Positions 1 to 30,690 of a DNA stretch of 30,690 nucleotides are shown one piece after another; the first letter of the stretch is position 1, and each line of letters opens with the position of its first letter. Origin of the DNA: a virus; the IMG/VR virus record IMGVR_UViG_3300018481_000978, positions 1 to 30,690 of that record; one strand, written 5' to 3'. Made by a program: the position numbers and the translations under genes. Under the pieces are notes generated by a model. The model was not told the origin of the DNA. It searched no databases and saw only the letters and a program-made list of their open reading frames with translations.

Positions 1-1
1 G

Positions 2-46
2 ACCCAGCCGCCCGAGCAGGCGCCAGCCGCCCAGCCAGAGCCATGA
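2..46 (+). CDS. C-terminal end of an upstream gene (partial)
   Basis: Only the last 14 codons are inside the window. They read TQPPEQAPAAQPEP and then TGA at 44-46. The tail is rich in Pro, Ala, Gln and Glu, as in a disordered C-terminus. The stop overlaps the ATG of the next gene (ATGA, 43-46), the coupling pattern used throughout this window, which is the main reason to take this short frame as real. Function cannot be told. Confidence 0.5.
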   Translation, partial: TQPPEQAPAAQPEP

Positions 47-336
47 GGAAGTACGCGATGGCCGTCTTACAGCAGGTCGGCACGCTCGTCGTGGACCCCG
101 ACGAACCACTCGGGGAGAAGGCGTACCTGCAAGAGTACGACCCCGAAGCCCACGACGGCATGGGGTTCGTCCTGTGGACCGACAGCATCGAACAGGCGTT
201 GCTGTTCGATGACCCCGCAGCCCACTGGGCGCTCTGGCGGCGCGTCCCCCAGAATCGCCCGCTACGGGACGACGGGCTCCCCAACCGACCGCTGACAGCG
301 TTCACGATCGAGGTCATCCCCGTGGAGGTCGCCTGA
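43..336 (+). CDS. Small hypothetical protein, 97 aa
   Basis: I do not recognise this protein. It is acidic with Trp-rich stretches (VLWTDSIEQALLF, HWALWRRVPQ) and no membrane segment or signal peptide, so it is probably a small soluble globular protein. The ATG at 43 overlaps the previous stop. A second in-frame ATG at 58 has a good Shine-Dalgarno sequence (GAGGAAG, 45-51) six bases ahead, so the true product may be 92 aa. The stop TGA (334-336) overlaps the next ATG (336-338), placing it in a tightly coupled rightward operon of small phage accessory genes. TGA is clearly used as a stop here, which matters for the next gene. Confidence 0.7.
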   Translation: MRKYAMAVLQQVGTLVVDPDEPLGEKAYLQEYDPEAHDGMGFVLWTDSIEQALLFDDPAAHWALWRRVPQNRPLRDDGLPNRPLTAFTIEVIPVEVA

Positions 337-623
337 TGGACCGTCTTGGGCTGTGGGTGCTGAACAACCGCTACCACATGGCGAAGGAACTCCCCGATGG
401 GCGCATCGTCGCCATCAGCCGCATGACGTTCGGCAAGTGGCGACTGCTGATCGGCACGTACGACTGGGTGGACGACGGCTACTGATACGAGGACGAGAGC
501 GTCGTGGTCACGGCGCTGATCGAGTACGACGGGACGAGCGAGCCCGAAGGTTGGTATCGCCACGTCCAATCCGGTCGTCGCCGCCCTGACGGCGATCCCA
601 CCCAGGAGTACGTGATGCCATGA
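336..623 (+). CDS. Hypothetical protein, 95 codons, interrupted by an in-frame TGA
   Basis: The ATG at 336 has a Shine-Dalgarno GGAGG at 324-328. The frame reads 49 residues, ending in DYDWVDDGY-like sequence (TYDWVDDGY), and meets TGA at 483-485. The same frame then stays open for 45 more codons (YEDESVVVTALIEYDG onward) to a TGA at 621-623 that overlaps the methyltransferase ATG at 620. The second part has high GC at third positions and a sensible composition, so the whole 336-623 stretch looks like one gene. The internal TGA could be a nonsense mutation, a sequence error (TGG to TGA) or readthrough; a conservative call is 336-485 only. No function is recognised. Confidence 0.6.
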
Positions 624-1318
624 CGACACCCGCTCAGCACCCCGCGCGCTACAACGAACGGCTCATCTCCCTCTTCACGAGCATCCTGCAACGAGAGGGC
701 GCTGGGGGCTGGCTACTCGACCCGATGGCCGGGACAGGCGAACGACTGGCTGACCTCCAAGACGCGACGGGCTGGCACTGCTACGGCGTCGAGTTGGAAC
801 CGGTGTTCATCGTGCGCAAGGACATCGTGGAGCAAGGCGACGCGTGCAACCTTCGCTTCGACAGCGGCTCGTTCGGCGCCATCTGCGTCTCCCCCACGTA
901 CGGCAACGGCATGAACGACCACTTCCTGTCGTCCGAGACGAGCGCCCGCCACACGTACGTCCATCGAGCCCGAGCGATCCGCCAGGAGCCGTCGTACCTG
1001 CTGCCCATGAACAACACGGGGCGCTGGCACTTCGACACCGCCGAGTACCGCATCCTCCACGAACAGGCGTGGCGAGAGTCGGTGCGTGTGCTCAGACCGG
1101 GCGGCATCTTCATCCTCAACACGAAGAACGCCGTGAGCCGACAGCGCCGAGACACGTGCTACTGCGTGACGGCGTGGCACATCGGGCTGCTCATGGAACT
1201 CGGCTTGGACTACGAGGCGCATCACATCGTCGGGCTCAGCGGGCTCACCTACGGCGACAACCGAGAGCGCGTCCAGTGGGAAGATGTCGCCGTGCTCAGG
1301 AAGCCGGGTAACGTGTGA
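620..1318 (+). CDS. DNA methyltransferase (SAM-dependent, amino-MTase type)
   Basis: The 232-aa protein has the two core motifs of DNA methyltransferases. Motif I is LDPMAGTGE (about residues 33-41), the SAM-binding loop. Motif IV is VSPTYGNG (about residues 91-98), in place of the usual (S/D)PP(Y/F) catalytic loop of N6-adenine or N4-cytosine enzymes. A later RVLRPGGIFIL segment (about 156-166) matches the conserved strand seen in this fold. The second Pro of the usual SPPY is Thr here. No restriction enzyme gene is adjacent, so it is probably an orphan phage enzyme that protects phage DNA or marks it. It is coupled to the previous gene by ATGA, with a Shine-Dalgarno AGGAG at 604-608. Confidence 0.85.
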   Translation: MTTPAQHPARYNERLISLFTSILQREGAGGWLLDPMAGTGERLADLQDATGWHCYGVELEPVFIVRKDIVEQGDACNLRFDSGSFGAICVSPTYGNGMNDHFLSSETSARHTYVHRARAIRQEPSYLLPMNNTGRWHFDTAEYRILHEQAWRESVRVLRPGGIFILNTKNAVSRQRRDTCYCVTAWHIGLLMELGLDYEAHHIVGLSGLTYGDNRERVQWEDVAVLRKPGNV

Positions 1319-1391
1319 GCAACCCACGGATTCCTCGTCCGCGGTGTGTGTCGTCGGGGTGGAGACGGCTAGCGGGTCTGTCTCCACACCG

Positions 1392-1535
1392 ATGAAGATT
1401 CGGCTCCCCGTCGCCAAGCACGGGACGCGAGCGCTCTACAACCGCCGCAAGAACCCGTGCCGCTGCGTGCGGTGCCGTGAAGCGAACCGGCGTTACCAGC
1501 AGGTCTACAAGCAGCGGAAGCGTCGTGGCTGGTAG
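1392..1535 (+). CDS. Small basic Cys-containing protein, 47 aa (HGT...CRC..C motif)
   Basis: The sequence carries the pattern H-G-T-x4-Y-(x)n-C-R-C-x2-C-x2-A-N-x2-Y-x3-Y, seen as HGTRALYNRRKNPCRCVRC and then REANRRYQQVY. From memory, this short motif recurs in many actinophages and actinobacteria as a tiny stand-alone protein or as the N-terminus of HNH-type proteins. The three Cys plus His suggest a small metal-binding knuckle, and the Arg/Lys content suggests nucleic-acid binding; both are inference. The start is uncertain: ATG 1392 is the only ATG near the motif but has no clear Shine-Dalgarno, and the frame is open upstream (GTG at 1359). The 3' end overlaps the nuclease gene by 11 bases. 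Confidence 0.6.
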   Translation: MKIRLPVAKHGTRALYNRRKNPCRCVRCREANRRYQQVYKQRKRRGW

Positions 1536-1914
1536 ACGCCGCCCCCCATGGGCAGCAGACCGCGCGATATATCGCGCGCTGCTCCCGTCCGAAACGGAGT
1601 ACCGACGCTCGATCGAGGACGCCGCGATGCTGCTCGGCTGGGACGTCTGCTGGCATCGCCCCGGCCAGAACCGCGACGGCACGTGGGTCACGGCTACCAC
1701 GTTGAAGGGCTGGCCTGATCTGACGCTGATTCGCCCGCCTCGCATCGTGTTCGCGGAGATCAAGGGGCCGAAGACGCCGGTCACCCCGGAGCAGGTCTAC
1801 GTGCTGGAACGCCTCGGTCGTTGCGCTGGTGTCGAGGCGTATCTGTGGCGCTCAGGCAAGAACGATCTGCAACGGGAGATCGTTCCCATCCTGCAACGTT
1901 CTGCTACACTCTGA
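1525..1914 (+). CDS. VRR-NUC-type nuclease (PD-(D/E)XK fold)
   Basis: The 129-aa product from GTG 1525 has the nuclease signature G-W-P-D-L-T-L followed about 11 residues later by F-A-E-I-K-G-P, the D...ExK triad of the VRR-NUC family. The downstream QVYVLERL helix matches the family's conserved Q-x-x-x-L element. VRR-NUC proteins of about this size are common in phages and are thought to cut branched or flap DNA in replication or recombination. GTG 1525 is chosen because a purine-rich GCGGAAG lies at 1514-1520 and the start overlaps the previous stop; the in-frame ATG at 1477 would need a much longer overlap. It ends just before a promoter-like sequence at 1883-1910. Confidence 0.8.
   Translation: MAGRRRPPWAADRAIYRALLPSETEYRRSIEDAAMLLGWDVCWHRPGQNRDGTWVTATTLKGWPDLTLIRPPRIVFAEIKGPKTPVTPEQVYVLERLGRCAGVEAYLWRSGKNDLQREIVPILQRSATL
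1883..1910 (+). promoter_or_regulatory. Promoter with TACACT -10 box, leaderless type
   Basis: TACACT at 1905-1910 follows a TTCCCA -35-like hexamer (1883-1888) after 16 bases. Exactly seven bases separate the box from GTG 1918. The same GCTACACT-N7-start arrangement is found at 30663-30680. Confidence 0.55.
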
Positions 1915-1917
1915 CGC

Positions 1918-2244
1918 GTGGACACACACCAACACGCGGAGGGACTCATGACACAAGCAGCGGGCGCTTACGTTCAGCGCATCCAACGGGAACAGCAGAA
2001 GGTCGAGCAGGAGATCGCACGACTCAGGCGCATCTGGATTCACGCCGACAAACTCCACATGGGTCGCCGCTTCATGCGTGACCTAGAGAAGTTGCTCGGC
2101 GCCTACTCCCAGCCGCTCCACGACGAGCGCGACCATCTCCGCATGATGATGGACGCCGCCGAACGAGGCGCCGAAGTGACCGCCAATCGCACGTGGGTCA
2201 CCCGGCTCGATGATGACCAGTTGCCTGGCATCCACGCCGTCTAG
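1918..2244 (+). CDS. Hypothetical helical protein, 108 aa (possible second start at 1948)
   Basis: The protein is highly charged and helical (QRIQREQQKVEQEIARLRRIW), consistent with a short coiled coil. No family is recognised. Two starts are plausible. GTG 1918 sits seven bases after a TACACT -10 box and could head a leaderless mRNA (108 aa). ATG 1948 has a strong Shine-Dalgarno GGAGGG (1938-1943) and gives 98 aa. Both could be used. It is the last gene of the rightward cassette, and its TAG stop overlaps the stop of the convergent tail gene on the other strand within one CTAG (2241-2244). Confidence 0.7.
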   Translation: MDTHQHAEGLMTQAAGAYVQRIQREQQKVEQEIARLRRIWIHADKLHMGRRFMRDLEKLLGAYSQPLHDERDHLRMMMDAAERGAEVTANRTWVTRLDDDQLPGIHAV

Positions 2245-2750
2245 CCCCACACCCCCACGTTCGGCAGCGACGTGAACGAGGTCGTGTTGATGTAGTCCTG
2301 GTTGATCGCCACGACCCCGGCGTAGACGATGATCCAGCCGATCCCCAACGCGCTCGGCGGCAACGAAGGTTGAGGCGGGGGAAGCGCAGCAGACGGCGAG
2401 CCTTCCACGACGATGATCTCCGCGTTGTCGCCTGTCGCGCCGCCCGCTGACGGGTCGTTCACCTTCACGCACACGACGTCCCAGCGCTGACCGCTCGCAG
2501 GAGCCGCAGAGATCGGCAGGTTCATCGGAGCGTCGTTCTCCACGACGTACATGCCCTGGTTGGGCGAATCGTCCCCCTGCACGTAGCAGAGCCCCGCCGC
2601 GACGTCCACGCTCATGTTCGCCCCGAGCCCACGAGGCGTCACCCCGAAGCCACGAGCGATGCCTTCACTCGACGCGCTCGCAGCGATCACCTGACGATCC
2701 TCACGAGCCTCGTAGTTGCCCGCTTGCAGCCACATCGGGTTGACAGTCAC
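2241..2750 (-). CDS. Tail/baseplate-type structural protein, 169 aa
   Basis: The product begins TVNPMWLQAGNYEAREDR and continues with GVTPRGLGANMSVDVAAGLCYVQGDD, a pattern I know from minor tail or baseplate-associated proteins of actinophages: a small beta-rich protein with an N-terminal WLQAG(x)YxAxxDR motif. It is the last gene of the leftward late region, after the endolysin and another structural gene. GTG 2750 is supported by the Shine-Dalgarno GAGGAG five bases ahead. The C-terminal third holds a Pro-rich linker (PPPQPSLPPS) followed by a hydrophobic strand (GIGWIIVYAGVVAI), which is short for a membrane segment and more likely a buried strand. Exact role in the tail is inference. Confidence 0.7.
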   Translation of the reverse strand: MTVNPMWLQAGNYEAREDRQVIAASASSEGIARGFGVTPRGLGANMSVDVAAGLCYVQGDDSPNQGMYVVENDAPMNLPISAAPASGQRWDVVCVKVNDPSAGGATGDNAEIIVVEGSPSAALPPPQPSLPPSALGIGWIIVYAGVVAINQDYINTTSFTSLPNVGVWG

Positions 2751-2781
2751 GGCGACTCCTCGGGTAGCGCCTGCTGAGCCC

Positions 2782-3468
2782 TCATGCGGGGCCGATGTCC
2801 ATGATGGCGATGTACCGCTGGCTGGTCATCACCCGAGCGCCAGCCGGGGCGCCGACGATGACGTGTTGGAAGGCGACGCTCATCGCCTGACCAGGGTTGC
2901 CGCCCGTCGTGAAGAACCCGACTGCGCTCGCCCGATATGCAGCGCCGAGACGTTCCAACGGCCAGCCGTAGACGAGCACTTCCTGGCCGACAAGGAACCC
3001 CGCCCAGTTCGCGTGGTACGACAACGCGTAGTCAGGCGGCGACACCTGCGTATCGACGTTGACCACGCCGCCGTACGTGATCGGGTACGGCCCCGCTTGC
3101 GCTTCGACTCGACAGGAGAACTGCACCATGTAGGTGCGTCGAGCCCGCAACTGGCGCTGCGGGTCCGTCCACTCAGCCCAGTCCGCAGTGCCCGGAGGGT
3201 TGGTCATCGTGATGCTGATCGGGTCGTTGAGCGCCTTCTGGTACTGGATGCCCCACGGCAGATTCAGCGGGCGCTGCCACAGCCCGCCACGACGAATCCA
3301 GAACGTACCGTCGTCCATCGTGACGGCCTGCGCGCCTTCCGGCGCTCCGGGCCACTGAGCGAGCAACTCGTTGTAGTTGGCGAAGACCTGATTCGTGCGG
3401 TCCCTGATCTCGGCACCCCACGATGCGAGGATCGGGTTGCCCTTGACGGGGGTGACGGTCAGAGCCAT
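2782..3468 (-). CDS. Probable tail-associated structural protein, 228 aa
   Basis: No family is firmly recognised. The N-terminus (ALTVTPVKGNPILASWGAEIRD) resembles small tail-tip or fibre proteins that open with a short conserved helix, and the rest alternates Gly, aromatic and beta-prone residues (TYMVQFSCRVEAQAGPYPI), like the beta-sandwich of receptor-binding or baseplate proteins. It lies between the endolysin and the last tail gene, so a virion role is likely. The start ATG 3468 has a TAGCAT box exactly six bases ahead (3475-3480) and no Shine-Dalgarno, so it may be translated from its own leaderless mRNA. Confidence 0.6.
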   Translation of the reverse strand: MALTVTPVKGNPILASWGAEIRDRTNQVFANYNELLAQWPGAPEGAQAVTMDDGTFWIRRGGLWQRPLNLPWGIQYQKALNDPISITMTNPPGTADWAEWTDPQRQLRARRTYMVQFSCRVEAQAGPYPITYGGVVNVDTQVSPPDYALSYHANWAGFLVGQEVLVYGWPLERLGAAYRASAVGFFTTGGNPGQAMSVAFQHVIVGAPAGARVMTSQRYIAIMDIGPA

Positions 3469-3474
3469 GGCGGG

Positions 3475-3480
3475 ATGCTA
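3475..3480 (-). promoter_or_regulatory. TAGCAT -10-like box, 6 bases before ATG 3468
   Basis: Read on the - strand, GGCG-TAGCAT-CCCGCC-ATG. There is no Shine-Dalgarno in between. The same hexamer and nearly the same spacer precede the tape measure gene. The TAG here is not a stop codon of the upstream gene, whose TGA lies at 3487-3489. Confidence 0.5.
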
Positions 3481-3486
3481 CGCCGG

Positions 3487-4404
3487 TCAGGCCGCGTGGA
3501 ACTCGCTGCCGGTCCACTGGTGCAACGTGTCACCCGTGGGGAGCGACCCGACAAGCCAGAGGCCCTTCAAGTCACCCATGCCCAACTCCCGCTTCGTCGC
3601 GCCGAGGCGTTCGTAGAGGTCGTACTCGGCTTGGTCGCGAACCCACGAGACGGTGTGCCCCAGCCCCTTGGAGTCGATCATGCCGACGAACTTGGCGTTG
3701 ACGTCCTTCACAGAGAGCAGATGCAGCACGAACGTTCCTCCTGGGATCGGGGTGGGACCAGGCTGCCCGCCCATGAGTGAAGCGACCTCCGCGCGGAAGA
3801 GGTCCATGTTCCAACGGCACGCGTTGTTGCAGCCGTCGTGGTTCCCGTCGCAGAAGCGGGACGGGCCAGTGGGGTCGCACTTCCGGTCGGTCCACTCCCA
3901 GTGGCTCAGCGAGTCCGTCGCGGGCACGAGCCCGTAAGCCTGGCTGAGAGCGACGTTGATCTTCACCGCTGAGTCCTGCTGCGACGCCGGGTACGCCTCA
4001 CCTGTCCCTGCGTTCGCGATCTCCAACCCGAATCCGTTGGAGTTCCCGGCGTCTTCGGGGACTGTGCCCTTCGATGACTGCCACGGAGGCCGGCTGTCGC
4101 TCCCCCCACCCTTCCCTGCGTGGTTGCTGGCGCCCCCGGCGTACAGATGCAGCAGACCGGTGCGGTCGAGCAGGCCGTTGGCGATCGGGTTGTCCGGCCC
4201 GGTCATGCAGTAGTTCACGTCGTTGGCCGGTGTGGTGTTGGAGGCGGTGTGGTGGTTGTAGATCACAAGGAGTTGAGAGAAGCCGCCGCTGCTGCGGCTG
4301 TTCCACTCCCATCCTGGGTAGACCTTCAAGGGCACCACGTCGTCCAGCACGTCGGCCACGTTGCGGTAGTTGGGCGTGGAACCGTTGAGCCAGATGTCGC
4401 CCAC
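3487..4404 (-). CDS. Endolysin: N-acetylmuramoyl-L-alanine amidase (Amidase_2)
   Basis: The 305-aa protein has an amidase_2 (PGRP-like) domain at about residues 40-205, which cuts the amide bond between MurNAc and the peptide stem to release progeny at the end of infection. Zinc-site elements are VIYNHHTAS (His 51/52), NHAG (94-97), FGLEIAN (Glu 128) and SHWEWTDRKCDP (His 168 with Asp/Cys near 176-177). A Pro/Gly linker (GQPGPTPIPGG, about 213-223) leads to a C-terminal region of about 80 residues that may bind the cell wall; I do not recognise its family. The GTG start overlaps the previous stop by one base (TAGTG). No signal peptide is seen, so export would need a holin. No holin gene is adjacent; the nearest candidate is at 20626. 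Confidence 0.88.
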   Translation of the reverse strand: MGDIWLNGSTPNYRNVADVLDDVVPLKVYPGWEWNSRSSGGFSQLLVIYNHHTASNTTPANDVNYCMTGPDNPIANGLLDRTGLLHLYAGGASNHAGKGGGSDSRPPWQSSKGTVPEDAGNSNGFGLEIANAGTGEAYPASQQDSAVKINVALSQAYGLVPATDSLSHWEWTDRKCDPTGPSRFCDGNHDGCNNACRWNMDLFRAEVASLMGGQPGPTPIPGGTFVLHLLSVKDVNAKFVGMIDSKGLGHTVSWVRDQAEYDLYERLGATKRELGMGDLKGLWLVGSLPTGDTLHQWTGSEFHAA

Positions 4405-4622
4405 TACCGCAGTCCTCCCTCGCGTCGCAGCCGGTCGAGCAGATCAGCGAACGCGTAGGCGTACGCGGCTCGCTCGTCGGGGTGCAGGTCATCGAACAGC
4501 GGTCGCGACTCGTCTTTCGTCACGTGACGTAATCCCCGGAGTAGTAGACGTGCCACGGATTCCGGGTCGGGAGCGTCAGTGTCGAACGAATCCGCTGGTT
4601 CCCAGTCCCCGAAGTCACTCAC
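4404..4622 (-). CDS. Small acidic hypothetical protein, 72 aa
   Basis: This is a soluble, acidic protein with a helical centre (DPESVARLLLRGLRHV and DERAAYAYAFADLLDRLRRE). It has no membrane segment, so it is not a classical holin despite lying just before the endolysin. I choose GTG 4622 because it lies exactly six bases after TAGGGT (4629-4634), matching the leaderless pattern of several other genes; GTG 4628 would add two residues. It overlaps the amidase start by one base, so the two are probably translated together. Function unknown. Confidence 0.65.
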   Translation of the reverse strand: MSDFGDWEPADSFDTDAPDPESVARLLLRGLRHVTKDESRPLFDDLHPDERAAYAYAFADLLDRLRREGGLR

Positions 4623-4628
4623 GGGCAC

Positions 4629-4634
4629 ACCCTA
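4629..4634 (-). promoter_or_regulatory. TAGGGT -10-like box, 6 bases before GTG 4622
   Basis: On the - strand the sequence is TAGGGT-GTGCCC-GTG. The TAG (4632-4634) is also the stop codon of the upstream fibre gene. If active, it would give the small protein and endolysin their own promoter. Confidence 0.45.
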
Positions 4635-5888
4635 ACTCGCGGGGGCTTCCAGAGCCTCGACTCGTGCGCTGAGCGTCTTGACTGCCTGCCACAGCACCGC
4701 GACCAGACCGGACACGTCGAGCCCAGGGCCGTGCATCGACGGCGCGACCAGTTCAGGTGCGACCGCAGCGACCTCTTCCGCGACGAGCCCGAAGCGCCAC
4801 AGCGGCTCGACAGTCGGCGGTTCTCGTGGTGTCCCATCAGTCATCACGGCCAGACACTCGGGGGCCATCTCCATCTCGTGCTGCAAGTCACGGAACCGCA
4901 CCGGCTCGACGTGATCCACGATGTAGCGACCCAACGCGCCGACACGTTCGATGTCGGCCTTGAAGCGTCGGGTGCTGACCACGTTGAACGCGGCGGCGTT
5001 GACCTTGATCGTGGCGCTGTTCCCCCCGTTGACCGCGCCGAGGTAGATCGAACCGTCGTAGTGCAACTGCCACGAGCCCGTCCAGCCGGTCACGTGGTTG
5101 AGGAAGCCGAGCCCGACTTCCCCTCCCCCAGCGTTCTTGTGCAACGACAGCGGGCGATGCTCAGCGTTGTTGCCGGGCGGCTGGCAGTTGATCGACACCT
5201 TCGCCCAGTTCGCGTAGTAGGCGGCATGTCCCGACAACAGCGAAACGTTGCCGTTGTAACCCACACAGTTGGAGTATCCGCTCCCGTTGGGGTTCAGCGT
5301 GATGTTGCCGTTGCCGTAGTAGGCGCCGTTGCCCGCCACGAAGTCAGCGGCGCTCACACGAGCCGCGAAGGCGTTGATGCCTGTGCCGATCACCCCGAGG
5401 CTGCCTCGGAAGTAGCCGTCACCCGCTGAGTTGACCGAGAACTCGACGTTGGAGCGGTCAGCCCCGTAGTACCAGCGCAGATAGCCGGTGCTGTCAGCGT
5501 CGCACTCCCAGTCCTGCACCGCGAACGTCACTCGGTCAGCGCCGGTGCGGCTGAACTCGACCACGCGCTTGCTCTGACGCCCTGAGATCAGGGTGAGCCG
5601 ATCGTTGTAGAGATACAACTGGTAGAGATACGGGTTGGGGCCGACACCGTTGGCGCCATCACCGCCCTCGAAAGTGAGCGTCGGGAGGCCGCTGCCCACC
5701 GGGTCAGGGATCGACCACGACGTGATCCCGCCGCCCCCGCCAGTGATCGGCTTCCACATCGTGTCGTAGTCGCTGTTCGACCGCTTCACGAGCGCTTCGT
5801 CAGTCAACCCGCCAGCAGGCACCCCGATCCCAGGCGCGTGGATCGGCACCCACGCCCCACTCGACCGGGCGTACAGCACTCCCGTCAC
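4632..5888 (-). CDS. Tail fibre with C-terminal S74 intramolecular chaperone (paralogue 2), 418 aa
   Basis: The start GTG 5888 is chosen because it overlaps the preceding stop (GTGA) and because the next residues (TGVLYARSSGAWVPI) align with the N-terminus of the other fibre at 7543. The middle is a Gly/Asn/Tyr-rich beta region, likely trimeric. The last about 114 residues are a peptidase S74 / intramolecular chaperone domain: STRRFKADIE holds the Ser-x4-Lys dyad (about Ser 305, Lys 310 of this form), followed by RFRDLQHE, RFGLVAEEV and a closing LVAVLWQAVKTLSARVEAL helix. Such domains assemble the fibre trimer and then cut themselves off. Role: host recognition or adhesion at the tail tip. 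Confidence 0.85.
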   Translation of the reverse strand: MTGVLYARSSGAWVPIHAPGIGVPAGGLTDEALVKRSNSDYDTMWKPITGGGGGITSWSIPDPVGSGLPTLTFEGGDGANGVGPNPYLYQLYLYNDRLTLISGRQSKRVVEFSRTGADRVTFAVQDWECDADSTGYLRWYYGADRSNVEFSVNSAGDGYFRGSLGVIGTGINAFAARVSAADFVAGNGAYYGNGNITLNPNGSGYSNCVGYNGNVSLLSGHAAYYANWAKVSINCQPPGNNAEHRPLSLHKNAGGGEVGLGFLNHVTGWTGSWQLHYDGSIYLGAVNGGNSATIKVNAAAFNVVSTRRFKADIERVGALGRYIVDHVEPVRFRDLQHEMEMAPECLAVMTDGTPREPPTVEPLWRFGLVAEEVAAVAPELVAPSMHGPGLDVSGLVAVLWQAVKTLSARVEALEAPAS

Positions 5889-6211
5889 GGCGACGCCGGG
5901 GGTTCCTCGCCGTTCTGCCACGGCCAGTGCGCCCCGATCGCCGCGGTGAGCGCAGCGTCGGTGATGATGTCGGCGTCGTGGCCCGGCGCGCCACGACCCG
6001 ACTGCAACGCCGACTCGTACGCCGCTTCGGTGTCCACCGCCACGGGGTACATCAGCGGCTCAGCCCCGATCAGCCCAGCGGCCAACTGCTTCCCGTACGA
6101 CGAGCCAGCCTTGGCCTCATCGAACTGCAACTCCCGGTGAGCCATCGCCAGCACTCGGGCTCGCAGTTCCGGGTCCGTTGCTGCCTGGCTGATGGACGCT
6201 GCGCTCATCAC
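5885..6211 (-). CDS. Hypothetical protein between the two fibre genes, 108 aa
   Basis: The protein is soluble and partly helical, with no signal peptide or transmembrane segment; no family is recognised. A strong purine-rich ribosome site (GGGGAAGG) precedes ATG 6211; ATG 6208 is an equally possible start. It overlaps the 3' part of the previous small gene by 95 bases and its stop overlaps the GTG of the next fibre (GTGA). Position between two S74 fibres suggests a fibre-related accessory role such as a chaperone or attachment protein, but that is inference from neighbours only. Confidence 0.65.
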   Translation of the reverse strand: MMSAASISQAATDPELRARVLAMAHRELQFDEAKAGSSYGKQLAAGLIGAEPLMYPVAVDTEAAYESALQSGRGAPGHDADIITDAALTAAIGAHWPWQNGEEPPASP

Positions 6212-6344
6212 CTTCCCCTTCCTGTTGGGCCGCGAGGATCGCCTTCAAGTAGGCGTTCTCGACGGTCAGGTCTGCTACCCGTTGTGCGAGGTCGCGCACC
6301 ACGCGATCCATCGGCACCGGGATCATCGTCGGGTCGTCGCTCAT
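6117..6344 (-). CDS. Small coiled-coil-like protein, 75 aa
   Basis: Residues about 13-41 (DRVVRDLAQRVADLTVENAYLKAIL) show a heptad pattern of Leu/Val/Ala typical of a short coiled coil. The C-terminal about 30 residues are Gly/Ser/Pro-rich and lie over the start of the next gene in another frame. ATG 6344 overlaps the stop of the first fibre gene (ATGA), which supports it as a real coupled gene. Possible role: oligomerising partner of the fibres (inference). Confidence is limited by the small size and long overlap. Confidence 0.55.
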   Translation of the reverse strand: MSDDPTMIPVPMDRVVRDLAQRVADLTVENAYLKAILAAQQEGEGDERSVHQPGSNGPGTASPSAGDGSPGVAVR

Positions 6345-7543
6345 GGTGTGGCCGACTGTAGAGCAGCGACCTCAGCGCGCAGGTCCTTCACCGCCTGCCA
6401 CAACACGGCCACCAGTCCCGACAGATCGAGAGTCGGGCCATGGGGGCTGGACATGACCAACTCGGGGGCGACCTCTTCGACTTCCTCCGCGATGAGCCCG
6501 AAGCGGTAGAGCGACTCGACTGGTGGCTGCGGTTCGCGCACAGCGTTGTGGACCGGCTCGGATGACGCCGCGATCGCCAACTCGTGTTGGAGATCGCGGT
6601 AGCGCACCGCTCCCACCCGTTCGATGAGGCGACGTGCTCCCGACAACGGCTCGACGTCGCTCTTGAAGCGGGCGCTGCTGGTGACCTGGAACGCTGAGGC
6701 CAGCCACTTGATGTAGCCGTTGTTCGCCCCGTTGATCGCGCCGAAGTAGTACGCACCATCCGAATACAACTGGATGGCCGCTGTGTAGCCCGTGACGTGG
6801 TTGACGAAGCCGATCGCGACCTCGCCTGCCCCGGAGTGCTTCGCGACGCAGAGCGGACGATTGTTCCAGTTGTTGCCTGTCGGGTTGGAGGCGATGTAGA
6901 CGATCGGGTGGGTCGCACCGTTGGACGCGTTGACTTGGAGGTTGCAAGTCGGGCTGCCCTGACCCGTGATGATCACGACGTTGGAGCCGTAGATGTAGTT
7001 GCTCGTCAGGGTCACGTTCGGGACGGTGAGCCAACCAGCGATGTTGGCCGACGCACCAGTCGACAGCCCGCCACGCAGCCCCAGCCCGCCGTTCTGATCG
7101 AGGAACATCTCGGACGTGGCTCGATCAGAGCCGTGATGGAAGCGCAGGTAGTTGTCGGCGGCGCTGTTCCAGGTCCAGGCGCCAACCGTCAACTCCGCCT
7201 CGGTGGTGCTGACCGCCTTGAAGTAGCCGATGACGTAGTTCGGGTTCAGCCCGATGTCGATGAACCTCAGCATGTTGGCGTACAACTGAATCTTCACGGA
7301 CCGCGACGTGATCCCCGCACCATTGCCATCCCCGGTGTCGAAGATGATCTGCGGCACCTCCGCGCCAATCGGGTCGCGGATGATGAACGGCTCGGGGAGA
7401 GGGGTGGTCGCCCACACCGTGTCGTAGTTCGTGGCGCTGGCCTTGGTGAGCACTTGATCGACGGTGCCGCCCGCGGGGATGCCGATGCCTTGGCCCGCGA
7501 CCGGCACCCACGCCCCGGACTCGCGTGCGTAGAGAACTCCCAT
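6341..7543 (-). CDS. Tail fibre with C-terminal S74 intramolecular chaperone (paralogue 1), 400 aa
   Basis: The N-terminus (GVLYARESGAWVPVAG, then IPAGGTVDQVLTKASATNYDTVW) is an adaptor-like region also seen in the paralogue at 4632-5888. A long beta-rich Gly/Asn/Thr section follows. From about residue 289 the sequence SSARFKSDVE starts the S74 domain, with the Ser 289/Lys 294 spacing expected for the self-cleaving dyad; VRYRDLQHELA, YRFGLIAEEVEEV and the final LVAVLWQAVKDLRAEVAAL coiled coil complete it. It should trimerise, self-cleave and act in host binding. The start lies right after the collagen-like fibre gene, with a GGAG Shine-Dalgarno. Confidence 0.87.
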   Translation of the reverse strand: MGVLYARESGAWVPVAGQGIGIPAGGTVDQVLTKASATNYDTVWATTPLPEPFIIRDPIGAEVPQIIFDTGDGNGAGITSRSVKIQLYANMLRFIDIGLNPNYVIGYFKAVSTTEAELTVGAWTWNSAADNYLRFHHGSDRATSEMFLDQNGGLGLRGGLSTGASANIAGWLTVPNVTLTSNYIYGSNVVIITGQGSPTCNLQVNASNGATHPIVYIASNPTGNNWNNRPLCVAKHSGAGEVAIGFVNHVTGYTAAIQLYSDGAYYFGAINGANNGYIKWLASAFQVTSSARFKSDVEPLSGARRLIERVGAVRYRDLQHELAIAASSEPVHNAVREPQPPVESLYRFGLIAEEVEEVAPELVMSSPHGPTLDLSGLVAVLWQAVKDLRAEVAALQSATP

Positions 7544-7544
7544 G

Positions 7545-9662
7545 TCAGACTCCTGACACTTCGGGCACGTTCAGGCCGAGGTCCTCGATGATGAACCAGG
7601 CCGACCCGCCGTAGATGGTGATCGAGCCGGCCGAGGAAATGTTCACACCTACGTCATAGGTGCCAGTGGCGGTGGGCACAAGGATGGTGCTGAACACGCC
7701 CGCCCCGTACACGCCAGGGAAGACGTTGGGGAGAATGTCGATCGCAGGCATCCCCACAGCGGCGTTCTGACCGGTCATCTGTCGAAAGATCGCGTACGTG
7801 TTCGCCGCCGACTGGAACGCTCGGATCGCCCACTCGGCTCGATACATGCGACCCGCCACCAACGGGACCGCCTTCCACCGAGCGTAGAGAACCGGCGTGC
7901 TGGTGACCACCGTGCCCTCGGTCTGGACGCAGAAGGTACGAGCGATCACGCCTCGTGGCCACGCCGCAGTGCTGGCCGGGGTGAGCGCACGAGTCGCGTC
8001 GGTGCGAGCATTCGCCTCAGCCGCGGTGGCCAACTCCACGATGCCCTGCGTCGCCTCCCCCGCCGACGATGGCACCCACGGCACCGCCACCGCGTCCGGG
8101 TCCCACCACAACTCGGCGTTCGGGTTCGTGGCGATCGGATCGGTCGTGCTGACCTCGACCTCGCTGGTCGCCACAGCGGTCCCAGGCTCGGCCACCCACA
8201 GGCTGGTGGTCGAGTCCCACGTGAGCACGTGCCCATCGGCCGGGGCCGGGGCGTTCACGTCGGTCAACGAGTCCAGCGGGACGACGGGGCCAGGCGGACC
8301 TTGCGGACCTTCCGGGCCAGGCACCGTCGAGTCAGCACCGGGCGGACCTGCTGGGCCTTCCGCACCGTCAGCACCGGGCGCACCGTCAGCACCGGGCGCA
8401 CCTTGGGTGGGGACTTCCACCCACACACCGTCGACTCGTGCCCAGAGGATGCTCTCGCCGCCTGGCGTACCAGCACCGCCAGGAACGAGCGCCACAATGC
8501 CCGCAGCGAAGTCGGTCGAGCCGGTCCACGTCACGTTGTGGGTCTGGTCGACCGCGGCGTCAGGCACCTTCCACTGGCCCGCCACGATGATCGAGTTGGT
8601 GGTCGTGCCGGTGTTCGCCACGAACCCCGCGAGCGCCGACCATGCGCCACCGGCAACGTCAGCATCCCCGGTTACCGCCACGTTGTTCTCGATGCCGACG
8701 ACGCCCAGCACCAAGTCGCCAGCGAGCGCACCGACTAGCAGCCCGGAGGTCGAGGTAACCGAAGCGTTGGCCGAGGACGTGATCGAGGCCCGCACGGTGG
8801 CCGTCGCCCCGGTGAACGACTCGGCGTAGCCCGCTCGACACACCACCGCACCCGAGAGCGTGACGGTGATCGTCCCGCCTGCTGCGACAGCAGTCGTGGC
8901 CTTGGTGACCATCAGGCCCATGGCACAGCCGTTGGCGGCGATGCTCTGCTGGGCCTTCTGCACCAGCGTCGTGTACGTGTTCCCGCCTGAGTCGGCGCAG
9001 GTGAACGTCGGCGTCGTGGCGGTCAGGTTGTCGCTGGCCACCCGCACGACCACCAGGTCGTCCACCGCGATGGGCGCCGAGATGGTGATGACCAGCGTGG
9101 AACCCGAGACGATGGAGACGGCGTTGCCCAGTGCCGTCTTGAAAGCGACCGCGCCACCAGGGACAGCCGGGAAGGTCTGATACCAGAGTTCCTCCGAGCC
9201 GGTCGGCTCGTCCGGGCCGATGAACACCTCTTCCACCCCGCCGCCCGTCGCTGTCGAAGACACGATCGGCGCCGCAGGGTCCGTGGAGTCCACCGTGATG
9301 TTCGCCCCTGCCACGACAGACTGAACGACTCCCGGCGCACCAGGCGGGCCGGGCACTGTCGAAGGCGCGCCTGCCGGGCCTTCCGGTCCCATCGGGCCTT
9401 CTGGTCCTTCTGGGCCTGGTGTGCCTGGAAGCGGGGTGGCGTCAGGGTCGAACCAGAGTTCCGCTTCGGGGATCGACCCGATCGGGTCGGTGGTCGAGAT
9501 GACGACTTCGTTCGGTGCGATCCCACCGCCGCCACCCGTGCCGCCCCCGGCGTGCTTGTGCCGCTCCACGACGGCGAGACGCTGCTGGATTTCGTCCTGG
9601 CGTTGCGCAAACCGCTTCGCGGCGTCGGCGGTCCACTGGTCGGTGTTGCGAGTGTCGCTCAT
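7545..9662 (-). CDS. Large tail fibre/minor tail protein with collagen-like segments, 705 aa
   Basis: ATG 9662 (MSDTRNTDQWTADAAKRF) overlaps the previous stop (ATGA) and has a Shine-Dalgarno GGAGGA; the frame also has an ATG at 9680. After a helical N-terminus and a Gly-rich hinge there are three kinds of sequence: short Gly-X-Y collagen-like runs (PGPEGPEGPMGPEG; GADGAPGADGAEGPAG), Ig-like Thr/Val-rich sheets (TTATTPTFTCADSGGNTYT), and a twice-used module EVxxSTTDPI-(x)n-ELWxDPDA near the N-terminus and near residue 520. The Gly-X-Y runs would form rigid triple helices between globular domains. It is the first of three fibre genes downstream of the tail hub. Confidence 0.82.
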   Translation of the reverse strand: MSDTRNTDQWTADAAKRFAQRQDEIQQRLAVVERHKHAGGGTGGGGGIAPNEVVISTTDPIGSIPEAELWFDPDATPLPGTPGPEGPEGPMGPEGPAGAPSTVPGPPGAPGVVQSVVAGANITVDSTDPAAPIVSSTATGGGVEEVFIGPDEPTGSEELWYQTFPAVPGGAVAFKTALGNAVSIVSGSTLVITISAPIAVDDLVVVRVASDNLTATTPTFTCADSGGNTYTTLVQKAQQSIAANGCAMGLMVTKATTAVAAGGTITVTLSGAVVCRAGYAESFTGATATVRASITSSANASVTSTSGLLVGALAGDLVLGVVGIENNVAVTGDADVAGGAWSALAGFVANTGTTTNSIIVAGQWKVPDAAVDQTHNVTWTGSTDFAAGIVALVPGGAGTPGGESILWARVDGVWVEVPTQGAPGADGAPGADGAEGPAGPPGADSTVPGPEGPQGPPGPVVPLDSLTDVNAPAPADGHVLTWDSTTSLWVAEPGTAVATSEVEVSTTDPIATNPNAELWWDPDAVAVPWVPSSAGEATQGIVELATAAEANARTDATRALTPASTAAWPRGVIARTFCVQTEGTVVTSTPVLYARWKAVPLVAGRMYRAEWAIRAFQSAANTYAIFRQMTGQNAAVGMPAIDILPNVFPGVYGAGVFSTILVPTATGTYDVGVNISSAGSITIYGGSAWFIIEDLGLNVPEVSGV

Positions 9663-10690
9663 GTCGAGTCCTCCGCACACGACAAGGTGCAGCGCACCCC
9701 ACCAGTCGGCTCGATGAACCAGTCCACCGACACGACATGCACCGTTGTCTCGATCTCGCCGCTGGGCCAGCGGATCAGCACCGGGGCGACGTCCCCCACC
9801 TGCGGGCGGAACTCGGCGTCGTACGTCAACTGCGGTGCGATCTGCAAGTTGAAGAGGCGCTGCAAATACTGGCCGTCAAGCAGGCGCCCATCGGCGTGCG
9901 ACGCCAGCGTGGATGGATTCGTCACGTCCGAGTACGCGAAGGCCATCTCCCAGCGCCCTTCCGGCGCGAGCGCCACATCGTCCGCGGTTCGCACCGCAGG
10001 CCCGACCACGCTCTTGTCGCCCGTGACGACGACCGCCTTGTAGTAGCGGTCGATCCCGCTCTCGATGTTCGCGTAGTCCACCGTGCCGGGAAGATGCAGC
10101 ACGTAGCCCGCGGGCTGACGACGACGATCAGGCCACAGGTTGAACTTCAACTCGGCGTCGATCTCGTACTGGAAGCCGTTGGAGACGTTGGAGAGTTCCT
10201 GCAACCGCTGGCCCACACAGTCGCCCGCGTCGTAGTTGCGGTCCCGCAACTGGCCCGTCGCGGGCATCTCGCCACGAGTGATCCCGAGATCACCACCAGG
10301 CTGAGCCTGCGTGTGCGCGATCAGCGACCAGGCGATCTCGGTCTGTTCCACGTCGGCGTGCGACACGTCGCTCATCAGGAAGCGACGGTCGAGTAGCCCG
10401 CGGTAGTCGAGCAGGTTGAAGTCGATCTTGGCCGAGTCGGGTGTGACGTCGAGCGGCTGGGGGAGCATCCGCCCTCGGAACATCAGGTTGTCTGACTCGT
10501 CGTACACCCACAGGTCGTTCTCCGCGAGCCGCACTCCCGGCGTCGTCGGATGCGCCGCGCTCATCACACGAATCGTGCCGTTGTTCGGCTGATCCAGTTG
10601 GTAGACGACCGAGATCGAGCCCCACTGGATGATGTCCCGCTCAGGCTCAGCCGAGCGCCACGGCCCCGTTCCCAGATGTGCCTGGCGCAT
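9659..10690 (-). CDS. Tail hub/minor tail protein (ReqiPepy6 Gp37-like), 343 aa
   Basis: The length, position (second gene after the tape measure) and sequence style fit the Gp37-like minor tail proteins of actinophages, which form the central hub or tail-tip ring. Visible elements: an N-terminal beta domain with GSISVVYQLDQPNNGTIRV, a MFRGRMLPQP turn, LLDYRGLLDRRFL, a helical QRLQELSNVSNGFQYEID section, and a C-terminal SGEIETTVHVVSVDWFIEP strand pair. ATG 10690 directly abuts the stop of the preceding gene (TAGATG). The stop overlaps the next start (ATGA), so expression is coupled on both sides. Function by family resemblance, not by a catalytic motif. Confidence 0.78.
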   Translation of the reverse strand: MRQAHLGTGPWRSAEPERDIIQWGSISVVYQLDQPNNGTIRVMSAAHPTTPGVRLAENDLWVYDESDNLMFRGRMLPQPLDVTPDSAKIDFNLLDYRGLLDRRFLMSDVSHADVEQTEIAWSLIAHTQAQPGGDLGITRGEMPATGQLRDRNYDAGDCVGQRLQELSNVSNGFQYEIDAELKFNLWPDRRRQPAGYVLHLPGTVDYANIESGIDRYYKAVVVTGDKSVVGPAVRTADDVALAPEGRWEMAFAYSDVTNPSTLASHADGRLLDGQYLQRLFNLQIAPQLTYDAEFRPQVGDVAPVLIRWPSGEIETTVHVVSVDWFIEPTGGVRCTLSCAEDST

Positions 10691-11644
10691 CTAAATCCAC
10701 GCGCTGCGGTAGCAGAACTCCACCCGCGCAACATCGTCGGCGTCCACGGCACGAGCACGCACGGTCGTCGTCCCGAGCGGCAGCGCAGGCAGCAACGCGT
10801 CCACGAGGTTGTTGTAGAGCGACGTGCCGCTCTGGTCAACAACGCTGCGTGCGGCACTGTCGATGTCCACCCAGCCGCCCAACGGGATCGTCAGCGGCGT
10901 GCGGTTGAGGTTCAACGTGTAGGTCGGTCTGAGCGGGTTGATGAAGTCCACGAAGGGCTGCTGCACGCCACCCGTGATGCGCATCTTCCACGGCGAGACG
11001 GCGTTGCCTTCGTTGGTGACCTGCACGGCGTTCGTGATGCCAGCCGGGTACTCCCACGAGTGCTGGCGGTTGTACGTGCGCCCCTGCGGCTGGTCGAAGC
11101 CGAACGTGGCGCAGCGATAGCCGTCAGGCGTGTCAGGCAGGTACTCAAACGCGCGGCCCTGCGGGTTGATCCACTGCGCGATCACACCCATCACGCGAGG
11201 GTTGTCGAACACGGCGCGACAGTCCTGGCCGCGCATCGTGATCTCGCGTGCGGTCGAGTACCCGTTCGGGTGGTAGCGCAACTTCGGGCGTCGCCACGGC
11301 ACGAGATACGCGCGCAGTCGATCCAACAGCATCTGCACCGGCGCCTTCGCACCGTCCAGAGCGAGCCCGAGCGACACCGCCGACGCTCCGTAGTAGCCCG
11401 TCTCATCCCAGATGCCGTTCATGTAGGCCATCTCGAACAGCACTTCGCGCACGGTGGGGAAGCCGATTTCGAGGCTCGTCACGATGTACCCGTTCTCGCA
11501 CGACAGGTCCAACTCGCCCAGATCGTCAGCGAACAGGATCAGCGAACGAGGGGCCTGCACCGTGGGGACTGGCACATCGCTGCCAGTGTCCCCACCAGCA
11601 CGCGGCACCGCTGCGAGGAACGCCGTGTTGCCCCTGTTGCGCAT
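10691..11644 (-). CDS. Distal tail/minor tail protein, 317 aa
   Basis: The protein follows the tape measure with an ATGA overlap, the usual place of the distal tail (Dit-like) protein that joins tail tube to tip. The first half includes LCENGYIVTSLEIGFPTVRE-like sequence (SCENGYIVTSLEIGFP) and a KLRYHPNGYSTAREITMRGQ stretch; the second half is beta-rich (WKMRITGGVQQPFVDF, TYTLNLNRTPLTIPLGGWVDID), resembling the galectin-like C-terminal domain of siphovirus Dit proteins. No enzymatic motif is seen. Assignment rests on order and fold-like pattern. Confidence 0.75.
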   Translation of the reverse strand: MRNRGNTAFLAAVPRAGGDTGSDVPVPTVQAPRSLILFADDLGELDLSCENGYIVTSLEIGFPTVREVLFEMAYMNGIWDETGYYGASAVSLGLALDGAKAPVQMLLDRLRAYLVPWRRPKLRYHPNGYSTAREITMRGQDCRAVFDNPRVMGVIAQWINPQGRAFEYLPDTPDGYRCATFGFDQPQGRTYNRQHSWEYPAGITNAVQVTNEGNAVSPWKMRITGGVQQPFVDFINPLRPTYTLNLNRTPLTIPLGGWVDIDSAARSVVDQSGTSLYNNLVDALLPALPLGTTTVRARAVDADDVARVEFCYRSAWI

Positions 11645-14556
11645 CAGATCGCTCCTGTCAGCACCATGGCAGCCTCAGCCTTCTGGAACAGCAGATCAAG
11701 ATCGGTCGGCGTGACGAACGTGGCCGTCCCGATCGACACGATCGCCCTGCCGGTCGCCGTCGTGTCGCTCAAACCCGCCTGCTGCATCAGTTGCTGAGCC
11801 CGAGCAGGCTTCGACAACGGGATCACGACCTCCGGGCCTGCCTCGCCCACCAGCGCGTACGTCGGCGTCGTGATCAGCCCGCCTTGCGCCAGACGGAACG
11901 GAATGTTGGGGAAGTCCCACGGGCCGATCGAGAACGACGGAATGTCGGGGATCGGACCAGGCAACTCCATCCCGCCGACCGTCACGCCCGGAATCTGGAT
12001 CGCGTTGAACCGGTCGATGAAGCCGTTGATGACGCCCTTGATGCTGTCGATGATCCCGCCGAAGAACGACTTGGCCTTGTCCCACACCTTCTTGATCTCA
12101 TCCCACGCCTTGATGAACGGCTTGGTCAGCGCGTCGTACACCGTGTCCCAGGTCGTGCGGAAGAAGTTGATGATCCCGTTGAGGATGCCCTTCAAGATGT
12201 TCCAGGCGCCCTCCACGATCGTTGACACGGAGTCCCACGCGCCTTGCCAGTCGAGGTTGATGATGGCCGCGACCGTGTCGATGACGCCCGCGATCACTTG
12301 GAGCATGCCCTCGACAACGTTACGCACCGTCTCGACGGCGATCGAGACTGCCGACGAGATGAACGCCCAGATGACCTCCCAGAGCGGCCCGACGAACGCG
12401 ATGAAGGCATCGAAGGCTGCGCTCGCCAGCGCGAGCCCATCCTCGATGATCGGCCCAATGACCGCCCAGACCTGCTCCACCGTGTCCTCGATGATCCCCC
12501 ACAGCAGGTTCCAGATGGTCGAGACGTACTCCGTGAAGCCCCCCAAGAGGTTGCTGGCGACGTTGGTCATCTCCGTCCACACGACCCGCCAAATCTCAAA
12601 CAGGGCATCCCACAGCCCGGTGATGATGTCCACGTAGAACCGGATGGTCTGCCAGATGCGGTTGAACACCGCAGCCACGAGGTTGTAGATCGCGCCGATG
12701 ACCATGCCGATCTCGTCGCCCATCTGCGCCCACAGGTCCGTGATGACCGCGATGACGGTGCGAACCACCGTTCCCACCGCTCCCCACACTGCGTTCCACA
12801 CCGTGAGAATGATGCCGAACGCGGCTTGCAGTGTGCCGAAGATGGCGTCCGCAACGCCGAGGATGACGTCCCACAACTTCTGCAAGGACTGCCACACCCA
12901 GTCCACGGCCTGGCGAACCGGCTTCACCTTCTTGTAGAGCACGAAGAACGCGAAGCCGAGCCCTGTCGTGAGATAGAGGATCACGCCGAGGATCGTGGAC
13001 AACTTGTCGGTGAAGATCGAGTCGATGAAGTTGCGGAACGGCTTGACGTGGAAGTAGAGCAGCGCGAACGCCCCCGCCATCGCTGCGACCGCCAGCACGA
13101 TCAGCCCGACCGGTGTGGCCGCCAGTCCCCACAGCGCCGTGACGAGCGGCCAGATCGCCTTCGTGGCCATGAACGCGATGATCTTCGCCGCAGGCTCCCA
13201 GAACAGGACGACGCTCTGGAAGAACCCGGTGACGATCCCGATCCCGACCGCCGCCAACTTCAACGCGCCGAGCCCGAGCGCCAGATCGAGCAGCACGTCC
13301 TTGCCGCCAGTGAGCAGACCGACCTTCTCGGCCCATTCGACCAGACTCGTCAGCGGCCCGTCCACGAACCCGCCCAGCCCCTCACGTGGCCCTGCGAGAG
13401 CGTCCCACCACCCGGCGAGCCGTTCGCCCCACAAACGGATGCGCTCGATGAAGTCGTCCTTCAACGCGTCCGCGAACTCAATGATCTTCGGGATGATCGG
13501 CGCGAGCCAGTCCACGACCTTGACGAGCACGGCACCCAGTTCCGCGAACAGCGTGAGCGAGTTCGCCAGGGCCGGGGCGAACGCGATGAGCAGCGACGAG
13601 GCGATCTTGCCGAACGACGTCAGCACCTCTTCCAACGGCCCGATGAGCGTGCCGGTGTCCACGTTGAACAGCGTGATGAGGGCGTCAGCGAACGGGATGA
13701 GCGCTTCGGCCAGCGCGAACGACACGACGTCCTTCAAGTTCGACAGGACACCCGTGATCGTCTTCGACGCCCGCTCCATCGCCCCAGCCGCGGGGCCAAA
13801 GTCCTTCATGCGCTGCAACAGCACGGGTAGCGCGTCCTTCGACAGCACCTGCCCGCCCTTGACCAACTTGCGCAGTTGTTCCTCGGAGATGCCCATGCCC
13901 GCGGCCAACTCGCGCCAGGCGTTGAAGCCGGGGAGCGCGTCGTTCAACTGGCGCATCTCCTGCGCGGCGATCTTGCCCTGCGAACCCATCTGCGACACGG
14001 CCAGCACGGCGTTGTCGAAGTTCGCCTGGGTGCCGCCGAACGTCGCCACCAGGTTGCCGATCGAGTCCACGAGGCCAAAGACGTTCTCTTCGGTCTGCTG
14101 CAACGACTGGCCGGTCCCCCAGATCGCCTCGCTGACGGCGTAGATGCGACGAGTCGCGTCAGCCAGTTCGGGGAACTCAAACGGGGTCTTCTTCGCGACG
14201 TCCTGCAAGCGCTTCATGACGCGCTCGACTTCCTGGCCCTGATACCCGAACGCCTCCATGGACCGCTCGGCCAGTTGGAGCGTGCCCATCGTGTCGAGCC
14301 CGAACTTGACGAGCGCCGCCGCGCCGAACGTGATGCTCTGCGTCGCGTAGGCCACGATGTTGCCGAACGCGATCTTCGCGACCTTGCTGGTGTCCATGAG
14401 GCCCTTGCGAGCCTTGGTGTGCATGCCCGCCGCGCCGCGCTCGTAGCCCTTCTCTAGAGCGTTCCCGCCTCGCACACCGATGCGTTCGTTCTCGGCAACG
14501 AAGTCACCGGGGTCCACGTCGAGGTTGAGGACGATCCTGCCGACCGACGTAGACAT
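11644..14556 (-). CDS. Tape measure protein, 970 aa
   Basis: This is the longest gene of the window. The N-terminal about 300 residues match the phage tape measure domain (AFGYQGQEVERVMKRL, TPFEFPELADATRRIYA, FGGTQANFDNAVLAVSQMGS, MRQLNDALPGFNAWRELA). The middle has several long hydrophobic stretches (about residues 430-570, e.g. ATPVGLIVLAVAAMAGAFAL), typical of tape measures that insert into the host membrane. The rest is a Trp-rich helical repeat region (W-x-x-(I/V)-W) and a C-terminal block including GGLITTPTYALVGEAGPE, common near tape measure ends. By the usual about 1.5 A per residue, a tail of roughly 145 nm is expected. ATG 14556 follows a TAGCAT box by six bases. Confidence 0.93.
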   Translation of the reverse strand: MSTSVGRIVLNLDVDPGDFVAENERIGVRGGNALEKGYERGAAGMHTKARKGLMDTSKVAKIAFGNIVAYATQSITFGAAALVKFGLDTMGTLQLAERSMEAFGYQGQEVERVMKRLQDVAKKTPFEFPELADATRRIYAVSEAIWGTGQSLQQTEENVFGLVDSIGNLVATFGGTQANFDNAVLAVSQMGSQGKIAAQEMRQLNDALPGFNAWRELAAGMGISEEQLRKLVKGGQVLSKDALPVLLQRMKDFGPAAGAMERASKTITGVLSNLKDVVSFALAEALIPFADALITLFNVDTGTLIGPLEEVLTSFGKIASSLLIAFAPALANSLTLFAELGAVLVKVVDWLAPIIPKIIEFADALKDDFIERIRLWGERLAGWWDALAGPREGLGGFVDGPLTSLVEWAEKVGLLTGGKDVLLDLALGLGALKLAAVGIGIVTGFFQSVVLFWEPAAKIIAFMATKAIWPLVTALWGLAATPVGLIVLAVAAMAGAFALLYFHVKPFRNFIDSIFTDKLSTILGVILYLTTGLGFAFFVLYKKVKPVRQAVDWVWQSLQKLWDVILGVADAIFGTLQAAFGIILTVWNAVWGAVGTVVRTVIAVITDLWAQMGDEIGMVIGAIYNLVAAVFNRIWQTIRFYVDIITGLWDALFEIWRVVWTEMTNVASNLLGGFTEYVSTIWNLLWGIIEDTVEQVWAVIGPIIEDGLALASAAFDAFIAFVGPLWEVIWAFISSAVSIAVETVRNVVEGMLQVIAGVIDTVAAIINLDWQGAWDSVSTIVEGAWNILKGILNGIINFFRTTWDTVYDALTKPFIKAWDEIKKVWDKAKSFFGGIIDSIKGVINGFIDRFNAIQIPGVTVGGMELPGPIPDIPSFSIGPWDFPNIPFRLAQGGLITTPTYALVGEAGPEVVIPLSKPARAQQLMQQAGLSDTTATGRAIVSIGTATFVTPTDLDLLFQKAEAAMVLTGAI

Positions 14557-14562
14557 GGGCGG

Positions 14563-14568
14563 ATGCTA
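14563..14568 (-). promoter_or_regulatory. TAGCAT -10-like box, 6 bases before ATG 14556
   Basis: Reads TAGCAT-CCGCCC-ATG on the - strand, with no Shine-Dalgarno. The TAG (14566-14568) is the stop codon of the frameshifted chaperone extension. Suggests a separate leaderless start for the tape measure and following tail genes. Confidence 0.5.
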
Positions 14569-14936
14569 CGTCCTAGCCACCAGACCTTCCTGAGATCGTC
14601 GGTTCCCGCCCAACATCGCCGCGGCAGCCCGAGTGGACATCGCGGCTTCGTCGTCGCCCTTCCACCACGACGGCACGAACTCTTCGGGCGCTAGCGGGCT
14701 GGCCGTGACCTCCAAACGCAGCACGTGGCTCTCGACCTCCATGCGCAGCCGATCACGCTCACGCTCGTCGGCGTGCTCCGTCACCGCGTACCACCACAGG
14801 TTGAACACGCGATACAGCGGGAGCGCTACCGGGTCTACCCCGCGGGCTGCGCAGTAGCCGTCGAACTCGGCAAAGTTCGCCCAGATCGCGCTCTCGATCC
14901 ATTGGGCGGCCGCGTAGGGCGGCCGCTGTGGGCCTC
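14566..14936 (-). CDS. Tail assembly chaperone, T extension reached by -1 frameshift
   Basis: A frame offset by -1 from the upstream chaperone stays open from within its last 35 codons to TAG 14566. It reads AAQWIESAIWANFAEFDGY and on through FNLWWYAVTEHADERERDR to the stop, a far more protein-like sequence than the low-complexity C-terminus of the zero frame (GRPTRPPNGSRARSGR). This matches the gpG/gpGT arrangement before the tape measure gene in siphoviruses, where a small part of ribosomes shifts to make a longer chaperone that binds the tape measure. An internal ATG at 14808 exists but has no obvious ribosome site. The right-hand boundary is approximate because the slip site is not fixed. 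Confidence 0.7.
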
Positions 14937-15230
14937 CATCAGCCGTTCCATGACGCGCATGGCCAGCGCCTCGTCGCCCTTCTCTTCCATCAGAGCGGTG
15001 AAATCCTCACGTTCCGCGGGGATCACCAACTGGCCGAGCATGTCGAGCACCGCGTCCATCGCCTCGTCAGGGTCGCCAGTGTCCTGTGCTTCGGCCAGAC
15101 GACGAGTCAACTGGCGCTTCTCCGCGAGCGTCATCAGCGGCGGCGACTGCCAGTGGCGCTCAAACAGGATGAACTCCAACGGCTCAGCCGCGAGTGACGC
15201 CCGTTCGGCGTCGAAGTCGATGCGTGTCAT
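14835..15230 (-). CDS. Tail assembly chaperone (G-type, zero frame), 131 aa
   Basis: The start is ATG 15230 (MTRIDFDAERASLAAEPLEF), not the long open region upstream, which overlaps the preceding connector gene. The protein is acidic and helical (ALMEEKGDEALAMRVMERL) and sits directly before the tape measure gene, the usual place and size for the short tail assembly chaperone. Such proteins coat the tape measure during tail polymerisation and leave before completion. A TACGGT box lies eight bases before the ATG (15239-15244). The frame ends at TAG 14835, with its last about 30 codons overlapping the -1 extension. Confidence 0.8.
   Translation of the reverse strand: MTRIDFDAERASLAAEPLEFILFERHWQSPPLMTLAEKRQLTRRLAEAQDTGDPDEAMDAVLDMLGQLVIPAEREDFTALMEEKGDEALAMRVMERLMEAHSGRPTRPPNGSRARSGRTLPSSTATAQPAG
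14906..14926 (-). promoter_or_regulatory. GC hairpin (two GCGGCCGC palindromes) in the frameshift region
   Basis: GCGGCCGC occurs at 14906-14913 and again at 14919-14926 with five bases between. In RNA the copies pair into an 8-bp all-GC stem with a 5-base loop. A GGAGG (minus strand, 14937-14933) lies seven bases upstream and could act as an internal Shine-Dalgarno stimulator. Both features are known to promote frameshifting; the role here is inference. Confidence 0.5.
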
Positions 15231-15244
15231 CGCGGCGAACCGTA

Positions 15245-15673
15245 CTAGATGGCGCGCAGACCGATCACGGCCTCCGCTGCGTCCTTCAAGAACGGGTTGG
15301 GTGGCATACCTCTGACGCGACGAGCGAACACGTCCTCGCCGTTCCCGCGCCACGCCATGAGCCTGCCCCTCGACTGGATCGCACGATGGCGCGGTCCGTA
15401 GATGCCGGTGCCGTCGTGAACCCATCTGGCGTGCGGCGCAGTGGCTTCCACGACGCCTTGGAGCGAGCCGCCACGCCCGCCAACACGAGCACGGATCGAC
15501 CCGGCGAGCCGCCCGGTGTCATGCGGCGCGCGACGACGAGCAGCGTTCGCGACCTCGTCCGCGAGACGTCCCAAGCGATGACCGACCATGCCGTCAGGCG
15601 CGCCGATGATGCGGCGCACCTGCGCATCCTGGTAGTGGAGAACGTGGCGAGCGTGAACCCGGAAGTTCGCCAT
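15245..15673 (-). CDS. HK97 gp10-like tail completion/connector protein, 142 aa
   Basis: ATG 15673 overlaps the previous stop (ATGA) and begins ANFRVHARHVLHYQDAQV. The pattern RRRAPHDTGRLAGSIRARV followed by APHARWVHDGTGIYGP is typical of the HK97 gp10-like family (DTGxLxxSI ... A..YA.xvexGT), small proteins that complete the tail top or the head-tail joint. It ends in PPNPFLKDAAEAVIG, like the usual PFL..A family end. Position between the connector and the tail assembly chaperone agrees. Confidence 0.82.
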   Translation of the reverse strand: MANFRVHARHVLHYQDAQVRRIIGAPDGMVGHRLGRLADEVANAARRRAPHDTGRLAGSIRARVGGRGGSLQGVVEATAPHARWVHDGTGIYGPRHRAIQSRGRLMAWRGNGEDVFARRVRGMPPNPFLKDAAEAVIGLRAI

Positions 15674-16149
15674 CACACCAACTCGGTGAACACCGTCGTT
15701 TCCACCGCGCAGCAACCGCCCATCGACAGGAACCCCTGCCCTTGGACGTACACCGCGTCAGGCCACCACTGCTCGGTCTGCAACGTGCGCCAGATGAGGA
15801 AGGCGTCGTCGTACAAGCCGAGCGCTGCGGACGACTCGTCCATCGCTGGCGGCGCGTTGCCTCCCTCGTCCATCGACGGGTAGCAGCGCACCAAGCCGAC
15901 GACGATCAGCGCCGCGTTCGGCGTCGCGCACTCCTGGCCGGTGTAAAGCCCCTCAGCAGGGAAGCGATCCGAGCGGAACAAGCGGTCGATCCGGGCGTAC
16001 AACTGCCCGGCGCAGCAGTCATCCCACGGGGTCACACCCACCGTCACACTGGTCCGCGCAACCGGACGCTGAGCGTCTTCCAGCGCGTTGAAAGCAGCCA
16101 GCACGGCACTCTGCACCGCCAACGACGGGGACGTGACAACCAGGCTCAC
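15673..16149 (-). CDS. Head-tail connector/tail terminator-type protein, 158 aa
   Basis: GTG 16149 overlaps the stop of the adaptor gene (GTGA), so I prefer it to ATG 16188 within the previous gene. The protein shows TPWDDCCAGQLYARI, an AALIVVGLVRCYP strand and a DDAFLIWRTLQTE helix, resembling the connector proteins found between adaptor and gp10-like genes in actinophages. Paired cysteines (DDCCAG, GGCCAV) are noticeable. No enzyme motif. The exact role (head closure versus tail terminator) cannot be settled by reading. Confidence 0.7.
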   Translation of the reverse strand: MSLVVTSPSLAVQSAVLAAFNALEDAQRPVARTSVTVGVTPWDDCCAGQLYARIDRLFRSDRFPAEGLYTGQECATPNAALIVVGLVRCYPSMDEGGNAPPAMDESSAALGLYDDAFLIWRTLQTEQWWPDAVYVQGQGFLSMGGCCAVETTVFTELV

Positions 16150-16829
16150 GACAAGGCCACGTAGTTCTCGACGGAGCGTTCGACGCAACCGTCGTCATCG
16201 GGGGAGGTCACCTTCGACGGGACCATCATCCCTGACGGGTTGGTGAGCGCCACGAAGCCCTGCACGAGCGGCAGACCCGACGCCTTCCCCAAGATCGACG
16301 CTGCCTGCGCCAGTTCGATCGTGATGCCCTGACGCGACACGCTCACCGCGTTGGCGGGGATGCGACACTCAGGCGACCCGACGAGCAGCATCTCGCACAC
16401 CAACTCGCCCAACGCCAGCGCGGCGCTCGGGGGAGGCGCGACGCCCGCCTTGTAGGCGATGACGAGCCCGTCCTGGACGCACTGGGCGTAGGTGGGCCAG
16501 TGGTAGCCGTCGAGCCGCACCAACTTCCCCCACTTGAAGGTGTAGAGCGACGGGTCCATCGCCATCGTCTCACCCGGCAACGTCACCGAGATGATCTCAA
16601 CCACCGGCTTGCGCGACAACGTGATGCGGCACGCGTCGCAGCAGTCAGTCGGGCACATGCAGTAGCACGACCGCAGTTCCTCCTGGTACGAGCACACCCC
16701 GAAACGACGCCCCGACGCGGCCCAGAGCAGCGCCTGGGCTGCGGCCTCAGCAGCGGCGATCTGCTCAGGCGTGTACCCGCTCAGATCGCATGTCGGGGAG
16801 AGCGTGTATTCCCAGGCATCGCAGGTCAT
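16146..16829 (-). CDS. Head-to-tail adaptor, Cys-rich, 227 aa
   Basis: The N-terminal half is helical (YTPEQIAAAEAAAQALLWAASGRRFG), as in connector adaptors of the gp6/gp15 type, followed by a Cys-rich stretch with eight Cys in about 22 residues (CSYQEELRSCYCMCPTDCCD). Adaptors with a GRxFGxC(x)nCC block here are, from memory, common in actinophages and lie between head and tail genes. The rest is beta-rich (KPVVEIISVTLPGETM, FKWGKLVRLDGYHWP). Shine-Dalgarno GGGAGGA precedes ATG 16829. A strong hairpin separates it from the major tail protein gene. Confidence 0.78.
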   Translation of the reverse strand: MTCDAWEYTLSPTCDLSGYTPEQIAAAEAAAQALLWAASGRRFGVCSYQEELRSCYCMCPTDCCDACRITLSRKPVVEIISVTLPGETMAMDPSLYTFKWGKLVRLDGYHWPTYAQCVQDGLVIAYKAGVAPPPSAALALGELVCEMLLVGSPECRIPANAVSVSRQGITIELAQAASILGKASGLPLVQGFVALTNPSGMMVPSKVTSPDDDGCVERSVENYVALS

Positions 16830-16852
16830 GCGCTCATCCTCCCACTACGCGC

Positions 16853-16886
16853 CGAGGGGCGAGCGTTCCGCGACGCTCGCCCCTCG
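16853..16886 (-). terminator. Perfect 14-bp hairpin between major tail protein and adaptor genes
   Basis: The arms 16853-16866 and 16873-16886 are exact inverted repeats (CGAGGGGCGAGCGT and its complement) with a 6-base loop (TCCGCG). There is no T-run on either side, so it is either a U-less terminator/attenuator of the sort reported in high-GC actinobacteria or a processing/stability element. It lies 10 bases after the stop of the highly expressed tail tube gene and 24 before the next start. Confidence 0.65.
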
Positions 16887-16895
16887 ACTCCGTGC

Positions 16896-17987
16896 TCAGG
16901 TGGCTCGACCGGCCTGCCAGGTCGTGCCGTCCCAGAACATCTCCCCACCAACACCGACTGTGCCGCCCTGGACGTACTGGCCGACCGTCCAGGCCGTGTT
17001 CGGGGAAGCGGACACGCCGTCCGTGATCGCTTCGGCCGCGTCGGCAGGTGGAACCGACCCCGGAGGCGTCCACGCACCAGGCGACCCAGCGCTCGCACCC
17101 GTCGCAGGACCAGCAGGCTGAGGCACCGCACCAGCCATCCACGAGTCGCCGTCCCAGTGGTACTGCGCACCGCCCGCCAACACGTACTCCCCTGGCAGCC
17201 ACGCCGTCGCAGGCGACGGGGTGATCGTGTCCAACTCTGCCTTGTCGGACGGAGCACGGTTCCCTTCGGGCTGGAACGTGCCAGGCGTCCCAGCGGTTGC
17301 CCCAGTCGCCAACGGCGTGGGGGCAGGCATCGCCACACACCCAGCGGTGGGCTCAGGCGGCTGCACTTCCGTCTCGACGTAGCCCCAGTGCGTCCCCTCG
17401 GGGAGCACCAGCCCGTACGACAGGATCGGGTTCGCCTCCGTGGGGTACGGCCCTTCGTCCCACTCGTTCGACGCCTGCGTCGTGGACTCCACGGTGATGA
17501 GCAGCGGACCCTGCTCCATCGTGAAGTCCGACAGCCGACCGGGGCGCAGGAACGGGAACACCCAGTAGAGCCACAACTGCTCGCCACCAGGGCCACCCGT
17601 GGTCGGCGTGATCTTCGTCCACGTCTCGATCGCGAAACCGCCCTCGGAGATCGTCTCGGTCATCGCTGCGCCGACTGTGGCTGCCCCGCTCATGAGCGGC
17701 ACCATCGACGCCATCATCGTCAGGACGTCAGCGTGGACGTTGCAGAACTCGACGCTCACCCCGGCGTTCTTCAACCGATCCGGGTCCTTGTCGTTCACGC
17801 AGAACTCGCCCCAGGCGTTCTTCTGAGTGAACTCTTCGCCATCCTCAAACTCGTGGCTGACGGCGATGTTGGTGTAGCCCGCCGTCACCAGCGAGGCGCA
17901 GTCGCCCGCCAGAGGACGACCGATCCCGTCGAGCGCGGTGATGCGCACGATCCGGCTCTTGATGCTCGCTCGGCCAGTACCAGGCAT
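16896..17987 (-). CDS. Major tail (tube) protein with two C-terminal repeat modules, 363 aa
   Basis: The first about 210 residues have the pattern of actinophage major tail proteins: RITALDGIGRPLAG, a EFEDGEEFTQKNAWGEFCVND strand pair (EDGEEFTQKNAWGE), LKNAGVSVEFCNVHADVLTMM, and a late WDEGPYPTEANP. It polymerises into the tail tube. The C-terminus adds two homologous modules (about 235-298 and 299-360), each built as TG(A)xAGxPGxxxPxG, P(A/N)TAW-x2-G(E/Q)YV and WDGxxWxAG, probably surface decorations on the tube. The Shine-Dalgarno is GGAACGGAG before ATG 17987. Its position, before the adaptor and connectors, is unusual. Confidence 0.82.
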   Translation of the reverse strand: MPGTGRASIKSRIVRITALDGIGRPLAGDCASLVTAGYTNIAVSHEFEDGEEFTQKNAWGEFCVNDKDPDRLKNAGVSVEFCNVHADVLTMMASMVPLMSGAATVGAAMTETISEGGFAIETWTKITPTTGGPGGEQLWLYWVFPFLRPGRLSDFTMEQGPLLITVESTTQASNEWDEGPYPTEANPILSYGLVLPEGTHWGYVETEVQPPEPTAGCVAMPAPTPLATGATAGTPGTFQPEGNRAPSDKAELDTITPSPATAWLPGEYVLAGGAQYHWDGDSWMAGAVPQPAGPATGASAGSPGAWTPPGSVPPADAAEAITDGVSASPNTAWTVGQYVQGGTVGVGGEMFWDGTTWQAGRAT

Positions 17988-18000
17988 CTCTACTCCGTTC

Positions 18001-18789
18001 CTAGGTGAGCGGGATGGCGATCTTGGCGGTGTTGCACGAGAGCGTCACAACGACCGTGCGTTCCGCGATCACCACCCGATCGTTGCGCTGACGGTTGAAC
18101 CCCACCAGCGTCTCGACGCGCCCTCGCTCCACGACGATCGGTCCCATCGCGAAGCCGTACTCCGTGTCTTCGGTGCAAGGCCCCAACCAGACCGGGGTGC
18201 CGAGAGTCGTGAACAGCCGGTCGCCCTGGCGTTCCAGACGATCACTGACGATCGAAGCCGTCAGCGGGGTGAGCATGATCGAACCGATCGACGCGCTGTC
18301 ACGCGCCCGACACTCCAACAGGCCGAGCGCGACATAGACGTCCGTGACCGCCTGGACAGGAGAGGGGGCGTTGGCGATCAGCCAAGGCTCCACGATTTCC
18401 TGCGCGACGGCGTACGGCTCGATGAGGCTGAGCAGGTTCTCAGCGCGAGCGACTGCTTCGGCTTCGGTGCGCCCCACCGGAGCGCACCGATCGCCTGCGT
18501 AGATGACGTGCGGCGGCAACGCAACCGACCACTCTTCGCCGGTCAGGAACGTCGTCTTGTCCACCTGCGCTGCGGTGCAGTCGAGTTCGTAGGTCTTGTA
18601 GTCCTTGTGGCAGACCACCGGCCACGTTGACCCGCTGGGATCACGGCCCTGGGTGTCGCGCACCTCAGCCACGTCGTACAGCGTGTTCGGCCAACGCTGG
18701 TAGGCCGGTGGCGCCCCCTCCACGTGCGGCATCCACGTGAACGATCCCGCGGCTACCTGCGTTTCGGGGGCGTCATCGGTCATCGTCAT
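18001..18789 (-). CDS. Head-region structural protein of unknown role, 262 aa
   Basis: The gene lies between the major capsid and major tail genes. No family is firmly recognised. Visible segments: ALPPHVIYAGDRCAPVGRTEAEAVARAENLLSL-type helix (TEAEAVARAENLLSLIEPYA), two beta-rich stretches, and TPVWLGPCTEDTEYGFAMGPIVVERG near the C-terminus. Six Cys are scattered through it. By position it could be a second capsid or decoration protein, or part of the head-tail joint. ATG 18789 is followed by a second in-frame ATG two codons later; there is no good Shine-Dalgarno. Confidence 0.55.
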   Translation of the reverse strand: MTMTDDAPETQVAAGSFTWMPHVEGAPPAYQRWPNTLYDVAEVRDTQGRDPSGSTWPVVCHKDYKTYELDCTAAQVDKTTFLTGEEWSVALPPHVIYAGDRCAPVGRTEAEAVARAENLLSLIEPYAVAQEIVEPWLIANAPSPVQAVTDVYVALGLLECRARDSASIGSIMLTPLTASIVSDRLERQGDRLFTTLGTPVWLGPCTEDTEYGFAMGPIVVERGRVETLVGFNRQRNDRVVIAERTVVVTLSCNTAKIAIPLT

Positions 18790-18799
18790 GGGATCAGCC

Positions 18800-20500
18800 C
18801 TACGCGGCCGGGCAGCAGCCGGTCACACCGTCGATCTGCAAGGCCACCTTGACCTTCAACGACTCGTGGCCCGGCATGCCCAACGTCCAGAACTCTTCGG
18901 ACCAGGCCAGGGTGAAGTCGTTGGTGGCGTTGAGGACCGAGTCGCGCTGCACACCGAGGTCGAGCGTGCCGCCCGTGAAGGCGACGAACTGGCCTGCGGG
19001 GTAGAGCATGAACTCGGTCGTCGCGGGCCACGACGGCACAGCGTTGAAGGGGAAGGACACAGCCACGCTCGTCTCGGCGCCGACCGTGGTGGTCGTCGCC
19101 GGGTTCATCGACGCGGTGGCAGTGACCGGGATGCCAGCGCCGCCAGCGTCCGGGTAGTCCTGCACCCACTGCGGGCGGACGTTGCGGGACGAGAAGATTT
19201 GGCTGACCTCCCCGTCGCTGACGTTCCACGCCGCCACACCGGCTCGCATCGCCAGATCGGCGCGCAGCGCCTCCTTCACGTACGAGGGGAAGACGGCTTC
19301 CAGCGGAGCGTTGAGGCTCATCCGGTACTTCGTCCGATACCACTCCACGATCAGCCCGAGAGCGTTGGCCAGGTTCCCCACGGCGTCGCTCGGCGTGACA
19401 GCCGAGAGATCGACGGCGTTGGAGAGCGTCTGCATGGCCTTCATCTTCTTCCAGGACATGTAGTGCGCGTGGGCCTTCTGGACGAGGCTGACGAAGTGGG
19501 TCGTCTGCTCGGGGAACGCCCGGTCCATCAGGTTGCCGTGGGTGATGCAGAGCCCGTCAGCGGCGAGGACCGCTGACACCCACGTCGGACAGGGGATGCG
19601 CATGCACGGCTTCGTCGGGGAGTTGGTGTTCGCCGTGTGGCCAGCCTTGTCGGCTGCCTCGTTCCACTGGAAGAACGGCCCCCAGCCCTGGTTGCCAGCC
19701 GTGGCCGGATCGCTGTCAGCCAGCGACGGCGACTTCGGATACGTCACACCACCGCGACGCACACCAGCAGTCGGGAGGCTGATCAGCCCATCCGCCGCCG
19801 AGATGTCGAAGAACCCGTACAGCGTCTCCAACGGGGCGCACCAGCCCTGACCAGACGCGAGAAGCGCCGGGTTGGTGATGCGACCGATCAGGTCGGAGTC
19901 GTGAGCCGGATCACCCGTCATCCAGAACTCGTCGGTGAACGGCACTTCGATCGACGCGACGATCGCCTTGGAACCGTCGTCCAGGGAACGCGCTCGGTTG
20001 TGGAGCGCCGTGGCGAGCGCCAGTCGATCCATGTGCTGCCCCGCTGAGAAGCCCGGCACGTCAGCCGACGCGATGATCACGACCGGCTCCTGCTCAGGCT
20101 CGGGCGGGGGTGGTGCAGCCGTCTTGCGCAGCACGCTCAGGTTGGCGTAGCGCTGCTGGGCGGTCGCACCAGCGGGCACCAACTCGACCTCGGAGTCGGG
20201 CACGACCTCAGCGACGACCTCAGCCACGACCGGCTCAGGCTCGGGCTCGGGCTCCGGGGGGCGCACCCGGTTGCGGATCGCCTCGATGGTGGTCTGCCGT
20301 TCCTCAGCGGACGACATGCGCGACGCCTTCTCGGCGCGCACCGCCTCGATCGCTGTGGCGACCTGCTCCATCTCGGCCAGATCAGGGTTGTCCTCGGCCA
20401 GCATGGCGTCGATGCGCTCCATGCCAGCCTGTTCCAGCGCATCCAGGTCTTCCTCGCTGAGTTCAGCCAGGTCCTGGGGCACGTCGAACGCCTCGGGCAT
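18800..20500 (-). CDS. Major capsid protein with long acidic N-terminal region (HK97-like), 566 aa
   Basis: Residues 1 to about 140 are helical and acidic, with a Pro-Glu run (PEPEPEPEP near 82-90), like the delta/scaffold domain that HK97-type capsid proteins carry when there is no separate scaffold gene; the protease at 21570 could remove it. The remainder (about 150-566) shows the usual actinophage capsid elements: TALHNRARSLDDG, LISLPTAGVRRGGV, CPTWVSAVLAADGLCITHGNLMDR (short excerpt: ADGLCITHGNLMDRAFPEQ), LEAVFPSYVKEALRADLAMRAG and a C-terminal DSVLNATNDFTLAWSEEFW strand. A strong Shine-Dalgarno (GAGGGAG) precedes ATG 20500, fitting high expression. It is the head shell subunit. Confidence 0.88.
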   Translation of the reverse strand: MPEAFDVPQDLAELSEEDLDALEQAGMERIDAMLAEDNPDLAEMEQVATAIEAVRAEKASRMSSAEERQTTIEAIRNRVRPPEPEPEPEPVVAEVVAEVVPDSEVELVPAGATAQQRYANLSVLRKTAAPPPPEPEQEPVVIIASADVPGFSAGQHMDRLALATALHNRARSLDDGSKAIVASIEVPFTDEFWMTGDPAHDSDLIGRITNPALLASGQGWCAPLETLYGFFDISAADGLISLPTAGVRRGGVTYPKSPSLADSDPATAGNQGWGPFFQWNEAADKAGHTANTNSPTKPCMRIPCPTWVSAVLAADGLCITHGNLMDRAFPEQTTHFVSLVQKAHAHYMSWKKMKAMQTLSNAVDLSAVTPSDAVGNLANALGLIVEWYRTKYRMSLNAPLEAVFPSYVKEALRADLAMRAGVAAWNVSDGEVSQIFSSRNVRPQWVQDYPDAGGAGIPVTATASMNPATTTTVGAETSVAVSFPFNAVPSWPATTEFMLYPAGQFVAFTGGTLDLGVQRDSVLNATNDFTLAWSEEFWTLGMPGHESLKVKVALQIDGVTGCCPAA

Positions 20501-20614
20501 CGTCTGCTCCCTCTCGTGGGGTCGTTGGCCTCAGCGAGAGGAACGCATGTGCGCTCGACCCTCGATGGGCATCGCGGGCGCATCGGCGTCCCGGCTGGCC
20601 GGGAGACTACGGCG

Positions 20615-20620
20615 TACGCT
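20615..20620 (+). promoter_or_regulatory. TACGCT -10-like box before the + strand island
   Basis: TACGCT ends five bases before GTG 20626. No clear -35 is seen. The 125-base gap 20501-20625 is the divergent control region between this gene and the capsid gene and also holds a short CCCGG-CTGG-CCGGG hairpin (20590-20603). Confidence 0.4.
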
Positions 20621-20625
20621 CAGGC

Positions 20626-21567
<942 letters not shown>

Positions 21568-21569
21568 GG

Positions 21570-22811
21570 CTACCCCTTCAAGGCGACAAGCCGCTCACGT
21601 GCGGCGTTGGAACGTTCAGCCTGCCACGTGTCGTGACCAACCGACGCGGCGACGCGGGCCGCGAGACGCTTCGTGTCCAACGGCGGCCCGACCTGGTGGA
21701 GTACGGGACCAGCAGAGGCCACAAGCGTCTCGACGGCGCCGCTCGCCACCCGAGCCGCGACTCGCGACTTGGGGAAGCCGGGGACGTTCACAGCGAGCAC
21801 GCCGATGAGTTCCAGCCCGCCTCGCAGCGGTCGCCAGTCCCCCGACACGTCCGAGCACATGAGCGCCCGCACCATCTCGTCTGTCACACCGGGGCGCAGC
21901 GACCCGGCGATCCACAGCCCGTGGCGATCCTCCCCGACCGCGACGTCAGCGACGACAGAGCCGGTGTTGTCGTAGTGCGACGCTGCCGCCTTCGCTCCCA
22001 TGCGCATCGGGGCATGCCCCGTGGAGATGGTGATCTGCCCGACTGGGATGCGCTCACCCGCGTCGCACAGCACTTCGCCGGTCATGAAGTAGGCGTACCC
22101 GCTGGTCGAGTGAGGCGGGGAGACGCACACGTCGTACGCCGTGTGGCAGTCAGCCCACCCGGCGACATGGCCGTAGACCCGCCCCGAGTCGAGCACCGTG
22201 ATGGGCGTGACCTCTTCCAGCGCGGGGTCGCGGAACCACTCGACAGGAGGGGTCATCGGCGGGGCTGGCATCGACGCCGCTGTGATCGACGCGGCGACAG
22301 CCACCGCCTCGGCCTCCCCGAGTTCCCACTGCAACTCCGCGAACGCCGGGATCGACACCAAGGTCGCTCCACGCACCGTCGCGGCGTAGAAGTCCGTCTG
22401 GTCTGGCTTCGGCTTGATCGTGACCGTCTCTTCGCCGTCGTCGTTCGTCTCGGGTTCCTCATCGAAGTCGGGCATCACCATGACGATCTCGACCTCAAAC
22501 GGGCCGTCCAGATCGACGCTCGGCCCGATCACCTTGTTGCGCAGCAGGTTGGCGACCTCTTCCTGCTCAGGCTGATCGAACAGCACGCCGCGGCCGTGGA
22601 GCACGTGATGGTCCTCGACGGGCTGGCGTTCCAGGGTGGAGATCATGCCGACCACCACCTTGTTGCCGTGCGGCACCTCGTCGCTCATGCGCACCCACTC
22701 CAACGGGAAGGGCGGCTCTCCCCACGTGAGCGCGTTCTCGTGGATCAGACGGCCATCGCCGGTCCTGATCCCCTCGCGAACGATCGGGCCACTCCACGGA
22801 ATGTCCGGCAT
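21570..22811 (-). CDS. Capsid maturation protease, actinophage type, 413 aa
   Basis: The N-terminal half (VREGIRTGDGRLIHENALTW, DHHVLHGRGVLFDQP, LVSIPAFAE) resembles a prohead protease domain. The second half carries the block SGRVYGHVAGWADCHTAY, CDAGERIPVGQITISTGHA, ASHYDNTGSVVADVAVGEDRHG (excerpt: HYDNTGSVVADV) and GLWIAGSLRPGV, which I know from proteins annotated as capsid maturation protease in mycobacteriophages and relatives. It lies between portal and capsid genes as expected and should cut the capsid N-terminal region during head maturation. Catalytic residues cannot be named safely from reading. ATG 22811 follows a TAGCGT box by six bases. Confidence 0.85.
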   Translation of the reverse strand: MPDIPWSGPIVREGIRTGDGRLIHENALTWGEPPFPLEWVRMSDEVPHGNKVVVGMISTLERQPVEDHHVLHGRGVLFDQPEQEEVANLLRNKVIGPSVDLDGPFEVEIVMVMPDFDEEPETNDDGEETVTIKPKPDQTDFYAATVRGATLVSIPAFAELQWELGEAEAVAVAASITAASMPAPPMTPPVEWFRDPALEEVTPITVLDSGRVYGHVAGWADCHTAYDVCVSPPHSTSGYAYFMTGEVLCDAGERIPVGQITISTGHAPMRMGAKAAASHYDNTGSVVADVAVGEDRHGLWIAGSLRPGVTDEMVRALMCSDVSGDWRPLRGGLELIGVLAVNVPGFPKSRVAARVASGAVETLVASAGPVLHQVGPPLDTKRLAARVAASVGHDTWQAERSNAARERLVALKG

Positions 22812-22817
22812 GGCCGA

Positions 22818-22823
22818 ACGCTA
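22818..22823 (-). promoter_or_regulatory. TAGCGT -10-like box, 6 bases before ATG 22811
   Basis: Reads GGCG-TAGCGT-TCGGCC-ATG on the - strand in the 31-base gap after the portal gene. It is not part of the portal stop codon. No Shine-Dalgarno. Confidence 0.5.
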
Positions 22824-22842
22824 CGCCCCGCACGCTGCGCTG

Positions 22843-24699
22843 TCATCCATGGCGGACGAGCAGCGGCGAGCGCAGAGCCTCCTGATGGGCACGAGCCCCG
22901 TCGAGCAGCACGCTGGTCAGCCGATCGAAGTCGTGTTCCAGGTTCGCCGCCAGCAGCGAGCGACAGTACGCGTCGAGCACCGAGCACAACGCGTCGGCGT
23001 CGATGCCGTAGCGGTTGGCGATGATCGGCACCTGGACCCAGGCGCCTTCCAGCAGCGTGTCGAACGACGCGTACGCCGACACGTCCGCTACGCAACGCCG
23101 TGGTGGCAGGTCATCGCACTGGGCCGCTTGGTGAGAGTGGTCCTTGCGACCCACGGCGTTGCGCAGTCGCGAGTCTGCCCGCTCCAACGCGCGCACCACC
23201 ACCTGATCGCACGCCGCCAGCAGTGCGGCGATGATCGAGCCTGACGCCGCGATCGGCGCCTCTTCGTCCTTCTTCTGCGGCTCGCCTTCTGGGCGTTGCG
23301 GCAACGGACGCTCAGACGGCTTGGCCTTCGGAGTGCCTGGCGGCTGCATCGGCCCGTTCTCAGGTAGCGACGAGTCATCGAGTTCCAGCCCCAGGTACTG
23401 CACCAACTGCGGGGCCATCTGCGGGGACGCCAGGGCCAACTTCCACGCCATCATCTCCAAGCGCTCCTGCTCGCTAGGAGCGTCGTCCTGGGAGAAGCCT
23501 GCTTCGCGACGCATCGCGTCCCCAGACAGTTCCTGGCGGTCGTACAGCGTGATCGCGTCCTTCGACCGATCCGGGCGCGTGCGCAACTCGGACGTGTCCA
23601 TCCACACGATCGCATCGGTCTGCTCGCCCGCCTCTTCCAGCAGCGGCTTCAAGTAGTGCTCCGTCAGCGCGCCCACGATGACCTCAGCGAGCGGTTCCAC
23701 GTGGAGTGTGATGGCGGACTCTTCGATCTGCCACGCCGACCAGTGGTTCGCGTCGCCCAGGCCGAGCACGATCTCGGGGGGTACGTCGAGCCCGAGCGCC
23801 AGACGACGCAACGCATTCTCCCGCAGTTCCAGCACCCGAGCGTCGAACGGTGTCGAGAACGTGACGTGGCGCACCGCGTCGCAGAACTCGCCGGGGATGC
23901 GCAGCAGCAACGGGACGACCGCCGCTGCTGACGAGCGGTCGAGCAGAGCCGTGGACATCTGCTTCTTCATCGCTTCCAGCAGTTCCTCGGCTTCGTCAGC
24001 GTCCGGGTTCTCCCGTGGGAACTCAGCCTCGGACGGGATGACGACCATCCCCGCCCCCGCGAGTCGCGACGTGGCGGTGGCGTTGATGTGCTCGGAGAGC
24101 AGCGTGACCTCGTTGAGCGTGCCGCGCAGCGGCTTCGACGGCGAGTCGGGCATCCACGAGAACCGCTTGTGGGGACGCCACACTCGGATGACGACAGCGC
24201 CGGGGATCGGCTTCCAGGTCCCTTCGTCTTGGACACGCCACTGCTGGCCGTCGCTGCTGACCTCTTCGTTGGAGCGGACCTGCCAGACCTGCACGTCCTC
24301 TTCCTCTTGGCCGACGAGCCACCCGATGCCGGGGACGAGCAGTTGCACCCCAAGGTCCGACATGAGTTGGGCCTGGCCGATGATCCCGCCGCAGAACTGA
24401 TCCATGAAGTCGCGAGCGGCACCCGACACGATCACGGTCGGCGGGTCACCAGGCGACTTGGCGGGCGTCGCGGCGACGAGTCGCACCTTGGAGAGCACGT
24501 TGGAGTACCACTGGACGCCGAAGCGGTACTCACCGATGGCGTCGAAGTAACCCCAGACCTCAGCCTGCCAGTCGTTCGTCATCGGTCGCATCTGTGCCGC
24601 GGCGTTGGGTTGCACCAGCCGGGCAGACGCGACGAGCGCCTTGGCGTGCTGCGCCTTCGGGGCAGGGAGAACAGGGGGCGCACCCGTGCGGTCAGTCAT
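22843..24699 (-). CDS. Portal protein, 618 aa
   Basis: Length and position (after terminase, before protease) fit the dodecameric portal through which DNA enters the head. Family-like segments: EVWGYFDAIGEYRFGVQWYSNVLSKVRL near residues 47-75 (excerpt: GEYRFGVQWYSNVLSK), LGLDVPPEIVLGLGDANHWSAW at about 310-330 (excerpt: DVPPEIVLGLGDANHWSAWQ), HVEPLAEVIVGALTEHYLKP, and a C-terminal YDRQELSGDAMRREAGF, a frequent portal signature. The last about 170 residues are a Pro/Lys-rich linker and a helical tail extending past the typical portal core. It overlaps the DUF1360 gene by 8 bases. Confidence 0.88.
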   Translation of the reverse strand: MTDRTGAPPVLPAPKAQHAKALVASARLVQPNAAAQMRPMTNDWQAEVWGYFDAIGEYRFGVQWYSNVLSKVRLVAATPAKSPGDPPTVIVSGAARDFMDQFCGGIIGQAQLMSDLGVQLLVPGIGWLVGQEEEDVQVWQVRSNEEVSSDGQQWRVQDEGTWKPIPGAVVIRVWRPHKRFSWMPDSPSKPLRGTLNEVTLLSEHINATATSRLAGAGMVVIPSEAEFPRENPDADEAEELLEAMKKQMSTALLDRSSAAAVVPLLLRIPGEFCDAVRHVTFSTPFDARVLELRENALRRLALGLDVPPEIVLGLGDANHWSAWQIEESAITLHVEPLAEVIVGALTEHYLKPLLEEAGEQTDAIVWMDTSELRTRPDRSKDAITLYDRQELSGDAMRREAGFSQDDAPSEQERLEMMAWKLALASPQMAPQLVQYLGLELDDSSLPENGPMQPPGTPKAKPSERPLPQRPEGEPQKKDEEAPIAASGSIIAALLAACDQVVVRALERADSRLRNAVGRKDHSHQAAQCDDLPPRRCVADVSAYASFDTLLEGAWVQVPIIANRYGIDADALCSVLDAYCRSLLAANLEHDFDRLTSVLLDGARAHQEALRSPLLVRHG

Positions 24700-24991
24700 T
24701 CGGCTCTCCCTTGTTGATGAGCAGCACCGTCAGCGCGCTGGCGGCCAGCACGAACAGCACGGCGATCACGACACGATTGTCCGGCCAGATCATCACGAAC
24801 GGAACGGTGAGCGCGCCGATCCAGATCGACAGGCACAACGGGCACTCCACGAGATACGTCCAACGAGACTCTGGCCCGAACTTGCGCGCCACCCGCTCAC
24901 GCAGAGGGCGCGCAAGTTCCTCTTGGGCCAGCAGCCGGGCCACTCGGAACACGCTGAGCGCGAACAGCAGGTAGAGCAGCCAGTCGGACAC
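24692..24991 (-). CDS. DUF1360-like small membrane protein, 99 aa
   Basis: The protein has an N-terminal hydrophobic segment (WLLYLLFALSVFRVARLLAQ), a charged middle (LARPLRERVARKFG), the Y-L-V-E-C-P-L-C-L-S-I-W-I-G-A block and further hydrophobic segments to about residue 92. The E-C-P-x-C-x-x-x-W motif next to a membrane span is characteristic of DUF1360 proteins, which are common in phages and bacteria and have no settled function. GTG 24991 lies seven bases after TAGCCT and has no Shine-Dalgarno. Overlap with the portal gene implies co-expression with head proteins. Confidence 0.78.
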   Translation of the reverse strand: MSDWLLYLLFALSVFRVARLLAQEELARPLRERVARKFGPESRWTYLVECPLCLSIWIGALTVPFVMIWPDNRVVIAVLFVLAASALTVLLINKGEPND

Positions 24992-24998
24992 TGGCCGC

Positions 24999-25004
24999 AG
25001 GCTA
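24999..25004 (-). promoter_or_regulatory. TAGCCT -10-like box, 7 bases before GTG 24991
   Basis: Reads CACG-TAGCCT-GCGGCCA-GTG on the - strand. Its TAG (25002-25004) is the stop codon of the upstream small gene. Confidence 0.45.
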
Positions 25005-25220
25005 CGTGGTCGGATCGACCTCGATCAGTTCTGGCAGCGCCGGGGGCGCTTTGAGGTAGTCGTGGTAGGCGGCGGTCCACGTCGTCGCGGCGTCCTTCCA
25101 CTCAGGCGACGCTTCGTTCCAGGGGGGACCGCCGTAGGCGTTGGCTACCAGTGCCCAGGCCCAGTGCATCAACTCCCGCTCTGTGCGGACCTTCTTCGCG
25201 ACCTTCTTCTTCTTGGCCAC
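25002..25220 (-). CDS. Small hypothetical protein with Lys-rich N-terminus, 72 aa
   Basis: It begins with AKKKKVAKKVR, followed by a Trp-rich helical part (MHWAWALVANAYGGPPW, WKDAATTWTAAYHDYL) and an acidic end. No family recognised. The basic tail could bind nucleic acid or the inner virion surface (inference). GTG 25220 follows the previous stop by nine bases. It lies in the terminase-to-portal interval with two other small genes. Confidence 0.6.
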   Translation of the reverse strand: MAKKKKVAKKVRTERELMHWAWALVANAYGGPPWNEASPEWKDAATTWTAAYHDYLKAPPALPELIEVDPTT

Positions 25221-25229
25221 GACCCAGGT

Positions 25230-25442
25230 CTAGTCCCCCAGAATCGCCTCGTGCAGCGTCGCCAGCGTCTCGCGCAGCGTCACCCCCGAGCACACCGCGA
25301 CCGGCGTGGGGGACAGACGCGAGTACGCCTTGCACGTCACGCCGGGGATCGAATCGGGATCGCACTCGATCAGCACGGCGATGTTGTGACGGAACAGGTC
25401 ACCCAGCAACTCGTTCACGCCGAGCATCACAGAGGCAGCCAT
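25230..25442 (-). CDS. Small hypothetical protein, 70 aa
   Basis: This soluble protein (MLGVNELLGDLFRHNIAVLIEC, then VTLRETLATLHEAILGD) has no recognised family. ATG 25442 follows the terminase stop by 47 bases and sits exactly six bases after CATACT (25449-25454), a good -10 match, without a Shine-Dalgarno. Longer open sequence upstream in this frame overlaps terminase and is not used. Confidence 0.6.
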   Translation of the reverse strand: MAASVMLGVNELLGDLFRHNIAVLIECDPDSIPGVTCKAYSRLSPTPVAVCSGVTLRETLATLHEAILGD

Positions 25443-25448
25443 GGCCCA

Positions 25449-25454
25449 AGTATG
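25449..25454 (-). promoter_or_regulatory. CATACT -10-like box, 6 bases before ATG 25442
   Basis: Reads GGG-CATACT-TGGGCC-ATG on the - strand, one base from the common TATACT-type box. It lies in the largest gap of the packaging gene group (47 bases). Confidence 0.45.
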
Positions 25455-25489
25455 CCCTAAGCAACACCTGTTCACACGTGATGATTCGG

Positions 25490-26905
25490 TTACGAGGCCA
25501 CCAACGCACGAGCCCCCGAACCCGCGCCCTTGATGGGAAGCAGGTGCGTCAGCACCCAGACGCACGCGTCGAGCCGGTCGGGGGACACCGACTCGCCTGG
25601 CACCCACGTCATCATCTGCGCCTCCAAGAACCCGAGGAAGTTCACGTGGTGGGCGCGATGACGGTCGTACATGAGGGCCACCGGCTCGGCTCGGGTCTGC
25701 TTGTTCTGCGACGCTCGCACCTTCTCGACCTTGATGGTGGGATCGACGGCGTGGATCACGGCGCGCACCATGTCGCCACCGTTGTTGACCTCTGCGACGA
25801 CTCCCGTCGCGTTGTGGTAGCGCACCGCGTCGATGACCCGCTTGGCCCACGCTTCGGGGGTCCCGTGGAGAGAGAAGTCGTCCAGCACGTAGGCGTGGCG
25901 GGTGGACTTGCGCTGCCGCTTGGGAGCGCCAGCCACGATGATCCCGCACTCCGCGACCGACTCAGCGGGCGGGTCCACACCAACCCACACATCGAGCGGC
26001 AAGTCCATCGTCGGCACTTCGGGGACACGCGTCTCGTTGAGCATCACCGACGACCAGTAGGCGCCTTCGGCTTCTTCCAGCAGCATGCCTTCGATCTCTT
26101 GGGCGCCGAGACGAGTGTTGTCGTAGCGGGCCATGATCGACGCCAGGAACGTGCGGTCGAGGTTCGCGGCGTTGCGCAGCGTCGAACCGGTGGAGATGGT
26201 GATGCCCCGATCGGGGTTCTTGGCGTCCGCCACCCACTGCGTCACCAGCGGCACCGGCTTGGGGGTCATCGTGCCGATCCCGCGCGGGTCGGGGGGGAGA
26301 CGCAACGCCATGTCGAGGATCGACCACGCCGACTCGCCCATCGCATCGACCTTGCCGGACCACGTGGACGGCTCATCCATCCATGCGGTGTGGAAGTTGG
26401 GGCCGCGCATCTTCGACGGTTCCTCAGCCGAGTACGACAGCATCACGGTGCGCAGATCAGGGAGTTCCAGTCGAGCGGGCAGCGTGCGGTTGACCAGCGC
26501 TCGGATGCCGCGACGTTCGCAGATCGCAGTGAGCCCCGATTCGCCTTCGATCATGACGTCGCGCACGTCGGCGTACGAGCGACCGACGAGGGCGACACGA
26601 TGGACGTTCACCAGCGGGTTGGCGTCGAACCGCTCAGCGCGATCCACGACCCACTCGCCAGCGGTGCGGTTCTTGCCGAACCCACGACCGGTGATGAGCA
26701 GCCACCAGCGGAACCACTGCTTCGGTTCCAACTGCTCAGGGCGCGCCCAGAACTCCCACGTCGCCATCAGGGCGAAGAACTCGTCCTCCCCGATGCGATG
26801 GATCAGATCGAGTCGGGCTTCGGGGGAGAGCATGGCGATCTTCTCGGCCACGCTCTGATCGCCGCTGGGAGAGAAGAGGCTCTGCTCAGGGGCGGTCAGT
26901 CGCAT
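25490..26905 (-). CDS. terL: Terminase large subunit, 471 aa
   Basis: ATPase motifs: Walker A LLITGRGFGKNRTAGEW (about residues 70-86 of this form) and Walker B HTAWMDEP (about 172-179), whose D-E pair powers DNA translocation. Nuclease domain (RNase H-like): first Asp in VWVGVDPP (about 311), Glu in VVAEVNNGGD (about 372) and last Asp in SPDRLDACVWVLTHLL (about 443-446). Size is normal for phage TerL. ATG 26905 is preferred; an upstream start at 26947 would overlap the previous gene by 52 bases. With the small subunit it cuts and packages the concatemeric genome into proheads through the portal. Confidence 0.93.
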   Translation of the reverse strand: MRLTAPEQSLFSPSGDQSVAEKIAMLSPEARLDLIHRIGEDEFFALMATWEFWARPEQLEPKQWFRWWLLITGRGFGKNRTAGEWVVDRAERFDANPLVNVHRVALVGRSYADVRDVMIEGESGLTAICERRGIRALVNRTLPARLELPDLRTVMLSYSAEEPSKMRGPNFHTAWMDEPSTWSGKVDAMGESAWSILDMALRLPPDPRGIGTMTPKPVPLVTQWVADAKNPDRGITISTGSTLRNAANLDRTFLASIMARYDNTRLGAQEIEGMLLEEAEGAYWSSVMLNETRVPEVPTMDLPLDVWVGVDPPAESVAECGIIVAGAPKRQRKSTRHAYVLDDFSLHGTPEAWAKRVIDAVRYHNATGVVAEVNNGGDMVRAVIHAVDPTIKVEKVRASQNKQTRAEPVALMYDRHRAHHVNFLGFLEAQMMTWVPGESVSPDRLDACVWVLTHLLPIKGAGSGARALVAS

Positions 26906-27441
26906 CCGACGACCGACGCTGACGCCTTCACGACCCGTTCCAGCCACGCAGTCGGACTCAAACCCACACGTTCCGCGGCGCGTTCGATCGTCGGTTGCAT
27001 CTTGACGAGCACTCGTTCGATCTCGTCAGGGGTGACCGCTGGGAGTGAGCGGGCTCTGATGGCCTCCACGATGGCCAAGACCTCATCGACGGGCTCGTCG
27101 GCTGCTTCGATGCGCGTGATCCCGCGCAAGACCTCGTTGGCCATGACCAGCGGCACAGGGGGGATCGTCTCTGGCGGCACGCCCATCTGGACGAGCGCTC
27201 GGATCAGCCGGGTGTGGTCCAGACGGCGCTGCACCGACGAGAGCGCGCTGGCCAACTCCCGCTTGACGTACTCGCCCCACGTGGCGTAGCCGAGCGCTCG
27301 ATACGCCTGACGTTCGTACGCCTCCAAGAGCAGAGCGCCGCTGATCGCCAGGTGCTCGCGCAGATCAGCGGTCAGATCGCGTGCGTCAGCGAACGAGATC
27401 GGCAGCATCACCCGATCGGCGTAGAGCACTTCGCCTTCCAC
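26896..27441 (-). CDS. Hypothetical helical protein with LGYxxWxxYv motif, 181 aa
   Basis: The segment LLLEAYERQAYRALGYATW followed by GEYVKREL is a pattern known from many actinobacterial and phage proteins annotated as hypothetical or DNA-binding (an LGY-x-S/T-W-x-x-Y signature near a long helix). A second helical half contains DEIERVLVKMQPTIERAAERVG, and the end (LSPTAWLERVV) resembles a small HTH-like helix pair. It overlaps TerL by 10 bases, so it may assist packaging or bind DNA; this is inference. GTG 27441 is exactly six bases after TAGCCT (27448-27453). Confidence 0.7.
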   Translation of the reverse strand: MEGEVLYADRVMLPISFADARDLTADLREHLAISGALLLEAYERQAYRALGYATWGEYVKRELASALSSVQRRLDHTRLIRALVQMGVPPETIPPVPLVMANEVLRGITRIEAADEPVDEVLAIVEAIRARSLPAVTPDEIERVLVKMQPTIERAAERVGLSPTAWLERVVKASASVVGCD

Positions 27442-27447
27442 GAGCGG

Positions 27448-27453
27448 AGGCTA
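27448..27453 (-). promoter_or_regulatory. TAGCCT -10-like box, 6 bases before GTG 27441
   Basis: Reads TGAC-TAGCCT-CCGCTC-GTG on the - strand. The TAG (27451-27453) is the stop codon of the upstream ribbon-helix-helix gene. Confidence 0.45.
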
Positions 27454-27612
27454 GTCAGTCAACGGCTCGGCATACGCGCTGTCCACGTCATCGAGCCGTC
27501 GTAGATGGGCGCGCAACGCCTCAGCGACGATGACCGCTGGCCACGTGTGGTGCTTGTCGGCTCGCTCTCGTAGCCGCTGCGCCAACGCCGGGTCAGAGAT
27601 GCGCACGATCAT
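27451..27612 (-). CDS. Small ribbon-helix-helix-like protein, 53 aa
   Basis: The sequence MIVRISDPALAQRLRERADK followed by PAVIVAEALRAHL fits a compact ribbon-helix-helix fold: a short strand (IVRI), helix A, a turn and helix B. Such proteins are usually DNA-binding regulators. ATG 27612 overlaps the stop of the sortase-like gene (ATGA), so it is translated with it. A longer open reading through the neighbouring gene's frame is a shadow. The target is unknown; the palindromes at 30547-30598 are possible operators but nothing links them directly. Confidence 0.65.
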   Translation of the reverse strand: MIVRISDPALAQRLRERADKHHTWPAVIVAEALRAHLRRLDDVDSAYAEPLTD

Positions 27613-27995
27613 GTCGGCTGGCAGAACACCAGCAGCCGCCCGCCCGGGACGGAGGTTTGGAGCACCAGCGGCCAACCAGAAATCTGCCCCGCTGAGTTGG
27701 AAGCGGTAACGACCTTCTTCACGACTTTCCACTCTTGCGATCTCCCGCCGATGAAGCCGGTCGTCCAGAACCGGTCGCCCACGTCGATCGCGGGGAGCGA
27801 GCGGAACACCGAGCCGTGGGTGGTGCGATGCCCTGCCAGCAGGTTGCCGTACAAGAACGCGACGTTGCCCTGGTCGATGGTGGCTTGGCCGCCGTTGACG
27901 ATCGGTTCGTGGATGCCGAGTTCGTGAATGTGCAGCATCGGCGTGCAGGCGCTGAGCAGTAACGCTACAACGGGTGCCAACCAGTACCGTTTCAC
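27609..27995 (-). CDS. Sortase-like lipoprotein with Ser in place of the catalytic Cys, 128 aa
   Basis: The N-terminus is a lipoprotein signal (MKRYWLAPVVALLLSAC, lipobox ending at Cys 17). The rest resembles a short sortase core: LGIHEPIVNGG, YGNLLAGHRTTHGSVFRSL (His 56 in the G-H-R motif), LPAIDVGDRF, and a final strand LVLQTSVPGGRLLVF where sortases have L-x-T-C...R. Arg 120 is present but the Cys position is Ser 115 (TCC). It is shorter than most sortases. The GTG start overlaps the stop of the surface-protein gene (GTGA), and that protein ends in a sorting-like tail, so a working pair is likely. It may be an inactive or altered transpeptidase; a non-sortase beta-barrel is possible. Confidence 0.7.
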   Translation of the reverse strand: MKRYWLAPVVALLLSACTPMLHIHELGIHEPIVNGGQATIDQGNVAFLYGNLLAGHRTTHGSVFRSLPAIDVGDRFWTTGFIGGRSQEWKVVKKVVTASNSAGQISGWPLVLQTSVPGGRLLVFCQPT

Positions 27996-29728
27996 AAGCC
28001 GAACTCGTCAGAGCGGCGCCACGCGATCGGCACAGCGACGACACCGACGCCCATGAGCACGAGCGCCCCTGCCAGTCGGACGAACGTCAGCGTCCCCCCG
28101 GCTGGGGGGAGTTGGGTCAACGACGCCGGTCGCACGATGGGGAAGCCGCCTTCATCGAGCGGGACGTCTGGCCCGAACGGGCCTTCTGGGGACGCGCACA
28201 GCGCCGTCTCTGGCGGGTACGTGATCGTCGTGGTGGCCGTCACGACCTGCTGGAAGATGGGCCGCAGCGACTGACCGAGCGAACCCCCCGCCGTGAGCGG
28301 CAGCGTCGCGGTGACAGTCAGCCCATCACGGAACTCTGCGTCAGTCGGGTCGAGCACCCAGAAGCCGTCGTCGTTGAGCACCCAGCCAGGCCAGTCAGTC
28401 GCCTCGCCAGTCACCGGGTCGAACGAAGCGCCAGGGTACACAAGTCGTACCGTCGAGTTGGCTTGGTACGTGACCGGGATCGTCTCCACGAAGTCGCCGT
28501 CGAGGGTCGAGAACGTGATGGTGCCGACCAGACCGTTGAACTCTGGCTGGTTGCCGAACGTGATGTCGATGAACGGCACGTCACGCGAACACACACTGGC
28601 GGCTGAGCCGATGGAGAGCGACCTATCGTTGAGTGATGCCGTCGTCGTCGTCCCACTCGGACCAGTCGTCGTGGCCCCCGCCAGGGTGGTCGTCGGCGCC
28701 AGAGTCGTGGCGGGTGTGGTCGTGGTGGGAGACGTCGTTGTGGGCGGCAGTGTCGTTGACGGCAGTGTCGTTGTGCCTGGCAGCGTTGTGGTGGTTGGCA
28801 CGCAGTCTTCGGGGAACGAGAGCGTGACGGGCGTGGCCGTCTCGCCGCCCACTGTGTAGTTCAGCGTCACAGAGCCGGTCCCAGCCGACGCGGGCCACGG
28901 CACTTGGACTGTGGCCCCAGAGATGAACGTCAGCGGGATCGAACCGCCAGTGGAGAACGTGAGCGTGCCGACCATGCTGTTCAACGCCGGGATGCTGGGG
29001 AACGTGATCGCGATGAGCGGCGTCTCACCGTCTGGGCAGATCGCTGTCACAGCCGGGAACGAGAACTGGCCGCCAGTGGGGAGCGTCGTTGTCGTGCCGC
29101 TCGTGGTCGTGGTCGTGGCGGGCTGGGTCGTCGTCGTGGCGGGGATAGTCGTCGTGGGCGGCGTGGGACGGCACTGATCCACGCTCGGCTCGGGACCCCC
29201 GTCATCGAACGCGATGACGAGTGAACGCCCTTGACGATCAGCGAACTCAGCGCCGATGAAAGCGCCACCTGGGATGGCGTTGACGCTGACAGAGATCGGG
29301 TTCTGACCTGTCTGCAAGCGCTCATCCACACCAGGGGTGCCGACGAACTTGCAGACCCACACCTTTCTCGGGATCGACGTCGCGCTACTCGCTGTCGTGG
29401 TCGTCGCAGGCAGCGTCGTCGCGGTTGTGGTCGTGGCGGCTTGGGTCGTCGTCGTCGCGATCGTCGGCGGTGGCGGTGCTGGTGTCGTCGTCGTCGCAGG
29501 CTGTGTCGTGGGCGGGCTCGTCGTCGTCGCTGCGCTCGTCGGCGGCGTCGTCGCAGCGGTCGTCGTGGCGTGGACAGTCGTCGTCGCGTGCGTCGTGGTC
29601 GGGTATGGGTGGTCCCCCCCGCCAGCACTGGCAGGTGTCGAGATCGTGAGCAGCGCGACAGCCCCCAACAGCGGTAGCCCCACGAACGGCGCCACAATGA
29701 TGGAGTGCCGTGATTGTTGTGTGCGCAT
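27992..29728 (-). CDS. Secreted Thr-rich surface protein with LPPAG sorting-like tail, 578 aa
   Basis: Order of parts: signal peptide (1-35, cleavage after STPASA); Thr/Pro/Ala linker (about 43-119); a domain with VWVCKFVGTPGVDERLQTGQ and FADRQGRSLVIAF (about 122-187), a pattern seen in actinobacterial and actinophage proteins; linker; beta domain 1 (about 219-309); linker of TTT-x-P repeats; beta domain 2 (about 373-500), homologous to domain 1 (shared ITF..-x-(F)N-x-VGT(L/I)TFST); then LTQLPPAGG (LPPAG at 540-544), hydrophobic span (about 547-569) and RR. The tail has the layout of a cell-wall sorting signal with Ala for Thr. It lies between the terminase small subunit and a sortase-like gene. 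Confidence 0.8.
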   Translation of the reverse strand: MRTQQSRHSIIVAPFVGLPLLGAVALLTISTPASAGGGDHPYPTTTHATTTVHATTTAATTPPTSAATTTSPPTTQPATTTTPAPPPPTIATTTTQAATTTTATTLPATTTTASSATSIPRKVWVCKFVGTPGVDERLQTGQNPISVSVNAIPGGAFIGAEFADRQGRSLVIAFDDGGPEPSVDQCRPTPPTTTIPATTTTQPATTTTTSGTTTTLPTGGQFSFPAVTAICPDGETPLIAITFPSIPALNSMVGTLTFSTGGSIPLTFISGATVQVPWPASAGTGSVTLNYTVGGETATPVTLSFPEDCVPTTTTLPGTTTLPSTTLPPTTTSPTTTTPATTLAPTTTLAGATTTGPSGTTTTASLNDRSLSIGSAASVCSRDVPFIDITFGNQPEFNGLVGTITFSTLDGDFVETIPVTYQANSTVRLVYPGASFDPVTGEATDWPGWVLNDDGFWVLDPTDAEFRDGLTVTATLPLTAGGSLGQSLRPIFQQVVTATTTITYPPETALCASPEGPFGPDVPLDEGGFPIVRPASLTQLPPAGGTLTFVRLAGALVLMGVGVVAVPIAWRRSDEFGL

Positions 29729-29761
29729 ACCGCCCCCAGTACCCAGATCGTGGGCGGGATG

Positions 29762-30400
29762 CTACTCGACCAGTTCGGCGTCTTCGATGGTGGACGCATG
29801 CTGACGGGCTTCCACCAGCGCATCACGAGCGGCCAACGCCGACGCCATGCGCTCCAAGTCAGAGAGCAGAGCGTCGCGTTGCGCACGCACGGCGTCTTCT
29901 TTCACGGTGACGTCAATCGTCTGATGACTCGTCGGCGCCCAATGCTCTTGGAAACGGCGTTCCAACAACCACATCACTGCTCGGGTATCCACTTGCTGCG
30001 GTTCTTCTGACACGCGACGTTCGATCAGCGAACCAGAACCGTCGAAACGTTCGACAGTCTTACGCAACGGCGCGTCCCCCACGAACACCGCACGATTCAA
30101 CTGCTGCAACAAGCGCTGCTCGCTGGTCGCCAACGCCTCGCTGGCAGAGCGCGCGAAGCGCAACAACGAGCGCTCAGACGCCGACAGATCAGACAAACGC
30201 TTCGATCTCGCCGCCACCAGATCAGCCAGACGCCCACCGTCACTCAACAACCGGGTCAACTCACGCGGCGCCAACCCCGCCAGACGAGCAGCAGTCTCCA
30301 CAGGGGCGCCCGCACGCAACGCCTCAGTGACCACATCAGACACCGACAAATCCCGGCCATCACGAGTCGTCGCCACAGTCCGCTTCAACGGGCTCACCAT
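29762..30400 (-). CDS. terS: Terminase small subunit-like HTH protein, 213 aa
   Basis: The N-terminal part is an HTH (SVSDVVTEALRAGAPVETAARLAGLAPRELTRLL, excerpt AARLAGLAPRELTRLLSDGG). The middle helices are followed by AVMWLLERRFQEHWAP, a hallmark of phage terminase small subunits (WLLERR.P..W), and a helical acidic C-terminus (AQRDALLSDLERMASAL). TerS binds the packaging site and regulates TerL. It is the first gene of the leftward region, but four genes separate it from TerL, which is uncommon. ATG 30400 is seven bases after TACGCT; the frame is open further upstream to 30517 with Cys-rich sequence that does not look coded. Confidence 0.78.
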   Translation of the reverse strand: MVSPLKRTVATTRDGRDLSVSDVVTEALRAGAPVETAARLAGLAPRELTRLLSDGGRLADLVAARSKRLSDLSASERSLLRFARSASEALATSEQRLLQQLNRAVFVGDAPLRKTVERFDGSGSLIERRVSEEPQQVDTRAVMWLLERRFQEHWAPTSHQTIDVTVKEDAVRAQRDALLSDLERMASALAARDALVEARQHASTIEDAELVE

Positions 30401-30407
30401 CACCACC

Positions 30408-30413
30408 AGCGTA
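30408..30413 (-). promoter_or_regulatory. TACGCT -10-like box, 7 bases before ATG 30400
   Basis: Reads GTCG-TACGCT-GGTGGTG-ATG on the - strand. No convincing -35 is seen. It would head the whole leftward late region. Confidence 0.45.
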
Positions 30414-30546
30414 CGACCAGCGGTAACAACCCCGCATCTCGCATCGCAGGCGTCAGGCCAACCAGACGAACCCACACGGTGACAACAGCAGTAGCGGCCA
30501 ACGAACCAGGAACACAACGAAAGGGTCGGCCGCCCGGCCAGTGGCG

Positions 30547-30566
30547 GTTGTGACGGACGTCACAAC
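30547..30566. promoter_or_regulatory. Perfect 20-bp inverted repeat (operator candidate)
   Basis: GTTGTGACG-GA-CGTCACAAC: two exact 9-base arms with a 2-base centre. A symmetric site like this typically binds a dimeric repressor or activator. It lies about 76 bases upstream of the -35 of the rightward promoter. Confidence 0.6.
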
Positions 30567-30581
30567 GGGGGGTGGGTCCGT

Positions 30582-30598
30582 GTTCCACGGTGTGGAAC
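30582..30598. promoter_or_regulatory. 17-bp inverted repeat (operator candidate)
   Basis: GTTCCAC-GGT-GTGGAAC: exact 7-base arms around a 3-base centre, 15 bases after the first palindrome. Sequence differs from the first, so two regulators may act here. Confidence 0.55.
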
Positions 30599-30641
30599 TG
30601 AAGGGACGCTGAGAAATAGTCCAAACGACCCAGGCGTGACG

Positions 30642-30670
30642 TTGGCGTTGGCAAGCGCTGGCGCTACACT
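30642..30670 (+). promoter_or_regulatory. Rightward promoter TTGGCG-N17-TACACT
   Basis: TTGGCG (30642-30647), a 17-base spacer and TACACT (30665-30670), then seven bases to ATG 30678. The expected start point falls on or next to the A of ATG, implying a leaderless mRNA. The best promoter match in the window. Confidence 0.65.
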
Positions 30671-30677
30671 GGCACTC

Positions 30678-30690
30678 ATGAGCAACACCA
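30678..30690 (+). CDS. Start of a rightward gene (partial, MSNT...)
   Basis: ATG 30678 with four codons inside the window. No Shine-Dalgarno is present, but a good promoter ends seven bases before, so a leaderless start is likely. Its identity is not visible; in this position it could be the first early gene or the regulator of the divergent region. Confidence 0.5.

Follow-up and report, generated by a model that had tools for sequence, protein, structure and literature searches.

A Thr-rich protein with an LPPAG tail and a sortase-like lipoprotein with serine at the cysteine position: a candidate surface-display gene pair of uncultivated phages

Why should a phage carry, among its packaging genes, an exported protein that ends like a Gram-positive sorting signal and, overlapping it, a gene for a lipoprotein that resembles a sortase, the enzyme by which bacteria attach proteins to their walls? 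The question is raised by a 30,690-bp uncultivated virus record, analysed here at its full length and referred to as the window. Phage-family matches were obtained for its portal, capsid, tape-measure and terminase genes; the portal relatives come mainly from actinobacterial phages and we infer an actinobacterial host. Read along the minus strand, the genes run TerS-like, 578-aa Thr-rich protein, 128-aa lipoprotein, 53-aa ribbon-helix-helix (RHH)-like protein, 181-aa protein of unknown function, TerL and portal, with the following features.

30403-29762, minus strand: TerS (phrog_4102, E 2e-9)
27992..29728, minus strand: Thr-rich surface protein, 578 aa, with signal peptide, Thr-rich linkers, at least three small domains and a sorting-signal-like tail
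29624..29728, minus strand: Sec-type signal peptide, residues 1-35, predicted cleavage between STPASA and GGG (read by eye from the sequence)
28196..28624, minus strand: conserved C-terminal domain, predicted with good confidence as a beta-sandwich (AF2, pLDDT 87), with a Cys pair and DWPGW...GFW and YPPE motifs seen in the alignment
27995..28111, minus strand: LPPAGG-hydrophobic-RR C-terminal tail, sorting-signal-like with Ala instead of Thr
27992-27995, minus strand: GTGA overlap, the GTG start of the lipoprotein lying on the TGA of the surface protein
27609..27995, minus strand: sortase-like lipoprotein, 128 aa, with lipobox LLSAC and GHRTTHG and LQTSVPGGR motifs
27609-27612, minus strand: ATGA overlap, the lipoprotein TGA lying on the next ATG
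27451..27612, minus strand: RHH/RelB-like protein, 53 aa (NCBIfam antitoxin match weak, E 0.0056)
27441-26896, minus strand: 181-aa gene between the RHH-like gene and TerL
26947-25490, minus strand: TerL (Terminase_6N, E 2e-12)
3487-4443: endolysin of the window, far from the surface protein/lipoprotein pair

The initial annotation described a secreted Thr-rich phage protein with an LPPAG-hydrophobic-RR tail, and reading of the sequence confirms it. The tail reads LPPAGGTLTFVRLAGALVLMGVGVVAVPIAWRRSDEFGL, and the protein combines an export signal with an LPxTG-like motif, a hydrophobic stretch and a basic tail. The P1 residue is Ala rather than Thr, and relatives carry LPxTG. Like the LPXTG proteins of Gram-positive bacteria, then, the window protein has a signal peptide, a Thr-rich stalk and an LPxxG-hydrophobic-Arg tail. 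Unlike them it is encoded among phage packaging genes, has Ala at P1 and an ectodomain absent from Pfam, and many of its relatives stop at LPxTx without a transmembrane (TM) segment.

The GTGA and ATGA couplings were likewise read in the sequence as had been claimed. The same annotation treated three genes as one group between TerS and TerL; the trio does lie there in the window, but so does the 181-aa gene, and the interval given for the group, 27609-29728, spans only its first two genes. Neither the third member nor the location is a lasting feature, since in a second phage with the adjacent pair (IMGVR_UViG_3300018476_000022, hereafter G001) no RHH gene follows the pair, which sits directly after an amidase endolysin gene. 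The 53-aa RHH-like gene is probably outside the conserved unit. Elsewhere in the window a small conserved gene, TERELMHWAWALVANAYGG (25002-25220, minus strand), adjoins a DUF1360/phrog_781 gene, and it is also found near the surface protein in loci L115 and L118.

A membrane protein together with an overlapping lipoprotein gene is the layout of spanins, and the position of the G001 pair directly after an endolysin would suit a spanin-like, lysis-related envelope pair. We consider this very improbable, however: the window pair is far from its endolysin, a sortase fold and a long Thr-rich ectodomain are unlike spanins, and relatives of the surface protein mostly occur without the lipoprotein.

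That the lipoprotein is related to sortases is supported by several comparisons. Pfam Sortase (PF04203) matches it with an E value of 1.2e-4 (22.3 bits, under the curated cut-off of 26.6), the NCBIfam class E sortase model matches weakly (18.6 against a cut-off of 160), and a profile built from three members of the lipoprotein family matches the sortases 4d70 (E 0.0016) and SrtE1 of Streptomyces coelicolor (5cuw, E 0.0033). AF2 modelled the lipoprotein poorly (pLDDT 57); when this poor model was compared with the PDB by Foldseek the top 31 hits were all sortases, the best having an E value of 1.1e-2 and probability 1.00 and none reaching 0.001 or below. The class E sortase SrtE1 (PDB 5cuw; PMC5148588) shares with the lipoprotein a GHRxTHGxxF His region, in which GHRTTHG of the lipoprotein aligns with GHRNTHG of SrtE1, so that a His stands at the catalytic position. 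In SrtE1 the catalytic Cys320 terminates strand beta7 and Arg329 is on beta8 (PMC5148588); the corresponding predicted strand of the lipoprotein ends LVLQTS and hence the Cys position is occupied by Ser.

27828..27830, minus strand: His56 codon, sortase catalytic His position (GHRTTHG), from alignment to SrtE1
27651..27653, minus strand: Ser115 codon, expected catalytic Cys position (LVLQTS), from the motif and predicted strand 110-116

Besides this Ser for Cys, the lipoprotein differs from SrtE1 in that the Arg is not always kept, in being phage-borne and in being lipid-anchored rather than held by an N-terminal TM helix, with a mature domain of about 110 aa.

After all scans the lipoprotein family has four members: the window (G000), G001, G019 (IMGVR_UViG_3300045303_000182) and G030 (IMGVR_UViG_3300043473_000069). 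The lipobox Cys, His56 and HGSxF are invariant in all four, and all four have Ser at the Cys position (LQTS/QYS); the C-terminus of G030, where the automatic alignment was gapped, was aligned by hand with LTVQYSGCGGACLVRARP beneath LVLQTSVPGGRLLVFCQP. At the Arg position the window, G001, G019 and G030 have R, R, N and A, respectively, and at the downstream Cys they have C, C, C and A. Thus the sortase-like lipoprotein with Ser for Cys that had been proposed from the window is supported by the Pfam match, the profile matches and the Ser in four members, across which His and Ser stay constant down to 33% identity as neighbouring residues vary. The window and G001 lipoproteins are 71% identical in amino acid sequence, their genes differ by 32/21/70 substitutions by codon position and dN/dS is about 0.17; the gene is coding and under purifying selection. 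G030 also has a second small lipoprotein-like ORF (LLWGCSDDDSN; L192:2176-2547, plus strand) about 0.4 kb downstream of its sortase-like gene.

Searches outside these records returned little. The sortase-like protein and two further members gave nothing significant by tblastn against 50,697 sequenced phages, and the sortase-like protein had no relevant match among plasmids. In IMG/VR the pattern AGHRTTHG returned G001 and three chance matches, and xVxQTSxPG returned G001 and G019 plus chance matches. Sortase patterns (A1, two narrow patterns) found no relatives in the genomes of 84,980 prokaryote species, a weak negative.

The C-terminal domain of the surface protein is more widespread: pattern-seeded scanning of a 2.9-million-contig collection recovered it in 37 IMG/VR records, many of them fragments. 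Its alignment has 26 invariant columns. The domain had no convincing family match in Pfam, nothing significant by tblastn against the 50,697 sequenced phages, no relevant match among plasmids, and neither a close fold nor an identity in the PDB and viral structure libraries; the window protein had no match in PHROG. Judged by its sequence, the domain defines what appears to be an undescribed and unnamed family of uncultivated phages. Patterns for it (A3, two narrow patterns) likewise found no copy in the genomes of the 84,980 species, again a weak negative, and the suggestion that the pair decorates the host as a lysogen is unsupported in that two narrow patterns found no copy there.

Across the family the surface protein begins with a signal peptide or a lipobox, and its genome location varies among phages. 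In the window the Thr-rich gene lies among head and packaging genes, as might be expected if its product were a decoration or tail protein of the virion and not a cell-surface protein, but the family-wide export signals, the sorting-signal tails and the differing locations make a virion component hard to credit.

The tails fall into two classes. Among 31 distinct surface proteins in our tail table, twelve end in an LPxxG-type motif followed by a TM segment and a basic tail. The other 19 have no TM segment and 18 of these terminate exactly at [LIV]Px[TA]x, an ending that only 3 of the 524 remaining ORFs of these loci share; L115 and L116 (LPETG-TM) and L124 (LPITE, no TM) fall outside the motif of this count and were read separately. 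The TM-less LPx(T/A)x endings (L094, L097, L098, L101, L102, L105, L107-L110, L112, L119, L121, L123, L129, L132 and L134), for example LPPTR, LPPTA and LPPTL, amount to a sorting motif without membrane segment and basic tail, and these relatives have no obvious anchor. A frameshift origin was considered for them and rejected, as reading of the other frames revealed no general TM frame downstream. Several TM-tailed relatives start with a lipobox (L096, L103, L111, L113, L120, L131 and L142), and the combination of an N-terminal lipobox with a C-terminal LPxTG signal suggests that these could be membrane-to-wall linkers. Three phages with an LPPTx-ending surface protein encode, in addition, a further Thr-rich secreted protein about 680 aa long, which contains N(T/S)GxN and ATGNxSxTxxxQ repeats and ends LPLTC or LPATC (L119:11422-13461, L134:8105-10156 and L135:1960-3966, all plus strand).

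Do the surface protein and the lipoprotein belong together? The evidence for co-occurrence differs with the side from which one looks. Thirty-three of the 37 surface-domain records, many of them fragments, have no detected sortase-like gene, which suggests that the partner is dispensable for the surface-protein family; LPxTG-tailed relatives that have no partner presumably use host sortases. From the other side, collection scans with the sortase led to no contig without the surface protein, and both contigs reached in this way, G001 and G019, encode this rare domain family. Independent occurrence of homologues, which had been named as a ground for rejecting a connection, is therefore seen for the surface protein, and the lipoprotein was found only in its company. 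All four lipoprotein carriers are TM-tailed (4/12 versus 0/19, Fisher p 0.016, relatedness ignored). No surface protein/lipoprotein pair was found at the loci of the 80 best TerL relatives and other loci (about 1 Mb).

The genes are adjacent only in the window and G001, and both of these tails read LPPAGG, which occurs in no other TM-tailed relative of the tail table. The two genes of G019 lie on opposite strands with about 2.3 kb between them, and those of G030 are separated by tens of kilobases; both surface proteins have LPPTG tails. The expectation that the tail variant would track the Ser variant thus holds in part: LPPAG is found in exactly the two adjacent pairs, but two Ser carriers have LPPTG and a non-adjacent gene. 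The surface domain of the window is 65-76% identical to those of L089-L093, which have other tails and no lipoprotein, and only about 40% identical to that of G001. Set against the 71% identity of the two lipoproteins, this indicates that the LPPAG tail is accompanied by the lipoprotein even where the ectodomain is a different one; by these comparisons tail and sortase-like gene appear to behave as one module.

It could still be that the tail anchors the protein in the membrane in the ordinary way or is a signal for the host's sortase, and that the lipoprotein gene is a small, unrelated one of this phage clade. The majority of surface-protein relatives lack the lipoprotein, and joint descent is possible in that tail-fibre and endolysin genes (about 35-83%) are common to the window and G001, on account of which the two are not fully independent witnesses. 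We nevertheless regard the absence of any functional link as unlikely: the pair is kept at two genome positions, with divergent surface domains, 71% identical lipoproteins and the same LPPAGG. Adjacency maintained in two phages despite about 40% surface-domain identity argues for a real link, as had originally been supposed. A different reading makes the surface protein a fellow passenger and the lipoprotein a decoy for host sortases or LPxTG precursors. A non-catalytic sortase fold at the membrane would suit such interference, as would the non-adjacent genes of G019 and G030; confinement of the lipoprotein to surface-protein records and its translational coupling in two phages speak against it, and we think it quite unlikely.

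The reading that we tentatively prefer, while allowing that it may well be wrong, is that the pair is a surface-display cassette of the phage in which the sortase-fold partner binds the LPPAG tail or handles it in some way. Tail recognition, surface location, time of expression and biological effect we infer as follows. During infection the Thr-rich protein would leave the cytoplasm through Sec and stay on the cell envelope by virtue of its LPPAG-hydrophobic-RR tail. The lipoprotein, a sortase fold lipid-tethered on the outer face of the membrane, would be a dedicated partner recognising this tail; its main activity would most likely be that of a tail-binding pseudo-sortase or holdase, with serine transpeptidation the less likely alternative. 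Infected cells coated in this way would probably differ in cell contact or in how further phages adsorb to them.

We favour binding over transpeptidation because two residues of the established sortase triad, His-Cys-Arg (PMC5148588, PMC9520033), are affected: Cys is lost in all four members and Arg in two. A serine enzyme is kept in consideration by the constancy of His and Ser. Were it an active sortase, Ser115 and His56 would cleave LPPAG between Ala and Gly and attach the surface protein to the wall or some other acceptor; the change of P1 to Ala exactly where the gene is adjacent would agree with this, as would a His and Ser unchanged down to 33% identity, and yet with the triad so depleted we judge such activity improbable. 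The more general proposition that a lipid-anchored sortase fold with Ser for Cys is a dedicated LPPAG handler, whether binder or serine transpeptidase, on a route apart from the host Cys sortases, we advance as a doubtful but serious one. In the open-access literature searched we found no description of a phage serine-sortase system.

The cassette may have a role in superinfection exclusion or adhesion, and we suppose a benefit to the phage because phages are known to export proteins that keep out superinfecting phages. Ltp of phage TP-J34 is an exported superinfection exclusion lipoprotein (PMC3952083), and an Ltp-like gp41 has been proposed for Cutibacterium acnes phages in a report that nowhere mentions a sortase (PMC11480721). 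Like the predicted products of our pair, Ltp and gp41 are phage-encoded, exported and envelope-tethered in Gram-positive hosts, and the window lipoprotein has a lipobox; family searches showed no sequence relation to either protein.

The domain family, which turns up repeatedly in uncultivated actinophages and had no match in our searches of Pfam, PHROGs and sequenced phage isolates, would be described here for the first time. The existence of this family, with a sortase-like partner found only alongside it, suggests that some phages may decorate infected cells in their own way. If our reading is correct, infected actinobacteria would carry on their surface envelope-anchored proteins of the phage, presented with the help of a phage-specific sortase-fold partner; how a sortase fold evolves once the catalytic cysteine is gone could be tested on the lipoprotein, and the cassette could represent a novel form of superinfection exclusion or of remodelling of the cell surface.
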